From the NCBI RefSeq assembly GCF_000024025.1, contig NC_013131.1, positions 6,758,001 to 6,822,000 on the forward strand: a stretch of DNA of 64,000 bases. The letters are read 5' to 3'. The stretch's first letter is position 1. Each line of letters opens with the position of its first letter. The position numbers were made by a program, and so were the translations under genes. Below are positions 1 to 64,000 of this stretch, piece by piece. Source of the DNA: Catenulispora acidiphila DSM 44928. GTDB lineage: Bacteria > Actinomycetota > Actinomycetes > Streptomycetales > Catenulisporaceae. The notes beneath the pieces are model-generated. The model was not told where the DNA came from. It was given only the letters and a program-made list of their open reading frames with translations, and ran no database searches.

Positions 1-186
1 GAGCCCACCGAGGCCCTGTCGATAACGATCGACGACGCCGACGGCGCGCTAGCCGTCGCGCTGCACTTCGACACCCACGCCATCGCCCCGGAAACGGTCG
101 AGGAGCTGGCATGGGGCATCGAGCGCGCCGCCGCCGAGGCCGCTGCGGACGGTGATGCGCCGACCGGTATTCAGCGGATGATCTGA
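1..186 (+). CDS. 3' end of an unidentified protein (condensation-domain-like tail)
   Basis: Frame 1 is open from the first base to a TGA at 184-186, giving the last 61 residues of a protein that begins outside the window. The tail has an acidic segment, the string LHFDTHAI and a helical end rich in Ala and Glu (VEELAWGIERAAAEAA). This resembles the C-terminus of condensation or acyltransferase-like domains of the CoA-dependent acyltransferase fold, but the piece is too short to be sure. A strong hairpin follows 10 nt after the stop. Confidence 0.6.
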   Translation, partial: EPTEALSITIDDADGALAVALHFDTHAIAPETVEELAWGIERAAAEAAADGDAPTGIQRMI

Positions 187-196
187 CAGCTACGGC

Positions 197-230
197 GGCG
201 GCGACCGGGTCCCTCAACCCGGTCGCCGCC
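197..230. terminator. Hairpin terminator between convergent genes
   Basis: A perfect 14-bp inverted repeat, GGCGGCGACCGGGT at 197-210 and its complement at 217-230, closes a 6-nt loop. It lies between the stop of the plus-strand gene and the stop of the minus-strand amylase gene, so it can serve both. Confidence 0.85.
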
Positions 231-256
231 TGTTCATCAGGAACCAGAGACGCGCC

Positions 257-2485
257 CTACCAGGCGACGGTCACAGTCCCCGTCCCGGAAGCCGGGACGG
301 TGTACGTGTGATTCGATCCGCCTTCCCAGGTGACTGTGCCGTCCGTGTGCTTGATGAAGAACTTGAATTGGACGGTGGCTCCGGCTGGGACGCTGGCCAG
401 GCTGAACCAGGTCGGGTAGTTGGGGTCGAGGAGTGGGCCGATGGCGGTGGCGGTGTCGGTGCTCCAGTTGCCGAGTTCGTCGTCGTTGCCGGACAGGTAG
501 ATCTCGTCGCCTGGTGAGGTGGATGTGCCGGTCACGGTGAAGGTCACGGGGACCTGCGTTCCGGACTCGACGTGGTAGGCGATGCCGTTGCTGGCGGTGC
601 CTGCGGAGGAGGTGAGCACTACCTGGTCCAGGCCTGCGGTGGCGCCGGCGGGGATTGCCAGGTCCACCTCGGTGTTCGACCAGTACTTCACTGGTGCGGC
701 TGTGCCGCCGACCGTGGCGGTGCCGGCGGTGGTGCCGAAGTTGGTGCCGGTGACGGCTACGACGTCGCCGCTGTGGCCGATGGTCGGGCCGATGTTGCCG
801 ACCTCGGGGGTGGAGGCGGTCGGGGCGGCATAGGACCATACGGCTGCCTGGCCTGCGTTCAGGGTGTAGGCGCCGGTGGGGTTGTTGCCGCCGGTGCCGG
901 TGCTGACGGTCAGGGTGCCGCCGCCGAGGGCGCCGCTGAGGACGTCGTTGTAGCTGCCGGCGGGCAGGGAGGTGTTCAGGCCGGTCAGGGCGTAGTTCGC
1001 GGTCTTGCTCTTGTTCACCGCGACCAGGACCGTGTTGTTGTAGAACTTGCGCTCGTAGACGTAGACGTCGTTGTTGAGCCAGCGCTGAGTCGAGCTGCCG
1101 TAACGCAGGGCGGGGTTGGCCTTGCGCAGGGCGGCCAGCTTCTGGGTGACGGCGAAGTTGCGGCTGGTCTCGGCGAAGGACGTCATCTGCGCCCGGTTGT
1201 AGGGATCGCCGCCGACCTGGCCGAAGGAGTTCGTGGTGTCGTTGTGCAGGTACTGCTCATCGCCGTAGTAGACCGATGGGATGCCCGGCACGGTCATGTT
1301 CACCACGGTCGCCTGATCGAGCAGCGTGGTGTTGTTATTGATGGACAGGAAGCGGTTCTCGTCCTGACTGTCGACGAAGTCCACCAGGTCGTTGGACCAG
1401 TTGATGGAACTCTGTTGGCGGCTCAGTTCGGAGTCCAGCTCCGACATGTTCGCGTTGCTGGCGAAGACGTCACGCACCGCCGTGTTCAGGTCGAAGTTCT
1501 CCAGCGACTGCCCATCGGTGTTGGCGAACTTCACCTCGTCCGACCACAGCGGGGCGCTGCTCGGGTCGGCCCACTCCCCGTACATGAACACGCTGTGCGA
1601 GTTCTCGATGTGGTCGACGTAGCCCTTGAGCCAGCCGCCGGGCATGTGCTTGACGGCGTCCATGCGGATGCCGTCCACGCCGTGGGAGAGCCAGGTGTCG
1701 ACGGCGCCCTGCACGTAGTTGGTGACCGCCGGGTTCTCCTGCGCCAGGTCGGCGAGGTTGAACAGGTTCTGATACTCGACGTCGTAGAGGTTGCTGTAGT
1801 CCCCGACGCCGCCGTTGTGGTGGAAGTAGCCGTTCGGGTCGTTGTCGTACGTCGACAGCGTGGTCCCGTTCTGCTTCAGCGCGCCGCCCGCGCCGTAGTT
1901 CGGGTTGCTGGTGTCCTCGGGGTTGGAGTCGTTGACCGCCCAGTCCATGATCACCTTGATGCCCTTGGCATGCGCCGCGGCCACCATGGCGTCGAAGTCC
2001 GCCCACTGCCCGAAGTGCGGCTCGGGGGTGTAGAAATCCATTCCCCAGTAACCGTGATAGCCCGCGGTGGTAGCACCGGTCGTGCTGTCCGGGACCGGGA
2101 CGTTGACGTTCTCCACCGGCGGGGAGATCCAGATCGCGCCGACGCCGAGGTCGGACAGGTACTGCATCTTGGCGCTCACGCCGGCGAAGTCCCCGCCCCA
2201 GTACTCCTGCCAGTTGTTGTGGCTGGAGTCGTTCAGGTTCGGCGAGGAGGAGGGATTGTCGTTGCCGGTGTTGCCGTCGTAGAAGCGGTCCGTGAGCAGC
2301 TGGTAGATCACGTCGTTGGTCATGTCGCCGGTGCTGACCGGCGTGGAGCTCAGCGCGGCGGCGTTCAGTGCGGCGGCCGACCGGGCCGGGGCGGCCGAGC
2401 TGGGAGCCGCGGCGGCGGTCACCGCGGTGGCCGCGGCCAGGCTCACGGCCGTGCCGACCAGCGTAAGTCTGCGGCGTCTTTGCAT
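257..2485 (-). CDS. Secreted CGTase-like GH13 amylase with CBM20; two active-site His replaced
   Basis: Extracellular starch-acting enzyme of 742 aa. A signal peptide covers about residues 1-33, the GH13 barrel and B/C domains about 52-555, an IPT/TIG domain 558-640 and a CBM20 starch-binding domain 645-742. This is the A-B-C-D-E order of cyclodextrin glucanotransferases. The nucleophile is Asp276 (GIRMDAVKHM), the acid/base Glu304 (GEW) and the third acid Asp375. Tyr238 sits where CGTases carry their central aromatic residue. The His of region I (normally NH) is Asp186, and the His before Asp375 (normally NHD) is Gln374; both are usually near-invariant. The start has AGGAG 8 nt upstream. It is the last gene of the malEFG operon, 28 bp after malG, so it is probably co-induced with maltodextrin uptake. 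Whether it makes cyclodextrins or hydrolyses starch cannot be decided here. Confidence 0.9.
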   Translation of the reverse strand: MQRRRRLTLVGTAVSLAAATAVTAAAAPSSAAPARSAAALNAAALSSTPVSTGDMTNDVIYQLLTDRFYDGNTGNDNPSSSPNLNDSSHNNWQEYWGGDFAGVSAKMQYLSDLGVGAIWISPPVENVNVPVPDSTTGATTAGYHGYWGMDFYTPEPHFGQWADFDAMVAAAHAKGIKVIMDWAVNDSNPEDTSNPNYGAGGALKQNGTTLSTYDNDPNGYFHHNGGVGDYSNLYDVEYQNLFNLADLAQENPAVTNYVQGAVDTWLSHGVDGIRMDAVKHMPGGWLKGYVDHIENSHSVFMYGEWADPSSAPLWSDEVKFANTDGQSLENFDLNTAVRDVFASNANMSELDSELSRQQSSINWSNDLVDFVDSQDENRFLSINNNTTLLDQATVVNMTVPGIPSVYYGDEQYLHNDTTNSFGQVGGDPYNRAQMTSFAETSRNFAVTQKLAALRKANPALRYGSSTQRWLNNDVYVYERKFYNNTVLVAVNKSKTANYALTGLNTSLPAGSYNDVLSGALGGGTLTVSTGTGGNNPTGAYTLNAGQAAVWSYAAPTASTPEVGNIGPTIGHSGDVVAVTGTNFGTTAGTATVGGTAAPVKYWSNTEVDLAIPAGATAGLDQVVLTSSAGTASNGIAYHVESGTQVPVTFTVTGTSTSPGDEIYLSGNDDELGNWSTDTATAIGPLLDPNYPTWFSLASVPAGATVQFKFFIKHTDGTVTWEGGSNHTYTVPASGTGTVTVAW

Positions 2486-2513
2486 GGTGCCTCTCCTGTG
2501 CGAACGATGCGGA

Positions 2514-3359
2514 TCAGCCCTTGACGGCGCCGGCCGTCAAGCCCTTGACGAGATACTTCTGGAGGTAGAGGTAGATCAGGACGACCGGGACGCCCGCCAG
2601 CAGCGAGCCGGCGGCGAACTCGCCGTAGTCGGTGTTGTGGTTGCCCGAGACCAGTCCGTACAGGCCGACGGCGAGCGTCTTGTGGGTGGTGTCGGTGAGG
2701 AACACCCCGGCGAGCAGGATCTCGTTCAGGAACGACACGAACGAGAACAGCCCGACGACCACCAGCATCGGGACCGCCAGCGGGAGGATGACGCGGAAGA
2801 ACACCTGGTTCTCCGTCGCGCCGTCGATGCGCGCGGCCTCGTCCAGCTCCTTGGGGATGGTGTCCAGATATCCCTTGAGCAGCCAGGTGTTCACGCCCAT
2901 CGCGCCGCCGAGGTACACCAGGATCAGCCCGAGCGAGGTGTTCAGACCGGCGGCCGGCAGCACGTCGCCGATGCTGATGAACGTCAGATACAGCGCGGTC
3001 AGCGAGATGAAGTTCGGGAACATCTGCACCAGCAGGATGCCGGTCAGACCAGGTCGCCGACCGCGGAAACGCAGCCGGGAGAAGGCGTACGCGCCGCTGA
3101 CGCCGATCAGGACGTTGAGAACCGCCGAGACGCCGCAGATCACCAGGGTATTGACATACCAGCGGACGTAGGGCGAGTTCGGGTCGTGGAACAGCTTGCT
3201 GAAGTTGGACAGACTCGCTCCGGTCGGGATCAGCGAGGTCGTGGACAGCGTGCCGACCGGGTTCAGCGCCGCGGAGACCAGGAACAGGATCGGAACCAGC
3301 GCGAACACCAAGGCCGCCAGGCCTATCAGGTGGCGCCACCACAGGCGGTCCTTCATCAT
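2514..3359 (-). CDS. malG: Maltose/maltodextrin ABC transporter permease MalG
   Basis: Inner-membrane permease of 281 aa with six predicted membrane segments. The EAA loop that contacts the ATPase is visible as ELDEAARIDGATENQVFFRV. The start ATG at 3359 overlaps the malF stop in ATGATGA (4-bp overlap), which supports this start and translational coupling. Length and sequence fit the MalG family (COG3833). No ATPase gene lies in the operon; in actinomycetes such transporters usually share the MsiK ATPase encoded elsewhere (family knowledge). Confidence 0.93.
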   Translation of the reverse strand: MMKDRLWWRHLIGLAALVFALVPILFLVSAALNPVGTLSTTSLIPTGASLSNFSKLFHDPNSPYVRWYVNTLVICGVSAVLNVLIGVSGAYAFSRLRFRGRRPGLTGILLVQMFPNFISLTALYLTFISIGDVLPAAGLNTSLGLILVYLGGAMGVNTWLLKGYLDTIPKELDEAARIDGATENQVFFRVILPLAVPMLVVVGLFSFVSFLNEILLAGVFLTDTTHKTLAVGLYGLVSGNHNTDYGEFAAGSLLAGVPVVLIYLYLQKYLVKGLTAGAVKG

Positions 3360-4912
3360 CGGGCGTACACCTCCTCCAACTGCCGGGTCTGCCGGAAGCC
3401 GGTGTAGGAGATCAGGCCGACCAGCACGAAGATCAGGAACGAGATCGCCGAGGCCAGGCCGTACTGCGCGCCCTGCCCGCCGAACGCCAGCCGGTAGGTG
3501 TAGCTGATCAGGATGTCCGTGTCTCCCGCGGTGGAGCTGCCGGAGGGGTAGGGACCGCCGTCGGTCAGCAGCCGGATCACGTTGAAGTTGTTGAAGTTGT
3601 AGCCGAAGGAGGCGATCAGCAGCGGCATCGCGCCGATCAGCACCGTGGGCATGGTCACCGAGCGGAACACCCGCAGCGGCGAGGCGCCGTCGACCTTCGC
3701 GACCTCCTTCAGCTCCTGCGGCACCGCCTGCAACAGACCGGCGCAGACCAGGAACATGTAGGGGAAGCCGAGCCACAGGTTGGTCAGCAGCACCGAGCCG
3801 CGCGCCGCCCACGGGCTGCCGAGCCAGTCGATGTGCGTGCCGAACAGCTTGTTCAGCAGGCCGAAGTCCTTGTTGTACATGCTCGACCAGACCAGCGTGG
3901 AGATGAACGCCGGCATCGCGTACGGCAGCAACAGCAGGGAGCTGTACAGCCTTCGGCCGCGCATCCGCGGATGGTCCATGACCACTGCCAGCAGCAGACC
4001 CAAGCCGAACGTGGTCAGCACCGACAGGATCGCGAAGGCGATCGTCCAGATCAGGACTCTGAGGAACGGACCACGGATGGCCGCATCGGTCAGCACCGAG
4101 GTGAAGTTCTTGAACCCGACGCCGATCTTCCAGCCGATCGGCAGCGTCTTCCCGGAGCCGTCGGCGGCTTTGAACTCACCGCCGGACTCCTTATAGACAG
4201 TGTGGGTCCGGGTGTCGGTCATGGTCTGCGCGGAGGCGTCGTACGTCATCGTGAAGTGGCCGACGTACGCCTCGGACAAGCCCACCGACTTGATGAAGCC
4301 GGTACCGGTCGGCACGGCGAACGAGGCCAGGCGCGGGCCCAGACCGTTGACCTGGATGCCGGTCAGGATGTGCCAGCCCTGCGCGGTGATCACCTTGCCG
4401 GTGAACTGGTCTTTGGTGACCTGCGCGTCCGGTACCGGGGCGAGCCCGGAGGCGTCGCCGCGCTCGACCTTGCCGTCCGGATCGGTGAGGAAGAAGACGA
4501 AGGCGCCGGAGGTGTCGGAGGCCTTGGTCGCGACCGACAGCTCGTAGCGCTGCGCGCCGGGCTGCTCGATCACGGAGTCGGCCTCGATCTGCGCCACAGC
4601 CTGGGTCTTGGTCAACCGGTGGCCGTCGCCGTAGTTGGTGAAGGCGGTGCTGATCGTGTAGCCGATCGGGTAGACCTGGAAGGCCAGCAACAGGATCGTG
4701 CCGGGGACCAGGAACCGGGCGGCGATCCGTTTCGGCGTCAGGTAGACGTAGGCGAGGATCGCCGTCACCGCGACGGAGATCGTCACGCCGGTCCACGAGT
4801 GCTTGTCGACCAGCGTCGGGATCGTGACGACCGCGAAGGCGGCGACCAGCCCGACGAAGACGACCCGCGGCCACGACAAGCGCGCGAGACGCTCCGAGGG
4901 CGAGGCAGTCAT
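3356..4912 (-). CDS. malF: Maltose/maltodextrin ABC transporter permease MalF
   Basis: Permease of 518 aa. Two N-terminal hydrophobic segments come first, then a membrane segment near residues 70-90, a roughly 170-residue extracytoplasmic P2-like region, and five further membrane segments. The EAA loop reads ELKEVAKVDGASPLRVFRSV. The large loop is typical of MalF rather than other sugar permeases. ATG 4912 is chosen because AGGAG lies 8 nt upstream; the longer reading frame adds 30 residues without support. The 190-bp gap to malE contains a five-copy 17-bp tandem repeat. Confidence 0.93.
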   Translation of the reverse strand: MTASPSERLARLSWPRVVFVGLVAAFAVVTIPTLVDKHSWTGVTISVAVTAILAYVYLTPKRIAARFLVPGTILLLAFQVYPIGYTISTAFTNYGDGHRLTKTQAVAQIEADSVIEQPGAQRYELSVATKASDTSGAFVFFLTDPDGKVERGDASGLAPVPDAQVTKDQFTGKVITAQGWHILTGIQVNGLGPRLASFAVPTGTGFIKSVGLSEAYVGHFTMTYDASAQTMTDTRTHTVYKESGGEFKAADGSGKTLPIGWKIGVGFKNFTSVLTDAAIRGPFLRVLIWTIAFAILSVLTTFGLGLLLAVVMDHPRMRGRRLYSSLLLLPYAMPAFISTLVWSSMYNKDFGLLNKLFGTHIDWLGSPWAARGSVLLTNLWLGFPYMFLVCAGLLQAVPQELKEVAKVDGASPLRVFRSVTMPTVLIGAMPLLIASFGYNFNNFNVIRLLTDGGPYPSGSSTAGDTDILISYTYRLAFGGQGAQYGLASAISFLIFVLVGLISYTGFRQTRQLEEVYAR

Positions 4913-4991
4913 GGCCGCTCTCCTGCTTTCTCTCGGCTCCGTACGGTGCGACGACCCGGGGGCAATTCGGGCCGCCGCACCGTGCGGAGGT

Positions 4992-5076
4992 CTGTGTTTC
5001 ACGGACGGCTGTGTTTCACAGAGGGCTGTGTTTCACGGACGGCTGTGTTTCAAGGACGGCTGTGTTTCAAGGACGG
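4992..5076. repeat. Five tandem copies of a 17-bp repeat between malE and malF
   Basis: Consecutive units at 4992-5008, 5009-5025, 5026-5042, 5043-5059 and 5060-5076 follow CTGTGTTTCACGGACGG with one to three changes (CAC or CAA; GGACGG or AGAGGG). The unit is not self-complementary and its length is not a multiple of three, so it is not coding. It lies in the transcribed spacer after the malE stop. Confidence 0.95.
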
Positions 5077-5102
5077 CTTCGGAAAGAGGGCTCTCCAGGC
5101 GG

Positions 5103-6455
5103 CTAGCCCTTGGCGATAGCGGCCTTGATCTGGGTGGCGGCGTCCGCCATCGAGGTGTTCGGGTCGGCGCCGCCGACGATCGCCGCCTCGGCGATCCCGA
5201 GCGGACCCCACACCGCGGACATCGCGGGGATCTGCGGGAGCACGACGCCGTGCGCGGCCGCGGCCTGGAAGGCGGCGATGTCCGGGTCGGTCTTGGACAC
5301 ATCGTTGTAGGCGTCGGTCAGGGCGGGCGCGCGCGGGTCCACCTTGTACAGCGCTTCCTCGACGTCCTTCTTCGTCAGGTAGTTCAGCGTGAACTCCTGC
5401 GCGATCGCGGTGTTCTTGGCCTTGGCCGAGACGTAGAAGGCCTGCACGCCGACGAACGGCTGCGACGGGCCCATGCCGGCGAAGCCGGGGACCGCGCTGA
5501 TCGAGTACTTCAGATTCGCCTTGCGGATCTGGTCCAGCGCCCACGGACCGGAGATGAGGTACGGGGTCTTGCCGGAGGTGAACAGCGACACCGCGTTGTT
5601 GGCGTCGATGCTGCGCTTGAAGACGTTCTGGCCCTTCTCGCCGTACTTGGCCAGCTGCGCGGCGAACGCCTTGGAGCCGGCGTTGTCGACACCGACTTGC
5701 GAGGGGTCGTAGCTGCCGTCGGCCTTGGTCCCGAAGATGAAGCCGCCGGCCGAGCCCAGCAGCGGCTGCGCCGTGTAGGGGTCGCCCTGCTGGCCGATCT
5801 GCATCGCCAACGCCTCGGAGGCCTTGCCGGCCTTCACCGCGGCCTGGCCGTCGGCGACCATGGTCTCGAAGGTCGCCGGGTTCGCCGCGGCCTCGGCGGT
5901 GTTGGTGATCAGCGCGAGGTTCTCGGTCGCGTAGGGAACGCCGTAGACCTGGCCGTTGTAGGTGACGGCGTTCAGCGCGGTGGTCTGGAAGGAGCCCTTC
6001 TGCGCCGCGGTCAGCGGCAGCGGCGAGATGGCGCCGTTCTGCACCAGGTTGCCGATCCAGTCGGTGGCGCCGACCACGATGTCCGGTCCCTTGCCGGCGG
6101 CGGTGGCGGTGACGTACGCCGACTGCAGGTCGGTGGCCACCGGCTGGACGCTCACCGAGATGCCGTTGGCGGCGGCGAAGCTCTGCGCGAACTGCTGCAG
6201 GACCGGGGCGCGCTGGGCGTCGGTCCAGATCACCAGGTCTGTGTTGGGGTCGCGGACCGGCGGCGCGCTGGAGGAGGACGAGGCCGCGGCCGGCGCCGAG
6301 CTGGACCCGGACGCCGAGGGCGAGGACGCCGACGTCGCCGAGGCGCCCGACCCCGAAGCGGACTTCGAGGTGGAGCTGGAGCAGCCGGTCAGGGAAAGAG
6401 CTGCCGCTACGACCGCGGCAGCGGCGGTCGTCAAGGAGGGACGGTATCTCACCAT
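5103..6455 (-). CDS. malE: Maltose/maltodextrin-binding lipoprotein MalE
   Basis: Solute-binding lipoprotein of 450 aa, first gene of the operon. The signal peptide ends in the lipobox LTGC with the lipidated Cys at residue 25. A Ser/Ala/Pro-rich linker of about 45 residues follows, then a type I sugar-binding fold (DLVIWTDAQRAPVLQQFA at its start). It would capture maltose or maltodextrins outside the membrane for MalFG. ATG 6455 is preceded by AAGGGG, rather close to the start. The promoter region lies downstream of malR. Confidence 0.92.
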   Translation of the reverse strand: MVRYRPSLTTAAAAVVAAALSLTGCSSSTSKSASGSGASATSASSPSASGSSSAPAAASSSSSAPPVRDPNTDLVIWTDAQRAPVLQQFAQSFAAANGISVSVQPVATDLQSAYVTATAAGKGPDIVVGATDWIGNLVQNGAISPLPLTAAQKGSFQTTALNAVTYNGQVYGVPYATENLALITNTAEAAANPATFETMVADGQAAVKAGKASEALAMQIGQQGDPYTAQPLLGSAGGFIFGTKADGSYDPSQVGVDNAGSKAFAAQLAKYGEKGQNVFKRSIDANNAVSLFTSGKTPYLISGPWALDQIRKANLKYSISAVPGFAGMGPSQPFVGVQAFYVSAKAKNTAIAQEFTLNYLTKKDVEEALYKVDPRAPALTDAYNDVSKTDPDIAAFQAAAAHGVVLPQIPAMSAVWGPLGIAEAAIVGGADPNTSMADAATQIKAAIAKG

Positions 6456-6663
6456 GACCCCTTAGGTCAGTTGTAAGGAAAGGAGTTTCGCCCTGCGTCC
6501 GACCTGAAGAAGACAGGTCAGAGCATTGATGTCGGCGGGGGTCCGGCCGTGACTCGCCGTTGACACCGCAGACCCTAACTGGAAACTCGCGCCGGACAAT
6601 CCGTTGCAGCTTCTTGCGTCGCTGTTTCAGATCCGCGCCCTTCTGTTTCTACGTTTCTGCAAG
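6456..6663 (-). promoter_or_regulatory. malE upstream region with candidate MalR sites
   Basis: The 193-bp malR-malE gap holds a spaced inverted repeat GACCTG/CAGGTC (6501-6506, 6514-6519). It also has a TTGCAGCTTCTTGCG stretch at 6604-6618 and, on the minus strand in the malR 3' end, CTTGCAGAAAC (6663-6653). CTTGCAG-type repeats are known in Streptomyces amylase and malE promoters controlled by MalR/Reg1 (from memory), so these are candidate operators. No convincing -35/-10 pair was assigned. Confidence 0.4.
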
Positions 6664-7665
6664 AGGTCCGGTGGAGGCCCGCACGACCAGCTCCGGGAAG
6701 AACAGCGATTCGGTCTTGCGGATGGTGACCCCGCGGATCTGATCGATGAGCGTCCGGGCTGCGGCGACGCCCATCGACAGCACCGGCTGGCGCACGGTGG
6801 TCAGCGGGGGGTCGGTGTAGCCCATGAGAACCGAATCGTCGTAACCGATCACGGAAACGTCCTCCGGGACCCGCTTGTGGTGCTGCTTCAGGGCTCTGAT
6901 CGCACCGAGCGCCATCATGTCCGAGCCGCAGACGATCGCCGTGACGTTGCGCTGCAACAGTCTGGAGGCGCCCGCGTACCCGCCCTCGACGCCGGGGAAG
7001 GAGATGTCCACCAGGTCTGGGTCGTAGCCGCCGGCGCCGAAGCCGGTCTCCATCGCGGTGCGATAGCCCGACAGCTGCCGGCGCGCTGGGATGTGCCGGT
7101 CGGAGGAGAGCAGCAGCCCGATCTTGCGGTGGCCCAGCTCGGCCAGGTGCGCCACCGCCAGCTCGCCGGCGGCACGGTCGTCGCAGGAGATGAACGGCGC
7201 CTCCAGGTTCGGGATGAAGCCGTTGACGAAGACCAGCGGCAGCCGTTGGGCGACCAGGTCCCGGTAGCGGGAGTGGTCCTGGCCGGAGTCGGCGTGCAGA
7301 CCGGAGACGAAGATGACGCCGGAGACGCCGCGGTCCAGGAGCATGCCGACGTACTCGTCCTCGCCGGCGCCCTCGGGCGTCTGGGAGCACAGCACCGGCG
7401 TGAAGCCCTGGCGCGACAGGTTGGTCTCGATGACCTGTGCGCACAGCGGATAGATCGGACTTTCCAGCTCCGGGAGCAGTAGACCGACCAGGCCTGCGCT
7501 GCGCGGACGCAGACGGGAGGGACGTTCGTAGCCCAGGACGTCCAGCGCGGTCAGCACCGCTTTGCGCAGCTGCGGGCTGACGCCGGGGCGCTCGTTGAGC
7601 ACACGGGAGACCGTGGCTTTGCTGACCCCGGCCTGGCGGGCTATGTCGTCGAGTCGAGAAGACAT
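6649..7665 (-). CDS. malR: LacI-family regulator of maltose/maltodextrin genes
   Basis: Transcription factor of 338 aa. An N-terminal LacI helix-turn-helix (MSSRLDDIARQAGVSKATVS, then RVLNERPGVS) is followed by a periplasmic-binding-protein-like sensor domain from about residue 60. The start at 7665 places the HTH at the N-terminus as in the family; longer frames add 29 unsupported residues. There is no Shine-Dalgarno. A TATAGT hexamer (7678-7673) ends 7 nt before the ATG, which suggests a leaderless mRNA. It lies between the malE operon and the divergent GH13 gene, both likely targets. Confidence 0.88.
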   Translation of the reverse strand: MSSRLDDIARQAGVSKATVSRVLNERPGVSPQLRKAVLTALDVLGYERPSRLRPRSAGLVGLLLPELESPIYPLCAQVIETNLSRQGFTPVLCSQTPEGAGEDEYVGMLLDRGVSGVIFVSGLHADSGQDHSRYRDLVAQRLPLVFVNGFIPNLEAPFISCDDRAAGELAVAHLAELGHRKIGLLLSSDRHIPARRQLSGYRTAMETGFGAGGYDPDLVDISFPGVEGGYAGASRLLQRNVTAIVCGSDMMALGAIRALKQHHKRVPEDVSVIGYDDSVLMGYTDPPLTTVRQPVLSMGVAAARTLIDQIRGVTIRKTESLFFPELVVRASTGPLAET

Positions 7666-7777
7666 GGGCCGCACTATAGGTGCCGCGTTACGAAACACGG
7701 AAGCAGAAGAGTGAAATACTGCGGCAAACATCGGCAACCTCTTACGGATCACGACACGTTTGCCTAGCGTCTGCCGG
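7666..7777. promoter_or_regulatory. Divergent promoter region malR / GH13
   Basis: Contains the malR -10-like TATAGT (7678-7673, minus) and a TAGCGT (7765-7770, plus) located 7 nt before the GTG of the GH13 gene. A perfect 7-bp spaced inverted repeat, GGCAAAC (7723-7729) and GTTTGCC (7758-7764), overlaps the plus-strand promoter and is a candidate half-site pair for the LacI-type regulator. Confidence 0.4.
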
Positions 7778-9580
7778 GTGAACTCCCCAGCTCTCGGTCC
7801 TTTGGCTCATCATGACGGTTCGCCCTTGTACGTCGGCGATCCGGCTCCCCGTGTCGGGGAGAAGGTCGATGTGTTCGTACGGACCTCGAAGTCCTTGGCG
7901 GCGCGCGGAGTGCACGTGCGCACCACCCCCGACGGCGAGCCGGCTTACACCGAGGCGCAGGTGGACCGCGAGGACGGCGACGAGGTCTGGTGGCGCGCGA
8001 GCGTGCCGGTGGTCAATGGGGAGCTCGGTTACCGGTTTCTGGTCCAGACGCCGGGACGGCGGCTGTGGCTGAACGGCGCGGGATTGAGCGCGGTCGATGT
8101 CACCGACGCGGCCGACTTCCGGCTCCCGACGTACGACCCGCCGCCGGCTTGGGCCGAGGGCGCGGTGCTGTACGAGATCTTTCCCGACAGGTTCGCGCGG
8201 TCGTCGGCGCATCCGGTCGGCACTCTGCCGGATTGGGCGGTTCCTGCCGCATGGGACGATCCGGTGGCGTACGGGACTCCCGCCGGGACGAAGCAGGTCT
8301 ACGGCGGAACGTTGTGGGGCGTCGCGGAGAAGCTCGATTACCTGCGCGGGCTTGGGATCGACGCGCTGTATCTGACTCCGTTCTTTCCTTCGCGGTCCAA
8401 CCACCGGTACGACGCCTCGTCGTTCGACGTCGTCGATCCGCTGCTCGGCGGCGATGAGGCGCTCAAGGAGCTCACCGCACAGGCGCACCTGCGCGGGATC
8501 CGGGTCATCGGCGACATCACGTTGAACCACACCGGGGATCTGCACCCCTGGTTTCGGCGCGCGCAGGCCGATCCGGCGAGTCCGGAGGCGGGGTTCTACT
8601 ACTTCGGTGCGGATCGCAGCCAGTACGCGTCGTTCTTCGGCGTGCCGTCGTTGCCCAAGCTGGACCACCGGTCCGAGGAGATGCGGCGGCGGCTGTATGA
8701 GGGCCCGGATTCGGTGATCGCCCGGTATCCCACGGAGTTCGGGCTCGACGGCTGGCGCGTGGACGTGGCGCAGTCGGCGGCGCGGTACGGCGCCATCGAT
8801 CTCAACGCTCGTATGGCGCGGGCGGTGCGCGAGACGCTGCAGCGCTCGGCGCCGGAGTCGCTGCTGCTGGCCGAGCACCAGTTCGACGCCTCGGAGACGC
8901 TGCGGGGCGACGGGTGGCACGGGACCATGGCCTACGCCGGGTTCACGCGTCCGGTGCTGGGCTGGCTCGGCGCGGCGGACAACCCGGAGTTGTGGGGCGT
9001 GCCGGGGCGGCCGCCGGTGCACGGCGGTGCGGAGATGGCCGCAGTGATGCGCCAGTTCTCGGCGCTGATCCCGTGGCGCGCGGTCACGCACAACATGACG
9101 CTGCTGGACTCCCATGACATGCCGCGGTTCCGATCGCTGGTCGGCGGGGCGGGGCGGCAGGCGCTGGGGGTGGCGTTGCTGATGACGCTGCCGGGGCTGC
9201 CGATGGTCTTCGCCGGGGACGAGGTCGGGGTGGCCGGGGCGCTGCACAACGAGGACGGGCGGCGCGCTTTCCCGTGGGATGAGGGCAGCTGGGATCAGGG
9301 TACGTATGAGGTGTACCGGTCGCTGATCGCGGTACGGCGCGAGCATGCGGCTCTGCGCTCCGGCGGGCTGCGGTGGCTGCACACCGCCGAGGACGTGGTG
9401 CTCTTCGAGCGCGCGCTGCCCGAGGAGACGCTGGTGGTGCAGGTGAGCCGGGCGGCACACGCGCCCTTGACCGCTCCGTTCGCCGCCTCCCATTTGCTCG
9501 GCGGACCTGATCTGAGCCCCGGCGTTCAGCTGCCGTCCGACGGGCCCGCGTTCCATGTGTGGCGTGTCGAGCGCGGCTGA
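7778..9580 (+). CDS. Neopullulanase/cyclomaltodextrinase-like GH13 enzyme, cytoplasmic
   Basis: Alpha-glucan hydrolase of 600 aa without a signal peptide. An N-terminal beta-sandwich (about residues 1-115) precedes the GH13 barrel. All catalytic motifs are present: GDITLNHT (region I), GWRVDVAQ with Asp329 as nucleophile, LLAEHQ with Glu366, and LLDSHD with Asp447. It probably opens imported maltodextrins or cyclodextrins inside the cell. GTG 7778 is favoured because a TAGCGT -10-like element ends 7 nt upstream; an in-frame TTG at 7760 is the alternative. It is divergent from malR and followed by a second GH13 gene in the same direction. Confidence 0.88.
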   Translation: MNSPALGPLAHHDGSPLYVGDPAPRVGEKVDVFVRTSKSLAARGVHVRTTPDGEPAYTEAQVDREDGDEVWWRASVPVVNGELGYRFLVQTPGRRLWLNGAGLSAVDVTDAADFRLPTYDPPPAWAEGAVLYEIFPDRFARSSAHPVGTLPDWAVPAAWDDPVAYGTPAGTKQVYGGTLWGVAEKLDYLRGLGIDALYLTPFFPSRSNHRYDASSFDVVDPLLGGDEALKELTAQAHLRGIRVIGDITLNHTGDLHPWFRRAQADPASPEAGFYYFGADRSQYASFFGVPSLPKLDHRSEEMRRRLYEGPDSVIARYPTEFGLDGWRVDVAQSAARYGAIDLNARMARAVRETLQRSAPESLLLAEHQFDASETLRGDGWHGTMAYAGFTRPVLGWLGAADNPELWGVPGRPPVHGGAEMAAVMRQFSALIPWRAVTHNMTLLDSHDMPRFRSLVGGAGRQALGVALLMTLPGLPMVFAGDEVGVAGALHNEDGRRAFPWDEGSWDQGTYEVYRSLIAVRREHAALRSGGLRWLHTAEDVVLFERALPEETLVVQVSRAAHAPLTAPFAASHLLGGPDLSPGVQLPSDGPAFHVWRVERG

Positions 9581-9610
9581 CGATTCTCGTCCTCTTCTTA
9601 CCTGACCTCT

Positions 9611-9658
9611 TTTACCCAGCCTCGGATTTACCCAGCCCCGGATTCACCTAGCCTCGGA
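9611..9658. repeat. Three 16-bp tandem repeats directly before the alpha-glucosidase start
   Basis: Units TTTACCCAGCCTCGGA (9611-9626), TTTACCCAGCCCCGGA (9627-9642) and TTCACCTAGCCTCGGA (9643-9658) end 8 nt before the ATG. They occupy the place where a Shine-Dalgarno would sit; the third copy supplies only a weak CTCGGAG. Confidence 0.93.
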
Positions 9659-9666
9659 GTCGAATC

Positions 9667-11343
9667 ATGAGCAATTGGTGGCGTGACGCTGTCATCTACC
9701 AGGTCTACATACGCAGCTTCGCCGACGGAAACGGCGACGGGGTCGGGGACGTCGCGGGACTGCGGTCGCGGCTGCCGTACCTGGCGGCGCTCGGGGTGGA
9801 CGCGTTGTGGCTGAACCCTTGGTATGCCTCACCGCAAGTGGATGCGGGGTACGACGTCAGCGACTACCGGCGGCTGGATCCGTTGTTCGGGACGTTGGAG
9901 GATGCCAGAGGGCTGATCGCCGACGCGCACGCGCACGGGCTGCGGCTGATCCTGGACATCGTTCCGAACCACACTTCGGATCAGCATCCTTGGTTCCAGG
10001 ACGCGCTGGCCGCTTCGCAGGGTTCTGAGTCACAGGGTTCTGGGTCACAGGGTTCCGAGGCACGGGCGCGGTACCACTTCCGCCCGGGGCGGGGCGTGGA
10101 CGGGGCGGAGCCGCCGACGGACTGGCCGTCGATCTTCGGCGGTCCGGCGTGGACCCGGACGGTGGACGCCGACGGGAAGCCCGGGGACTGGTATCTGCAC
10201 TTGTTCGCGCCGGAGCAGCCGGACCTGAACTGGACGAACGCCGAGGTGCGGCGCGAGTTCGAGGACATATTGCGGTTCTGGCTGGACCTGGGTGTCGACG
10301 GGTTCCGGATCGACGTCGCGCACGGACTGACGAAGGACCCTGCGTTCCCGGATCTGGCTGCGCGCGCCGCCGGGGGGATGCTGGACGGGGTGGCGGCGGA
10401 CCATCCGTACTTCGACCGGGACACGACGCTGGCGATCTATGAGGAGTGGCGCCGGGTCGCGGATTCCTACGAGGGCGAGCGGGTTTTCGTCGCCGAGGCG
10501 TGGGTCGCGGACGCGGCGCGGGTGGCGCGGTATCTGACGCCGGCGCGGCTGCACACGGCGTTCAACTTCGGCCTGCTGGGCTGCCCGTGGGACGCCGCGG
10601 CGCTGCGTGCGGAGATCGACGCGACGCTGGGCGTGCTGGCGGCGGTCGGCGCGCCGGCGACCTGGGTGCTGTCCAACCACGACGTGATCCGCCACGCGAC
10701 GCGCTACGGCCGCGCCAAGACCTCGCTGGCCGACGCACGCCGCCTGTACGGCACGCCGGTGGACCATGCGCTCGGCGAGCGCCGGGCGCGCGCGGCGATG
10801 CAGCTGATCAACGCGCTGCCCGGCGGCACGTATGTGTACCAGGGCGAGGAGCTGGGCCTGCCGGAGGTCGAGGACCTACCGCCCTCGGTCTGGCAGGACC
10901 CGAACCGCCGCTACGCGGACCACGACGGCCCGGTGCGCGACGGCTGCCGCGTGCCGCTGCCGTGGTCGGGCGACACGGCGCCGTTCGGCTTCTCGCCGGA
11001 GGGCGCGACGGCGGAGCCCTGGCTACCGCAACCGCAGGAGTGGAAGGACCGCACCGCCGCAGCCGAGGAGCAGGACCCGCACTCGACCCTGTCGCACTAC
11101 CGCACCCTGCTGCGCACCCGCCGCGAGTGGCTCGACCGCGGCCTCGGCGACGGCGCGGCGCCGGAGTGGCTCAAGGCACCGGCGGACGTGCTGGCGTTCC
11201 GGCGCGGCGAGGTGGTGTGTTACGTGAACCTGTCGGAGGCCGAGGTGGAGTTGCCGGCGGGGTACCGGGTGCTGGTCGCCTCGGAGCCGGTGGACGGGGC
11301 GCTGCTGCCGGTGGATGTGGCGGTGTGGTTGGTGGCGGAGTAG
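9667..11343 (+). CDS. Alpha-glucosidase, GH13 (AglA-like)
   Basis: Cytoplasmic exo-acting alpha-glucosidase of 558 aa that releases glucose from short maltodextrins. The N-terminus [20 protein letters not shown] is the hallmark of the oligo-1,6-glucosidase/alpha-glucosidase branch of GH13. The catalytic residues are Asp216 (GFRIDVAHG), Glu277 (VFVAEAW) and Asp339 (LSNHD); region I is DIVPNHTS. It completes uptake (MalEFG), internal debranching or hydrolysis (preceding gene) and glucose release. Residues 118-132 are an in-frame three-copy pentapeptide repeat ([15 protein letters not shown]) placed in a surface loop after region I, where family members differ in length. Confidence 0.92.
10018..10062. 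repeat. Three in-frame 15-bp repeats inside the alpha-glucosidase gene
   Basis: Units at 10018-10032, 10033-10047 and 10048-10062 follow CAGGGTTCTGAGTCA and encode the QGSxS pentapeptides. They keep the reading frame and add a flexible Ser/Gly loop. Confidence 0.93.
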
Positions 11344-11363
11344 GAGGCACCGACTGCCCGGCG

Positions 11364-11395
11364 TTCGGGACTTCGGGACTTCGGGACTTCGGGAC
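11364..11395. repeat. Four tandem copies of TTCGGGAC
   Basis: A perfect 8-bp tandem repeat lies in the 120-bp gap between the alpha-glucosidase stop and the convergent DppA-like gene. No gene or hairpin terminator is evident in this gap. Confidence 0.93.
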
Positions 11396-11463
11396 TCGCC
11401 GCGCGCCAGCAGGTGATCGAGCTGGCGTGCGGCGATGCCGACAGCAAGGTGATGGCGCCGGGT

Positions 11464-12315
11464 TCAGCAGTAGGGAGCCTGGTTCGTCAGCGCCGAGGCG
11501 ACGCGCATCCATACGCCGAACTGGCGGAACAGGTCCGGGGGCGTGCCGACGGCTTGGACTGTGCGCGGGTCGACCGCGGTCACGCCGGGGATGCCGAGCA
11601 GAGTCTCAGCTACTGCCGAGGACTGCCAGCGGACGGCGAGCGTGGACTCAGCATCGGAAACGGCATCGGAAGACGTGTGTTCGCCGTCGTCGGCAGGCAT
11701 TTCGTTGAGCACCGCCAGTATCGTGTCCTCGATCGCCGCCCGCGCCTCGTTCTCGGGGCGTAGTTCGGCGGCGAAGCGGCTGCGTACGTACTTCACCGGC
11801 GCGGTGGCGATGCTCGCGTCCCAGGCGGTGGCCTCGGCGCAGGCGGCGTCGTCGCCGGTGAGGGCGGCGAGGCGGACGCCGAGCGCGGCGGCGGCGGCGT
11901 GGACCAGGCCGATCTCGCCGGTGGCGCGGTCGTCGAGCCACATGTCCTCGATCTCGTGGCCCATGAAGCTGTGGCTCAGGACGCCGTGGGCGCCGGCGCG
12001 GGCGTGGTAGCCGACGCAGATGAGGGCGTCGTGGGCGCCGGTGAGGCCCTCGATCATGCCCATGGTCTTGGGCTTGCCGCGGATCAGGCGGGCGGCGGGG
12101 TGCAGGGTGTCGGTCATCAGGTTGCGCATGGGTCCGTGGGCGTCGTTCACCACGATCTCGGTGGCGCCGGCCCGCAGCGCGCCGCGGACGGCGGCGTTGA
12201 CGTCCCCGGTCATCGCCAGCCGCCCGCGCTCGTAGTCGCGGCCGCCGGGCTGCACGTCGTCGGCGTCGACGAGCCCGGTGATCCCCTCCATGTCCGCGCT
12301 GATGAAGATCCGCAT
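11464..12315 (-). CDS. D-aminopeptidase, M55 family (DppA-like)
   Basis: Zinc aminopeptidase of 283 aa acting on D-amino-acid peptides such as D-Ala-D-Ala. The family metal ligands are present at the expected places: Asp8 and Glu10 (SADMEG), His60 (NDAHGP), His104 (GYHARAG) and Glu134. The nucleophile-region His115 is in GVLSHS. Length matches DppA of Bacillus (about 274 aa). No dipeptide transporter lies beside it; the downstream partner on this strand belongs to the alpha-glucan region, so the context is not informative. Confidence 0.9.
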   Translation of the reverse strand: MRIFISADMEGITGLVDADDVQPGGRDYERGRLAMTGDVNAAVRGALRAGATEIVVNDAHGPMRNLMTDTLHPAARLIRGKPKTMGMIEGLTGAHDALICVGYHARAGAHGVLSHSFMGHEIEDMWLDDRATGEIGLVHAAAAALGVRLAALTGDDAACAEATAWDASIATAPVKYVRSRFAAELRPENEARAAIEDTILAVLNEMPADDGEHTSSDAVSDAESTLAVRWQSSAVAETLLGIPGVTAVDPRTVQAVGTPPDLFRQFGVWMRVASALTNQAPYC

Positions 12316-12337
12316 AGGGACCGTTCTAGCAGCCGGG

Positions 12338-12532
12338 CTACTTCTTGGCGAGCTTGTCGGCCAGGACCACGCCCCCGGCCGCGTAGTCCTCGGCGGTGAC
12401 TTCCTGGAACCAGACGTGGACGGTCTCCGCCGGCGCCTTGTACACGTCGACCATGGCGTCGGTGATGCGGGAGACCAGCTCGCGCTTCTGCTCGGCGGTC
12501 TTGGGCATCTGCTGGATGGTGACGCTCGGCAT
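12338..12532 (-). CDS. 4-oxalocrotonate tautomerase family protein
   Basis: Small tautomerase of 64 aa. After removal of Met the N-terminal residue is the catalytic Pro (MPSVTIQQ). The pattern KRELVSRITDAMVDV is typical of the family. Such proteins work as hexamers and tautomerise keto/enol acids. GGAG precedes the ATG by 7 nt. The substrate is unknown; the nearby LysR gene is read in the same direction, 116 bp upstream. Confidence 0.88.
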   Translation of the reverse strand: MPSVTIQQMPKTAEQKRELVSRITDAMVDVYKAPAETVHVWFQEVTAEDYAAGGVVLADKLAKK

Positions 12533-12648
12533 GGTGCTCTCCTTCACGATCGGGGGCGCTTCCGGCGGTTCCGGTGCCCTCCCCCTTGCGAGATCAAGTT
12601 CATCGCGATCCGGCGTCGCGAACCAGACGCGACCGGGACTGACAGCGA

Positions 12649-13620
12649 TCACGATTCCTGATCGCCGGAGGAGGCATCGCGGGAGGAGGCATTGTCGGAG
12701 GAAACATCGTCGGAGGAGGCGATGTCGCCGGACATCGCGAGCTCGCAGGCCTGCATCAGCAGGCTGAAATGCGGCGTGGGGCGCGAGCGGCTGACCACCA
12801 GATGCGTCATCAGTCCCAGTCCCGGCGGCTCGAACGGCAGGAAAGCGACGCGCCGGTTGCGGATCTGCTCGGCGCGCGCGGCGTACATCACGGTGTAGCT
12901 GCCGCCGTCGGCGCCGATCGCGGCGAGGGTGTCGGCGAGCCGGGTGTAAGGGTTCGACGACGCGGGTTCGCAGCCCGCGGCGTGGAAGGCGCCGACGATC
13001 AGGTCGACCAGCGCCGGGTTGTTGCGGCGCTCGGTCAGGCGCAGGCCGAGCGGGGCGAGGGCGGCGAAGGTGGCGTAGGGCGCCTGCGCGATCGCATGCC
13101 GCGCGGGTACGGCAGCCACCACCTCGTCGCGCCACAACTGCACCACACGCAAGCCGCGTCCCTCGTCGGGCACGGCGCCGCGCACGAACGCCGCGTCCAG
13201 GCTGCCGTCGGCGACCCGGTCCAGCCGATCGGGCGTGGGCCCGGCCATCACCAGCTCGACCGGCAGGTCCGGCGCCAGGCGCAGCAGCTCGTCCAGGACC
13301 ATCTCCAGCCGCTCCCCCAGCCCGGAGCTGGTCCCGATGCGCAGCGGCGCCGGGCGCGCGCCGGCGGCCTCGGCCACGGCGGACCGGGCCCGCGCCACGG
13401 CCGCGAGCACGTCGCGCGCCTGCGGCAGCAGCGCTTCGCCGGCCGGGGTGAGGCGCACGTGGCGCGGCGAGCGGTCGAAGAGTTCGGCGTCCAGCTCGCG
13501 CTCCAGGCGCCGCAGCTGCTGGCTGACCGCCGGCTGGCCGATGTGCAGGCGCTCGGCGGCGCGGCCGAAGTGCAGCTCCTCGGCGACGGCGACGAAGTAC
13601 TCGAGCTGGCGCAGTTCCAT
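12649..13620 (-). CDS. LysR-family transcriptional regulator with repeated SSD tail
   Basis: Regulator of 323 aa. The winged HTH covers about residues 1-60 (MELRQLEYFVAVAEELHFG, QPAVSQQL) and the co-inducer-binding domain about 90-300. ATG 13620 is the start that gives the canonical MELRQLEYF N-terminus. The last 20 or so residues are an Asp/Ser-rich pentapeptide run (IASSD, DVSSD, NASSR, DASSG) encoded by a 15-bp tandem repeat, unusual for LysR proteins. It is divergent from the alpha/beta hydrolase gene, its most likely target. Confidence 0.88.
   Translation of the reverse strand: MELRQLEYFVAVAEELHFGRAAERLHIGQPAVSQQLRRLERELDAELFDRSPRHVRLTPAGEALLPQARDVLAAVARARSAVAEAAGARPAPLRIGTSSGLGERLEMVLDELLRLAPDLPVELVMAGPTPDRLDRVADGSLDAAFVRGAVPDEGRGLRVVQLWRDEVVAAVPARHAIAQAPYATFAALAPLGLRLTERRNNPALVDLIVGAFHAAGCEPASSNPYTRLADTLAAIGADGGSYTVMYAARAEQIRNRRVAFLPFEPPGLGLMTHLVVSRSRPTPHFSLLMQACELAMSGDIASSDDVSSDNASSRDASSGDQES
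12667..12726. repeat. Four 15-bp repeats encoding the LysR C-terminal tail
   Basis: Units at 12667-12681, 12682-12696, 12697-12711 and 12712-12726 follow GGAGGAGGCATCGTC. They are in frame with the LysR gene and encode its Asp/Ser pentapeptides just before the stop. Confidence 0.92.
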
Positions 13621-13733
13621 GGCGATCAAGGTAGCGTCGAAAACAGGTGTGCGCCGCCGATGAGTCTCGCCGCCGCGCGTCGTCCAACGGAGCGAAGGCA
13701 GCAGCCAGGGACTTTCGAGAAGAGGACGCGATC

Positions 13734-14531
13734 ATGAGCTACGCCGACGTCAACGGCCTGTCGATGTACTACCGGGAGCACGGGGACGCCCCGGTCACCG
13801 AGGACAACCCGGCGCTAGTGCTGCTGCACGGCGGGCTGTCGGGGTCCGACGATTTCGCCGCGCTCGTCCCGGAGCTGTCGGCGCACCGCCGGGTCATCAC
13901 CGCGGACCTGCAGGGCCATTCGCACACCGCGGACGTCGACCGCCCGATCCGCGTGGAGACGATCGGCGACGACGTCGCGGCGCTGATCAAGCACCTCGAA
14001 CTGGGCAAGGCGGACGTCATGGGCTACTCCTTCGGCGGCGGCGCGGCGCTGCGCTGCGCGATCCAGCACCCGGACGCGGTGCGCAAGCTGATCGTGGTGT
14101 CGTTCCCGTTCCGCCAGGACGGCTTCTTCGAAGACGTGCGTGCCCAGCAGCGGCAGATGTCGCCGGAGTCGGCGGCGTTCATGAAGCAGACACCGGCGTG
14201 GGAGCTCTACGAGCGCACCGCCCCGCGCCCGGAGGACTTCCCGCAGCTTGTCGGCAAGATGGGTGAGTGGTTGCAGCAGCCGTTCGACTATTCCGAGGAG
14301 ATCCGCGGACTCCAGGTACCGACGCAGCTGATCTTCGCCGACGCCGACATGTACTCGATGCAGCACATCTGCGACTTCTGGGCGCTGCTCGGCGGCGGGC
14401 AGCGCGACGCGGGGTGGGACGGCGCGGCGCGTCCGGGGGCGCATCAGCTGGCGGTGCTGCCGGACACGACGCACTACGCGATCTCCTCCTCTCCGGCGCT
14501 GGCTGGGACGGCGGAGCGGTTCCTGCGTTAG
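13734..14531 (+). CDS. Alpha/beta hydrolase
   Basis: Soluble hydrolase of 265 aa. The oxyanion segment is LLHGG, the nucleophile elbow is GYSFGG, the acid lies in IFADAD and the catalytic His in PDTTHY. These place it among the small esterase/lipase-like or haloperoxidase-like enzymes. It is divergently transcribed from the LysR gene (113 bp apart), so substrate-dependent control by that regulator is likely. Substrate not predictable. Confidence 0.85.
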   Translation: MSYADVNGLSMYYREHGDAPVTEDNPALVLLHGGLSGSDDFAALVPELSAHRRVITADLQGHSHTADVDRPIRVETIGDDVAALIKHLELGKADVMGYSFGGGAALRCAIQHPDAVRKLIVVSFPFRQDGFFEDVRAQQRQMSPESAAFMKQTPAWELYERTAPRPEDFPQLVGKMGEWLQQPFDYSEEIRGLQVPTQLIFADADMYSMQHICDFWALLGGGQRDAGWDGAARPGAHQLAVLPDTTHYAISSSPALAGTAERFLR

Positions 14532-14582
14532 GAGCCGTGATGTAGGGCTCTGATATATGGTGAGGCTCGGAGGGGGGCGGGC

Positions 14583-15608
14583 GTGAGGCGGAAGATCACA
14601 GCACGGAAGATCACAGAAGTGACGGTGGTCGCCGTGGCGGCCGTGGGAGCGGCGGGTCTTGCCAGACCGGTTGCGTCGCAGGCCTCGGATTCATCCGCCA
14701 CATTGCGATATCACTGCGGCTTCCCGGTCATCGGGGTGCAGTCGGTGGTCGCCGAGGTCGCGTGGACCATCCCGCCGACCGTCCAGGTGGGGCAGCCGAT
14801 GGCGAGTTCGGTACTCTCAGTGCGGGCGACGATTCCGCCACAGGTCGTGCTGACCCTGAGGCTCCGCGGGGCGGCCAGCCTCAGCGGTACCGCCGACATC
14901 GACAGCGCCATCAACGCGCCGCAAGGTGTCGTCGCGGACAAGGCCACGTTGACCGTGCCCAAGGTGAGCGTTCCAGCGTTGGGATCGATGACGGTCTCGG
15001 CCAGCGGGAAGACTCCCCCGGTCAGCCTGAGTCAGGCGGGCTCGGCGCACTTCGACGCCGGCGCGATCGCGATGCATCTGCGGGGATACACCGTCGGCGG
15101 TTCCCCCGAAGCGCCCTTCGACGTCGACTGCACGCTCGATCGCGGACAGAGCGACGTCGTGGCGACGTTCGAGATCGCGGCGGCTGCCCCGACCTCCAGC
15201 GCGACGTCGAGCTCGGTGGCGCAGACGCCGACTTCGAGCATCAGCTCAACGGCTCAGCAGCCTGCGGCGAGCAGCGCATCATCGTCCGGCGGCGCGGCTG
15301 TCGTGTCTTCGAGTGCCGCTGCGACGGTGCCCACGCGGCGTGAGAGCGTGCCGTCCGCTTCCAGCGTGGAGGCGATCGCGCCGCTGACGACGTCGGATTC
15401 CGCTGCGACCGGCTCTGCCGTACCGACTGATTCCGTCCCCGCCGCCGCGGAGCACGCGACGAGCGGCACCGACGCCGCAGCTTCCCCTACCGCCGACAAG
15501 GGCGCGGCCGTCACCGATTGGCTGATCGTGGCGTGCGCTCTGCTGGCGGCTGGTGGCGCCGGGGTATTCACGACGTCGCGGTTGAAGAAGCGGCAAAACA
15601 TCACGTAA
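14583..15608 (+). CDS. Surface-anchored DUF6801-type protein
   Basis: Exported protein of 341 aa. A positively charged N-terminus and hydrophobic stretch form a signal sequence. A beta-rich domain with a Cys pair (YHCGFPVIG and DVDCTL) spans about residues 42-200. A Ser/Thr/Ala-rich stalk of about 110 residues follows, then a membrane segment (WLIVACALLAAGG) and a basic tail RLKKRQ. This layout fits the DUF6801 proteins of actinomycetes, which are cell-surface proteins of unknown role. GTG 14583 is the start that includes the signal. No sortase LPxTG motif is seen. Confidence 0.75.
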   Translation: MRRKITARKITEVTVVAVAAVGAAGLARPVASQASDSSATLRYHCGFPVIGVQSVVAEVAWTIPPTVQVGQPMASSVLSVRATIPPQVVLTLRLRGAASLSGTADIDSAINAPQGVVADKATLTVPKVSVPALGSMTVSASGKTPPVSLSQAGSAHFDAGAIAMHLRGYTVGGSPEAPFDVDCTLDRGQSDVVATFEIAAAAPTSSATSSSVAQTPTSSISSTAQQPAASSASSSGGAAVVSSSAAATVPTRRESVPSASSVEAIAPLTTSDSAATGSAVPTDSVPAAAEHATSGTDAAASPTADKGAAVTDWLIVACALLAAGGAGVFTTSRLKKRQNIT

Positions 15609-15638
15609 CGCGAGCGCCCGATTGCTCGTTGAGAGAGC

Positions 15639-15863
15639 ATGAAGATCACATCCCGCCTCTTACTGGGGACGCTCGCCACCGCTGCCGCGCTGGGCGGCAA
15701 CGCAGCCGGCGCTCACGCCGACGACGCCGCGACAGCGGACATGAACTCCATGCTGTGCCCGATCGCTTCCAGCGGCCTCATCGGCACGGTGATCAACGGG
15801 CTCAACCCCGAAAGCCTCGCTCAGTCCTGCCCGGCGTCGCCGAAGACATCTGCCAGGTCATAG
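15639..15863 (+). CDS. Small secreted protein, unknown function
   Basis: Protein of 74 aa with a clear signal peptide (MKITSRLLLGTLATAAALGG) and a likely cleavage site after AGAHA. The mature part is about 46 residues with two Cys (SMLCPIAS, QSCPAS). It follows the DUF6801 gene by 30 bp on the same strand, so the two may be co-expressed at the cell surface. Its last 43 nt overlap the 3' end of the convergent DNA ligase gene. No family was recognised. Confidence 0.6.
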   Translation: MKITSRLLLGTLATAAALGGNAAGAHADDAATADMNSMLCPIASSGLIGTVINGLNPESLAQSCPASPKTSARS

Positions 15864-16930
15864 GCGGCCGGCACGTCCAGCTGCTCGTAGGAGCACGACG
15901 CGGCATCGCGGTCCGGCCGCCATCGCACGAAGCGTCCGTTGTGCCGGAACCGGTCGCCCTGCAGCTGGTCGTAGCGCACTTCGCAGACCAGCTCGGGGCG
16001 CAGGGCGATGAACGAGACGTCCTTGCCGGCGTTCCAGCGGTTCAGGGTTCCGGGGCGGCGGTGCTCGCTGTCACTGCCGCTGCCGCTGCCACTGTCGCCG
16101 TCGCCTTCGTCGGGGGCGTCGACCCAGGGGTGCGACTCGCCTTCGGGCAGCAGGTACGGCGCCAGTTCGTCGATCAGCTCCTTGCGGCGCGCCATGGTGA
16201 AGGCGCTGGAGCCGCCGACGTAGTTCAGGATGCCGTCCTCGCCGTAGAGACCGAGCATCAGGGAGCCGACGATCGGGCCGGTTTTGTGCAGGCGGTAGCC
16301 GGCGACGACCACGTCGGCGGTGCGCTCGTGCTTGATCTTCACCATGCTGCGCTCGCCGGGGGTGTACGCACCCTGCGAGGGCTTCGCGACGACGCCGTCC
16401 AGGCCGGCGCCCTCGAAGTGCTGGAACCAGGTCGCGGCCAGCTCCGGGTCGTCGGTGGCGCGGGTGACGTGCACGTACTCGTGCTTGGCGACGGCGCTGA
16501 GCAACGCGGCGCGGCGGTCGGCGAAGGGCTCGGCGGTCAGGTCGCGGTCGCCCAACGCGAGCAGGTCGAAGCCGATGAAGGAGGCCGGGGTGCGCTCGGC
16601 GAGCAGCTTCACCCGGGAGGCGGCGGGGTGGATGCGGTCGCTGAGCCGGTCGAAGTCCAGGCGGCTGTCCACGACCACCACGATCTCGCCGTCCACGACG
16701 CAGCGCGCCGGCAGCGCTTCCTTCAAAGACTCGACGAGCTCCGGGAAGTAGCGCCCCAGCTCCTTGCCGCCGCGGCTGCCGAGCACGACCCGGTCGCCGT
16801 CGCGGAAGACGATGCAGCGGAAGCCGTCCCACTTGGGCTCGTACAGGTAGTCGCCGGTCGGGACCTTCGCGGCGGACTTGGCCAGCATCGGCTCGACCGG
16901 GGGCAGCACCGGCAGGTTCACCTCGGCCAC
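15821..16930 (-). CDS. ATP-dependent DNA ligase (LigC-like)
   Basis: Ligase of 369 aa with the adenylation motif EPKWDGFRC (AMP-accepting Lys in KWDG) and downstream nucleotidyltransferase motifs (VVDGEIVV, GLDGVVAK, VKIKHERTADVVVAG). A C-terminal OB domain follows. Size and motifs match the stand-alone mycobacterial LigC group, which can take part in non-homologous end joining. The GTG start is 1 nt after the stop of the LigD-polymerase gene, so the two form an operon. An acidic Ser/Gly/Asp run (GDGDSGSGSGSDSE) is inserted in the OB part. Confidence 0.88.
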   Translation of the reverse strand: MAEVNLPVLPPVEPMLAKSAAKVPTGDYLYEPKWDGFRCIVFRDGDRVVLGSRGGKELGRYFPELVESLKEALPARCVVDGEIVVVVDSRLDFDRLSDRIHPAASRVKLLAERTPASFIGFDLLALGDRDLTAEPFADRRAALLSAVAKHEYVHVTRATDDPELAATWFQHFEGAGLDGVVAKPSQGAYTPGERSMVKIKHERTADVVVAGYRLHKTGPIVGSLMLGLYGEDGILNYVGGSSAFTMARRKELIDELAPYLLPEGESHPWVDAPDEGDGDSGSGSGSDSEHRRPGTLNRWNAGKDVSFIALRPELVCEVRYDQLQGDRFRHNGRFVRWRPDRDAASCSYEQLDVPAAYDLADVFGDAGQD

Positions 16931-16931
16931 G

Positions 16932-17957
16932 TCAGCTGCCGCCCTCTTGGTCGTGACGAGCCTTGGAAGGCTGGACCCGCTTGGGTTCGCCGGGCATCTT
17001 GGGGAAGTCCGGCGGGTAGGGCATGTCGCCCAGACCGTGGTCCTTCTCGTCGCGCTCGGCCATCTCCAGCAGCGCGTCCAGGCTGTGCGCGGTGTCGTCG
17101 ATCTCGGCGTTGGCGTCGCCGTTCTTGGCGAACAGGTCCGGGACGGTCTTCACGGTGAAGTCCCCGGGCGCCACGTCCGCCAGGTCGGCCCAGCGGACCG
17201 GCATCGACACCGGCGCGTCGGGGCGGGCGCGGGTGGAGTAGGGCGCCACGGTCATGCGGTCGCGGGCCATCTGGTTGAAGTCGATGAAGATGCGTTCGCC
17301 GCGCTCCTCCTTCCACCAGGACGTCGTCACCATCTCCGGGCGCCGCCGCTCCAGCTCGCGGGCCAGGGCGATCACGGCGCGCCGCGCCTCGACGAACGTC
17401 CAGCGCGGCTCGATGCGGACCAGCAGGTGCAGGCCGCGGCCGCCGGAGGTCTTCACGAACGGCCGGATGCCCAGCTCCTCGAACAGCGCCAGCGCCTCGC
17501 GCGCGACCTCGACGGCCTCGGCGAACCCGGTGCCGGGCTGCGGGTCCAGGTCGATGCGCAGCTCGTCGGGGTGGTCGGTGTCGGCTTCGCGGACCGGCCA
17601 GGCGTGCAGCTCCAGCGTGCCCATCTGGACCGTCCACAGGACCGTGGCCGGCTCGGTGACGCAGACCTCGTCGCCGGTGCGGCCGCTGGGGAAGGTCACG
17701 TGCGCGGTCGAAGCCCAGTCCGGCAGGCCCTTCGGCGCGGACTTGGTGAAGAAGGACTTGCCGCCGAGGCCGTCCGGGAAGCGGTTCAGGGCGACGGGGC
17801 GGTTCGCCAGGCCGCGGAACAGACCGTCGGCGACGGCGGCGTAGTACGTGGCGAGGCCGAGTTTGGTGACGTCGGCGTCCGGGAACAGAAGCTTGTCCGG
17901 TGAGGAGATCCGGACGCTGCGACCACCGGCTTCCACGTGCGCTTCGGCAGAACCCAT
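16932..17957 (-). CDS. LigD-type polymerase domain protein (primase-polymerase)
   Basis: Stand-alone polymerase of the archaeo-eukaryotic primase fold, 341 aa. The metal-binding DxD is in LRIDLDPQ and the third Asp in IFIDFNQ. VKTSGGRGLHLLV is the nucleotide-binding signature. In Mycobacterium and Streptomyces such proteins fill gaps during Ku-dependent end joining. It is coupled with the LigC-like ligase. No Ku gene is in the window. ATG 17957 is taken because the longer frame adds 73 residues that do not resemble the family. Confidence 0.88.
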   Translation of the reverse strand: MGSAEAHVEAGGRSVRISSPDKLLFPDADVTKLGLATYYAAVADGLFRGLANRPVALNRFPDGLGGKSFFTKSAPKGLPDWASTAHVTFPSGRTGDEVCVTEPATVLWTVQMGTLELHAWPVREADTDHPDELRIDLDPQPGTGFAEAVEVAREALALFEELGIRPFVKTSGGRGLHLLVRIEPRWTFVEARRAVIALARELERRRPEMVTTSWWKEERGERIFIDFNQMARDRMTVAPYSTRARPDAPVSMPVRWADLADVAPGDFTVKTVPDLFAKNGDANAEIDDTAHSLDALLEMAERDEKDHGLGDMPYPPDFPKMPGEPKRVQPSKARHDQEGGS

Positions 17958-18196
17958 AGTCGGCAGGCTACGGCCCGCCACTGACATGCGCACCCCAGGA
18001 CACATCCGGGAGGCTCCCGGCAGGCTCCGGGAAACGCTTCGACAGGCGCGCACGGCACCGGTTATCCCCCACCACAACCGCAAGCCGTCAGCCATGTGCA
18101 TCAGAACAGTGACCCGGAGGCCACTTTCCGCGACCATTTTCAGTGTGGGCGGGAAGTTCCCCGCCTCGGCGACCACCGGAAAAAGGGTGCGGAATC

Positions 18197-19042
18197 ATGG
18201 CGCGGGTGACGGTCGACAAGGAGAACCACCTTCCCGTCGACATCCACTACGAGGACCGGGGCTCCGGCCGGCCGGTCGTGCTGATCCACGGCTGGCCGCT
18301 GTCGGTCGGCCAGTGGGAGTTCCAGATCCCGGACCTGCTGGCCGCCGGCCACCGCGTGGTGGCCTACGACTGCCGCGGGTTCGGGGTGTCGGCCAAGCCG
18401 CGAGGCGGCTACGATCCCGACACCCTGGCCGCCGACCTGCACATGCTCCTGGAGCACCTGGACCTGCGCGAGGCGACCCTGGTCGGCTTCTCCTCCGGCG
18501 CCTGCACGGCGGTGCGGTACCTGAGCCGCTTCGGCAACCAGCGCGTGTCCCGCCTGGCACTGGTCTCGGCCGCCGGACCATACCTGCGCCGCACCGACGC
18601 GCACCCCGAAGGCTTCCTGGAGGACACGAAGCTGCGCGAGTACCAGCGCTGCCTCACCGACGACCGGGTCAGCTTCCTGCACCGCTTCGCCACCAAGTTC
18701 TTCGAGGTCGCGCGGTCCTCAGCGGCGCGCCCGGTGATGCCGCAGCCGCTGCACACCCGCGTGGTCATGCTCGCCGCCGCCGCCTCGCACCGCGGCGCGA
18801 TCCAGACCCTGGTCCAAGCCGTGACCACCGACTACCGCAACGACCTGCGCGCCATCACCGTGCCCACGCTGGTCGTGCACGGCGAGGCCGACGTCGTGCT
18901 GCCCGTGGAGGCCACCGGCGCCCGCATCGCCGAGGCGGTCGCCGACAGCCGCCTGGTGCGGATGCAGGGAGCACCGCACGGATTGATCGTCACCCGCGCC
19001 GCAGAGTTCAATCGCGAACTGCTGGCGCACCTGGAGGGGTGA
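18197..19042 (+). CDS. Alpha/beta hydrolase (chloroperoxidase-like)
   Basis: Hydrolase of 281 aa with LIHGWPLS as oxyanion segment, GFSSGA as nucleophile elbow, HGEADVVLP carrying the acid and GAPHG the catalytic His. HGWPLS and the YDCRGFGVSAKP stretch are typical of the non-haem haloperoxidase/arylesterase group. ATG 18197 is preceded by an AAGGG-like site. It stands alone, divergent from the LigD-type operon across 239 bp in which I see no further gene. Confidence 0.85.
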   Translation: MARVTVDKENHLPVDIHYEDRGSGRPVVLIHGWPLSVGQWEFQIPDLLAAGHRVVAYDCRGFGVSAKPRGGYDPDTLAADLHMLLEHLDLREATLVGFSSGACTAVRYLSRFGNQRVSRLALVSAAGPYLRRTDAHPEGFLEDTKLREYQRCLTDDRVSFLHRFATKFFEVARSSAARPVMPQPLHTRVVMLAAAASHRGAIQTLVQAVTTDYRNDLRAITVPTLVVHGEADVVLPVEATGARIAEAVADSRLVRMQGAPHGLIVTRAAEFNRELLAHLEG

Positions 19043-19377
19043 CGGGAGCGGGCGGTCCGGTAGTGCCCTCACCGGCCGCCCGCAGCCTCACCCTTGCGAC
19101 TGAAGGAGAAAGCGGCATCCCTGTAGTGATGTGCGGTGGTGTGTAGTGATGCGGGGCGGTTGGGTGCGGCTTGTCTGTGGGCTTTTCTGGCGGGACACGA
19201 CCGCCGGCCGCCGACGCGACCCGGACACCCACCACCGAGCTGCGCCCCTGCGAGGCCATCGACACCCGCGCGAAGCCGTAAAAAAGCTTCTAAAAACCCA
19301 CAAACCAACCGCACCAGCCCACGCCGCCCCACCCTCACACAAGTCATGAGCGCCGAAAAAGCGGTATCGAAGACGCC
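19043..19377. repeat. Gene-free 335-bp stretch with a long imperfect inverted repeat
   Basis: No convincing gene is present. Arms at 19163-19186 and 19292-19315 match in inverse orientation at 20 of 24 positions (GGTGCGGCTTGTCTGTGGGC against the complement of the right arm). They enclose about 105 bp, with a short A-rich AAAAAAGCTTCT segment beside the right arm. A short direct repeat TGTAGTGATG (19122-19131, 19143-19152) lies just left. It could be a long hairpin, or a decayed MITE-like element. Confidence 0.55.
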
Positions 19378-19941
19378 TCAGGCGAGCCGGGTCGCGATGA
19401 CTGCCGCGCTCGCCGGGGTAGTCAGCACCTCGGCCGCCGCCAGGCGCGGATGGCCGAGGTAGAACGCGCGCAGCTCGTCGATCTGACCCTCGAAACTCGG
19501 CGGCCAGTCCGCGGCCGGTGTGAAGTCGTCCATGATGAGCACGCCGCCGGGCGCGAGCAGGTCCACGACGCGCTCGGGATCCTCGCGTTTGCCGCCGCCG
19601 TCGCAGAAGAACACGTCGAAGGGCGCGTGCGCCTCCAACAGCCGCCAGTCGCCGGTCAGAACCTGGACGCGCGGATCGTCGGCGAAGGTCGCGGCGGCGC
19701 GGTCGGCAAGGCTTCGATCGCGCTCGACCGTGACCAGTCGCGCCTGCGGGCCCAGTCCGCTGTACAGCCAGGCGGTACCGACGCCGGCGCCGGTACCGCT
19801 CTCGGCGATGACGCCGGCTGGTTTGGCCGCGGCGGCCGCGCTGAGCAGGCGGCCGACCTCCGGGATGCAGGACTGGGTGAAACCGGCTTCGGCGGCGAAG
19901 CGCTCGGCGGCGGCGACTGATGCGGGAAAGGCTCGGTGCAT
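19378..19941 (-). CDS. SAM-dependent O-methyltransferase-like protein
   Basis: Class I methyltransferase of 187 aa. The SAM-binding glycine-rich motif is IAESGTGAGVGTAW, the acidic end of strand 2 is VTVERD and the post-II region FDVFFCDGG. It resembles the O-methyltransferase family 3 (caffeoyl-CoA type) but is slightly short. The substrate is unknown. It lies 10 bp after the PucR-type regulator gene on the same strand and may be co-transcribed with it. Confidence 0.78.
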   Translation of the reverse strand: MHRAFPASVAAAERFAAEAGFTQSCIPEVGRLLSAAAAAKPAGVIAESGTGAGVGTAWLYSGLGPQARLVTVERDRSLADRAAATFADDPRVQVLTGDWRLLEAHAPFDVFFCDGGGKREDPERVVDLLAPGGVLIMDDFTPAADWPPSFEGQIDELRAFYLGHPRLAAAEVLTTPASAAVIATRLA

Positions 19942-19950
19942 AAAGGAGTT

Positions 19951-21159
19951 CTAGCCTCCCGTGCCGACCTCCGCAATCAAAGCGCAGTCGATCTCATAGG
20001 CCAGACTCAACTCGGCCACCGCCCGCGGATTCGCCAGCAGGCGCCCGGTCCGCTCCTCCAACCGCCGCAGGCGGTACCGCACGGTGTTGGGGTGCACGAA
20101 CAGCCGCTTGGCCGCCTCGGCCGCCGAGCCGTCGGAGTCCAGCCACGCCCCGAACGTGTCCAGCAGCAGCGTCCGGTCCTCGTCGGCGAGCCCGTCCAGA
20201 CCTCGGAGCACCGAGTCGGCGACCTGGGGCATGATGTCCGGCGCGCTCGCGGCGGCGGCGGAGAGCGGATCGCGGCCGAAGACCACCACGGTGCGCCGCT
20301 CCTGCGCCCCGCGCATGGCGATGCGGGCCAGGCGCGTGGCCTGGGAGGTGGACAGCAGGTGGTCGTACGGCGGGCTGACGCCGACCCGGCCGGTCCCCTC
20401 GGCGGCCAGCGCGGTGACCATCAGGTCGAACTGGTCGCCGGGGCGCGGCAGGTGCGCGACGCCGACTTCGACGTCGTGCATCAGGCGCCACGCCGAGTCG
20501 ATGCCCATGCCGCCGAGTTCGCGCTCGATGTGCGGCAGACCGTATTCGCCGGCGTTGGGTACGCGCGCGGCGATGACCACGTACGGTCCGACGGTCGGCA
20601 GGCGCAGGAGTTCGGCGGCCTCCCAGACGTTGGTGTCGTCCAGCCGGCCTTCCAGCAGCGCCTGGACCAGAGCCGCGCGCTGCTGCTCCTCCCGGCGCGC
20701 CTGGTAGCGCAGTTCCTCCTTGTACGCCAAGGAACTCTCCCGGGTGAACGCGTCGAGGGTGTCCATCACCTCCGAGGCCGCGCGCAGCGCCGCCTTCGTC
20801 GACAGCCCGACGGAGTCCGCGGCGGTCGCCAACTCCTTCCACAGCACGCCGAAGGCGATGCGGTAGCCGTCCATGATGACGGTCAGCGGAATGCCCTCCA
20901 TCGCGCGGTCGCGGCCCGAGGCCGCCGCCGGGCGGGCGTCGGGGGGCATGTAGCGGCTGATGGGCTCGAAGGCGAAGTGGATGTGGTCCTTGATCGTGAC
21001 GTGGAGCAAGTCCGGCGCGATCATGCCGATGTAGAGCGGGAACTCCTCGGCGACCCGGTTCAGCACCAGGTCCGTCAGCTCGTCGGTGCGGGCCAGCATG
21101 AGGCTCGCGAGTTGGGCTATCTCGGCGTCTACCGGGTTCCGGGAAGCGATCTGCTGCAC
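19951..21159 (-). CDS. PucR-type transcriptional regulator
   Basis: Regulator of 402 aa. An N-terminal all-alpha region (about 1-160) and a central GGDEF-like/CdaR region (about 170-310) precede the C-terminal PucR HTH. That HTH is recognised by AAKRLFVHPNTVRYRLRRLE near residue 350. Such proteins often control purine, sugar-acid or secondary metabolism. GTG 21159 has no Shine-Dalgarno; TACATT (21171-21166) ends 6 nt before it, so the mRNA may be leaderless. Confidence 0.85.
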   Translation of the reverse strand: MQQIASRNPVDAEIAQLASLMLARTDELTDLVLNRVAEEFPLYIGMIAPDLLHVTIKDHIHFAFEPISRYMPPDARPAAASGRDRAMEGIPLTVIMDGYRIAFGVLWKELATAADSVGLSTKAALRAASEVMDTLDAFTRESSLAYKEELRYQARREEQQRAALVQALLEGRLDDTNVWEAAELLRLPTVGPYVVIAARVPNAGEYGLPHIERELGGMGIDSAWRLMHDVEVGVAHLPRPGDQFDLMVTALAAEGTGRVGVSPPYDHLLSTSQATRLARIAMRGAQERRTVVVFGRDPLSAAAASAPDIMPQVADSVLRGLDGLADEDRTLLLDTFGAWLDSDGSAAEAAKRLFVHPNTVRYRLRRLEERTGRLLANPRAVAELSLAYEIDCALIAEVGTGG

Positions 21160-21273
21160 ACACTCAATGTAGCGAGGGGAACACGCAGGGGAAGGGGAAT
21201 CCGAGTCCTGATCCCCTTCCCGGTGGTCCGGGCGCTGGCGGCGCGCGGTCGCGCGAGCCGCCTCAGGAGCCGG

Positions 21274-22140
21274 TCAGGACCCGATCGCCGGCCCGATCTT
21301 CTCGAACACGAAGTCGGCGATGGGACGCCCGTCGCGCAGACCGCGGCGCTCGTAGCCGGTGAGGGGACGCCCGACGGCTTCGCGCGGGGCGTAGCCGTCG
21401 AAGCGGTTGCGCAGACCCGGATCGGCTTGCAGGACCTCGAGCATCTGCTCGGCGTACTCGGCCCAATCGGTCGCGCAGTGCAGGACGCCGCCGACGGCCA
21501 GCCGGTCGCGGATCAAGGCGACGGTGTCGGGCTGGATGATGCGGCGCTTGCGGTGCTTGGCCTTGGGCCAGGGATCGGGGAAGAAGACGTGCACGGCGGC
21601 CAGCGAACCGGGCGCGATCGAGTCGCGCAGCAGGAACAGCACGTCGCCGCGGGCCACCCGGACGTTGCCCAGGCCGCGCGCCTCGGCCAGCGCGATCAGG
21701 TTGCCCAGCCCCGGGGTGTGCACGTCGGCGCCGAGGTAGTCCCGGCCGGGGTCTGCGGCGGCCATCTCGGCGGTCGCCTCGCCCATGCCGCAGCCGATCT
21801 CCAGCACCAGCGGCGCGTCGCGGCCGAACAGCGCCCGGCGGTCGAAGGCGGCGTCAGGGGCGACGGCGGGGGTGTGGTAGTCGTGGTGCGGATCGGGGAT
21901 GGTGTAGCCGTAGAGCGGCCAGAGCCTGGTCAGCGCGTCGGCTTGGGTGGTGCTGGCGCGGCCGCGGCGGGGGTGGAAGGTGCGTATCAAGCCGTGGCGG
22001 GCGTGCCGCTCGGGGGTGTGGTGCTCGGGGATATGGCGCTCGGCGGCGTGCTCGGCCGTTTCGAGCTGCGCTATCGCGTCCGCCTCCGCGTCCGCCGTTA
22101 TCGCGTGCGTCTCCACCGGGTCACCGTGCGCCTTGTCCAC
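21274..22140 (-). CDS. trmB: tRNA (guanine-N7-)-methyltransferase TrmB
   Basis: Enzyme that methylates G46 in the variable loop of tRNAs. The catalytic core begins near residue 100: SAM motif LEIGCGMGEAT, LGADVH, the family signature FFPDPWPKAKHRKRR, and a C-terminal TGYERRG. The N-terminal 60 residues are a Glu/Ala/His-rich extension not needed for activity in the family. The start is uncertain: GTG 22140 (used here) or GTG 22116; neither has a strong ribosome-binding site. Confidence 0.88.
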   Translation of the reverse strand: MDKAHGDPVETHAITADAEADAIAQLETAEHAAERHIPEHHTPERHARHGLIRTFHPRRGRASTTQADALTRLWPLYGYTIPDPHHDYHTPAVAPDAAFDRRALFGRDAPLVLEIGCGMGEATAEMAAADPGRDYLGADVHTPGLGNLIALAEARGLGNVRVARGDVLFLLRDSIAPGSLAAVHVFFPDPWPKAKHRKRRIIQPDTVALIRDRLAVGGVLHCATDWAEYAEQMLEVLQADPGLRNRFDGYAPREAVGRPLTGYERRGLRDGRPIADFVFEKIGPAIGS

Positions 22141-22220
22141 CCGCCCCAGCTTACCGGTGCCGGCGGCCGCGACCTGCGCGGCCGCCGATGCGGAGCGCGG
22201 CGCGCCGGTCGGTGCGGCGC

Positions 22221-22655
22221 TCAGCGCGGCGTGAGCACGAACAGCGGGATTTCCCGGTCGGTCTTGGTCTGGTAGGCGGCGTAGTCCGGCCAGGCCTCGG
22301 TGGCGCGCGCCCACCACTGCGCCTTCTCCTCGCCGGTCGCCTCGTGCGCGACGTACTCCTTCTTCGTCGCGCCGTCCTGGAGCTCGACCTCCGGGTTGGC
22401 CACGATGTTGTAGTACCAGACCGGGTGCTTTGGCGCGCCGCCCAGGGAGGCGACGACGGCGTAGGTGCCGTCGTGCTCGACCCGCATCAACGGGGTCTTG
22501 CGAGTCTTGCCGGTCTTGGCCCCGGTCGTGGTCAGGATGATGATCGGCCGGCCCTTCATGGTGTTGCCCTCGGTGCCGCCGGAGGACTCGTACAAGTCAA
22601 CGGTCTCACGCACGTAGTCGGCGGGGCTGGGGGCGTATTCGGAGTCTGTTGCCAT
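22221..22655 (-). CDS. F420-type nitroreductase family protein (DUF385/Ddn-like)
   Basis: Protein of 144 aa of the deazaflavin-dependent nitroreductase family. [20 protein letters not shown] followed by PLMRV is the family core that holds the F420 phosphate, and [19 protein letters not shown] is the second signature. Members reduce quinones or nitro compounds with F420H2 and are common in mycobacteria and streptomycetes. It is read in the same direction as trmB, 80 bp upstream. Confidence 0.9.
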
Positions 22656-22715
22656 GATCCTCAGTCAACTCCAAACCCGGTGACTTGTCGCGGCGGCATG
22701 CGGGAGGATCAGGCC

Positions 22716-23222
22716 ATGACGGTGAAGTATTTGTTCTTCTGGGGACACACGCCGAACAGGCCCGGGACGGTCGGCGCGGAGTGCCTGAGCCAGTGGTACC
22801 CGGCGCCGTTCGAAGTGGACGGCCTCCGCTTCGCCACCGCAGAGCACTCCATGATGTGGGGCAAGGCGCAGCTGTTCGGGGACGAGCAGGCGGCGGCGCG
22901 GATCGTGGCTGCCGGGCACCCCAAAGAGGCGAAGGACCTCGGGCGGACGATCAGGAAGTTCGACGAGGACACCTGGGTCGCCGAACGGGTGGCGATCGTG
23001 ACGGCGGGCAACGTGGAGAAGTTCCGGCAGAACCCGGACTTGCTCGCCTTCCTGCTCACGACCGGGGAGCGCGTGCTGGTCGAGGCCAGCCCGATGGACC
23101 GGATCTGGGGCATCGGGCTGGCCTCGGACGACGAGCGGGCCCAGGATCCGGCGCGCTGGCGCGGGCTGAACCTGCTCGGGGAGGCGCTGATGGCGGCTCG
23201 GAAGACATTGCGGGGCGAGTGA
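22716..23222 (+). CDS. NADAR-domain protein (YbiA-like)
   Basis: Protein of 168 aa. The NADAR core shows FFWGHTPNR, LSQWYPAPFEVDG, FATAEHSMMWGKAQLFGD and the C-terminal NLLGEALMAAR. YbiA/RibX-type NADAR proteins cleave the N-glycosidic bond of riboflavin-pathway intermediates, and some remove ADP-ribose from guanine (family knowledge). GGGAGGAT precedes the ATG by 7 nt. It is divergent from the nitroreductase gene; its stop codon lies inside a terminator hairpin. Confidence 0.88.
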   Translation: MTVKYLFFWGHTPNRPGTVGAECLSQWYPAPFEVDGLRFATAEHSMMWGKAQLFGDEQAAARIVAAGHPKEAKDLGRTIRKFDEDTWVAERVAIVTAGNVEKFRQNPDLLAFLLTTGERVLVEASPMDRIWGIGLASDDERAQDPARWRGLNLLGEALMAARKTLRGE

Positions 23223-23240
23223 GTACACCCGCCCCGCAAT
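23207..23240. terminator. Terminator hairpin spanning the NADAR stop codon
   Basis: A perfect 11-bp stem, ATTGCGGGGCG (23207-23217) with its complement at 23230-23240, includes the end of the NADAR gene. It separates this gene from the convergent ABC permease gene. Confidence 0.75.
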
Positions 23241-23265
23241 CACTGCGCTCGTTGCTTCAGCTGTT

Positions 23266-24063
23266 TTAAGCGTCCCGCAGCCGCAGCGTCAGGCCGCCGA
23301 GTCCGAGTGCGCCGAGCGCCCACAGCGTCAGCACCCCGATCCCCTGCCAGGGTGACAGCGGCTGGCTGGCCAGGTCGATCGTGCCCTGCACGTCCAGCCC
23401 GGCCTGCATCGGCGCGATCTGCAGGGCGTGGCGGTGCCAGACCGGGTTCGTGATGACCTGGATCAGCACCGGGAACAGGTACAGCAGTCCCAGTACCGCC
23501 CCGACCGCGGCGGCCGAGTCCCGCAGCAGGGCCGTGACACCGACGCTGAGCAGCGCGACCAGCACCAGGTAGAGGACGGAGCCGAAGGAGGCGCGCAGGG
23601 TCGCGGCGGTGGCCAGATGGCGGTAGCCGTTGGCTGCCGTGAACCCGTTGCCGGGCAGCAGCACCAGCGCGACGAGCGCCGAGGCCGCCACCGCCAGCAC
23701 TCCGGCGACCGCCGTCACAGCCGCGACCACCGCCGCCTTGGCCGCCAGCACCACCTCGCGGCGGGGCATCGCGGCGAAGGTCACGCGGATCATGCCGGTG
23801 CCGTACTCCTCCCCCACGACGAGCACGGCCAGCACCGCGACCACCGCCTGCCCGAGCAGCACGCCGAGCAGGCCGACCGTCGCGGGGTCCTCGTCGCACC
23901 CCACTCCGTCGCAGGTCACCGTGGACGCCGAGACCGCGCTGAGGCCGACGGTGAGCACCACGGCGGCGGCCAGCAGCCACGCCGGGGCGGAGACGGTCCG
24001 CAGCTTGGTCCATTCGGCGTGCAGGGCGTCGGCGAACGCGCTGCGCCGCTCCGGCACGCTCAC
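23266..24063 (-). CDS. ABC-2 type exporter permease
   Basis: Membrane protein of 265 aa with about six hydrophobic segments. The N-terminal HAEWTKLRTV motif is common in streptomycete ABC-2 permeases that work with an NatA-like ATPase. The GTG start overlaps the preceding permease stop by 4 bp (GTGA), with GGAGGG upstream. A Cys pair lies in the first outside loop (VTCDGVGCDED). It is the third gene of the ATPase - permease - permease operon. Confidence 0.88.
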   Translation of the reverse strand: MSVPERRSAFADALHAEWTKLRTVSAPAWLLAAAVVLTVGLSAVSASTVTCDGVGCDEDPATVGLLGVLLGQAVVAVLAVLVVGEEYGTGMIRVTFAAMPRREVVLAAKAAVVAAVTAVAGVLAVAASALVALVLLPGNGFTAANGYRHLATAATLRASFGSVLYLVLVALLSVGVTALLRDSAAAVGAVLGLLYLFPVLIQVITNPVWHRHALQIAPMQAGLDVQGTIDLASQPLSPWQGIGVLTLWALGALGLGGLTLRLRDA

Positions 24064-25691
24064 GCGTCCCTCCGTCGCAGCAGCCGGTGCGCGAAGGCGT
24101 AGGCAGCGGCCGCGTAGAGGCAGAGCACTGCCAGGCCGAGCCACGGCGAGAGCGGGTAGTAGCCGTTCGTCGGCGTGTAGGCGGCCTCGACCTGCGGCCA
24201 TGCCGTGATCGTCTGCTGGACGGAGAAGGCGGCGGCGGGGGTGACGCGGGCGATCCATTGGGCGGCGGAGGCCGGCAGGACCGAGGCGACGGCGAGCAGG
24301 TAGGGCAGGATGATCACCACGATCACCGCCGCGACGGCTGCCGCTCCGCGCCGCACGATGGTGGCGATGCCCAGGGCGAACACCGCCGCGACGGCCAGCA
24401 GCGCCGCCGTGCCGACCACCATGCGGATCTCGGCCTGGGTCGAGGCGTAGTACACGTACATACGCTTGCTGTGTTCCACGGCGGCGACCGTCGGGACCGC
24501 GATCGCCGCGGAGACCAGGCCGACCGTGAACGCCGCGCCGCCGAGCACCACGGCCTTGGCCGCGAGCAGCCGGCCGCGCCGCGGGCTGGCCGCCAGCGAG
24601 GTGCGGATCAGGCCGCGCCGGAACTCCGAGGTCATGGTCAGGGCGGCGACCACGACCACCGCGATGAGGCCGCCGAAGGTTCCGGCCAGGGAGCTTTCCG
24701 GGGTCTTGCCCGCGCCCACGCCGCCGGCGACGGCGGGGGCGATGTCGCCCGATCCGGTGACGGTGAAGCCGTCGGCGCCGTTCGGCACGGCGCTGGCCGT
24801 GCTCAGCAGATCCTGCCCGTTGCCGCCGGGACCGCCCTGGCCGCCCGAGCCGCCGCCCTGGCCGCCGTCGGCGCGGTTCGCACCGGGGACCGGCGGGAGC
24901 GTCCAGCCGCCGGCACTCTGCCCGGTCACCGCGATCTGGTCGAAGGTGCCGGTGGCCAGGCTCGGGCCGCTGAAGGTGGAGCTGCCGCCGAAGGAGGTCT
25001 TGACGACCGCGTAGTCCGGCGAGGCGGCGAACACGCCGACCTCGACGCCGGCCGGCAGGTTGGGCAGATGTGCGGTGCCGATCTTCGTCCAGGTGGTGCC
25101 GTCGGCGGAGTCGTAGCCGGTGAGCGTGTCGCCGGCGCGGGTCAGGCGCAGCCAGCGCGGCGCGGCGGTGGTGACCGGGCCCGCCAGGCCCGCGGTGTCG
25201 TGGGTGTAGTCGTACTGCATCCGGACACCGTGGGTTCCAGTGGCCAGGACCGCGGCGTACGCCGAGCCCTGGGCGGTGCCGTCCTTGACCAGGATCCCGG
25301 CCTTCGACCACGGCTGCAGGCCGTCGGCCATACCGGCCGTCGGGTCGGCGGGGTTCGGGGGTCCGCCGCCGTCGGGCGAGTACTTCCCGCCGAACGTGGT
25401 CAGGCGTGCGGTGATGCTGCCGTCGCCGGTCAGCGTGCGGTGTACGAAGGTGGACTGGTCGTTGATCTCCTGGCCGGTGGCGTCCTTCGGCGGGCTGCTG
25501 ACGTGGCAGGTGTGGGTCGGGGCGTTGCCTTCGTGGTCGCAGGACATCGTGCTGCCCAGCGGGCCGAGTATGCCGAGGGCGACGGTGAGGATCGCGGCCA
25601 GTGCGAGGCCGACCATCCAGCCGCGGACGGTGCGCAGCTTGGTCCACTCGGCGTGGACGAGGTGGCTGAAGCGGTCGCGGTCGGCGATCAT
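24060..25691 (-). CDS. ABC-2 permease with a lectin-like extracellular domain
   Basis: Protein of 543 aa. One membrane segment near residues 24-45 follows the HAEWTKLRTV motif. An outside domain of about 200 residues comes next, then a Gly-rich linker (about 280-310) and five more membrane segments. The outside part carries GLQPWSKAGILVKDG, RWLRLTRAGDTLTGYDSADG and TTWTKIG, the pattern of DUF1349/concanavalin-like carbohydrate-binding folds. This insertion is unusual for an exporter permease and suggests that the transporter senses or holds a glycan or cell-wall component. The ATG overlaps the ATPase stop by 4 bp. Its N-terminus matches that of the next permease, so the two probably pair as a heterodimer. 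Confidence 0.85.
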   Translation of the reverse strand: MIADRDRFSHLVHAEWTKLRTVRGWMVGLALAAILTVALGILGPLGSTMSCDHEGNAPTHTCHVSSPPKDATGQEINDQSTFVHRTLTGDGSITARLTTFGGKYSPDGGGPPNPADPTAGMADGLQPWSKAGILVKDGTAQGSAYAAVLATGTHGVRMQYDYTHDTAGLAGPVTTAAPRWLRLTRAGDTLTGYDSADGTTWTKIGTAHLPNLPAGVEVGVFAASPDYAVVKTSFGGSSTFSGPSLATGTFDQIAVTGQSAGGWTLPPVPGANRADGGQGGGSGGQGGPGGNGQDLLSTASAVPNGADGFTVTGSGDIAPAVAGGVGAGKTPESSLAGTFGGLIAVVVVAALTMTSEFRRGLIRTSLAASPRRGRLLAAKAVVLGGAAFTVGLVSAAIAVPTVAAVEHSKRMYVYYASTQAEIRMVVGTAALLAVAAVFALGIATIVRRGAAAVAAVIVVIILPYLLAVASVLPASAAQWIARVTPAAAFSVQQTITAWPQVEAAYTPTNGYYPLSPWLGLAVLCLYAAAAYAFAHRLLRRRDA

Positions 25692-26689
25692 GCTGCTCCT
25701 CCGTCGGTTCCGTCGATCCCGGCGGTGGTGGCGGTGGAGGTCGCTGCGGTCGCTGCGCGGAACTCGACCGAGTCGCGGGTGAGGTCCATGTACGCCTCCT
25801 CCAACGAGGCACGGTGTGCCGAGACCTCGGCGAACGGCACGCCGCCGGAGTTCAGGAGCCTGACCACGTTCTCGGCGGCGACTCCGTCCACGGTCAGCTG
25901 GTCCGGTCCGGTGACCGCGACGGTCCCGCCGGCGTTCGCCAGCGCGGTCGTGGCTTCGGCGCGCGCCGAGGTCCGCAGCACCACGCGTCCTCCGGAGGAG
26001 CGCGCGATCAGCTCGGCGACGCCGGTGTCGGCGATGACCTTGCCGCGTCCGGCGACGACCAGGTGGTCGGCGCAGCCTTCCAACTCGCTCATCAGGTGGC
26101 TGGAGACCAGGACGGCGCGCCCTTCGGCGGCGAGCGCCTTCAGGTAGCCGCGGATCCAGACGATGCCCTCGGGGTCCAGGCCGTTGAAGGGCTCGTCGAG
26201 CATCACCACCGGCGGATCGCCGAGCATCGCCGCGGCGATGCCGAGGCGCTGGCGCATCCCGAGGGAGTAGCCGCCGGCCTTGCGCCGGATCGCCTCGCCC
26301 AGGCCCGATTGCTCGACGACCTCGTCGACCCGCTTGGTGCCCAGGCCTTGGGAGTGCGCGAGCCACAGCAGGTGGTTGCGCGCGCTGCGGCCGGGCTGGA
26401 GCGCGGCGGCGTCGAGCAGGGCGCCGATGTGGCCGAGCGGTCGGCGCAGCTTGGCGTAGGGGACGCCGCCGATCAGCGCCTGTCCCTCGTCGGGCGTGTC
26501 GAGGCCGAGGACGACGCGCATGGTCGTGCTCTTGCCCGCGCCGTTCGGACCGACGAAGCCGGTGACCTTGCCGGCGGCGACGTCGAAGGACATCCCGTCG
26601 AGGGCCGCGGTGGTTCCGAAGCGCTTGCGCAGGTCCTGGACCGCTATGGCGGGCGGTGGAGCGGCGGTCCTGGGTGTCATGGCTGTCAT
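25688..26689 (-). CDS. ABC transporter ATP-binding protein
   Basis: ATPase of 333 aa. Walker A is GPNGAGKST, the signature YSLGMRQRL, Walker B VVMLDEP and the switch His is in VLVSSH. It belongs to the DrrA/NatA-type exporters with an extra C-terminal domain. It energises the two following permeases. The start may be ATG 26689 or ATG 26680. It lies back-to-back with the sensor kinase gene; such ABC/two-component pairs often answer cell-envelope stress or antibiotics (family knowledge). Confidence 0.9.
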   Translation of the reverse strand: MTAMTPRTAAPPPAIAVQDLRKRFGTTAALDGMSFDVAAGKVTGFVGPNGAGKSTTMRVVLGLDTPDEGQALIGGVPYAKLRRPLGHIGALLDAAALQPGRSARNHLLWLAHSQGLGTKRVDEVVEQSGLGEAIRRKAGGYSLGMRQRLGIAAAMLGDPPVVMLDEPFNGLDPEGIVWIRGYLKALAAEGRAVLVSSHLMSELEGCADHLVVAGRGKVIADTGVAELIARSSGGRVVLRTSARAEATTALANAGGTVAVTGPDQLTVDGVAAENVVRLLNSGGVPFAEVSAHRASLEEAYMDLTRDSVEFRAATAATSTATTAGIDGTDGGAA

Positions 26690-26748
26690 GTCCTGAAGGC
26701 TAGGAAGGCGGGCTGCGGGAATCGTCCCGCGTGGGAGCGGTCTAGGGC

Positions 26749-26766
26749 GTCCCCCGCGCGGGGGAC
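26749..26766. promoter_or_regulatory. 18-bp palindrome in the ABC/sensor kinase divergent promoter
   Basis: GTCCCCCGCGCGGGGGAC is a perfect palindrome. It is followed by related segments GCGTCCCCGACGCG (26769-26782) and GGTCCCTGACGCGGGG (26791-26806). This cluster in the 155-bp divergent gap is a good candidate for the response-regulator binding site. A CAGAAT (26832-26837) 7 nt before the kinase GTG may be its -10 element. Confidence 0.45.
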
Positions 26767-26844
26767 GGCGTCCCCGACGCGAGTGGCGGGGGTCCCTGAC
26801 GCGGGGGAGGTGCGGACGGCGCGGCGTCGATCAGAATAGGCAGC

Positions 26845-28134
26845 GTGTTTCAGGAACGCGGTGGTGGACGAGGGGTGGGGACCGCTGCCGCGGCGCTCGC
26901 CGGCGCCGCGGTGATCGAGGCGTTGGCACGCGGCGCGGTGCACCACCGGCCCGGGACGTCGGGGGTGCTGCTGACGGCGGTGTTCCTGGCCTTGTGCGCG
27001 ACGGCGCCGCTGGGGTTCCTCGGCGTGATCGGCGCGGCGACGGCGGTGGTCGCAGCGGCCGTGCTGGCGTTGACGATCACCGGGATGCTGCCGGTGGCGT
27101 CGGCCGCGGCGGTGGTCGTGGCGATGTACCGGTTGGGGTGGGGCGCGGGCTCGTTGGCCGAGCCGCGGGCGCGGGGGCGTGCGCAGGAGTCGGGGCAGAT
27201 ACGGATGCGCAGGCTGGCGGGGATTCTCGCGGCGGGGCTGGTGGTGCCGTTTCCGGTGATCGCGTTGAGCGTGTCGCGGACTTCTGACGCGGGAGTGGTC
27301 GCGGTCGTGCTGACGGCACTGGCTCCGGCGGCGGCGTTCGCGGGCAATGCCGCGCACGCACGGTCCGAGGCGCGCGTGCATCAGGCGGCGCGCGAGGCGG
27401 TGGCGCGTTCGCTGGTCGAGCACACGGCGCGCGGCGAGCGGGCCCGGATCGCCCGGGAGCTGCACGACGTGGTGGCGCACCATATTTCGATGATCGCGGT
27501 GCAGGCTGAGACCGCGCGGCTGGCAACGCCCGGCATGCCGCCCGCTGGCGCCGAGCGGCTGCTGGCGATCGGCGACACGGCGCGCGCCGGACTGACGGAG
27601 ATGCGCCGGCTGCTGGGCGTGCTGCGCGAGGACGCCGGCCCGCCAGACGAGCAGGAAAGCCGCCACCCGCAACCGGGACTGGACCAGCTGCTGGCGCTGG
27701 TGGACGCCGCGCGGCGGACGTCGGGGGCGACGACGCGGCTGATCGTGTCGGGCGCACCCGCCGCACTGGACCCGGGGGTCGAGCTGGCGGCGTACCGCAT
27801 CACGCAGGAGGCACTGACCAACGCGCGGCGGCACGCGGGCGGCGCGCCGGTGGATGTCGAGCTGCGGTTCACGGCGGAGGCTTTGTGGTTGCGGGTGCGC
27901 GACAGCGGGCCAGGGCCCGGGGCTGGTGTGGGAACCGGTGACGGCGCTGTGAATCAGGCGACTGATTTGCCAGCCGGCGGACACGGCGTGTCAGGAATGC
28001 GCGAGCGGGCCACGGCAGTGGGAGGTCGGCTGACGGCCGGACCAGCGCCGACAGGCGGATTCGTGGTCCAGGCGGTACTCCCGGCCGGATCGCTCGAGTC
28101 GACGAACGAGATCCCCGACGGAGACACACCGTGA
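26845..28134 (+). CDS. Sensor histidine kinase, NarL/DesK type
   Basis: Membrane kinase of 429 aa. Two hydrophobic blocks (about 15-100 and 122-170) precede the HisKA_3 domain with the phospho-acceptor His207 in RIARELHDVVAHHI. The HATPase region has ITQEALTNARRHA (N box) and GHGVSGMRERA (G box). GTG 26845 is used, probably leaderless. The stop overlaps the response-regulator start by 4 bp, so the pair is translationally coupled. Confidence 0.9.
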   Translation: MFQERGGGRGVGTAAAALAGAAVIEALARGAVHHRPGTSGVLLTAVFLALCATAPLGFLGVIGAATAVVAAAVLALTITGMLPVASAAAVVVAMYRLGWGAGSLAEPRARGRAQESGQIRMRRLAGILAAGLVVPFPVIALSVSRTSDAGVVAVVLTALAPAAAFAGNAAHARSEARVHQAAREAVARSLVEHTARGERARIARELHDVVAHHISMIAVQAETARLATPGMPPAGAERLLAIGDTARAGLTEMRRLLGVLREDAGPPDEQESRHPQPGLDQLLALVDAARRTSGATTRLIVSGAPAALDPGVELAAYRITQEALTNARRHAGGAPVDVELRFTAEALWLRVRDSGPGPGAGVGTGDGAVNQATDLPAGGHGVSGMRERATAVGGRLTAGPAPTGGFVVQAVLPAGSLESTNEIPDGDTP

Positions 28135-29456
28135 CCACACCCCCGATCCGCATCGTGATCGCCGACGACCACCTGGTGGTACGAACCGGCTTCGCAGCAC
28201 TGCTGGCAACGCAAGCAGACTTCGAGGTCGTAGGCACGGCAGCCGACGGCGAGGAAACCGTACGGCTATGCCGAGAGGCGGAACCCGACGTGGTCCTGAT
28301 GGACGTGCGAATGCCCGGCACAGACGGCATCGAGGCAACACGGCGAGTCGTGGCAGAGGCCACCCACCGAGGCGTCCAAGGACCCAGAATCCTCATCCTC
28401 ACCACCTTCGACCTCGACAGCTACGTCTACGACGCCCTCTCCGCCGGCGCCAGCGGCTTCCTCCTCAAAGACGCCACAGCCGAACGCCTCTTCGAGGCAG
28501 TACGAGTAGTAGCCGCCGGCGAAGCACTACTGGCCCCAGCAGTAACACGCCGCCTGATCAGCGAGTTCGCGCGCCTGCGGCCCGGGATCGGCGCGAGTTC
28601 AGGCTCAGGGTCGGCAAGTGACGCAGCGGGCCCAGGCTCAAGCTCGGCGGGCGTGGGCATGGGCTCGGCAAGCAGCGCAGCGGGCTCGCGCTCAGGCTCG
28701 GCAAGCGGTGCGGCAGGCGCGGGTTCGGGGTCGGGGTCGGCGGGCGGCGTGGCGGGCACAGGCTCGGCAAGCGGCAAAGCGGCAGGCCCAGGCTCCACAG
28801 GCGGCGCAGCGAGCGCAGGCTCAAACTCGGCGGGCGCGGGCATGGGCTCGGCAAGCAGCGCAGCGGGCTCGCATTCAGGCTCGGCAAGCGGCCAAGCGGC
28901 AGGCTCAGGCTCTACAGGCAGCACCCCAGCTTCGAGTCCAGGGTTGGCGGGCGGCATGGCAGGCGCAGGCTTGGCGCGCGGCGGGGCGGGTTCGCGCTCA
29001 GGCTCGGCAGGCGGCGCGCGTTCAGGATCGGCGGGCGGCGCGGCAGGCTCAGGCTCGGCAGGAGCTGGCTTGGCGAGCGGCGCGGCAGGCTCGGCCAGGT
29101 CAGCGTCAGCGGCACCGGGCAGATCCGCGCTCGGCGCGGCAGCTGGATCCGGAGCCGCGGCGCCGTCGGCTCAGCACAGTGGGCACTCGCGCGCGGGGGC
29201 GGCTTTGCCCGGGCAGGGTTTTTCCGCCCTCACTCCTCGCGAGACCGAGGTGCTGCTGCTTATCGCGCGCGGGTTGTCGAATCCGGAGATCGCGGCGGAG
29301 TTGGTGGTCACTGATGAGACTGTGAAGACCCATGTCAGCAGGGTGCTGACCAAGCTGGGGTTGCGGGATCGGACTCAGGCTGTGGTGGCGGCGTATGAGT
29401 CTGGGTTGGTGGTGCCGGGGGGCGAGAGTCAGGAACGTCCGCCGAATCGCCACTGA
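28131..29456 (+). CDS. LuxR-type response regulator with a 212-residue low-complexity linker
   Basis: Regulator of 441 aa, about twice the usual length. The receiver domain (residues 5-125) has the acidic pair DD12-13, phospho-acceptor Asp58 (VLMDVRMPG), the Thr of ILTTFD and the Lys of LLKDA. The LuxR HTH lies at 364-430 (LTPRETEVLLLIARGLSN, TVKTHVSRVLTKLGL). Between them residues 152-363 are almost only Gly, Ser and Ala, with internal repeats such as GMGSASSAAGS. The frame is open throughout and both domains are intact and in frame, so this is an insertion or expansion and not a frameshift. Its last 28 nt overlap the convergent YCII gene. Confidence 0.88.
   Translation: MTTPPIRIVIADDHLVVRTGFAALLATQADFEVVGTAADGEETVRLCREAEPDVVLMDVRMPGTDGIEATRRVVAEATHRGVQGPRILILTTFDLDSYVYDALSAGASGFLLKDATAERLFEAVRVVAAGEALLAPAVTRRLISEFARLRPGIGASSGSGSASDAAGPGSSSAGVGMGSASSAAGSRSGSASGAAGAGSGSGSAGGVAGTGSASGKAAGPGSTGGAASAGSNSAGAGMGSASSAAGSHSGSASGQAAGSGSTGSTPASSPGLAGGMAGAGLARGGAGSRSGSAGGARSGSAGGAAGSGSAGAGLASGAAGSARSASAAPGRSALGAAAGSGAAAPSAQHSGHSRAGAALPGQGFSALTPRETEVLLLIARGLSNPEIAAELVVTDETVKTHVSRVLTKLGLRDRTQAVVAAYESGLVVPGGESQERPPNRH
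28584..29219. repeat. Gly/Ser/Ala-coding repeat tract inside the response regulator gene
   Basis: About 636 bp of degenerate repeats built from GGCTCGGCAAGCGGC-like blocks. A 66-bp segment at 28643-28708 recurs at 28826-28891, offset by exactly 183 bp (61 codons), with only about three differences. This points to recent in-frame duplication. Confidence 0.9.
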
Positions 29457-30016
29457 TGGACTTCGATTTCGGCATACTCCTCGGCGCCGACGGCTGTGGC
29501 GCGTGCTTCATCAGGGCTCGGTGCCCGCAGGAGGGCGATGGTTCCGAGCCACTGCTCGCCGTCGTCGGATAGCAGTGGGCCGAAGGCGATCAGTCCTGCG
29601 GCGTCGGGGACCTTCGGCGTGTCGGCGACCGGGCGCGTCGCCGCCGGGCCTAGGGCGAGCACCAGGTATCCGTCGTTCTCGGGCGCGCCGCCGGGGAAGT
29701 CCCACATCGTGCGACCGATGTCGTTGCGCCACCGCCGGAGCATCACGTCGCGGTAGACACCGGCCTGATATCCGGGCTCCTCGAAGGCGAAGGTGCGTGC
29801 CGCCGCCGCGTCCGGCAGCGTCAGGATGTGCACGCTGCCGGTCGGCGCCCCGTCGTCGCCGCCATCGCCATCGCTCCCGTCGTCCCCCTCCACGGTCGGA
29901 CCGCGCGCGATCATCTCCTGCGCGAAGCCGTCCATGTAGGACCAGTGGTCCTCCAGGAGCTCCATGCGCAGGGCGAGGGAATCGGCGCGGTCGCGGTGGT
30001 AGCAGAAGAAGTCCAT
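29429..30016 (-). CDS. YCII-related protein, two-domain
   Basis: Protein of 195 aa. Two ferredoxin-like halves are separated near residue 100. The first begins MDFFCYHRDR with LEDHWSYMDGFA and resembles YCII proteins (HxxY/D type). The second ends EIEVHQWRFGG. An acidic Asp/Gly insert (GDDGSDGDGGDD) sits at 44-56. The function of such proteins is mostly unknown. It faces the response regulator tail to tail with a 28-nt overlap. Confidence 0.65.
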   Translation of the reverse strand: MDFFCYHRDRADSLALRMELLEDHWSYMDGFAQEMIARGPTVEGDDGSDGDGGDDGAPTGSVHILTLPDAAAARTFAFEEPGYQAGVYRDVMLRRWRNDIGRTMWDFPGGAPENDGYLVLALGPAATRPVADTPKVPDAAGLIAFGPLLSDDGEQWLGTIALLRAPSPDEARATAVGAEEYAEIEVHQWRFGGRS

Positions 30017-30058
30017 GCGAGGCAGTCTTCACCAAACCAGCCGGGCTTGTTCCGCCGG

Positions 30059-30092
30059 TAGTCCGTAGTCCGTAGTCAGTAGTCAGTAGTCC
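30059..30092. repeat. 7-bp tandem repeat at the end of a small secreted gene
   Basis: TAGTCCG, TAGTCCG, TAGTCAG, TAGTCAG and TAGTCC follow each other. The stop codon of the small secreted gene (30085-30083, minus) lies in one unit. Confidence 0.92.
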
Positions 30093-30328
30093 ACGGACAT
30101 GTAGGCTCCGGGACCGCCGGGAATCGGCGTGCCGTTGGAGAAGCACTCATAGGCGCTGATCTTGTGCTCCGTCATCAGCATCTGCCCCCAGTTGTTGCAC
30201 TCGTACCAGTTCGTGAACTGGGCGTAGTCGGGGTTGTCCCAGGTGGTCGCGCTCGCGGTGGTGGCGAAGGTGACCGAGGCGAAGAGGCCGGTCGCGGCGA
30301 GTACGAGCCCGATCATGACACGCTTCAT
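30083..30328 (-). CDS. Small secreted protein with one Cys pair
   Basis: Protein of 81 aa with a signal peptide (MKRVMIGLVLAATGLF) and a likely cleavage after TASA near residue 27. The mature part is about 54 aa, rich in Trp, Tyr and Asn, with Cys in WYECNNWG and YECFSNG that may form a disulfide. AGGAC lies 7 nt before the ATG. Family not recognised; it is a plausible extracellular peptide of the kind common in streptomycetes. Confidence 0.65.
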   Translation of the reverse strand: MKRVMIGLVLAATGLFASVTFATTASATTWDNPDYAQFTNWYECNNWGQMLMTEHKISAYECFSNGTPIPGGPGAYMSVDY

Positions 30329-30397
30329 GGAGTCGTCCTGTTCGTAGGCTGGCGGTTACGGGTACGAGGAGCCAGTCTCAGAACGAGGGATTCGCCC

Positions 30398-30415
30398 CAG
30401 TGGTTCAGACCACTG
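30398..30415 (-). terminator. Possible rnpB terminator hairpin
   Basis: The inverted repeat CAGTGGT (30398-30404) and ACCACTG (30409-30415) forms a 7-bp stem with a 4-nt loop, 36 nt beyond the predicted rnpB 3' end in the direction of rnpB transcription. There is no U tract. Confidence 0.45.
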
Positions 30416-30450
30416 CGATACTTTTCGCGCGCGAGGGCGTCGGACTGTTG

Positions 30451-30837
30451 GCGGCGAGCCGGTCCTAAGCCGGATTCTGTCCTGCGCCGAAGCGCAGTGG
30501 CGACCATCCATCTAGGGCACGCGTCGCCGCGTGCCTCGTGCGGTCTACCCGCAGGCTCGGGCGGACAGCCCTCGAACGCCTGCGCAGACCTGGTCTCCCA
30601 GGCCCTCTTGACCTTGCTCCGGGTGGGGTTTACCTAGCCGCCCGGGTCACCCCGGGCGCTGGTGAGCTCTTACCTCACCGTTTCACCCTTACCCGCCTGA
30701 CGGCGGGCGGTCTTTTCTCTGTGGCACTGTCCCGCGGGTCACCCCGGGTTGGTGTTGCCAACCACCCTGTCCTATGGAGTCCGGACTTTCCTCGACACCG
30801 GTCGCCCGCTGCCGCGATCGCCTCGCCGACTCGCCGC
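30451..30837 (-). ncRNA. rnpB: RNase P RNA, bacterial type A
   Basis: The catalytic RNA that matures tRNA 5' ends. Read on the minus strand, the 5' region contains GAGGAAAGTCCGGACTCC (30794-30777). The P4 strand GGTAAACCCCACC is at 30635-30623, and the 3' region reads GACAGAATCCGGCTTAGG (30482-30465). P1 is formed by GGCGAGTCGG (30835-30826) with CCGGCTCGCC (30462-30453) and extends two further pairs, which sets the ends given here. The length of about 387 nt suits an actinobacterial RNase P RNA. It is the only RNA gene recognised besides the T-box leader. Confidence 0.95.
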
Positions 30838-31071
30838 ACCACCAGTATATGGGGACGACCGTCGCACCACGACGCGGGACATCCGAGTTGCTCATGCGCA
30901 GAGTTGTCCGACACCGCCGTCGACCCATGAAGAAAAACCTCATGGAACCGCGATTCGACCCGCTTGTAACATACCCGGGCTGACAGCCCCTGCTTCATAC
31001 ACATCGCTGTCATCGATCCACCTCCGACGCAAGGTCGAACCGGATCCGTGTGCATCTGTCAGGGAGTCAGA

Positions 31072-32499
31072 ATGCCTTCCCCGCGCCCCCTGCTTCCACG
31101 TTCGACACCGGCCGCCTCGGGAATTTCGTCGCGTTCGATCGCCGCGCTGCTGGACCGGCTGGAAGCACGATCCGTCGAGTGCCACTCCATCATGGTCGTG
31201 CACCGCGGTCACGTCGTCGCCGAAGGCTGGTGGGCGCCGTACTCGGCCGAGCGCCCGCATCTTCTCTACTCGCTGACCAAGTCGTTCACGGCGATCGCCG
31301 TGGGGCTCGCGGTCGCCGACGGGCTACTCTCGCTGGACGATCGAGTGGTGCACGTGTTGCCCGACCACGTCCCGGCCGACGTCTCGGAGCAGGCAAGCCG
31401 CATCACCGTTCACCACCTGCTGTCCATGACAGCGGGGCACGCCACGGACAGCCTCACCGAAGCCTGGGAGCGGGAGCCCGACGACTTGGTGAAGGGCTTC
31501 CTGGGCCTGCCCTTCGCCGCGGCCGAGGGAACGCGGCACACCTACGACAACTCAACCACCTTCATCCTGGCCCGGATGGTGGAACGGGTCACGGGTCGCG
31601 GTCTCCCGGAGTTCCTCGACAAGCGCCTCTTCAAGCCGATGGGCATCGACCACGCCGAATGGGATCGGGTGAGAAGCGGCGCCGCCTTCGGATTCCACGG
31701 ACTACACCTCACCACCGAGGCCATTGCCTCCTTCGGCGAACTGCTGCGCCGCGGAGGGATGTGGGGCGACCAACAACTCGTCCCACGCGGTTGGGTGGAG
31801 CTGGCGACCAGACGGCACATCGACAGCGAGTGGATCCTGGACGGATCGGACCAGGCGGACTTCTCTTACGGCTACGGCTACCAGTTCTGGATGTCGCGTC
31901 ACGGGTACCACGGTCATGGCTCCTTCGGACAGCAGTGTGTGGTGGTCCCGTCGCACGATCTCGTGGTCGCCGTGACCGCCCAAGGAGAAGCTCAGAAGGT
32001 GCTTGATGCCATGTGGGAGTGTCTGCTGCCCGGCGTGGGCCATGCAGGAAGCGACGAGGACGACGAGATGCTCGCCGACCGGCTGCGGCGACTGTCATTG
32101 CCGCCGGTGCCCGGTTCCGCCGACCCGGGGCGTTCGGCCAGCGCGACACTCGACGCCTCCGCTGAGGGCTCGGCCCTGCCTGACGGAACGACGGTGATCA
32201 TCGATCCCACCGACGGCGGATGGCTCGTACGGTTCGAGTCGCTCCTCGACGTCGAGGTCGGCCACGGCGGCTGGCGGGAAAGCTCCCCGCTCGGCCGACC
32301 TGTCGTCGCGGCCGGCGCCTGGCAGGGCAGCACATTCGTCGCCGATCTCTACGTCGTCACCACCCCGCACCGCGTTCGGCTGGTCCTCGACACCGAGGCG
32401 GGGACCGCGACGGCGACATGGAGCACCGTGCCACTGACCGGCCCCCGTCTGGAGCTGCACGTGCGGTCGCCACTGATGACACGACCTGACGTCGCGTAG
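31072..32499 (+). CDS. Serine beta-lactamase-like hydrolase (class C / DD-peptidase fold)
   Basis: Protein of 475 aa. The active-site SxxK is in YSLTKSF (about residue 70), the YxN in TYDNST (about 158) and the HxG triad element in GHGSFG (about 282). A C-terminal beta domain of about 150 residues follows. No signal peptide is evident, so it is probably cytoplasmic, as are many esterase-like members. GGGAG precedes the ATG by 7 nt. Its substrate is unknown; antibiotic resistance should not be assumed. Confidence 0.85.
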   Translation: MPSPRPLLPRSTPAASGISSRSIAALLDRLEARSVECHSIMVVHRGHVVAEGWWAPYSAERPHLLYSLTKSFTAIAVGLAVADGLLSLDDRVVHVLPDHVPADVSEQASRITVHHLLSMTAGHATDSLTEAWEREPDDLVKGFLGLPFAAAEGTRHTYDNSTTFILARMVERVTGRGLPEFLDKRLFKPMGIDHAEWDRVRSGAAFGFHGLHLTTEAIASFGELLRRGGMWGDQQLVPRGWVELATRRHIDSEWILDGSDQADFSYGYGYQFWMSRHGYHGHGSFGQQCVVVPSHDLVVAVTAQGEAQKVLDAMWECLLPGVGHAGSDEDDEMLADRLRRLSLPPVPGSADPGRSASATLDASAEGSALPDGTTVIIDPTDGGWLVRFESLLDVEVGHGGWRESSPLGRPVVAAGAWQGSTFVADLYVVTTPHRVRLVLDTEAGTATATWSTVPLTGPRLELHVRSPLMTRPDVA

Positions 32500-32569
32500 A
32501 TCAGCAGCCTGAGGGCCCCGGTCGGGCACGGCTTCGCAAACCTGAAGACGGTTCCGGATCCTGACCCGG

Positions 32570-32935
32570 CTACTCGCGTTCCGCCTTGCTGCGTTCAACG
32601 CAGAACTCGTTGCCCGCGGGGTCGGTCAGGACCGCCCAGCCAGTGCCGTCAGACTTCCGGAAGTCGGCGGCCAGCGTCGCACCGAGGGAGAGAAGACGCT
32701 CAACCTCCTCATCGCGGGTGCGGTCTTGCGGTTGAAGGTCCACATGTACGCGGTTCTTGATCGTCTTCGACTCAGGGACCTGGATGAACAACAGGTCGGA
32801 ACCCACGAGGCCGACCTCGCCGTCTCCGGGCTGAGCCTCAGGGTGGACCGTCGTGCCAAAGACCTGCGCCCAGAAGGATGCGAGCTTATAGGGGTCGGCG
32901 CAATCGAAAGTGACGTGATGTACGAGAGAGGTCAT
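32570..32935 (-). CDS. VOC-family (glyoxalase-like) protein
   Basis: Single-domain vicinal-oxygen-chelate protein of 121 aa. VHHVTFDCADPYKLASFW begins the first beta-alpha-beta unit and DPAGNEFCVER ends the second, with the usual Glu metal ligand in GNEFC. It resembles the glyoxalase/bleomycin-resistance group PF18029. It lies downstream of another VOC protein gene on the same strand, 80 bp apart. Confidence 0.85.
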   Translation of the reverse strand: MTSLVHHVTFDCADPYKLASFWAQVFGTTVHPEAQPGDGEVGLVGSDLLFIQVPESKTIKNRVHVDLQPQDRTRDEEVERLLSLGATLAADFRKSDGTGWAVLTDPAGNEFCVERSKAERE

Positions 32936-33015
32936 GGCGAAGATCTTCCGGCACGCCGGACGGCTGGGCAACATAGCCGAGCCGCAGCCGCAGCCGCTGG
33001 GGCAGCCGCCCCGCT

Positions 33016-33723
33016 CTAATCCGGCTGCCGCCCCTGCCACGTCGTGATGCAGACCTCGTTGCCCTCGGGGTCGGCGAGGACCCAGAACGCGGGTGCCTCC
33101 GCGTCGTACGTCAGGCGGCCGCCTGCGGCGAGGCCGGCGGCGATGCGGCGTTGGGCTTCGTCGTGGGGGACGCAGATGTCGAAGTGGATGCGGTTGCGTT
33201 GGGGGCGGGGGGCGTCCATTTGCTGGAACCAGATGGCTGGGCCCTGGCGTTGGGGGTCGACGAGGGCGTCTGTCGGGCCGGCGGTGAGGACTTCGTCCTC
33301 GTAGGCGAATACCGCCTTCCAGAAGGGGCGGACCTTCGGGATGTCCAGCGCGTCCACGGCGATCTCCACCAGCTGGAGGGCTCGGGATTCCTCGCTGCCG
33401 ACGTCCGCTGAGGTGATCAGGCCGACCTCGCGTACTGCCAGCGACACGCGGCCCGCCAGTTCGGCGTCGACGTTCGTCACCGCGGCGGCGTCGAGTGATT
33501 GGAGGACCAGGACGACCTTGTCGGCGCGCAGGTCGGCCCACAGGTGGCGGTCGGCATAGGCGGCGCAGGCTTCGACGGCCTTGGCCGCGACCGTGCTGCC
33601 CTGCGCCAGCGAGGTCACGGCGACCGCGGTGCGCAGCGTGCCCAGCAGGTAGCGCCAGCCGATCTTCTCGACCGCTTCGGACGCTTCGCGCATCCGCAGG
33701 ACCCGTTCCGGTTCGGCCGCCAT
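33016..33723 (-). CDS. Pterin dehydratase-like domain fused to a VOC domain
   Basis: Protein of 235 aa. Residues 1-105 (GWRYLLGTLRTAVAV, KAVEACAAYADRHLWADL) look like the pterin-4a-carbinolamine dehydratase fold. The canonical catalytic HHP-type motif is not visible, so activity is doubtful. Residues 115-235 form a VOC domain (DIPKVRPFWKAVFAY, RIHFDICVPHDEA, DPEGNEVCITTW). Similar fusions occur in actinomycetes. AGGAG lies upstream of the ATG. The gene begins 12 bp after the ribonuclease stop, so the two are probably co-transcribed. Confidence 0.75.
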   Translation of the reverse strand: MAAEPERVLRMREASEAVEKIGWRYLLGTLRTAVAVTSLAQGSTVAAKAVEACAAYADRHLWADLRADKVVLVLQSLDAAAVTNVDAELAGRVSLAVREVGLITSADVGSEESRALQLVEIAVDALDIPKVRPFWKAVFAYEDEVLTAGPTDALVDPQRQGPAIWFQQMDAPRPQRNRIHFDICVPHDEAQRRIAAGLAAGGRLTYDAEAPAFWVLADPEGNEVCITTWQGRQPD

Positions 33724-33734
33724 GGTGGTGCTCC

Positions 33735-35333
33735 TCAGCTCTTGTCGACACCCTTGTCAGGGTTCTTGTCTGCGCTCTGGTCGGTGCTCTTCTCGGCCGA
33801 CTTCTCAGCGCCCTTACCCACCGCCCCGCCCCCGCCGTTGTTCCGCACCGGACGGTCCCGCACCGTGTACCGCGGATCTGTGGCCTCGAACAGTATCCGC
33901 CGCGTCGTGACGTCGGCCTCGGCCAGCCGCACCCGCGTCTCCTGCCCCAGCGGCAGGTCGTGGCCGTCGCAGCGGGCCCGGACCGCCGGCTGCGTCAGCT
34001 GCACGATCCCGACGTCCGGCTTGCCGTTGTGGTCCCAGTCGATCCGCTCGTTCAGGTCGATGACCACCGCGTCGAACTCCTCGCCGACGCGGTCGCGCAG
34101 CAGCATCGTCTCCACCAGGTCCACGCACTCCCGGTCCACCGAGTTGCCGCGGCGGTCCGCGCCCTCCATCACCGCCGGCAGCTTCGGCAGTTCCGAGCGG
34201 GCCCAGTCCGGGATCTCCGCGCCGGCGCACAAAGCCACGCACACCTCGCCGGCGTAGCGATCCGCCAGGCGCCGCAAGGGTGCGGTGACGTGTGCGTACG
34301 TCGTGGCCAGGGCCGAATGGCCGGCCTGCTCCGGCACGCCGCCGTCGAAAGCGGTGTAGCCCGCGCCGCGCATCAGCGTCGTGGTCTCCTGCAGGAACGC
34401 CGCGTGCTTGGGGACCGCCGGGTCCAGCTTGCGGATCAGGTCGCTGTAGCTGACGCCCTCGGGCCAGCGGATCTTCAGGGCGCGGGCGACGCGGTGCAGC
34501 CGGTGGTAGGCGAACTCCGGCGGGTCGGGCATCGTGCGCAGCAGGCCGACGCCGCCGTAGATCATCAGCTCGGCGGCGGCCATGCCGGTCAGCAGGGAGA
34601 TCTGCGCGTTCCAGTTCTCCACCGGCAGCGGCGTGCGGTACTCCAGCGACCAGCTGTCGCCGTCGGCGACCACGACCTGCGCCGGGACGCTCAGGCTTAT
34701 CCCGCCGCGCTCGGCCTCGCGCTGCTGGCGCAGCGTGCCGATCTCGCGCAACAACCGCAGGACCGTCTCGGCGGTGCCGGCGTCGAGGGCGGCCTGGGTG
34801 TCCTGGTAGTTCAGCTTGGCCCGGCTGCGCACGCGGGCGCGCCGCACCTCCACGTTCGTGGCGTCGCCGGTGGAGTCCAGGTCGATCTGCCACAGCAGCG
34901 CCGGGCACTCCTGGCCGGGCAGCAGCGAGGCTGCGCCCTCGGAGAGGATCTCCGGGTGCAGCGGGACGCGCATGTCCGGCATGTAGTAGGTCTCGCCGCG
35001 CCGGTGCGTCTCCAGATCGAGCACGCCGCCGGGGGTGACGAACGCCGCGACGTCGGCGATCGCGTAGTGCACGCGGTAGCCGCCGCCCTCGCGCTTCTCC
35101 AGGTGCATGGCCTGGTCCAGGTCCAGCGACTCCGCCGGGTCCAGGGTGACCAGCGGCAGGTCCGTGGCGTCGGCCTGCGGCATGCGCGGCGCCTTGGCGG
35201 CGGCCTCGGCCTCGGCCAGGGCCTGCTGCGGATAGGGCCCGGGCAGCCGGAGTTCGGCACGCACGGCGTCGAAGCCCGCGCGCAGGTCGGCGGCCGGGAC
35301 GGCGGCCTCGACGGTGAGGACTCTTTGCGGCAT
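33735..35333 (-). CDS. RNB-domain 3'-5' exoribonuclease (RNase II/R-like)
   Basis: Processive exoribonuclease of 532 aa. The RNB active-site segment near residues 60-80 reads DLPLVTLDPAESLDLDQAMH, which gives the catalytic Asp cluster. HYAIADVAAFV, YAHVTAPLRRLADRY and DRECVDLVETMLLRDRVGEE follow. It lacks the long N-terminal cold-shock and C-terminal S1 domains of Escherichia coli RNase R and matches the shorter actinobacterial form. The last 30 residues are a Lys/Asp/Ser repeat (AEKS, TDQS, ADKN, PDKG, VDKS). Confidence 0.88.
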   Translation of the reverse strand: MPQRVLTVEAAVPAADLRAGFDAVRAELRLPGPYPQQALAEAEAAAKAPRMPQADATDLPLVTLDPAESLDLDQAMHLEKREGGGYRVHYAIADVAAFVTPGGVLDLETHRRGETYYMPDMRVPLHPEILSEGAASLLPGQECPALLWQIDLDSTGDATNVEVRRARVRSRAKLNYQDTQAALDAGTAETVLRLLREIGTLRQQREAERGGISLSVPAQVVVADGDSWSLEYRTPLPVENWNAQISLLTGMAAAELMIYGGVGLLRTMPDPPEFAYHRLHRVARALKIRWPEGVSYSDLIRKLDPAVPKHAAFLQETTTLMRGAGYTAFDGGVPEQAGHSALATTYAHVTAPLRRLADRYAGEVCVALCAGAEIPDWARSELPKLPAVMEGADRRGNSVDRECVDLVETMLLRDRVGEEFDAVVIDLNERIDWDHNGKPDVGIVQLTQPAVRARCDGHDLPLGQETRVRLAEADVTTRRILFEATDPRYTVRDRPVRNNGGGGAVGKGAEKSAEKSTDQSADKNPDKGVDKS

Positions 35334-35466
35334 GCCAGCACCCTATGGGGTGCCGCCCCGCCGTTGCACGCGTCCTGCGATCATCGTCACGTCCGCGTCT
35401 CCAGGGGGCGGCGGGGGCGGTGGGGCGGGCGTGGCGTGCACGTTCGCCGCCCCACCGCCAGAGCCG

Positions 35467-36471
35467 TCAGTCCTCTGAGGAATCCCCCGCCAGGATCCGG
35501 TACAGCGCCTGCCGCGCGCCGACCAGCACCCGCGAGGCCTCGGCCCGCTGGCTGTCGGTCCCGACCTGGATCACCTGCATGTAGGCCATCGCCAGCTGCG
35601 CGATGACGTCGCGGATTTTGGTCGCCTCCTCCGAGGGTCCCTCTTCCTCCTCCATGCCCTCCCAGGGCGCGGTCCACTTGGCGCGGTTGTCCCGGACGTA
35701 GGTCTTGCCCTCGTCGCTGAGCGCGAACATCTTGCGCCCCTCCCCCTCGGTGGTCTGGACGATGCCCTCGTCCTCGAGCTGCTGGAGCGCCGGGTAGATG
35801 GACCCCGAGCTGGGCTTCCACGCCCCGTTGGTGCGCTGCTCGATCTCCTGCATCAGCTGGTAGCCGTTGGCCGGGCCCTCGTCGAGCAGGATCAGGATCG
35901 TTATGCGCACGTCTCCGCGCCCGGCGCGGCTGCGTCCGCCGTGCCGCCGCCGGCCGGCCGGACCGCCCGGCGGCGGACCGCCGAACATCGCGCCGAGGCC
36001 GCCGAGGACGTCGAACGGGGTGAACGTGCCGCCGGCGCCGGGGATCGGCGGCAGCGGGCCGCCCGGAGGCATCGGGGGCATGGGCGGCAGCGGCGGGGTG
36101 CCGGGCGAAGCCCAGGTGTAGCCGCCCCGTCCGCCGCCCCGGCGGGGACCGCGGCGATCCTCGCGGCCCTCCCGGCGTCCCTCATCGCGCTCTTCCCGGC
36201 GCCGAGCCTTGAAGTCCTGGACACGCTCCCGGGCTTCCTGCTCCGTCACGCGTCCCTTCTCCCGCTCCAGCGCCGCGTCGTTGAGCCGCTGCTGGAGGTC
36301 CCGCTCGCGCTGAGCCGCCTCTTCCTGGAGGCGGCGGCCCTGCTCCTTGAGCTGCTCGAGCTGCTCGCGCAGATCCTGCTCGGCGCGCTCGTGCTTGTCG
36401 TTATTACTGCTATTACCGCTATTACCGTTATTGCTGTTCTTGCCGCTGGTCTCGTCCTGCTCGTCGGCCAT
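35467..36471 (-). CDS. PadR-family regulator with long coiled N-terminus
   Basis: Regulator of 334 aa. An Asn/Ser run (residues 12-24) and a highly charged coiled-coil-like region (28-108) come first, then a Gly/Pro/Met-rich hinge (112-172). The PadR winged helix starts near 187 (RITILILLDEGPANGYQLMQ, SIYPALQQLEDEGIV) and a C-terminal helix closes the protein. PadR proteins are usually 110-180 aa, so about half of this one is extra. GGAGG lies 7 nt before ATG 36471. An 11-bp motif upstream recurs before the adjacent small gene, suggesting autoregulation. Confidence 0.88.
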   Translation of the reverse strand: MADEQDETSGKNSNNGNSGNSSNNDKHERAEQDLREQLEQLKEQGRRLQEEAAQRERDLQQRLNDAALEREKGRVTEQEARERVQDFKARRREERDEGRREGREDRRGPRRGGGRGGYTWASPGTPPLPPMPPMPPGGPLPPIPGAGGTFTPFDVLGGLGAMFGGPPPGGPAGRRRHGGRSRAGRGDVRITILILLDEGPANGYQLMQEIEQRTNGAWKPSSGSIYPALQQLEDEGIVQTTEGEGRKMFALSDEGKTYVRDNRAKWTAPWEGMEEEEGPSEEATKIRDVIAQLAMAYMQVIQVGTDSQRAEASRVLVGARQALYRILAGDSSED

Positions 36472-36509
36472 CGCCGCCTCCACTTCCCTACCGGCGACTG
36501 TCGTCGCCT

Positions 36510-36520
36510 CTCAACGATAT
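36510..36520. promoter_or_regulatory. Candidate PadR operator, site 1
   Basis: CTCAACGATAT lies 39 bp before the padR-type start and overlaps the stop codon of the upstream small gene. The same 11 bp occur at 36791-36801. Confidence 0.45.
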
Positions 36521-36741
36521 GACGGACGGTCCGCCGACGCACCCAACGGGAGCACCGGCAGGTACCGGATCCGATCCTGCTCCCCGCGGTCGGCGAACCG
36601 GCGGGCCCGCTGCCGCTCACGCAGGCGGATCTCCAGTTCGATCTCTTTGGCGCCCCGGGTCCGGCGCTCGGTGCGCCGCCACCGGCAGGGCCGGGTCTGC
36701 GCGTTCTCCGGCTGCCGTTCTGGCTGCTGGTCCTCGGTCAT
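36511..36741 (-). CDS. Small basic protein upstream of the PadR-type gene
   Basis: Protein of 76 aa, rich in Arg and Glu (RTRGAKEIELEIRLRERQRA), with no signal peptide. Of the two adjacent ATGs (36744 and 36741) the second is chosen because GGGGGAGG then sits 5 nt upstream; from the first it would be only 2 nt. It is 39 bp upstream of the PadR-type gene on the same strand and is probably its operon partner. Family not recognised. Confidence 0.6.
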   Translation of the reverse strand: MTEDQQPERQPENAQTRPCRWRRTERRTRGAKEIELEIRLRERQRARRFADRGEQDRIRYLPVLPLGASADRPSYR

Positions 36742-36790
36742 CATGGCCTCCCCCTCGACAAAGCGACTGTCCGACGTTGCTCTTCGATAG

Positions 36791-36806
36791 CTCAACGATA
36801 TATCGG
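36791..36806. promoter_or_regulatory. Candidate PadR operator, site 2
   Basis: CTCAACGATAT (36791-36801) runs into the perfect palindrome CGATATATCG (36796-36805). It lies 50 bp before the small gene start and about 65 bp before yaaA on the other strand, so it could control both. Confidence 0.5.
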
Positions 36807-36869
36807 TAACTGTCACTGCGCAAGCCTTGTCGCGGGACGTCCCTCCGGACCCCTGCCTGATGCGCGAGA

Positions 36870-37688
36870 ATGATCGCCGTGCTGATCCTGCTCCCGCCCT
36901 CCGAAGGCAAGGCTCCCGACGGCGACGGCCCGGCCGTGGACCTCGCCACCCTGGCCTTCCCCCAGCTCGCCAAGACCCGCAAAGCCCTGATGGCGGAGCT
37001 GGCGCGGCTGGCCAAGGGACGCGAGGCGACGGCGCTGGAGGTGCTGGGACTCTCGCCGAACCAGGCCGGCGAGCTGGTCGCGGACCGGCAACTGAGCACG
37101 GCGCCGACGCTGCCGGCCGCCGACCGCTACACCGGCGTGCTCTACGACGCGCTGGACCTGCCGGGCCTGCGCCGCGAGGACCCCGAGGCGTTCGCGCGCG
37201 CCGAAGCACGGGTGCTGACGTTCTCCGGGCTGTGGGGCGTGGTGCGGCCGACCGACGCGATCCCGGCGTACCGCTGCTCCGGCGGCGTGTCGCTGCCGAA
37301 GGCCGGCGCGGTGTCCAAGCTGTGGCGGACCGCGCTGACCCCGGCGCTGGCGCCGGCGGTCGCCTCCGGGCTGGTGGTGGACCTGCGCTCGTCGATGTAC
37401 GCCGGGATGTGGAAGGTCCCGGCCTCGGCCGCCGAGCGCACCGCGACCGTGCGGGTGCTGCACGAGCGGATCGTCGACGGCGTGCCCAAGCGCAGCGTCG
37501 TGAGCCACTTCAACAAGGCGACCAAGGGACGGCTGGCGCGGGCGCTGCTGGTCGGGGACGTCGTGGTCGGCACGCCGAAGGAGTTGGCGGAGGCGTTGCA
37601 GGACTTGGGACTGCGGACCGAGACCGCGGCGCCGTCCAAGCCGGGGACGGCTTGGACGATCGACGTGGTGGTCGACTCAGTGGCCTGA
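36870..37688 (+). CDS. yaaA: Peroxide stress protein YaaA family
   Basis: Protein of 272 aa recognised by the N-terminal LLPPSEGK, TFSGLWGVVRPTDAIPAYR and the C-terminal VSHFNKATKGRLAR. Escherichia coli YaaA limits intracellular iron and protects DNA from oxidative damage; the fold is DNA-binding. ATG 36870 or GTG 36879 may be the start. Its stop codon directly abuts the stop of the convergent lipoprotein gene, leaving no room for a separate terminator. Confidence 0.9.
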   Translation: MIAVLILLPPSEGKAPDGDGPAVDLATLAFPQLAKTRKALMAELARLAKGREATALEVLGLSPNQAGELVADRQLSTAPTLPAADRYTGVLYDALDLPGLRREDPEAFARAEARVLTFSGLWGVVRPTDAIPAYRCSGGVSLPKAGAVSKLWRTALTPALAPAVASGLVVDLRSSMYAGMWKVPASAAERTATVRVLHERIVDGVPKRSVVSHFNKATKGRLARALLVGDVVVGTPKELAEALQDLGLRTETAAPSKPGTAWTIDVVVDSVA

Positions 37689-38336
37689 TCAGCCGGACGT
37701 CGAGCTGGTGCTGGTGCTGGCACTGGTACTGCTGGTAGTGCTCGTGCCGGAACCGGTAGCGCTGCTACCAGTGCTGCCGATGCTCACCCCACACAGCGTG
37801 CTCAGCGGCTTCGAGGCCTCGGCGACCTTGCCCAGATCGGCGTCCGTCGACTCGTGGTTGGCGACGTCGTGGCCGACGGTCTGATAGTCGGTGCCGACGG
37901 TCCTCAACGTCGACTTCAGCTGCGCGTTGTCGGTCTTGGAGTCCTGGGTGCGCAAGGCGGTACCGGCGTTGTGGTAGTCCGCGGCGCTACGCGAGGCAGA
38001 GCCCTTGTCCGTCGCCAGCTTCGACTTCAGCGTCGCCAATGCTTCGCGGACGTTGACGCAGACGGTGTGGTCGACGTCCGAGGGCGCGGGCGTCGGACTC
38101 GGCGAGGAGGACGGCGCGCTGGTACTCGAGGCGGCGCTGGACGCGGCCGAAGACGTCGGGGAGGAGATCAGAGGGCTGGTCGCGGCGGCGTTCTTCGGCT
38201 GCACGGTCACCGAGCAGCCGGCCAGCGCCGCGACCACGGCCACGGTCACCGCCGCGGCCCGCACGGCACCGGTCCGCCCCGAGGTGGTCCCGTCCCCGTT
38301 CTCATCTCCCGCGCGACGCGGGCCGATCCGTTCCAT
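37689..38336 (-). CDS. Lipoprotein, unknown function
   Basis: Protein of 215 aa with an unusually long charged n-region, a hydrophobic segment and the lipobox LAGC (Cys at about residue 41). A Ser/Thr/Pro linker follows, then a helical domain of about 100 residues with one Cys pair (HTVCVNVRE and STLCGVSI), and a Ser/Thr-rich tail. A shorter start cannot be excluded. Function not recognised. Confidence 0.7.
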   Translation of the reverse strand: MERIGPRRAGDENGDGTTSGRTGAVRAAAVTVAVVAALAGCSVTVQPKNAAATSPLISSPTSSAASSAASSTSAPSSSPSPTPAPSDVDHTVCVNVREALATLKSKLATDKGSASRSAADYHNAGTALRTQDSKTDNAQLKSTLRTVGTDYQTVGHDVANHESTDADLGKVAEASKPLSTLCGVSIGSTGSSATGSGTSTTSSTSASTSTSSTSG

Positions 38337-38404
38337 GACGCCGGAGTCTATCCACGATCACCGGCGCGCGAAGCAGGGCCCGACAGATCCGTGCCGGCCC
38401 GTCC

Positions 38405-39688
38405 TCAACCGGTCAGATGCGCGGTGTCGTTGAACAGGCGCATCGAGGCGCGGCCGTCGGAATAGCACGTGAGGACCGACAGCGAGGCGGCCGAGAGCTC
38501 CATGGCGTACAGGGATTCCGGCGGGGCGCCGAGCGCGTCGCGGATCAGGGTTTTGATAGGCGTCACATGCGAGACGACCAGGACGGTCCGGCGCGCGTAC
38601 CGGGCGATCAGATCATCGCGCGCGGCCAGCACGCGGTCGGCGACCGCGTCGAAGGACTCCCCCTGCGGCGGCGCGACGGCGGTCGAGGCCAGCCAGGCGC
38701 GGTGCTCGGCGGGCCAGCGCTCGCGGACCTCGGCGAAGCTGTAACCGTCCCAGAGCCCGAAGTCGGTCTCCCGGAAGCCGGGGTCGATCTCGACCGGCAG
38801 CCCGAGCGCGTCGGCGGCGGCCTGCGCGGTCTGCACGGTGCGTCCCAGCGGCGAGGCGACGATCGCGTCGACGCCGCCACGCGCGGCCAACCGGCGGGCG
38901 ACGGCATCGACCTGCTGGAGGCCGACGGCGGAGAGTTCGGGGTCGCCGGCGCCGGAGAAGCGCTTCTCGGCGGTGAGCGCGGTCGCGCCGTGGCGCAGGA
39001 GGAGGAGCGTGGTCGGCGGGCCCATGTCGGGTGCCGGGGACCAGCTCGGTTGCTGGTATGAGGATGGTGCTGGGTTGCTTGAGCTTGAGGTGGTGACCGC
39101 CGCCTCGGCAGCGGTGTTCTCGCTGATGCCGGGCAGCGCCTCCTGCTGCGAGGCAGCTGCCGCCGCAGCGCCGCCCTCGCCACCCGAACCGTCGCCGCCT
39201 CCAGCCTCCCGAGCCGCACGAGCCGCCCGGAAAGCCGCCGTCATCACCTCGGCCTCGGCCATCTTCGCCGCGGCCGCCGCCGGGTCGTCCAGCGCCAGGT
39301 TCGCCAGCGCGTCAGCCCTCTTGTTCTCCGCGCGCGGCACCCAGGTGTAGCGCACCGCGCCCGCTTGCGGGAACGCCGTGCGCGCCTGGACGGCGAGCTG
39401 CTTGATGTCGGGGTGCTTGACCTGCCACACCCCGCTCATCTGCTGGACCGCCAGCTTGGAGTCCATGCGGACCTCGACCTCGGCGTGGGGGTCGAGGGCG
39501 TAGGCGGCGCGCAGGCCGGCGATCAGGCCGCGGTACTCCGCGACGTTGTTGGTCACCACGCCCAGGCCCTCGGCGAGTTCGGCCAGGACCTCGCCGGTGG
39601 CGGCGTCGGCGACCAGGGCGCCGTAGGACGCCGGGCCCGGGTTGCCGCGGGAGGCTCCGTCGGCCTCGACGATGAACGTGCGCGCCAT
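38405..39688 (-). CDS. Bifunctional RNase H / phosphoglycerate-mutase-type phosphatase
   Basis: Fusion protein of 427 aa like mycobacterial Rv2228c. Residues 1-135 are an RNase HI domain (FIVEADGASRGNPGPASYG, NNVAEYRGLIAGL, VRMDSKL, ENKRADALANLAL). A linker rich in Ala/Ser/Gly follows. Residues 228-427 are a histidine phosphatase (LLLRHGATALTAEKR, with the second His in VVSHVTPI), related to alpha-ribazole phosphatase CobC. It is the third gene of the conserved Nif3 - zinc ribbon - RNase H/phosphatase set. Confidence 0.92.
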   Translation of the reverse strand: MARTFIVEADGASRGNPGPASYGALVADAATGEVLAELAEGLGVVTNNVAEYRGLIAGLRAAYALDPHAEVEVRMDSKLAVQQMSGVWQVKHPDIKQLAVQARTAFPQAGAVRYTWVPRAENKRADALANLALDDPAAAAAKMAEAEVMTAAFRAARAAREAGGGDGSGGEGGAAAAAASQQEALPGISENTAAEAAVTTSSSSNPAPSSYQQPSWSPAPDMGPPTTLLLLRHGATALTAEKRFSGAGDPELSAVGLQQVDAVARRLAARGGVDAIVASPLGRTVQTAQAAADALGLPVEIDPGFRETDFGLWDGYSFAEVRERWPAEHRAWLASTAVAPPQGESFDAVADRVLAARDDLIARYARRTVLVVSHVTPIKTLIRDALGAPPESLYAMELSAASLSVLTCYSDGRASMRLFNDTAHLTG

Positions 39689-39694
39689 GGTCTG

Positions 39695-39728
39695 GTCCGT
39701 GAAGTCCGTGAAGTCCGTCGAGTCCGTA
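39695..39728. repeat. 9-bp tandem repeat upstream of the RNase H/phosphatase gene
   Basis: GTCCGTGAA, GTCCGTGAA, GTCCGTCGA and GTCCGTA, followed by further TCCGTG copies, begin 6 nt before the start codon (minus strand) and fill most of the 60-bp gap to the zinc-ribbon gene. Confidence 0.9.
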
Positions 39729-39748
39729 TCCGTGTCCGTGCCAGCGCC

Positions 39749-40516
39749 CTAGATGCCCGATTCGGGGACGCGCACCAGGATGCTGCCGCAGGAGTCGTGG
39801 CGGACGATCTGGTCCGGCGCCGCGGCCTTGATCGCGTTCACCTCGCTGATGTCCAGCTCCAGGCGGCAGCCGTCGCAGCGGCGCTGGCGGATGGCCGCGG
39901 CGCCCACGCTGTTGTCCTTGCGGATGCGCTCGTACAGGGCCAGCAGGTCCTCGGGGATGACGCCGCTGGTGGTCTCGCGCTCGGCGCTCACCGCGGTGAT
40001 GTCGCGGTCGATCTGCCCGGCGGCGGCGGCCAGGGCCGCGGTCACCTCGTCGCGGCGGGTCTGGGCCTCGTCGCGCTGGACGGTCATCTCGGCCACGCGG
40101 GTCTGGGCCGCCTCGCGGCGCTCCATGACCTCCAGGACCACGTCCTCCAGGTCGGACTGGCGGCGGGCCAGGGTCTCCAGCTCGTGCTGGATGTTCTCCA
40201 GGTCCTTGGCCGAGCCGCGGCCGGAGGCCAGCATCTGCCGGTCGCGGGTGGCGCGGTTCACCACCTGCTCGACGTCGGCCTCGGCCTTCTTCTGCTCGCG
40301 CGCGATGTCGCCCTCGGCGGTCTGGGCGGCGACCAGGACGTCGCGCAGGTCCGCCAGGCGCCGGTCCACCTTCTCGGCCTCGGCCAGCTCCGGCAGGGTG
40401 CGCCGCTTGTGCGCCAGCTGTGCCAGGCGCACGTCCAGACCGTGCAGATCCAGCAGACGGAGCTGGTCGGCGGGGTTCGCGTTCAGGGCAGTGCCTCTCT
40501 CTTGACTTGTCTTCAC
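39749..40516 (-). CDS. Coiled-coil zinc-ribbon protein (CT398/Rv2229c-like)
   Basis: Protein of 255 aa. A long coiled coil (about 20-185) precedes a C-terminal zinc ribbon. The first metal pair is RCDGCRLEL; the second is HDSC where relatives have CxxC, so the site would be Cys3His. RQRRCDGC and the C-terminal ILVRVPESG are family marks. Its role is unclear; it is always next to Nif3 and the RNase H/phosphatase in actinobacteria (family knowledge). GTG 40516 is used; homologues begin nearer ALNANPADQLRLLDL, so the true start may be about 10 residues later. Confidence 0.85.
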   Translation of the reverse strand: MKTSQERGTALNANPADQLRLLDLHGLDVRLAQLAHKRRTLPELAEAEKVDRRLADLRDVLVAAQTAEGDIAREQKKAEADVEQVVNRATRDRQMLASGRGSAKDLENIQHELETLARRQSDLEDVVLEVMERREAAQTRVAEMTVQRDEAQTRRDEVTAALAAAAGQIDRDITAVSAERETTSGVIPEDLLALYERIRKDNSVGAAAIRQRRCDGCRLELDISEVNAIKAAAPDQIVRHDSCGSILVRVPESGI

Positions 40517-40537
40517 ACTCCGTGCGGCGGGGCGGTT

Positions 40538-41377
40538 CTAGCCCGCCGCGAGGTGCGCGGTCCACGGATCGGTGACCAGCGTGGAGACGTACGTGTCCAC
40601 GTTAGTCCCGCCAGCGGCCAGCGTGGAACGCAGCGTGGAAGCCGCATGCTCCAGCCAGGGCCACTCGCTGGCCCAGTGCGCGACATCCACCAACGCCGGT
40701 CCCCCGGCCTCCAGCGCCTCGGACGCCGGGTGGTGCCGCAGGTCGGCGGTGACGTAGACGTCGGCTCCGGAGGTACGGACAGCGCCGAAAAGCGTGTCCC
40801 CAGCACCGCCGCACACCGCGACCCGGCGCACCGGACGGTCCGGATCCCCGGCCACCCGCACCCCGCCGGAGGTCGCGGGCAGCGCGGCGGCAACCCGCGC
40901 GGCGAAGGCGCTCAGCGGCTCGGCGGCGGCCAGCTCGCCGACCCGGCCGATGCCGAGTTCGGGTGTCGCCGCGCGCGGTTCGAGGGGACGCAGGTCGTGC
41001 AGGTCCAGGGCGTGGGCCAGAGCGTCGGAGACGCCGGGGTCGGCGGAGTCGGCGTTGGTGTGCGCGGTGAACAGCGCCGCGCCGCCGCGGATGAGCTTGT
41101 GGATCAGGCGGCCCTTGAAGGTCGTCGCCGGGACGCCGTGGACGCCGCGCAGGAACAGCGGGTGGTGCGTGACCAGCAGGTCCGCGCCGCGCTCCAGCGC
41201 CTCGTCGATCACCGCCGCCACCGGGTCCACCGCGAAGCCGACGGTGCGGACCGGCTCCTCCGGGTCCCCGCACACCAGCCCGACCGCGTCCCACGACTCG
41301 GCCCAGGACGGGTCGTAGACGCGCTCCAGGATCGCGACGACGTCTCGGAGGGTCGGCGCGGCCGACGTGTCTGGCAT
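40538..41377 (-). CDS. Nif3-like dinuclear metal-centre protein
   Basis: Protein of 279 aa of the NIF3/YqfO family. AESWDAVGLVCGDP, DLLVTHHPLFLRG, FTAHTNADSADPGVSDALA and the C-terminal DLRHHPASEA, VDVAHWASEW carry the metal-binding His, Asp and Glu residues. The biochemical role is unsettled; a GTP cyclohydrolase-type activity has been proposed for some members. It is the first gene of the three-gene conserved cluster and lies 21 bp before the zinc-ribbon gene. Confidence 0.9.
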   Translation of the reverse strand: MPDTSAAPTLRDVVAILERVYDPSWAESWDAVGLVCGDPEEPVRTVGFAVDPVAAVIDEALERGADLLVTHHPLFLRGVHGVPATTFKGRLIHKLIRGGAALFTAHTNADSADPGVSDALAHALDLHDLRPLEPRAATPELGIGRVGELAAAEPLSAFAARVAAALPATSGGVRVAGDPDRPVRRVAVCGGAGDTLFGAVRTSGADVYVTADLRHHPASEALEAGGPALVDVAHWASEWPWLEHAASTLRSTLAAGGTNVDTYVSTLVTDPWTAHLAAG

Positions 41378-41483
41378 GCCGAGTAGGTTACCGGGCCCGG
41401 CGGCGCCGTCCTTGATCCGAACCCGCCCGTTTGACCGCCCCGGCTCGCGTCCGCGCTCCTCAGGCCGCAGATTCGTGGCGAGG

Positions 41484-41515
41484 GCGACTTCATGGCAAGG
41501 CGACTTCATGGCAAG
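41484..41515. repeat. Two perfect 16-bp tandem repeats in the oxidoreductase leader
   Basis: GCGACTTCATGGCAAG at 41484-41499 is repeated without change at 41500-41515 and ends 26 nt before the start codon. A third partial unit (GGCGACC) follows. Confidence 0.92.
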
Positions 41516-41541
41516 GGCGACCAGAAAAGGGAGAGACCAGG

Positions 41542-42474
41542 ATGCGCGCGGTCGGTGTGAAGGATTACGGGGCCACGCCCGAACTGCTCGACGTGCCCAA
41601 GCCCGCCGCCGGGCCCGGACAGCTGCTGGTGCGGGTCGAGGCCGCGGGCATCAACCCGGTGGACGCGATCATCGCCTCGGGCGCGTCCGGCAGCTCCGGG
41701 CGTCCGCCGCTGCCGCTGGTGATGGGCGTCGACTTCGCCGGCCGGGTGGAGGCCGTCGGGCAGGGCGTCACCCGCTACGCGGTCGGCGACCCGGTCTTCG
41801 GCCGCGCCGCCGGCACGTACGCCGAGTACGTGGTCGTCGACGAGACCGGCCCGCTGAGCCCGGCGCCGGACGCCGTGGAACTCAAGACCGCCGCCGCCCT
41901 GCCGACCGCCGGCCTGACCGCGCTCGGCGTGCTGGACGCCGCCGGGGTCCGGGGCGGTGAGAGCCTGCTGCTGATCGGCGCGGCCGGCGGCGTCGGGACC
42001 TTCCTGACCCAGCTGGCCTCGGCCCGCGACGCCCGCGTGGTGGCGGTGACCCGCGGCGACGAGAGCGTGCGCCTGGGCCTGTTCGGCGCCGCGGTCACCA
42101 TCGACGCCACCGCCGAGGACGTCGCCGGCCGCGTCCGCCGCGAGGAGTACCCCGAGGGCGTGGACGTGCTGGTGGACCTGGTGTCCCAGGACGCCGAGGC
42201 GTTCGAGGCGAACAAGGAGCTGGTCCACGACGGCGGCGTCGCGGTCAGCACCCGGGGCGCGACCCGCGAGCACGGGAAGGTGCAGTCCGGCGTGGAGGAG
42301 CTGGCCTTCCGCATGCAGCCCTCAGCTGAGTTGCTCGCGGAACTGGTCAAGGAAGTGGACGAAGGAACGCTGCGGGTGTTCGTGGAGGAAGAGGTCCCGC
42401 TGGAGCAGGCGCCGCAGGCGGTGGCGCGGATCCAGCACGGCGGGGCACGGGGCAAGACGATCGTCAAGCCCTGA
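41542..42474 (+). CDS. Zinc-independent NADPH:quinone oxidoreductase (MDR family)
   Basis: Enzyme of 310 aa in the medium-chain dehydrogenase/reductase superfamily. VEAAGINPVDAIIASG and MGVDFAGRVEAVG mark the catalytic domain. The Rossmann motif is LLIGAAGGVGTFLTQLA. Zinc-ligand Cys residues are absent, as in quinone reductases. GGGAG lies about 10 nt before the ATG. It is divergent from the Nif3 gene and ends at a strong hairpin. Confidence 0.88.
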   Translation: MRAVGVKDYGATPELLDVPKPAAGPGQLLVRVEAAGINPVDAIIASGASGSSGRPPLPLVMGVDFAGRVEAVGQGVTRYAVGDPVFGRAAGTYAEYVVVDETGPLSPAPDAVELKTAAALPTAGLTALGVLDAAGVRGGESLLLIGAAGGVGTFLTQLASARDARVVAVTRGDESVRLGLFGAAVTIDATAEDVAGRVRREEYPEGVDVLVDLVSQDAEAFEANKELVHDGGVAVSTRGATREHGKVQSGVEELAFRMQPSAELLAELVKEVDEGTLRVFVEEEVPLEQAPQAVARIQHGGARGKTIVKP

Positions 42475-42480
42475 GGGCGA

Positions 42481-42509
42481 GAAGCGCGCGATCATCGATC
42501 GCGCGCTTC
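42481..42509. terminator. Bidirectional terminator hairpin
   Basis: GAAGCGCGCGAT (42481-42492) and ATCGCGCGCTTC (42498-42509) form a perfect 12-bp stem with a 5-nt loop between two convergent genes. Confidence 0.85.
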
Positions 42510-42539
42510 AATCCGTCGTCGATCCGTCGTCGCCGTCGG

Positions 42540-43205
42540 CTACTGCACGTGCCCGCACTCCGGGCAGAACTTCGACCCCGTCGGCACCGGTGACCCGCAC
42601 CCGCCGCACGGTCCCGGCTCAGCGTTCTGCTTCGCCCCGCACTCCGGGCAGAACTTCGCGCCGTGCGTCTCGTGCCCGCAGGACAGGCACACCAGCTGCT
42701 TCTGCGTGGCGACGTCCACCTCGGCGGCCATCGTGGCGCCGACGTCGCGGGCACGCGAGGTGGCGGCGTCGACCAAGCCGTGGGTGCGCGCGGACTCCAC
42801 CTCGGCGGCCAGGTCCGGAGCGCAGTTCGTGCACAGACCGCGCTCGGTGCTGTAGCAGCGCGCGCAGACGTAGGACGTGCAGCGGCCACATCGATTGAAG
42901 TGCTGCTCGGCAGAGGTGATCGCCTCCTTGAAGGAGGCGTCCCGCGCCTTGTGCCAGCCGCTTTGCACCAGACCGTCGACGCCCTCGGCGACGTCCCAGC
43001 CGATCGAGGACGCCGCGCCGCTGGCCATGTTCGAGGCGCGGCGGATCCAGCCGGCGGCGCGCGCCGCCTTGTACGGCTCGAAGCCGCTGCGCCAGGTGTC
43101 GCTGCAGCGCTGGCAGTAGAACTCGAACTCGAACCCGGCGTCGTTGCCGTATTGGTTGGAGTAGTCGCGGTGGTTGTTGCTGAACCACAAAGTGTTGTCG
43201 GCCAT
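42540..43205 (-). CDS. Multi-zinc-ribbon protein, unknown function
   Basis: Protein of 221 aa with at least six CxxC knuckles: YCQRCSD near the N-terminus, NRCGRCTSYVCARC and GLCTNC in the middle, and the double zinc ribbon LVCLSCG...KFCPECG, PCGGCG...KFCPECG at the C-terminus. The first 110 residues include a Gly/Ala/Ser helical part. It has no signal peptide. The closest general type is the double-zinc-ribbon proteins that act as adaptors; no specific function can be given. Confidence 0.8.
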   Translation of the reverse strand: MADNTLWFSNNHRDYSNQYGNDAGFEFEFYCQRCSDTWRSGFEPYKAARAAGWIRRASNMASGAASSIGWDVAEGVDGLVQSGWHKARDASFKEAITSAEQHFNRCGRCTSYVCARCYSTERGLCTNCAPDLAAEVESARTHGLVDAATSRARDVGATMAAEVDVATQKQLVCLSCGHETHGAKFCPECGAKQNAEPGPCGGCGSPVPTGSKFCPECGHVQ

Positions 43206-43249
43206 GCCCGAACCCCCAAGTGATAAGGCCTAGGGGCACAGGATAAAGC

Positions 43250-44155
43250 TCACCGCCGACGCATCGACAACACGTCTGTGGCACTGAAATTCTCACTCGG
43301 CGCCTTGCCGGCGAAGTAGGGACCGAGCGCGGTCTCCAGCTCGCCGACGGTGAACGTCTCCTGCGTGGAATCCCAGCGTTCTTCGACGACCGGACGCTGC
43401 ATCAGCAGCACCATGCCGCCGTGCACGACGAACACCTGTCCGTTGACCTTGTCGGCTGCCGGGGAGACGAGGTAGGCGACCAGCGGGGCGACGTGCTCGA
43501 CGGCCAGCGGGTCCATGCCCTCGGCCGGTGCTTCGAAGCCGGCGAAGACGTCCTCGGTCATCTTGGTGCGGGCTCGCGGGCAGATCGCGTTGGCGCGTAT
43601 GCCGTAGCGCGCGCAGCCGTTGGCGGTGGCGGTGGTCAGACCGACGATCGCCGCCTTGGCCGCCGCGTAGTTCGCCTGCCCGGCGGCGCCGGCGAGGAAG
43701 GCCTCTGAGGAGGTGTTGACGATGCGCCCGTAGACCGGTCCGCCTTCGGCTTTGGATCGGTCGCGCCAGTAGGCGGTGGCGTGCCGGGTGAGTGCGAAGT
43801 GGCCCTTGGCGTGCACGCGCAGGACGTCGTCCCATTCCTGCTCCGACATGGAGAACACCATGCGGTCGCGCAGGATCCCGGCGTTGTTGACCACAATGTC
43901 AAGGGAGCCGAGCTGCTCGATCGCCAGCCGGGTCAAGGACTCGGCGTAGGCGAAGTCCGAGACGTCGCCGGCGGAGGCGACCGCCTGGCCGCCGGCTTTC
44001 ACGATGTCCGCGGCGCTGGCCTCGGCGATCTCCGGGTCGTGGTCGTTCACCACGACCGCGGCGCCCTGGCGGGCCAGCTCCAGGGCTTCGGCGCGGCCCA
44101 GGCCGCGGCCGGCGCCGGTGACGATCGCGGCGCGGCCCGTAAGCGATGGTGTCAT
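43250..44155 (-). CDS. Short-chain dehydrogenase, steroid/acyl-CoA type (Hsd4A-like)
   Basis: SDR of 301 aa. The cofactor motif is TGAGRGLGRAEA, the structural NAG is in VVNNAGILRD, and the catalytic set is Ser in NTSSEAFL with YAAAK. The extended C-terminus (about 50 residues past the SDR core) is typical of the 3-hydroxyacyl-CoA dehydrogenase/17-beta-hydroxysteroid dehydrogenase group. It is 6 bp downstream of a zinc alcohol dehydrogenase gene and in the same operon as a MaoC hydratase, which points to a beta-oxidation cycle, possibly of steroid side chains. Confidence 0.88.
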   Translation of the reverse strand: MTPSLTGRAAIVTGAGRGLGRAEALELARQGAAVVVNDHDPEIAEASAADIVKAGGQAVASAGDVSDFAYAESLTRLAIEQLGSLDIVVNNAGILRDRMVFSMSEQEWDDVLRVHAKGHFALTRHATAYWRDRSKAEGGPVYGRIVNTSSEAFLAGAAGQANYAAAKAAIVGLTTATANGCARYGIRANAICPRARTKMTEDVFAGFEAPAEGMDPLAVEHVAPLVAYLVSPAADKVNGQVFVVHGGMVLLMQRPVVEERWDSTQETFTVGELETALGPYFAGKAPSENFSATDVLSMRRR

Positions 44156-44161
44156 GGCAGA

Positions 44162-45241
44162 TCAGACCTCGATGATCGTCCGGATCGCGGCGCCGGTGCG
44201 CAGCAGTTCCAGGGCTTGGTTGATGTCGTCGAGCTTGAGCCGGGCGGTGATCATGCCCTCCAGGTCCAGCCGCCCGGCGCGCCACAGCGCGATCAGCCGG
44301 CCGTACTCCTGGCGCGGGTCGGCGCCGCCGTAGTAGGAACCGAGGATCTTCTTGTTGTCGAAGAAGAGCTGGAACATGTTCAGGTCGACGGTGTCGTCGT
44401 TCTTGCCGGCGCCGACGACGGTGACGGTCCCGCCCCGGCGGGTCAGGCCGTAGGCCTGCTTCACCAGTGCGGAGCGGCCGACGACTTCGAAGACGTAGTC
44501 GAAGCCGTCCCGACCGGTCACCTCGGCCTTGGCCGCGTCGGCGTCCTCAGGCTTGACGGCCTTGGTGGCGCCGAAGCGCAGCGCGGCCTCGTGCTTGCTC
44601 TCCACCGGGTCGATGGCGACGATCTCGGCGGCGCCGGCGATGCGCGCGCCCTGGATCACGCTGATCCCGACCCCGCCGGCGCCGATCACCGCGACCGAGG
44701 AGCCGGGCTCGACCTCGGCGGTGTTGATGACGGCGCCGACCCCGGTGGTCACGCCGCAGCCGATCAGCGCGGCGATCTCATACGGCACGTCGTCGGGGAT
44801 CTTCACCGCGCACTGCCACGGCACGACCAGTTCCTCTGCGAACGTGCCGCTGCCGGCGAAGCCGTAGACGGCGGCGCCGTCGATCGCGAAGTGCGGCGTC
44901 ATCGTCATGCCGAAGAAGATGTTCACGCACAGGTTGCCCTGCCCGCGGCGGCAGGCGGAGCAGTCCCCGCACGGCGGGTTCCAGCAGACGATGACGTGGT
45001 CGCCGACCGCCACCTTGTCCACGCCCTCGCCGACCGCGACGACCTCCCCGGCACCCTCGTGCCCGGGGACGAAGGGGGCGGGCTGCGGCAGCACGCCGGT
45101 CATCGCCGACAGGTCCGAGTGGCACACGCCGGTGGCGTGGACGCGGATGCGCACCTCGCCGGCGCCGGGGTCGGCGAGGGTGACGTCGTCGCGGACCTCC
45201 AGGGTCTGGGTGCCGATCTCGAACAGGACTGCTGCGCGCAT
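44162..45241 (-). CDS. Zinc-dependent alcohol dehydrogenase (MDR, class III-like)
   Basis: Enzyme of 359 aa. Catalytic zinc ligands appear in GVCHSDLS and PGHEGAGEV, and structural zinc Cys in CGDCSACRRGQGNLC. The Rossmann motif is AVIGAGGVGIS followed by IVAID, which suggests NAD specificity. It resembles mycobacterial Rv3086-type dehydrogenases. It oxidises an alcohol intermediate, presumably in the pathway of its MaoC and SDR neighbours. Confidence 0.88.
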   Translation of the reverse strand: MRAAVLFEIGTQTLEVRDDVTLADPGAGEVRIRVHATGVCHSDLSAMTGVLPQPAPFVPGHEGAGEVVAVGEGVDKVAVGDHVIVCWNPPCGDCSACRRGQGNLCVNIFFGMTMTPHFAIDGAAVYGFAGSGTFAEELVVPWQCAVKIPDDVPYEIAALIGCGVTTGVGAVINTAEVEPGSSVAVIGAGGVGISVIQGARIAGAAEIVAIDPVESKHEAALRFGATKAVKPEDADAAKAEVTGRDGFDYVFEVVGRSALVKQAYGLTRRGGTVTVVGAGKNDDTVDLNMFQLFFDNKKILGSYYGGADPRQEYGRLIALWRAGRLDLEGMITARLKLDDINQALELLRTGAAIRTIIEV

Positions 45242-45255
45242 GAGGGGGTTCCTGC

Positions 45256-45301
45256 CTTTGTCTGTATAGCTTTGTCTGTGCAGCTTTGTTTGTCTGTATA
45301 G
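45256..45301. repeat. Three 14-18-bp tandem repeats between MaoC and ADH genes
   Basis: CTTTGTCTGTATAG (45256-45269), CTTTGTCTGTGCAG (45270-45283) and CTTTGTTTGTCTGTATAG (45284-45301) fill most of the 76-bp spacer. It is AT-richer than its surroundings. Confidence 0.92.
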
Positions 45302-45317
45302 CTTTTTCGGGCTGTCT

Positions 45318-46175
45318 CTACCTCTTGTACGAGAGCACGGTGTTGGCCAACACCGCGGCGTCGTCGCGGTCGGCGGAGGTGGACAGCACGTCGACGCGGC
45401 CCGCGCCGTCGTCCCACATCTTCACGCGCATCGTCTCGCCCGGGAAGAAGATCCCGGCGAAGCGCGTGGAGTACTCGGTCACCCGGCTCACGTCGCCGGC
45501 CAGGACCGTGTCGACCACCGCCTTGCAGGTCAGGCCGTAGGAGCACAGACCGTGCAGGATCGGGCGGTCGAAGCCGGCCAGCGCGGCGAACTCGGGGTCG
45601 GCGTGCAGCGGGTTCCAGTCGCCGGAGAGCCGGTAGATGAGCGCCAGCTGCTCCATGGTCTTGATCTCCACGACGTGGTCCGGCTCGCGCTCGGGCGTGC
45701 TGTCCACGGCCGAGGGTCCGCGCTCGCCGCCGAAGCCGCCCTCGCCGCGCACGAAGACCTGCGAGTGGTTGGTCCAGATGGGCCCGTCGGCGTCGGCGAT
45801 CACGCTCTCGGTGCGGATCACCGCGGCCTTGCCCTTGTCCCAGATGTCCGTGACCCGCGCGGTCGCGGTCGCCTCGCCGGCGGCCGGGATGGGGCGGTGC
45901 ACCGTGATCGACTGGCCGCCGTGCAGCACGTTGACCAGCTGGATGTCGATACCGGGGTTGGCGAACAGCGAGAAGCCGAGCGCCCCGCCGGCCACCACCG
46001 CGAAGGACGGCAGGACCTTGAGGCCCTTCTCATAGACGTAGGCGAGCTCGGCCGGATCGGTCGCCGGGACACCCGCCCCCAGGCCCAGGTGGTAGAGCTG
46101 GACGTCCTTGGGGGTCCAGGCCAGCTCGATGCTGGTGGCCGCGGCGGCCAGGGCCTTGTCGGGGTCGATGGGCAT
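45318..46175 (-). CDS. MaoC-like enoyl-CoA hydratase (Hsd4B-like)
   Basis: Double-hotdog hydratase of 285 aa. The N-terminal hotdog starts DVQLYHLGLGAG; the C-terminal one carries the catalytic (R)-hydratase motif YRLSGDWNPLHADPEFAALA. It hydrates trans-2-enoyl-CoA in fatty-acid or steroid side-chain beta-oxidation. This two-domain layout is that of mycobacterial Rv3538 (Hsd4B), a KstR-regulated protein. A KstR-like operator lies 45 bp upstream, which supports that assignment. Confidence 0.9.
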   Translation of the reverse strand: MPIDPDKALAAAATSIELAWTPKDVQLYHLGLGAGVPATDPAELAYVYEKGLKVLPSFAVVAGGALGFSLFANPGIDIQLVNVLHGGQSITVHRPIPAAGEATATARVTDIWDKGKAAVIRTESVIADADGPIWTNHSQVFVRGEGGFGGERGPSAVDSTPEREPDHVVEIKTMEQLALIYRLSGDWNPLHADPEFAALAGFDRPILHGLCSYGLTCKAVVDTVLAGDVSRVTEYSTRFAGIFFPGETMRVKMWDDGAGRVDVLSTSADRDDAAVLANTVLSYKR

Positions 46176-46219
46176 GCGCCGGTCCCTTCGGACTGATCGA
46201 GTACTCCTGTCCCGGGCAA

Positions 46220-46237
46220 ACTAGAACACGTTACTGT
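46220..46237. promoter_or_regulatory. KstR-like operator in the MaoC/thioesterase divergent promoter
   Basis: ACTAGAACACGTTACTGT fits the KstR pattern TnnAACnnGTTnnA (T46222, AAC 46225-46227, GTT 46230-46232) except for the last base. It is centred between the two divergent starts at 46175 and 46281. Confidence 0.6.
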
Positions 46238-46280
46238 CGGATGCAATGGCCGGGCCCACCGACGACGGGAGAGTCTCCGC

Positions 46281-47069
46281 ATGACGGAAGCGGCACCTAA
46301 GGACGACGTCAGGCGCGCCTGGCTCGACGAGGACGAGGCGAACCTGTCGGCGGCGCGCGTGGCCAAGCACCGGCTGGTGGAGCAGGTGCGGCGGCTGGTG
46401 GACGCGGCGTTCCAGCTGGACAGCGGGGACGCCGGATACCCACCGAGCGATACCGACAATACCGACGACACAGACAGCACCGACGGCGCCGCCCCGCCGA
46501 GCGACTCCGACCAGCCCGGCGACACCGACCGCGCGGCGCACTTCATGGCCCTGGCCGCCGAGGCCGAGGCGCTGGCCGACCGCGTCGGCGCGCTGCCCCG
46601 CATCCCGCGCGCCGAGGTCGACGGCGTGAACGCCAGCCAGGCCCGCCGCCACGACACCCTGCTGGTCGAGCGCTCGACCATCAACGGCCGCGGCAACCCC
46701 CTGGCGCCGCCGATGCGCATGTGGGCCGACGGCGAGGTGATCCGCGGCGAGGTGTTCTTCACGGCGCCGTACGAGGGACCGGCCGGGCGCGTGCACGGGG
46801 CGTGGGTCGCAGCGTGCTTCGACGAGATCCTCGGCTGCGCCCAGGGCGCCTCCGGCGCGTTCGGATACACCGGGACCCTGACGATCACCCTGCGGCGCGC
46901 GACACCGCTGTACACGAAGATCACTTACGAGGCAGGATTCTCCCACCGCGAGGGACGCAAGATCCACGGCTGGGGCCGGTGCTACGCCGACGGAAAGCTG
47001 ACGGCCGAGGCCACGGGGGTCTTCGTGATACCCGTCCTGGGACGGATCGGGCACGGGACCCGGGAGTAA
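46281..47069 (+). CDS. Hotdog-fold thioesterase-like protein (PaaI type)
   Basis: Protein of 262 aa. Residues 1-100 are helical and include an Asp/Thr/Ser run (DTDNTDDTDSTDG). Residues 130-255 are a PaaI-like hotdog domain with GPAGRVHGAWVAACFDEILG and the end strands TLTITLRRATPLYTKI. It probably hydrolyses an acyl-CoA. It shares its promoter region, with the KstR-like site, with the MaoC operon. Confidence 0.8.
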   Translation: MTEAAPKDDVRRAWLDEDEANLSAARVAKHRLVEQVRRLVDAAFQLDSGDAGYPPSDTDNTDDTDSTDGAAPPSDSDQPGDTDRAAHFMALAAEAEALADRVGALPRIPRAEVDGVNASQARRHDTLLVERSTINGRGNPLAPPMRMWADGEVIRGEVFFTAPYEGPAGRVHGAWVAACFDEILGCAQGASGAFGYTGTLTITLRRATPLYTKITYEAGFSHREGRKIHGWGRCYADGKLTAEATGVFVIPVLGRIGHGTRE

Positions 47070-47172
47070 GGACGTTGCCGGTACTCCGACCCGCGTAAAA
47101 GTACGTAATTTCATACTTCTGTTTGAGTAAAGTCCAGCGCCTGACGGGCTCCACCCCGGTAGCGTGCGGCTC

Positions 47173-48177
47173 ATGCTTCATGATCTCCTCGCCGCACCCC
47201 CGACCCGGTGGCGCACCGACTGGTCCACCGACGGCGAGTCGCCCAGCGGGCACTGGGACTGGGTCGTGGCCATGGCGACGGCGGAGGTGGACGGGCGGCT
47301 CGTCGCGCTCAGCGGGGGTTCGGACCAGGCGGTGCGCGCCTGGGACGCCGCGACCGGCGAGGCGCTCGGCGAGGCCGTCACCGGACACTGGGGCACGGCG
47401 CTGGCGACCATGACCCTCCAGGGCCGGCCGCTCGTGCTCAGCAGCGGCACCGACATGACGGTCCGGGTGTGGGACCTGGCGGCGGGCCGGCCGTCCGGCG
47501 AGCCGCTGCGCGGTTTCGAGGACAAGGTCGAGGCGGTCGCCACGACCGTCGTGGACGGCCGTCCCGTCGCCGTCACCGCGACCGGCAGCGCCCTCGGACT
47601 CGCCGATCCGGCCGTGCGCATCTGGGACCTGACGACGCGCCGCCCGATCGGCGCGCCGCTGACCGGGCACGCCGACGCGGTCTGCGCGGTGACCACGACC
47701 ACCCTGCACGGACGCGCCGTCGCGGTGACGGCTGGCAACGACGCCACCGTCCGCATCTGGGACCTGGCCACACAGAGCCAGCTCGGCGCCGCCCTGACCG
47801 GCCACACCGACGCCATCTGGGCCATCGCCACGACCGTCCTGGACGGCCGCGCCGTCGCGGTGACCAGCAGCGACGACTCGACGCTGCGCGTGTGGGACCT
47901 CGCCGCGGGCGCACCGCTGGGCACCCCGCTGACCGGCCACACCGCCGGCGTGGAGACCGTGACCACGACCGTGCTGGACGGCAGGCCGGTGGCGGTCTCA
48001 GGAAGCTGGGACCAGACCGTTCGCATATGGGACCTGGCCACCGGAGCGCAGGTCGGCCCGGAACTGGCGTTCCCGGCGCAGGTGCAGGCGCTGACCGCGA
48101 CGCCGGACGGACGGCTGTTAGTGGGCTACGACCGGGGCGTGGCGGCGCTGTCGGCGATGGACGCCGTGAAGGACTGA
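47173..48177 (+). CDS. WD40-repeat protein
   Basis: Protein of 334 aa made only of WD40 repeats. About six units of 43-45 residues end in VRAWDAATG, VRVWDLAAG, VRIWDLTT, VRIWDLAT, LRVWDLAAG and VRIWDLATG, with a weak seventh. It forms a single beta-propeller for protein interactions. In actinomycetes such propellers are often fused to kinases or proteases; here it stands alone. ATG 47173 is preferred because TAGCGT (47160-47165) ends 7 nt before it; GTG 47164 is the alternative. Confidence 0.85.
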   Translation: MLHDLLAAPPTRWRTDWSTDGESPSGHWDWVVAMATAEVDGRLVALSGGSDQAVRAWDAATGEALGEAVTGHWGTALATMTLQGRPLVLSSGTDMTVRVWDLAAGRPSGEPLRGFEDKVEAVATTVVDGRPVAVTATGSALGLADPAVRIWDLTTRRPIGAPLTGHADAVCAVTTTTLHGRAVAVTAGNDATVRIWDLATQSQLGAALTGHTDAIWAIATTVLDGRAVAVTSSDDSTLRVWDLAAGAPLGTPLTGHTAGVETVTTTVLDGRPVAVSGSWDQTVRIWDLATGAQVGPELAFPAQVQALTATPDGRLLVGYDRGVAALSAMDAVKD

Positions 48178-48282
48178 CCTACCCTTTCACCTCACAGCGG
48201 TGAATCACACGCCCTCAACCAACGTGCTTGGTCCGTACAGCTAGCGCCACGGTCCGAGCACTGCGGTCCCAGCGCCGCCGGG

Positions 48283-49221
48283 TCAGCCCGTCACCGGCTC
48301 CGGCAGCGGACCGGGGCGGCGCACGTCGGGCTCCAGGTAGATCAGCCGCGCCTCGGGGACCGCCGCGCGGATGCGCGCCTCGGCGGCGTCGATGGCCTCG
48401 GCCACCTGCGCCGCGGTGTCGTCGTGCTCGACCGCGATCTTGATCGCGACCAGCAGTTCCTCCGGGCCCAGATACATCGTGCGCAGGTGGATGACGTCGG
48501 TGACGGTGTGCCCGTCCACGGCCGCGGCGCGGATGGCGGCCACGTCGTGCTTGCCGGCGCCCTCGCCGACCAGCAGGCTCTTCATCTCCACCGCCAGAAT
48601 TATCGCGATGCAGACCAGCAGCGCGCCGATCGCCAGCGTGCCGACGCCGTCCCAGCGGCCGTTGTCGGTGATCACCGCCATGCCGACGCCGAACAGCGCG
48701 AAGCACAGACCGAGCAGGGCGCCGGAGTCCTCCAGCAGCACCACCGGCAGCTCGGGGTTGGTGGCGCGGCGGATGAAGCCGAGCCAGCTGCTGCCCTCGC
48801 GCAGGCGGTTGGACTCGCGCACCGCGGTGCGGAAGGACATGCCCTCCATGACCATCGCGAACAGCAGCACCCCGACGGCCCAGTACCAGCTGTCGACCTT
48901 CTCCGGGTGCGTGATCTTGTGCCAGCCCTCGTACAGGGCGAACAGACCGCCGACGCTGAACAGCACCACCGAGACCACGAACGCGTACACGAACCGCTCG
49001 CGGCCGTAGCCGAACGGGTGCTCGGCGTCGGCCTTCTTGCGCGCCTGCTTGCCGCCGATCAGCAGCAGCACCTGGTTGCCGGAGTCGGCGACCGAGTGCA
49101 CGCCCTCGGCGAGCATCGACGCCGAACCGGTGAAGGCGTAGGCCACGAACTTCGAGACGGCGATCCCCATGTTCGCGGCCAGCGCCGCCACAACCGCCTT
49201 GCTACTGCCCTCAGCGCTCAT
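48283..49221 (-). CDS. Cation diffusion facilitator (CDF) transporter
   Basis: Membrane protein of 312 aa with about six segments and a C-terminal cytoplasmic domain. The metal-site motif in TM2 is HSVAD (AEGVHSVADSGNQ) and a second acidic site lies in VVLLEDSGALLG. HPFGYGRERFVYAFV follows TM2 as in many CDF proteins. It probably exports a divalent metal such as Zn, Co or Mn against protons. Metal specificity is not evident. Confidence 0.88.
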   Translation of the reverse strand: MSAEGSSKAVVAALAANMGIAVSKFVAYAFTGSASMLAEGVHSVADSGNQVLLLIGGKQARKKADAEHPFGYGRERFVYAFVVSVVLFSVGGLFALYEGWHKITHPEKVDSWYWAVGVLLFAMVMEGMSFRTAVRESNRLREGSSWLGFIRRATNPELPVVLLEDSGALLGLCFALFGVGMAVITDNGRWDGVGTLAIGALLVCIAIILAVEMKSLLVGEGAGKHDVAAIRAAAVDGHTVTDVIHLRTMYLGPEELLVAIKIAVEHDDTAAQVAEAIDAAEARIRAAVPEARLIYLEPDVRRPGPLPEPVTG

Positions 49222-49289
49222 GAGCGCGAATCACCTGCTCCTCCACGATCAAGGTACCCCGGCCCGAAAGCAAGCAGCGTAACAACGAT

Positions 49290-50921
49290 CTACCGGGCGC
49301 GGGGCGCGCTGCGGCCGTGGAGGGCGAACTCCCGAGCCAGGTCGGCACGGTCGGAATCGGTCAGCCTGCGGTAGCCGGAAGGGGTGCGCAGGTAGACCGG
49401 ATCCGGCGTACACCAGGCCTCTTCCACCAATCCGCGGACCACCGCCTTGTTCGTGGCCGTCCTCGGCATCGAGGCGACGAGGCGCACATATTGGGGCCAC
49501 CACAATTTTGCCAGCTCCGACCGGGACCCCAAATAGCCGGCGAAGGCTGCGGCATCGAACCCTTCGACTCCCTCGCGCAGTTCCACGGCGACCATCACCT
49601 GGTCCCCCGAGGCGACATCGGGCACCCCATACGCCGCTGCCGCGACCGCCGGCTCCCACTCCTCCACGGCCCGCGCGACCGGCCCGGAGGCGAAGTTCTC
49701 CCCGCCGACCCGGATCCAGTCCCCGGAGCGCCCGGCGAAGAAGAAGTTCCCATCGGCGTCCTGATACGCCAGGTCGCCGGACCAGAACCGGCCGTCGCGC
49801 AGCTTGGCGGCGTCGGCCTCGCGGTGCTTGTAGTAGCCCTCGAACGCTCCGGCGCCGGCGAAGTTCACCATCTCCCCGACCTCGCCGACGCCGCACTCCG
49901 TGCCGCTGTCCGGATCGACGATCCGCACGTCCCCGACCGGCACGCCCAGCGCCCCCGGCGGCGTGGAAGGCAGGCGGTAGAAGGAGATCCCGCCCTCGGT
50001 GGAGCCGAAGCCGTCGGTGACCTGGCAGCCGAAGCGGGCGCCGAAGCGCTCGACGTCCGCCGGCGCCGCCTCGTTGCCGAAGACCTGTCGCAGGGTGCTG
50101 TCAGCGTCATCGGGCTTCTCGGGGGTGGCGAGGATGTAAGCGAGCGGCTTGCCGACGTAGTTCGCGTAGGTGGCGCCGAAGCGGCGGACGTCCGGCAGGA
50201 AGCCGGAAGCGGAGAAGCGGCGGCGCAGAGCGAGGGTCGCGCCGGTGGCGACCGCCGGGATCCAGCAGGCGATGACGGCGTTGCTGTGGAACAGGGGCAT
50301 CGCGCAGTACAGGACGTCGTCTTTGGTCAGACCGCGTTGGGTGGCCAAGCTCGAACCCTGAGAAGCGAGCTTGCCCTGGGAGCAGATCACGGCTTTCGGG
50401 GCGGAGGTCGTGCCGGAGGTCAGGATGAGCATGAAGGGGACGTCCCGGAGGTAGACACCGGCGCTGAAAGTGTTACGCGGCGGGCTGAACCAGCGCTGCG
50501 GCGCGTCGACGTTCACCACCGGCACGCCGCAATCGCGCACCATGTCCAGGAACGGGGACTCGGTGATGACCAACGCGCAGTCGGTGTGCCGGACGTCCCG
50601 CACCACCTCGGCGGCGCCGCGCGTCGGGTTCAGCCCGACCAGGGTGAACCCGCCGAGTGCCGCCGCGCCGAGCAGGAAGGAGAACTCCGGCACGTTCTCC
50701 ATCAGCACCCCGACATGCCGCGGCGCCTGCGCTTCCCCCTCCCCCGGCGCCGGAAGCTGCTCAGCGAGCCACGCGGCGCGCGCCGCACTGCGCCGCACGT
50801 GCTCGTCCCACGACACGCGCCGCACGACACCGTCACGTCCGGCCCAGGTCAGCGCGGTGGCGTGGTCGCCGACGCGGGCGGTGAGGAGCTCGGCCACGGA
50901 AGTGTTCCAGCGTCCGGTCAT
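49290..50921 (-). CDS. Acyl-CoA synthetase (FadD17-like)
   Basis: Adenylate-forming ligase of 543 aa. The ATP-binding loop is LTSGTTSAPKA at 167-177, the A5 motif DGFGSTEGGI, and the hinge region WSGDLAYQDADGNFFFAGR. TATNKAVVRGLV carries the catalytic Lys. HVGVLMENVPEFSF and VGLNPTRGAAEVVRDV are typical of mycobacterial FadD17/FadD19-type ligases, which activate steroid side-chain acids. It would feed the MaoC/ADH/SDR enzymes encoded nearby, though it is not in that operon. Confidence 0.85.
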   Translation of the reverse strand: MTGRWNTSVAELLTARVGDHATALTWAGRDGVVRRVSWDEHVRRSAARAAWLAEQLPAPGEGEAQAPRHVGVLMENVPEFSFLLGAAALGGFTLVGLNPTRGAAEVVRDVRHTDCALVITESPFLDMVRDCGVPVVNVDAPQRWFSPPRNTFSAGVYLRDVPFMLILTSGTTSAPKAVICSQGKLASQGSSLATQRGLTKDDVLYCAMPLFHSNAVIACWIPAVATGATLALRRRFSASGFLPDVRRFGATYANYVGKPLAYILATPEKPDDADSTLRQVFGNEAAPADVERFGARFGCQVTDGFGSTEGGISFYRLPSTPPGALGVPVGDVRIVDPDSGTECGVGEVGEMVNFAGAGAFEGYYKHREADAAKLRDGRFWSGDLAYQDADGNFFFAGRSGDWIRVGGENFASGPVARAVEEWEPAVAAAAYGVPDVASGDQVMVAVELREGVEGFDAAAFAGYLGSRSELAKLWWPQYVRLVASMPRTATNKAVVRGLVEEAWCTPDPVYLRTPSGYRRLTDSDRADLAREFALHGRSAPRAR

Positions 50922-50990
50922 GCCGCGCAGGGTAGGGATCGGCGGGTGAGACTGCCAGAGGCATCTAGCCCATCAGCATCCGAACAGCCA

Positions 50991-51030
50991 AGCCGCCGAG
51001 CCGTCGAGCCGTCGAGCCGCTAAGCCGTCG
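50991..51030. repeat. Five 8-bp tandem repeats after the LysR stop
   Basis: AGCCGCCG, AGCCGTCG, AGCCGTCG, AGCCGCTA and AGCCGTCG run without interruption and end 5 nt beyond the LysR stop codon, in the gap to the FadD17-like gene. Confidence 0.92.
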
Positions 51031-51035
51031 ACCGT

Positions 51036-51875
51036 TCAGAGCCGCGTCGCCACCCGCACCAGATCGGCGACCGCGCGCTGCCGGCTGTGCGGCGGCCAGG
51101 CGATCACCGTAGTCACCGGCGGCGCGTCCAGCACCGGCACGGTCACCAGATCGCGCCGCAGGTCCACGGCGGCGGACTCGGGCACGACGACCGTGGTCCG
51201 GCCGAGGGCGATCAGCTGGTAGATCTGGCCTAGGTTGCGTACTTCCGGCCCGGGTCCGTCCGGGTAGCTGCCGTCCGCCCGGCACCAGCGGGCCGGCGGC
51301 AGGTCCGGGAGCGCGGCGAGTTCGGCGGCGCGGATCTGCGCGCGGGCGGCGAGCGGATGCGCGATCGGCAGGATCGCCACCTGCTTCTCGGTATAGAGCG
51401 TCTCGGTGTCGAGCCCTTCGGCCGGGTCGAAAGGCAGGTGCAGCAGGGCCACATCGGCCTGTCCGCTCAGCAGCAGGCGCCGGTGTTGGTGCGCCTCGCA
51501 CAGCAGCAGCTCGACGGGCGCGGCGCCGGGCTCGGCGCGGTAGGCGTCCAGGAGCTTGGCCAGCAGCTCGCCGGCGGTCCCGGTCTTGACCGCGAGGACG
51601 ACCCGCGGCTGGCTGGTCGCGGCTTCCTGCGTGCGGCGCTCGGCGGTGGCCACGGCGCTCAGGATCGAGCGTGCCTCTGCCAGCAGGACAGAGCCGGCGT
51701 CGGTGAGCGCGACCTTGCGGCTGGTGCGCTCCAGGAGCGTGACGCCCAGGCGCCGCTCGAGCTGGGCGATGGTGCGCGACAGCGCCGGCTGCGCGATGTC
51801 CAGGCGCTCGGCGGCCTTGCCGAAGTGCAGTTCTTCCGCGACGGCGACGAAGTACTGCAGTTCGCGGATTTCCAT
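51036..51875 (-). CDS. LysR-family transcriptional regulator
   Basis: Regulator of 279 aa. HTH: MEIRELQYFVAVAEELHFG, QPALSRTIAQLERRLG; effector domain from about residue 88. The start at 51875 gives the canonical N-terminus; 29 residues of a longer frame are left out. It is divergent from an SDR gene across 101 bp, the usual arrangement for a LysR protein and its target. It shares the EELHFGKAAERL pattern with the LysR protein at 12.6-13.6 kb, so the two are of one subgroup. Confidence 0.88.
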   Translation of the reverse strand: MEIRELQYFVAVAEELHFGKAAERLDIAQPALSRTIAQLERRLGVTLLERTSRKVALTDAGSVLLAEARSILSAVATAERRTQEAATSQPRVVLAVKTGTAGELLAKLLDAYRAEPGAAPVELLLCEAHQHRRLLLSGQADVALLHLPFDPAEGLDTETLYTEKQVAILPIAHPLAARAQIRAAELAALPDLPPARWCRADGSYPDGPGPEVRNLGQIYQLIALGRTTVVVPESAAVDLRRDLVTVPVLDAPPVTTVIAWPPHSRQRAVADLVRVATRL

Positions 51876-51976
51876 GCGTCCACGGTAACCGGCGCGATAG
51901 ACCGATGCCGTTCGGATATCGCTGCGGTGCCCAGACGGTGTTGGTCCGTGGCCACCGCGCAACCAGACTCATTTCC

Positions 51977-52702
51977 ATGAGCGAGACGACGATCGCGCTG
52001 GTCACCGGCGCGAACAAGGGTATCGGGTACGAGATCGCGGCCGGGCTCGGCGCGGTGGGGTTCAGCGTCGGCGTGGGCGCTCGGGACGAGGGGCGCCGGG
52101 ATGCGGCCGTGGCGAAACTGCGCGCGGCGGGCGTGGACGCGTTCGGCGTGCCGCTGGACGTGACCGACGACGCGAGCGTGGCCGCCGCGGCGCGGCTGAT
52201 CGAGGAGCGCGCGGGGCGTCTGGACGTGCTGATCAACAACGCCGGTATCGCCGAGGGCTGGCCGGACAACCCGACTTCTTTGGATCCGGAGGTCGTGCGG
52301 CGGATGGTGGACACCAACGTCATCGGCGTCATCCGGGTCACCAACGCGATGCTGCCGCTGCTGCGCCGCTCGGCGCACCCGCGGATCGTCAACCAGTCCA
52401 GCGGGGTCTCCTCGCTGACGTACCAGACCACGCCCGGCAGCGAGCGCGGCGGGATCAGCGGCGGCTACACGCCGACGAAGACGTATCTGAACGCTGTCAC
52501 CATCCAGTACGCCAAGGAACTCAAGGACACCGGCATCCTGATCAACCTCGCCTGTCCCGGCTACGTGGCCACGGATTTGAACGGCTTCCAGGGCACCCGC
52601 ACCCCCGAGCAGGGCGCGGCGGCCTCGATCCGGCTCGCGACGCTGCCGGACGACGGGCCGAGCGGCGGACTGTTCGACGATGAGGGGGTCATCCCTTGGT
52701 AG
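51977..52702 (+). CDS. Short-chain dehydrogenase/reductase
   Basis: SDR of 241 aa with the cofactor motif TGANKGIGYEIA, NNAGIAEGW and the catalytic Ser (NQSSGVSSL) with YTPTK. TGANKGIG is the form found in carbonyl reductase-like SDRs. An Arg in GARDEGR suggests NADPH use. The gene lies opposite the LysR gene and is presumably under its control. It ends at a perfect hairpin terminator. Confidence 0.87.
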   Translation: MSETTIALVTGANKGIGYEIAAGLGAVGFSVGVGARDEGRRDAAVAKLRAAGVDAFGVPLDVTDDASVAAAARLIEERAGRLDVLINNAGIAEGWPDNPTSLDPEVVRRMVDTNVIGVIRVTNAMLPLLRRSAHPRIVNQSSGVSSLTYQTTPGSERGGISGGYTPTKTYLNAVTIQYAKELKDTGILINLACPGYVATDLNGFQGTRTPEQGAAASIRLATLPDDGPSGGLFDDEGVIPW

Positions 52703-52737
52703 TGGCGCTTGCGCCGCGACTGAGACGAAACGCTTGA

Positions 52738-52769
52738 GAGCCGAGGCTGGTCGGTACCAGCCTCGGCTC
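52738..52769. terminator. Perfect 14-bp bidirectional terminator
   Basis: GAGCCGAGGCTGGT (52738-52751) and its complement (52756-52769) enclose a CGGT tetraloop between the convergent SDR and MFS genes, the best hairpin in the window. Confidence 0.92.
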
Positions 52770-52797
52770 GTCACTTTCTCAGTTCCCTCAAACGGGA

Positions 52798-54261
52798 TCA
52801 AACGTTCGCAGCAGCCATCGCCTTCGGCTCGCTGTCGACTCCGGCGTCGATGGTGTCCGGCGTCGTCATCGCTGTCATCTGCGGCGCCTTGACCAGGAAC
52901 GGCACCACCGCGGCGACCAGTGCCAGCGCCGAGGCGATCAGGAAGGCGTGCGAGTAGGCGTCGATGGTCGGCAACTGGACGCCGGGGGCGACCTGCTTCA
53001 TGTTGCCGGTCAGCACCGCGCCGATGACCGCCGTGCCGACGGCGCCGCCGACGGTCCGCAGCACCGCGTTCATGCCGTTGGCGATGCCCGACTGCTGCAC
53101 CGGGACCGAGGCGTTGATGTACGCCGGCATCGCCGCGTACGCCATGCCCACGCCGACGCCCATGACGCCGGAGGCGACCACGACGTGCCAGCTGGAGCTG
53201 TGCGCGAAGACCAGCAGGCCCAGGCCCGCCGCGGCGAACGCGCCGCCGAGCACCAGGGGCAGGCGCGGACCGCCGCGCTTGATCAGGGCCGCGCCGACCG
53301 GGGCTGCGGCGAAGGAGCCGACCGCCGAGGGGAACAGCATCCAGCCCGAGGCCAAAACCGAGGCGCCGAAACCGTAGCCGACCGCCTTCGGGGTCTGCGT
53401 GAAGTCGCTCATCAACAGGAAAGAGCCATACATCGCGAAGCCGACCAGGACCCCGGCGGTGTTGGTGACCGCGACCGCGGGCTTGGCGAGCATCGCGATG
53501 TCCACCAGCGGGGAGGCCACGCGGCGTTCCACCACGACCCACAGCACCAGGACCACCACGGCCGTCACGAACAGTCCGAGCGTGCGGGCGGAGCCCCAGC
53601 CCCAGTCGTTGCCCTGGCTGACCGCGATCAGCAGCGCCGAGAGCCAACCGGCGAGCAGCAGCGCGCCCAGCGGGTCGGCCTTGCCCTCGGCCTTGATCGG
53701 GTCGTGCGGGACCAGCCAGACCACCAATGCGAGAGCGACGGCGGCCAGCACGGCGCCCATCCAGAACACCGACTCGTAGCTGAAGTGCTCCATCACCACG
53801 CCGGTGGCGACCAGGCCCAGCCCCGAGCCGACGCCGAGGGCCGCGGAGACCATCGCCACACCGCCGGTGACCTTCTTGCGCGGCAGCTCATCGCGCACTA
53901 CGGCCACCGCCAGCGGCAGGATCGCACCCCCGGTCCCGGCCACGACCCGGGCTATCAGCAGCAGCCCGAACGAGCCGCCGATCCCGCCGAGGACGCCGCC
54001 AACCAGCACACCGGCGATCGCCACCACCAGCACCGGCTTGCGCCCGCGCAGGTCGCCGATGCGCGCCAGCAGCGGCGTGAGCACCGCCGCCGACAGCAGG
54101 TTCGCGGTCATCAGCCAGGTGATGCCGCTGCCGGCGACGTGCAAGTTCTTCTGCAGCGTCGGCAGGATCGGGACCACGGAGGTCTGGACGAGGGAGAAAG
54201 CCAGTACGGACAACACGAGCGCGGGCAGTACTCCCCGCGATCGCCGCGCCTGGTCGGACAT
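52798..54261 (-). CDS. MFS drug:H+ antiporter, DHA2-like
   Basis: Major facilitator of 487 aa with about 14 predicted membrane segments. Motif A is ARIGDLRGRKPV, and motif C-like GSGLGLVATGVVM is in TM5. The 14-segment layout matches QacA/EmrB-type efflux pumps. Start: of three clustered ATGs, 54261 has GGAG 6 nt upstream. It lies back-to-back with a MarR regulator 38 bp away, so it is probably de-repressed by a toxic ligand. Confidence 0.87.
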   Translation of the reverse strand: MSDQARRSRGVLPALVLSVLAFSLVQTSVVPILPTLQKNLHVAGSGITWLMTANLLSAAVLTPLLARIGDLRGRKPVLVVAIAGVLVGGVLGGIGGSFGLLLIARVVAGTGGAILPLAVAVVRDELPRKKVTGGVAMVSAALGVGSGLGLVATGVVMEHFSYESVFWMGAVLAAVALALVVWLVPHDPIKAEGKADPLGALLLAGWLSALLIAVSQGNDWGWGSARTLGLFVTAVVVLVLWVVVERRVASPLVDIAMLAKPAVAVTNTAGVLVGFAMYGSFLLMSDFTQTPKAVGYGFGASVLASGWMLFPSAVGSFAAAPVGAALIKRGGPRLPLVLGGAFAAAGLGLLVFAHSSSWHVVVASGVMGVGVGMAYAAMPAYINASVPVQQSGIANGMNAVLRTVGGAVGTAVIGAVLTGNMKQVAPGVQLPTIDAYSHAFLIASALALVAAVVPFLVKAPQMTAMTTPDTIDAGVDSEPKAMAAANV

Positions 54262-54299
54262 CATACGCTCCATGGTTTCACTGGTTTATAGTTGATGAC
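54262..54299. promoter_or_regulatory. Compact divergent MarR/MFS promoter
   Basis: The 38-bp gap has TATAGT at 54287-54292, exactly 7 nt before the MarR ATG, with no Shine-Dalgarno, so the MarR mRNA is probably leaderless. A MarR dimer bound here would block both genes. No long palindrome is visible. Confidence 0.45.
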
Positions 54300-54818
54300 A
54301 TGAAGTATTTAACCACGGCACACCCGGATGTTGAGCACGAGACGGCACCCGCATACCGTGGCACCGTGAGCCGCGCCGACCTCCCCGCCGCCCTGGACAA
54401 CCGCCGCGACCCCGTGACAGCGGAGGTATTGGAGCTCTTCTGGGCCGCCTCCCAGAGCTTCTACGACAACTACGACGAAGCCGCCGCCCGCCACGACCTG
54501 ACCCGGATGCAGGCATTCGTGCTGGCCAACCTCATGGCCGGCCCAAAACCGATGCGCTTCCTGGCCGAACACCTCAAGTGCGAACCCTCGAACATCACCG
54601 GCCTGGTGGACCGCATGGAAGCCCGCGGCCTCGTCACCCGCGAGCCCGACCCAGAGGACCGCCGCGTGAAGAGAATCACAGCCACCGAACTCGGCCGCGC
54701 CTCCTTCGACGCCGTGTGGAGCGGCCTGACCTTCGCCGCCGAACCCCTGGCCGGACTGAGCGGCAGCGAGCGCGAAACGCTGCGGGATCTACTGCGGCGG
54801 ATTGTGCCGGGCGCTTAG
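54300..54818 (+). CDS. MarR-family transcriptional regulator
   Basis: Regulator of 172 aa. The winged HTH reads RFLAEHLKCEPSNITGLVDR with the wing EPDPEDRRVKRI. The first 30 residues are a weakly conserved extension; later in-frame starts (GTG at 54366) would remove it. It is divergent from the MFS efflux gene and is the likely repressor of both. The stop overlaps the stop of the next convergent gene by 4 bp. Confidence 0.85.
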   Translation: MKYLTTAHPDVEHETAPAYRGTVSRADLPAALDNRRDPVTAEVLELFWAASQSFYDNYDEAAARHDLTRMQAFVLANLMAGPKPMRFLAEHLKCEPSNITGLVDRMEARGLVTREPDPEDRRVKRITATELGRASFDAVWSGLTFAAEPLAGLSGSERETLRDLLRRIVPGA

Positions 54819-55426
54819 CCGGGGTTGCTCGACGAACCGGTCGGGGTCGGAATGTCGGCGGAAGTCGGCTTGGGATCACCGGTCGCGGCCGAGGTGATGG
54901 CAGCGATGAGCACCAGGGCGGTCACGACCACCTGCACGAGCGCCACGCGTGTACGCCCGGCGCGGAACAACAAGAACGTGACCACACCGAACAGCACCGA
55001 CACGAGAAAAAGGACCGCCAAGTCCTCAATCCACGCCTGCCGCCGCAAGTGCACGGTGGCATCGTCGAACCGCTGCACCTCAATGATGAACAGCACGACC
55101 AGCGCCACGACCGCGACCGCGAAGTCCGCCAGCAGAACGCGCGCCAGCAGCGGCATGCGCTCAGGCTCGGGTTCGTAGGCTGCGGCGGGGGCGGAGGCAG
55201 GGCGACGGCGAGGTTCGGCAGGCTGGCGAGTGTTTGCGGGCGACTGCGCCGCAGCCGACTCCCCGGCATCCACCACCGAACGCTTCGCCTCCGCCGACTC
55301 GCGCCGCGGGCGCGGAACCTCCGGCGTCGCGGTGGTCGGCTCGGCGGCCGGGCTGGGGTGGGTCGCTTCCGTGGCTGAGGCCGCGTCCTCCTTCTGCGTG
55401 CCGGGCATCTCAGGGTTCGCCATCAT
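54815..55426 (-). CDS. Membrane protein with disordered N-terminus, unknown function
   Basis: Protein of 203 aa. Residues 1-92 are rich in Pro, Ala, Glu and Arg and probably disordered in the cytoplasm. Three membrane segments follow (about 93-112, 128-148 and 156-178), with a Thr/Pro/Ser tail (SADIPTPTGSSSNPG). There are no motifs for a family. Two adjacent ATGs (55426 and 55423) compete for the start. It is tail to tail with marR. Confidence 0.65.
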   Translation of the reverse strand: MMANPEMPGTQKEDAASATEATHPSPAAEPTTATPEVPRPRRESAEAKRSVVDAGESAAAQSPANTRQPAEPRRRPASAPAAAYEPEPERMPLLARVLLADFAVAVVALVVLFIIEVQRFDDATVHLRRQAWIEDLAVLFLVSVLFGVVTFLLFRAGRTRVALVQVVVTALVLIAAITSAATGDPKPTSADIPTPTGSSSNPG

Positions 55427-55505
55427 CCGCCGTTCTTGTGGATCGCCGCGTACGGGTGTGGCGCTTATGCTGGCCCAGCCGACCCCTCGGGCGCCAGCGT
55501 CGCTG

Positions 55506-56384
55506 CTAGTCGGCGTCCGGGGACAGACCGTCCGCGGACAACGCACTGATGAAGTGCGCCGCGGTCTTCGCCATCTCCTCGCGCGCCTGCGCCAAGTACT
55601 TGCGAGGGTCCACCGCGTTCTCCGGCGCCTGCTCCAGCCACCCGCGCACCGCCCCGGTGAAGGCGATGTTCAACGCGGTCCCGATATTCACCTTCACCAG
55701 TCCACCGGCGACCGCGCGCGCCAACTCCGCATCCGGCACGCCAGAGGAGCCATGCAGCACCAGCGGAACGCCGACCGCGTCACGCAGCCGCGCTATCAGC
55801 TCATGGTCGAGCACGGCGCTACGGTCGGTCATCGCATGCGAGCTCCCGACCGCGACGGCCAGCGCGTCCACGCCGGTCGCGGCGACGAACTCGCGCGCCT
55901 CGTCAGGATCCGTGCGAGCGCCAGGAGCGTGCGCAGACAACGGCGCCTCGCCGTCCTTCCCGCCGACCTTGCCGAGTTCGGCCTCCAGCCACAGGCCGTG
56001 CCCGTGAGCCCAATCGGCGGCTTCGCGAGTGGCGGCGAGGTTCTCGGCGTAGTCCAGGTGCGAGCCGTCGAACATCGCAGAGCCGAAGCCGTAGTCGGCA
56101 GCCTGGCGCAGCAGCGCGGAATCCTCGACGTGGTCCAAGTGCAGCGCGACCTCGACCCCGGCGGCATCGGCAACCGCAGCGGTGGCGCGAGCGATCGGAG
56201 CCAGCCGGCCGTGATGGAACTTCACCGCGTTCTCGGATATCTGCAAAATCACCGGCGACTGCACGCTTTCCGCCGCCGCGACGATCGCCTCAGCGTGCTC
56301 GAGCGTGATGACATTGAAAGCGGCAAGAGCACGGCGCTCGGCGCGAGCGGCGGTGACGAGCTCGCCGGTGGGCTTCAGAGGCAT
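55506..56384 (-). CDS. Class II ketose-bisphosphate aldolase (GatY/KbaY/Fba-like)
   Basis: Zinc aldolase of 292 aa that cleaves fructose- or tagatose-1,6-bisphosphate. ALHLDHVED holds the catalytic Asp and a zinc His; LEAELGKVGG, VGSSHAM and LVLHGSSGVPD hold further ligands; VKVNIGTALNIAF binds phosphate. It is the last gene of the SIS - ROK - PfkB - aldolase operon, 17 bp after the kinase gene, so it should act on the kinase product. Confidence 0.88.
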   Translation of the reverse strand: MPLKPTGELVTAARAERRALAAFNVITLEHAEAIVAAAESVQSPVILQISENAVKFHHGRLAPIARATAAVADAAGVEVALHLDHVEDSALLRQAADYGFGSAMFDGSHLDYAENLAATREAADWAHGHGLWLEAELGKVGGKDGEAPLSAHAPGARTDPDEAREFVAATGVDALAVAVGSSHAMTDRSAVLDHELIARLRDAVGVPLVLHGSSGVPDAELARAVAGGLVKVNIGTALNIAFTGAVRGWLEQAPENAVDPRKYLAQAREEMAKTAAHFISALSADGLSPDAD

Positions 56385-56401
56385 AGCGGATCCTTACGTC
56401 T

Positions 56402-57328
56402 TCAGTCTTCGGGGTGGGCACTGATCGCAAACCGGAACCGCTCATACGCCTCGGCGTCGAAGACCCCGGCGCGGTCGGTGAGCACGGTCGCGGCCGACAG
56501 CGCGGCAGCATCGGCAAGCAGTTCGAGCCAAGGACTGCCATCGACGAGCCCGACAGCGAGCGCGGCGACCGAGGCATCACCAGCGCCAGTGGGATTTCCG
56601 CCCTCTATACGCGGCGGGCGCGCGCTCCAGCTGCCCTCAGAGGTCAAGGCGGTCAAGCCGTCCGGACCGTTGGACGAGACCACAGCCCGAGCGCCCCGCT
56701 CCAGCAGTTCCGCAGCAGCAGCGCGGGAATCGCTCATCCCGGTGGCATCGAGAAGTTCGTGCGCGTTCGGCTTTACAATCGCCGGATGCGCAGCAAGAGC
56801 GGCCAACAACGGTGCACCCTCAGTGTCCAGAATCGTCGGCACACCGAACCCGTCGGCGAGCGCTATCAACTCCGCATAAGCATCGTCGGCCACACCGCGC
56901 GGAAGCTTGCCGGACAACACCAGCACCGGAGCACCGTCCAGCACAGCCGTCTCCAGCAACGAGCCCACCGCCGCGCATATCTCGGCCCACTCGTCGGCAC
57001 TGACTTCGGGCCCTGATTCATTGAATCCCGTCGCGAGCCCCGACCCCTCGACCACCGTGACCGTGCGCCGCGTCGCTCCGGCAATGGGTATCGCGTGGTG
57101 CGGCACCCCCGAGGCTTCCAGTTCCGCGCGCACCGCCTCGCCGTCGAACCCGCCGAGCGGGAGGACCGCGACCGTCTCGCGTCCGAGGGCGTGCAGCGTG
57201 CGCGAGACGTTCACGCCCTTGCCGCCGGCCTGTGCGTACACGCGCGGTCGGTGCGTAGTCCCCGCCTTCAACTCCGCGACGCTGTACGTGATGTCCAGTG
57301 CCGGGTTGAGCGTGAGCGTGACGATCAC
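56402..57328 (-). CDS. PfkB-family 1-phosphofructokinase / tagatose-6-phosphate kinase
   Basis: Kinase of 308 aa. The N-terminus VIVTLTLNPALDITY is typical of 1-phosphofructokinase and tagatose-6-phosphate kinase (LacC). AGGKGVNVSRTL binds substrate and GGNPTGAGDA includes the catalytic Asp and anion hole. The GTG start at 57328 overlaps the ROK stop by 4 bp (GTGA). It phosphorylates a ketose phosphate to the bisphosphate that the next aldolase cleaves. Confidence 0.88.
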   Translation of the reverse strand: MIVTLTLNPALDITYSVAELKAGTTHRPRVYAQAGGKGVNVSRTLHALGRETVAVLPLGGFDGEAVRAELEASGVPHHAIPIAGATRRTVTVVEGSGLATGFNESGPEVSADEWAEICAAVGSLLETAVLDGAPVLVLSGKLPRGVADDAYAELIALADGFGVPTILDTEGAPLLAALAAHPAIVKPNAHELLDATGMSDSRAAAAELLERGARAVVSSNGPDGLTALTSEGSWSARPPRIEGGNPTGAGDASVAALAVGLVDGSPWLELLADAAALSAATVLTDRAGVFDAEAYERFRFAISAHPED

Positions 57329-58293
57329 GACACCAGGTCCCACGCCAGCAGTCCGGCGCCCAGGCAGCCCGCCAGATCGCCGAGTTCGGCGGTGACCAAC
57401 TCCGGCAGCGCGTGATACGTCGCCTTCGCCGCCAACGCCTCGCCCAACGGCGTCATCAACGTCGCGCCTGCCTCAGCCAGTCCCCCGCCGACGACCACCC
57501 GATCGGGATCGAGCAGCGCAGCGGTGGTGAGCAGAGCGTCGGACAAGACGTCGACCGCCTCATCCCAGATCCGCCGGGCGATCGGGTCGCCGGTCGCCAG
57601 CCGCGCCGCGACGTCCAGCGCGCCGACGTTCGGCGTCCCGGCGGCCTCGGCGTAGCGCGCCGCGACGGCTCCAGCCGAGGAGTACTGCGCCAGGCAGCCG
57701 TGCAGACCGCAGCCGCAGGGCAAACCGCCGGGGCGGACGACGATGTGCCCGAACTCCCCGCCCATCCCGTGCGGGCCCAGGTTCGCGACGCCGTCGATCA
57801 TGATCGCGCCGCCGATGCTGGTGCCCAGCGGCAGGAAGACGAAGCGCGCCGAGCCGCGGCCGGCGCCGATACGCGCCTCGGCCACTCCCCCGGCGCGCAC
57901 GTCGTGGCCGATCGCGATCGGTACCGCCAGGCGCGCGCCGAGCAGCTCGCCGAAAGGCACGTCCCGCCAACCGACGGTGGCGGAGAACACCCCGACACCG
58001 GTCTGTTCATTGATGATCCCGGGCAGGGCGAAGCCGGCTGCCGCGACCGGAGTGCCGTCGGCGGCGGCCGCCTCGACCAGCTCGGCGGCGAAGTCCGCGA
58101 TCGTGGCGATGACCGCCTCCGGGCCGCGCTCGATACGCGTGGCACGGCGCCAGGTGCACCTCAGCGTGCCGTCGCGGGTGACCAGACCTGCTTTGATACC
58201 GGTGCCGCCGACGTCCAGGGCGAGCGTGTACGCCGGACCGGCAGCGTCGTCAACGGTGTCAGCTGCCTCGGCGCTCTGCTCGGGAGCAGACAT
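57325..58293 (-). CDS. ROK-family sugar kinase
   Basis: Kinase of 322 aa. The phosphate-binding loop is LALDVGGTGIKAG, the catalytic Asp lies in AIGHDVRAGG, and the zinc motif GHIVV...CGCGLHGCLAQYSS is complete. ROK kinases phosphorylate glucose or N-acetylhexosamines in the cytoplasm. Within this operon it probably performs the first phosphorylation of an incoming sugar. Its ATG is 1 nt after the end of the SIS gene. Confidence 0.88.
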   Translation of the reverse strand: MSAPEQSAEAADTVDDAAGPAYTLALDVGGTGIKAGLVTRDGTLRCTWRRATRIERGPEAVIATIADFAAELVEAAAADGTPVAAAGFALPGIINEQTGVGVFSATVGWRDVPFGELLGARLAVPIAIGHDVRAGGVAEARIGAGRGSARFVFLPLGTSIGGAIMIDGVANLGPHGMGGEFGHIVVRPGGLPCGCGLHGCLAQYSSAGAVAARYAEAAGTPNVGALDVAARLATGDPIARRIWDEAVDVLSDALLTTAALLDPDRVVVGGGLAEAGATLMTPLGEALAAKATYHALPELVTAELGDLAGCLGAGLLAWDLVS

Positions 58294-58294
58294 C

Positions 58295-59215
58295 TCAGAC
58301 CTCGGACAAGATGACGGAGCGGGTCAGGTTGCGCGGGTTGTCGACCTGCAGGCCCTTGCGGCCGCCGAGCGCCACGGCCAAGCGCTGCACCCGGATCAGC
58401 TCGGCCAGCGGGTCGCGGCCGTCGGCGACGGCCAGCCACTGCCCGCCGGTGGCCTGGACCTGCTCGGCCAGACCCTGCGGTGCTTCGCCGAACATCCAGG
58501 TCACGGTCCCCGGCGAAGCGATGCTGATCGGGCCGTGCCGGTACTCCATCGCCGGGTAGGACTGGGTCCAGGTCAGCGAGGCCTCGGTCATCTTCAGCCC
58601 GGCCTCGTTGGCCAGTCCGACGGTCCAGCCGCGGCCGAGGAAGGCGAACTGGGTGTTGTCCAGGATGCCGTCGGGCAGCGGCTCGGTGACGCAGCGCTCG
58701 GCGTCGGCGACGATCTTCTCCAGGTCGAAGGCGGTGCCGGACTGCGCGGCGACGTGCGCACGGAACAGAGTCAGCGCGGTGGTCGCGAAGCGCGTCTGCA
58801 CGACCGACTTCTCATCGGCGAAGTCCAGCACGATCGTCGCGTCGGCCAGCGCCGGAACCGGGGTCTTCGGGTCGGCGATCACCGCGACGGTTGGGGTGAC
58901 GCCCTTGAGCCGCTGGAGCAGTTCGAGCACCTCGGTCGTGGTGCCGGAGCGGCTGAGCGCGACGACGCGGTCATAGGCGCGGCCGAAGGGGAACTCGGAG
59001 GCGGCGAAGGCGTCGGTCTCCCCCAGGCCCGCCTCCTCGCGCAGGACCGCATAGGCCTGAGCCATGTAGAGCGAGGTGCCGCAGCCGACGACCGCGACGC
59101 GATCGCCCTTGCCCGGCAGTGCCTCGGCGGTCGGTCCGGTGGCGATGGCGGCGGCCCGGCGCCAGGTGTCCGGCTGGCTGATTATCTCGGCGTCGACGTA
59201 TGCGGATCCGGACAT
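58295..59215 (-). CDS. SIS-domain sugar-phosphate isomerase/deaminase (AgaS/GlmS-like)
   Basis: Protein of 306 aa with two SIS domains. VVGCGTSLYMAQAYA and SRSGTTTEVLELLQRLKG bind the sugar phosphate; FLGRGWTVGLANEAGLKM and AMEYRHGP form the second half. This is the GlmS C-terminal/AgaS/FrlB type, which isomerises or deaminates aldose- or amino-sugar phosphates. AGGAG sits 6 nt before ATG 59215; the in-frame GTG at 59221 is too close to it. First gene of the operon, behind DeoR-type operators. Confidence 0.87.
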   Translation of the reverse strand: MSGSAYVDAEIISQPDTWRRAAAIATGPTAEALPGKGDRVAVVGCGTSLYMAQAYAVLREEAGLGETDAFAASEFPFGRAYDRVVALSRSGTTTEVLELLQRLKGVTPTVAVIADPKTPVPALADATIVLDFADEKSVVQTRFATTALTLFRAHVAAQSGTAFDLEKIVADAERCVTEPLPDGILDNTQFAFLGRGWTVGLANEAGLKMTEASLTWTQSYPAMEYRHGPISIASPGTVTWMFGEAPQGLAEQVQATGGQWLAVADGRDPLAELIRVQRLAVALGGRKGLQVDNPRNLTRSVILSEV

Positions 59216-59227
59216 GGACACTCCTCA

Positions 59228-59308
59228 GATTCTGCAAGCCACTGCCTGCAGGCGCTCATGCTTGTATCTGAACGATAGCCAGAGGAGTCGAGCAGAATCA
59301 AGCATGAG
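59228..59308. promoter_or_regulatory. Candidate DeoR operators before the SIS operon
   Basis: Two nested inverted pairs are seen: GATTCTGC (59228-59235) with GCAGAATC (59292-59299), and CTCATGCTTG (59255-59264) with CAAGCATGAG (59299-59308). Both pairs are perfect. The right side, GCAGAATCAAGCATGAG, reappears almost unchanged before the DeoR gene. Confidence 0.6.
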
Positions 59309-59369
59309 TAAATATCGCGTGGTCAGCCGCCGCGCCGCGCGATCTGCCGCATAATTCCGCGGCGCCTCG

Positions 59370-60134
59370 TCAGTCCGCGAGGTGGATCCGCACCCCGAGT
59401 TCGCGCAAGGCGTCCAGCTCATCGGGGTCGGCGCTGGGGTCGGTGACCAGATCGGAGACCAGCGCGGCCTCGGCGATGCGGGCGAAGGCCCGGCGGCCGA
59501 CCTTGGTGCCGTCGGCGACCACGATCACGCGCGCGGACTGCAGGATCATCGCGCGGTTGGTCTGCGCCTCCACCTCGTGGTGCGTGGTGACGCCGGCTGC
59601 CGCGCTGACGCCGCCGACGCCGAGGAAGGAGGCGTCCAGGTTGAACCCCTCCAGGGCACGCTCGGCGACCGGGCCGATGAGCTCGTAGGACTCGGTGCGC
59701 ACCGTACCGCCGGTGACGACCAGGTCTATCGCGGGGCGCAGCGCCAGCTCGGCGGCGATGTTCAGGGCGTTGGTGACGATTTTCAACCCGCCGCGCATGC
59801 CCAGGAAGCGCGCGACCTCGCTGGTGGTCGTGCCGCCGCACAGCCCGACGGTCGCCGCGCTCTCGTCGATGAGCCCGGCCGCCAGCTCGGCGATCCTGCT
59901 CTTCTCCTCCTGCTGGCGCGCGCCGCGGTAGCGCATGGGCAGCTCATACAGGACGCCGGCCGGGACCGCGCCGCCGTGCGTGCGCTTGACCAGGCCTTGT
60001 TCCTCCAGGGCTTGCAGGTCGCGGCGGATCGTGGCCTGGGAAGTGCCCAGGCGGTCGGCGGTCTCCACGACACCCACCGAACCGTGGTCGGCCAGCAGGG
60101 CGAGGATGGCTCCGAGGCGGTCTTCTTGGCGCAT
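59370..60134 (-). CDS. DeoR-family sugar-operon regulator
   Basis: Repressor of 254 aa. The N-terminal HTH (RLGTSQATIRRDLQALEEQG, VKRTHGG) matches the DeoR/GlpR family. The sugar-phosphate-sensing DeoRC domain covers about 75-235 (GLCGGTTTSEVARFL, ELIGPVAERAL). ATG 60134 has no Shine-Dalgarno; TACTGT (60146-60141) ends 6 nt before it, so the mRNA may be leaderless. It lies upstream of the SIS operon on the same strand and shares its candidate operator. Confidence 0.88.
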   Translation of the reverse strand: MRQEDRLGAILALLADHGSVGVVETADRLGTSQATIRRDLQALEEQGLVKRTHGGAVPAGVLYELPMRYRGARQQEEKSRIAELAAGLIDESAATVGLCGGTTTSEVARFLGMRGGLKIVTNALNIAAELALRPAIDLVVTGGTVRTESYELIGPVAERALEGFNLDASFLGVGGVSAAAGVTTHHEVEAQTNRAMILQSARVIVVADGTKVGRRAFARIAEAALVSDLVTDPSADPDELDALRELGVRIHLAD

Positions 60135-60179
60135 GGGGACACAGTAGCGCGCAATACGCTCACTGTGATGTTCGTTCGC

Positions 60180-60203
60180 GCAGAATCCGAGCATGAATGA
60201 TCA
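60180..60203. promoter_or_regulatory. Candidate DeoR operator before its own gene
   Basis: GCAGAATCCGAGCATGAATG matches the motif GCAGAATCAAGCATGAG of the SIS promoter apart from one inserted base and one change. It lies 46 bp upstream of the DeoR start. Confidence 0.5.
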
Positions 60204-60269
60204 CCATCTGTATCGCGCGTATCACTCGTCCCGTTTTTCTGCGTTCGATGACAGTTTCGTAACTTCATA

Positions 60270-62306
60270 GTGACTCGTCCTGATCATGCTCGTTGTCCGG
60301 ACATGGCGTGGATTACGAGACGATCGTCGGATCGTGCCCTGGTTGCCGGGCTGACGGCACTGGCAGCGGTGATGTTCGGCTGGGGCTTCCAGCGGGGGCG
60401 GACGCACCCCTTCTACACCGCGGCCGTGCGCTCGATGGGGGCGAATTGGCACGACTTCGTCTACGGAGCCTTCGACCCGGCGGGCTTCATCACCACCGAC
60501 AAGCTGCCCGGCGCCTTCTGGGTGCAGGCACTGTCGGTGCGGATGTTCGGGTTCCACCCCTGGGCCGTACTGCTGCCGCAGGTGCTGGCGGCCACGGCGT
60601 GCGTGCCGCTGCTGTTCGTCACGGTGCGGCGCTGGGCCGGGCGGGGCGCGGGATACGCCGCGGCCGTCGGCTACACGCTGACCCCGGTGACCGTGGCACT
60701 CTCGCGCACGAACATCCCCGACGCGCTGATGGTGTTCTTCATGGTGGTCGCGGCGCACGCGCTGTGGCGCTGGGCCGACGGCGGCCGGCGCGCGAGGTGG
60801 TGGCTGGCGGCCTCGGCGGTGTGGCTGGGCGTGGCCTTCAACGTGAAGATGGGGCAGGCGCTGCTGGTCGTGCCGGTCTTCGCCGGGACTTGTTTCCTGC
60901 TCGGCGCCGGCACGCGCTGGTCGCGGCTCGGGCGCGCGGCGGCGTACGGGGCGCTGGTCGCGGCGGTGTCGCTGGCGTGGATGGTGTTCGTGACGCTGAC
61001 CCCGGCTTCGCAGCGTCCGTACATCGACGGCTCGGTCCACAACTCGGTGTGGGAGATGGTCTTCCAGTACAACGGTTTCGGCCGCATCGGAGGCCAGGGC
61101 GCCGGAACCGATCCGCTGGCCGGGGGCGCGGTGCTCTCAGGCGCCGGCGGACCCGCCGGGCTGGGGCGGATCTTCGGGGCGGCTTCGGCGGGGCAGATCA
61201 GCTGGCTGGTGCCGGCGGCGGTGGCGGGGTTGGGTGCGGGGTTGTGGGCTGCTTGGCGTTCACGCACCACACGTATCTCGAGCACCGCCGACCCGGCGCT
61301 GGGACACGCAGCTGGGGCATCCCAGCAATCGCAGCACGCGGCGGGTGCGGATTCGGCGCGGATGCAGACGACCGCCGCAGCCCCAGCCCTCCGCACATCC
61401 ACCGCCGGCTACCTCTTCTGGGGCGGCTGGCTCGGCATCTACGCCTTGGCCTTCTGCGCCGCGACCGGCATCCACTCCTACTACACCTCGACCCTCGCCC
61501 CACCCGTCGCCGCCCTCGCCGGTGCCGCCTTCGTCGCCGCCGCGCGCGGCCGCACCTGGCACCTGCCCGCGCTGGTCACGCTCACCGCGGGCTGGGCGTT
61601 CCTCGCCAGCCGCGAGACGCCGCACTACCAGCCGTGGCTGCGCTGGTTCGTGCTCGGCGCCGCGGTGCTGGCGATCGCGCTCGTGCCCTGGGCGCGGATC
61701 TCGCGCAGCCGTGCGCTCGGCGCGTTCTCAGCGGTGGCCGTGGCGACCGCAGCCCTTGCCGCGCCAGCGGTGTGGGCCGGCTCGGTACTTACCCGCAAGA
61801 GCGACATGATGGGCAGCATCGCGGCGTCGGCGGGTCCGCCGCAGGCGATGTTCGGCGGACGCAAGTTCAGCGCGACCGCCTCCAAGCAAATCAAGCGCAG
61901 ATCGCACAGCTTCGGACGCGGCGCTGACCCGCAAGTGATCCGCTTCCTGAAGCATAACCGCGACGGCCGCCCGTACGCCGCTGCCGTGGACGGCTCGATG
62001 GCCGCGGCGACCTACCTCGCGGACAACGTCCCGGTCCTGCCGATGGGCGGCTTCACCAGCGACGCCCCGGCGCCGACCGTGCAGGGACTCGCGCAGCTCG
62101 TGCACACCGGCAAGCTGCGCTACGTCGTGGTGTCCGGCATGCGCATGGGCGGCCGGAGCGTCGCAGCGAAGGACCGCGACGCCTGGGTGACCAACCATTG
62201 CCACTCGGTTCCGGGCCTGTCCTCCGACACCGGCAGCGGCGTTGGCACCGGCACCGGCACTGGTATTGGCACCGGCGCGGCGACCGGCGTATTCGATTGT
62301 TCGTGA
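60270..62306 (+). CDS. Membrane glycosyltransferase, ArnT/PMT-like (GT39/GT83 clan)
   Basis: Integral membrane enzyme of 678 aa with about 11-12 segments. The first outside loop has YTAAVRSMGANWHDFVYGAF and FITTDKLPGAFWVQALSVR, the DK and acidic pattern of GT-C transferases that use lipid-linked sugars. A soluble C-terminal domain (about 520-660) ends in a Thr/Gly repeat (GTGTGTGIGTG). GTG 60270 is used; ATG 60303 is possible. It probably transfers a sugar to a lipid, protein or cell-wall polymer outside the membrane; the acceptor is unknown. Confidence 0.82.
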   Translation: MTRPDHARCPDMAWITRRSSDRALVAGLTALAAVMFGWGFQRGRTHPFYTAAVRSMGANWHDFVYGAFDPAGFITTDKLPGAFWVQALSVRMFGFHPWAVLLPQVLAATACVPLLFVTVRRWAGRGAGYAAAVGYTLTPVTVALSRTNIPDALMVFFMVVAAHALWRWADGGRRARWWLAASAVWLGVAFNVKMGQALLVVPVFAGTCFLLGAGTRWSRLGRAAAYGALVAAVSLAWMVFVTLTPASQRPYIDGSVHNSVWEMVFQYNGFGRIGGQGAGTDPLAGGAVLSGAGGPAGLGRIFGAASAGQISWLVPAAVAGLGAGLWAAWRSRTTRISSTADPALGHAAGASQQSQHAAGADSARMQTTAAAPALRTSTAGYLFWGGWLGIYALAFCAATGIHSYYTSTLAPPVAALAGAAFVAAARGRTWHLPALVTLTAGWAFLASRETPHYQPWLRWFVLGAAVLAIALVPWARISRSRALGAFSAVAVATAALAAPAVWAGSVLTRKSDMMGSIAASAGPPQAMFGGRKFSATASKQIKRRSHSFGRGADPQVIRFLKHNRDGRPYAAAVDGSMAAATYLADNVPVLPMGGFTSDAPAPTVQGLAQLVHTGKLRYVVVSGMRMGGRSVAAKDRDAWVTNHCHSVPGLSSDTGSGVGTGTGTGIGTGAATGVFDCS

Positions 62307-62340
62307 TCGCGGCCGGGGATAAGATCCCTCCAACACGTTG

Positions 62341-62610
62341 AAGGAGACGAGTAGCCTCGGATCCGCGCGGGTCCAGAGAGCCGTCGGCAGCTGGGAAGAC
62401 GGTCCCGCGTCCCGGGGCGAAGACCCTCCTGAGTGCGGGGAGGCAATGCCCCGCCGGCTGGCTCCCGTCATCGGGCCGCCACGAGGTCGTGGCTGAGGCG
62501 ATCGCCGACTCCGGCGGTGGCGGAGGCCGCGGCGAAGGTGCGGTGGTACCGCGATTCCCTTATCGCCCGCGCCCCCAAGGGATCACTTCGATGCCCTTGG
62601 AGGGCTCAAA
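62341..62610 (+). ncRNA. T-box riboswitch (tRNA-Asp sensing) controlling aspS translation
   Basis: The 304-bp leader has the canonical parts. Stem I base is AGGAG (62342-62346) with CTCCT (62426-62430), and the inner stem CCTCGG (62355-62360) pairs with CCGGGG (62412-62417). The specifier loop has AGTA on the 5' side and GAAGAC on the 3' side, so the specifier codon is GAC (62422-62424), Asp. CAGAGAGCC is the AG-bulge segment. The T-box AAGGTGCGGTGGTACCGCG is at 62535-62553. A hairpin CCAAGGG (62575-62581)/CCCTTGG (62594-62600), extended by GCCC/GGGC, hides the Shine-Dalgarno GGAGGG (62599-62604). Control is therefore at translation: uncharged tRNA-Asp should free the site. Confidence 0.9.
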
Positions 62611-63903
62611 ATGATCCACCGCGTACTCGCCTCCGAGATGCCGGCGCACGTAGGTGAAACCGTCCAGGTCTGCGGCTGGCTGCACCGCCGCCGCGAACTC
62701 AAGAACGTCACGTTCCTCATCCTGCGCGACCGCAGCGGCCTGACACAGGCCGTCCTGCCGGGCGCCGTCGCCGAGCAACTGCGCGACATCCCGGAGGAGA
62801 CCGTGCTCTCCTTCGTCGGGACCGTAACCGCCAACGAGCAGGCGCCCGGCGGCGTGGAGGTCGTCGCGCCGGCCAGCGGCCCGCAGGTCGAGCTCCTGTC
62901 CACCCCGGCCGAAACGCCGCCGCTGGACATCTACCGCCCAAGCGTGACCGCCTCGCTGCCGACCATCCTGGACGGCGCCCCGGTGGCCCTGCGCCATCCA
63001 CTCCTGAACGCCCCATTCCAGATCACGGCCGCCTCCATCGCCGGCTTCCGCACCGCACTGGACGCCCTAAACTTCACCGAGATCCACACCCCGAAGATCG
63101 TCGGCTCGGCCACCGAATCCGGCGCCAACGTCTTCGCCCTGGACTGGTTCGGACGCAAGGCATACCTGGCGCAATCCCCGCAGTTCTTCAAGCAGGCCAT
63201 GGTCGGCGTCTTCGAGCGCGTCTACGAGACCGGCCCAGTCTTCCGCGCCGAACCCTCCGACACCGCACGGCACCTGGCGCAGTACACAAGCCTGGACGCG
63301 GAACTCGGCTTCATCACCGACCACCGCGACGTGATGGCCGTGGTCCGCGAGGCCCTGGCCGGCATGGTCACCACAGTCGCCGAACGCGCACCGGCAGCCG
63401 TGGACCTCCTCGGAGTGAAGCTGCCGACCGTCCCAGACCAGATCCCCGAGATCCACTTCGCAGACGCCATGAAGATGCTCGGCGAAGACGAGCCGGACCT
63501 ATCCCCAGCCAACGAACGCGACCTGAGCCACTGGGCACTACGCGAATTCGGCAGCGAGTTCCTCTTCGTCACCGGCTACCCAATGACCAAGCGTCCCTTC
63601 TACACCCACGCACAACCCGACCGCCCAAACTACTCCAACAGCTTCGACCTAATCTTCCGCGGCCTAGAACTAATCACCGGCGGCCAACGCCTCCACCGCT
63701 ACGAGGACTACATCGCAGCCCTGACCGCCCGCGGAGAACCAACCAACGCCTACGAGGGATACCTCGCCAACTTCAAGCACGGCATGCCCCCACACGGCGG
63801 CTTCGCACTCGGCCTGGAGCGCTGGACCATGCGCCTGACCGAAGCGGACAACCTGCGCCGGACGGCCCTGTTCCCTCGGGACCTGCACCGCCTGACACCA
63901 TGA
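62611..63903 (+). CDS. aspS: Aspartyl-tRNA synthetase, archaeal/non-discriminating type
   Basis: Class IIb synthetase of 430 aa. An OB-fold anticodon-binding domain (about 14-100, VCGWLHRRRELKNVTFLILR) is joined to the catalytic domain. Motif 2 lies in PVFRAEPSDTARHLAQYTSLD and motif 3 in GGFALGLERWTMRL. EIHTPKIVGSATESGANVF and AYLAQSPQFFKQAMVGVFER mark the archaeal-type enzyme; the bacterial GAD insertion is missing. Such AspRS can often charge both tRNA-Asp and tRNA-Asn. The T-box leader means it is made on demand, possibly as a second copy beside a housekeeping AspRS not in this window. GGAGGG lies 7 nt before the ATG. Confidence 0.92.
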   Translation: MIHRVLASEMPAHVGETVQVCGWLHRRRELKNVTFLILRDRSGLTQAVLPGAVAEQLRDIPEETVLSFVGTVTANEQAPGGVEVVAPASGPQVELLSTPAETPPLDIYRPSVTASLPTILDGAPVALRHPLLNAPFQITAASIAGFRTALDALNFTEIHTPKIVGSATESGANVFALDWFGRKAYLAQSPQFFKQAMVGVFERVYETGPVFRAEPSDTARHLAQYTSLDAELGFITDHRDVMAVVREALAGMVTTVAERAPAAVDLLGVKLPTVPDQIPEIHFADAMKMLGEDEPDLSPANERDLSHWALREFGSEFLFVTGYPMTKRPFYTHAQPDRPNYSNSFDLIFRGLELITGGQRLHRYEDYIAALTARGEPTNAYEGYLANFKHGMPPHGGFALGLERWTMRLTEADNLRRTALFPRDLHRLTP

Positions 63904-63927
63904 TCGTGCACTGATTCGGTGCGCGCA

Positions 63928-63964
63928 CGGGCCTCTCGTCGTCGTCATGGCGGCGAGAGGCCCG
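63928..63964 (+). terminator. Hairpin terminator after aspS
   Basis: GGGCCTCTCG (63929-63938) and CGAGAGGCCC (63954-63963), extended by one C-G pair, form an 11-bp stem with a 15-nt loop 25 nt after the stop codon. Nothing else is recognised in the last 36 bases. Confidence 0.8.
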
Positions 63965-64000
63965 GCCCGAACTCGGCGTGGCCAACGGATTGCTGGCATA

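Follow-up and report, generated by a model that had tools for sequence, protein, structure and literature searches.

How a second, archaeal-type aspartyl-tRNA synthetase (AspRS2) is controlled in an actinobacterium, and which tRNA its control answers to, are the questions raised by the leader of aspS2 in Catenulispora acidiphila DSM 44928. The leader lies in a stretch of 64,000 nucleotides (NC_013131.1, positions 6,758,001 to 6,822,000 of the forward strand), referred to here as the window. Only ileS T-boxes were reported in Actinobacteria by Seliverstov 2005 (PMC1262725), and a later survey gave 32 T-boxes in 19 actinobacterial genomes, with eighteen named in Symbiobacterium (Wels 2008, PMC2494555). 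That the Actinomycetales have an extra AspRS was pointed out in 2014, but its regulation was not covered there (PMC4206432). TBDB contains an automatic scan of Actinobacteria (PMC7778990) and may list some of these aspS2 leaders; a paper joining the T-box and the second actinobacterial AspRS was not found in open-literature searches.

T-Box Leader Upstream of aspS2

The original prediction described a T-box leader with all of its parts, and the covariance search with the Rfam T-box model bore this out. RF00230 matched the leader over the whole model (positions 1-219) at 62329-62573 of the plus strand with 64.8 bits, at E=4.6e-14 in a scan of 341 bases and E=3.3e-13 in a genome-wide scan (one contig of 10,467,782 bases). 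Stems I, II/IIAB and III and the antisequestrator are all present, with covariation (Table 1). The score lies below the curated gathering score of RF00230, 93 bits, which is the curators' cut-off and not a biological feature, so that the leader goes unlisted by a default Rfam scan of the whole window. The sole further match in the genome, upstream of ileS, scores lower than the aspS2 leader, at 52.4 bits. Elsewhere in the window, a bacterial class A RNase P RNA is found at 30451-30833 on the minus strand (279.9 bits).

Table 1. Features of the aspS2 leader and gene, in window coordinates.
Feature	Position	Strand	Basis and remarks
T-box leader of aspS2	62338-62610	+	RF00230 match 62329-62573 plus expression platform; kept in relatives
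Stem I	62343-62429	+	Base GGAG 62343-62346 with CUCC 62426-62429; specifier loop; AGAGAG/GCUG distal part; covariation helices 1-4
Specifier GAC (Asp)	62422-62424	+	RF00230 covariance alignment; followed by C62425
Stem II	62435-62440 with 62449-62454	+	Covariation (helices 5-7, jointly with Stem IIA/B)
Stem IIA/B pseudoknot helix	62460-62464 with 62473-62477	+	Covariation (helices 5-7, jointly with Stem II)
Stem III	62486-62493 with 62526-62533 (span 62486-62533)	+	Covariation helix 8
Antisequestrator	62537-62573	+	A1 62537-62543 with 62567-62573; A2 62551-62555 with 62562-62566; RF00230 alignment, covariation
T-box bulge UGGUACC	62544-62550	+	Between A1 and A2; UGGN against G73 of tRNA-Asp
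Possible loop-to-tail pairing	UCCCUU 62556-62561 with AAGGGA 62577-62582	+	75/77 leaders; swap test; covariation helix 11
Sequestrator hairpin	62571-62584 with 62590-62605	+	Minimum free energy fold; 62571-62573 common to A1
Shine-Dalgarno GGAGGG	62599-62604	+	Inside the 3' strand of the sequestrator hairpin
aspS2, archaeal-type aspartyl-tRNA synthetase, 430 aa	62611-63903	+	NF003483, 529.7 bits; nearest solved relative 1n9w

Specifier Codon and tRNA Match

The covariance alignment places GAC, an Asp codon, in the specifier position, and an AspRS gene stands behind it, in agreement with the proposal of an Asp specifier matching the downstream enzyme. This codon is invariant in the 62 long-Stem-I leaders tallied, and the short-hairpin forms described below also have GAC. 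The ileS T-box of the same genome (L002, 1501-1742) has an AUC specifier, and the spacing between AUC and the GAG behind it equals that of GAC in the aspS2 leader; this agreement supports the GAC register.

The sequence GAAGACM could also be read in another register, with ACC/ACA (Thr) or GAA (Glu) as the true specifier, and the base after GAC alternates between A (35/62 long-Stem-I leaders) and C (27/62), as the third base of a Thr codon may. A purine 3' of the specifier is usual in T-boxes without defining them; the C. acidiphila leader has a C there. However, the GAC register retains the spacing of AUC in the ileS T-box, truncated relatives carry GAC in the middle of a hairpin loop with a purine on its 3' side, the bulge sequence UGGC fits G73, and the downstream gene encodes an AspRS. 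A Thr or Glu register was rejected on these grounds as extremely improbable.

The T-box bulge begins with UGGU in the C. acidiphila window and has UGGC in most relatives outside Catenulispora. Since G73 is the discriminator base of both tRNA-Asp and tRNA-Asn in the C. acidiphila genome, UGGC would form a full pair and UGGU a wobble.

Covariation and Loop-to-Tail Pairing

The proposed structure was assessed in an alignment of 31 leaders that was built from sequence, not structure, the structure being taken from one row and the Rfam match. In it, 95.5% of cells are paired and 28 pairs show changes on both sides, with helix A1 paired in 100% of cases. None of 500 shuffles equalled this covariation, and pairing fell to about 45% when the partners were slid. 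Such conservation and covariation in relatives exclude chance as an explanation of the T-box leader.

A further pairing recurs outside these helices. In 75 of the 77 leaders, the A2 loop can form at least three base pairs, in a near-fixed register, with the sequence immediately 3' of A1; the pairs are CCCUU/AAGGG in C. acidiphila and UUGCCC/GGGCAA, AGCCC/GGGCU or ACCCG/CGGGU elsewhere. The mean score of 12.83, against 11.54 with swapped partners, exceeds all 1000 swaps (46 distinct combinations), in a test where the CCC/GGG core is invariant and the relatedness of the leaders stays in the swaps. Judged from the letters of these leaders, the pairing might be a feature of the OFF state or, by keeping AAGGG from the Shine-Dalgarno strand, of the ON state. 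None was seen by eye in the ileS leader of the C. acidiphila genome. Another candidate pairing, GGAUCA (62580-62585) with UGAUCC of the start region (62612-62617), is 93.5% paired with covariation not beyond that of shuffles, and it is therefore not relied on.

Expression Platform and Mode of Control

A hairpin that sequesters the Shine-Dalgarno sequence, instead of a U-tract terminator, had been predicted for this leader, and the folding agrees. No terminator-like site was found in 62200-62700, and an intrinsic terminator was consequently rejected. The minimum free energy fold of the expression platform lies at -40.6 kcal/mol and contains the hairpin GCCCCCAAGGGAUC/GAUGCCCUUGGAGGGC, which covers the Shine-Dalgarno sequence. 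This sequestrator, a hairpin of 14 bp, overlaps the antisequestrator helix A1 by three bases (62571-62573). Imposing the antisequestrator gives -34.9 kcal/mol, a cost of 5.7 kcal/mol, and in this predicted fold the Shine-Dalgarno sequence and the start codon are still paired, in a weaker hairpin, so that the folding does not reproduce the exposure proposed for the ON state.

The partner of the GGAGG region in relatives of the family f27 is CACCUCC, or a closely similar sequence, that overlaps A1, and the energy gaps are mostly 4-10 kcal/mol; many relatives outside f27 have a zero gap between the sequestrator and antisequestrator folds. The combination of no terminator with a hairpin that covers the Shine-Dalgarno sequence and overlaps the antisequestrator makes it most likely, from this modelled anatomy, that the control of aspS2 is translational.

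AspRS2 and the Synthetase Set of the Genome

The archaeal-type AspRS of 430 aa expected downstream was confirmed by its protein family. AspRS2 falls in NF003483, aspartate--tRNA(Asn) ligase, well above the cut-off of 353 bits, and scores 342.4 bits against the sister model TIGR00458, below the cut-off of 368.4. Its Pfam content consists of the OB-fold and the class II core only, with no GAD domain, and its nearest solved relative is the non-discriminating AspRS2 of Thermus. In an alignment with the Thermococcus enzyme, H25 stands opposite W26 and a proline opposite K85, positions whose residues we take to be linked to non-discriminating tRNA use. AspRS2 is thus an archaeal-type enzyme and, by these sequence features, probably non-discriminating.

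The genome carries three tRNA-synt_2 genes (class II D/K/N): a bacterial AspRS (NF001750, 838.6 bits), aspS2 and a third taken as LysRS. The checks suggested for the genome thereby returned a second, GAD-containing aspS, together with GatB. If the third gene is LysRS, no room is left for AsnRS, which is apparently absent from the C. acidiphila genome. The GAD domain of the bacterial AspRS and GatB are present both in C. acidiphila and in 16/16 other aspS2-bearing genomes tested.

Proposed Mechanism

The leader very probably acts as a T-box that senses uncharged tRNA-Asp and controls the translation of the second, archaeal-type AspRS. An Asp T-box is directly supported by the conserved structure, the GAC codon, the agreement of this codon with the downstream gene and the competition between two folds, antisequestrator and sequestrator; from these we infer the steps that involve the tRNA. 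Uncharged tRNA-Asp would make two contacts, one between its GUC anticodon and the GAC specifier, the other between G73-CCA at its end and UGGU in the bulge. This pairing would stabilise the antisequestrator and so free the Shine-Dalgarno sequence and the start codon, while charged tRNA-Asp would be unable to pair in this way and the RNA would rest in the sequestered form. On this view, AspRS2 would be a spare enzyme that is induced whenever the housekeeping bacterial AspRS leaves tRNA-Asp uncharged, be it for lack of Asp or because that main enzyme is inhibited. Points against this reading are the RF00230 score below the curated gathering score, the C that follows the specifier in this and other leaders (27/62), and the folding, in which the Shine-Dalgarno sequence stays paired under the imposed antisequestrator and many relatives outside f27 have a zero gap.

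The predicted lack of tRNA discrimination means that AspRS2 could, in addition, provide GatCAB with charged tRNA-Asn. A leader that answers tRNA-Asn as well as tRNA-Asp, linking AspRS2 to tRNA-dependent Asn formation with GatCAB, would suit the assignment of the enzyme to the aspartate--tRNA(Asn) ligase family and a genome in which GatB is present and AsnRS is not seen. tRNA-Asn has G73 as well, and its GUU anticodon could pair with GAC through one G-U wobble. However, the specifier never becomes AAC, nor does it alternate, in any of the 62 leaders, although AAC would be the better codon for tRNA-Asn, and a dual response is considered decidedly unlikely. The sensing of tRNA-Asp is the preferred reading.

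Distribution and Possible Exchange of the Enzyme

The named genomes scanned contained 39 aspS2 loci, 38 of them actinobacterial, and a T-box with GAC lies upstream of aspS2 in 38/38 actinobacterial loci (Catenulispora, Streptomycetaceae, Streptosporangiaceae and Pseudonocardiaceae). In a sample of the class, aspS2 occurs in 17/297 genomes, with the T-box in all 17. Among 30 aspS2 loci inspected in family f27, the T-box was not in the sequence seen for three (L072, L080, L088), one of which had only 237 bases upstream in view. All of these locus counts refer to related sequences, not to independent events. An Asp T-box driving an AspRS had been called less usual; the arrangement itself holds, but the wording understates it, as it recurs across several actinobacterial orders. 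In one genome (G007, contig C895, loci L105 and L070), aspS2 appears broken after about residue 97, with the T-box and the 5' end of aspS2 at about 100-550, the remainder at 3720-4739 and possibly an inserted element.

Wherever it was found, the Asp T-box stands above an AspRS, even one that is 37% identical to that of the window. This enzyme, of the same NCBIfam family as AspRS2 of the window, is encoded below the same GAC T-box in Streptomyces-family genomes (L110:15-1328, minus strand, and L115-L122). One such genome, G182, belongs to the 297-genome sample, and the enzyme was found in eight further genomes of a 246-genome sample of the order. Counting G182, the gene is covered by the match at eight loci, and the T-box is present at 8/8 of them. 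In L122, the gene has internal stop codons. The first codons after the start in the 37%-identical type resemble those of the other AspRS2 type. This resemblance would suit a replacement of the enzyme behind a retained leader in Streptomyces-family genomes.

Purpose of the Spare AspRS

Starvation response, transamidation supply and inhibitor resistance were all proposed as purposes, and sequence alone does not separate them. The spare AspRS may serve either a general starvation response or tolerance to AspRS inhibitors, e.g., nucleoside sulfamates. It has been described that the Streptomyces sulfamate dealanylascamycin acts on Plasmodium AspRS (PMC12262901) and that duplicated synthetases are known resistance factors (PMC9437257). 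Combined with the patchy distribution (17/297 genomes) and the exchange of the enzyme behind one leader, which fit selection for a spare, these reports suggest that the T-box and AspRS2 could serve mainly for tolerance to natural AspRS inhibitors (nucleoside sulfamates), with AspRS2 as the resistant target enzyme. This is judged somewhat unlikely: a plain starvation response accounts for the same facts, and no shared partner or biosynthesis gene adjoins aspS2 in the loci inspected (GC3-filtered ORF listing).

A bolder version, rather unlikely in our view, would make the Asp T-box and its AspRS a movable actinobacterial emergency cassette, in which the leader is kept and the enzyme exchanged, the trigger being compounds that disable the housekeeping AspRS, and the switch using the loop-to-tail pairing, outside the standard T-box model. 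A regulated spare AspRS could in itself hint that natural inhibitors of AspRS occur in soil.

Comparison with Known Systems

A close likeness exists to the ileS T-box of actinobacteria, which acts on translation (PMC1262725; Sherwood et al. 2015, as cited in later papers) and in which a Shine-Dalgarno hairpin also replaces the terminator upstream of a synthetase gene. However, that T-box has an Ile specifier, governs IleRS and mostly has an intermediate or ultrashort Stem I (PMC7583486), whereas Stem I of the aspS2 leader is long and includes the AGAGAG and GCUG elements. In Clostridium acetobutylicum, according to PMC4206432 (citing Saad 2012, 2013), a T-box likewise controls enzymes with overlapping roles in making Asp- and Asn-tRNA, namely a second AspRS and GatCAB; that system belongs to a firmicute and includes the GatCAB genes, while C. 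acidiphila has a single aspS2 with an Asp codon and probably translational control. The archaeal-type AspRS2 of Thermus and Deinococcus, which includes the best solved relative (1n9w), also accompanies a bacterial AspRS as the second such enzyme, together with GatCAB, but its association with a T-box was not found described in the literature examined. As actinobacterial T-boxes have been described mainly for ileS, the aspS2 leaders add an Asp-specific, probably translation-controlling group that extends over several actinobacterial orders.

Reduction of Stem I

At one end of the range of orthologous leaders, a long Stem I is combined with Stem II; intermediate forms keep the long Stem I but little of Stem II, and at the other end a hairpin of about 17 bases displays the codon in its loop. 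In f27, some leaders have a long Stem I and a much shortened Stem II region; in others, Stem I is cut to a hairpin of at least four pairs with a loop of 8-9 bases, e.g., GAGG[CCUGACACC]CCUC. The small hairpin with GAC in its loop was seen at L063, L065, L067-L069, L077, L079, L081, L084, L086, L093, L095 and L099, and at L064; these hairpins were assigned in part by an automatic search, which was clearly false in L063 and L079 and failed or doubtful in several others, and for the rest by eye. Specifiers in the apical loop of short Stem I's are known for translational T-boxes (PMC7583486), and the cut forms of f27, f37 and f10 resemble the ultrashort Stem I T-boxes in displaying the codon in a hairpin loop. 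Unlike those, they have an Asp codon, and their orthologues in front of the same gene include leaders with a long Stem I. These graded forms make the minimal requirements of tRNA sensing testable within one gene family. The cut forms occupy three places in the AspRS tree (a quick tree, its search unfinished), and in family f10 a cut form (L064) and a long form (L062) are sisters.
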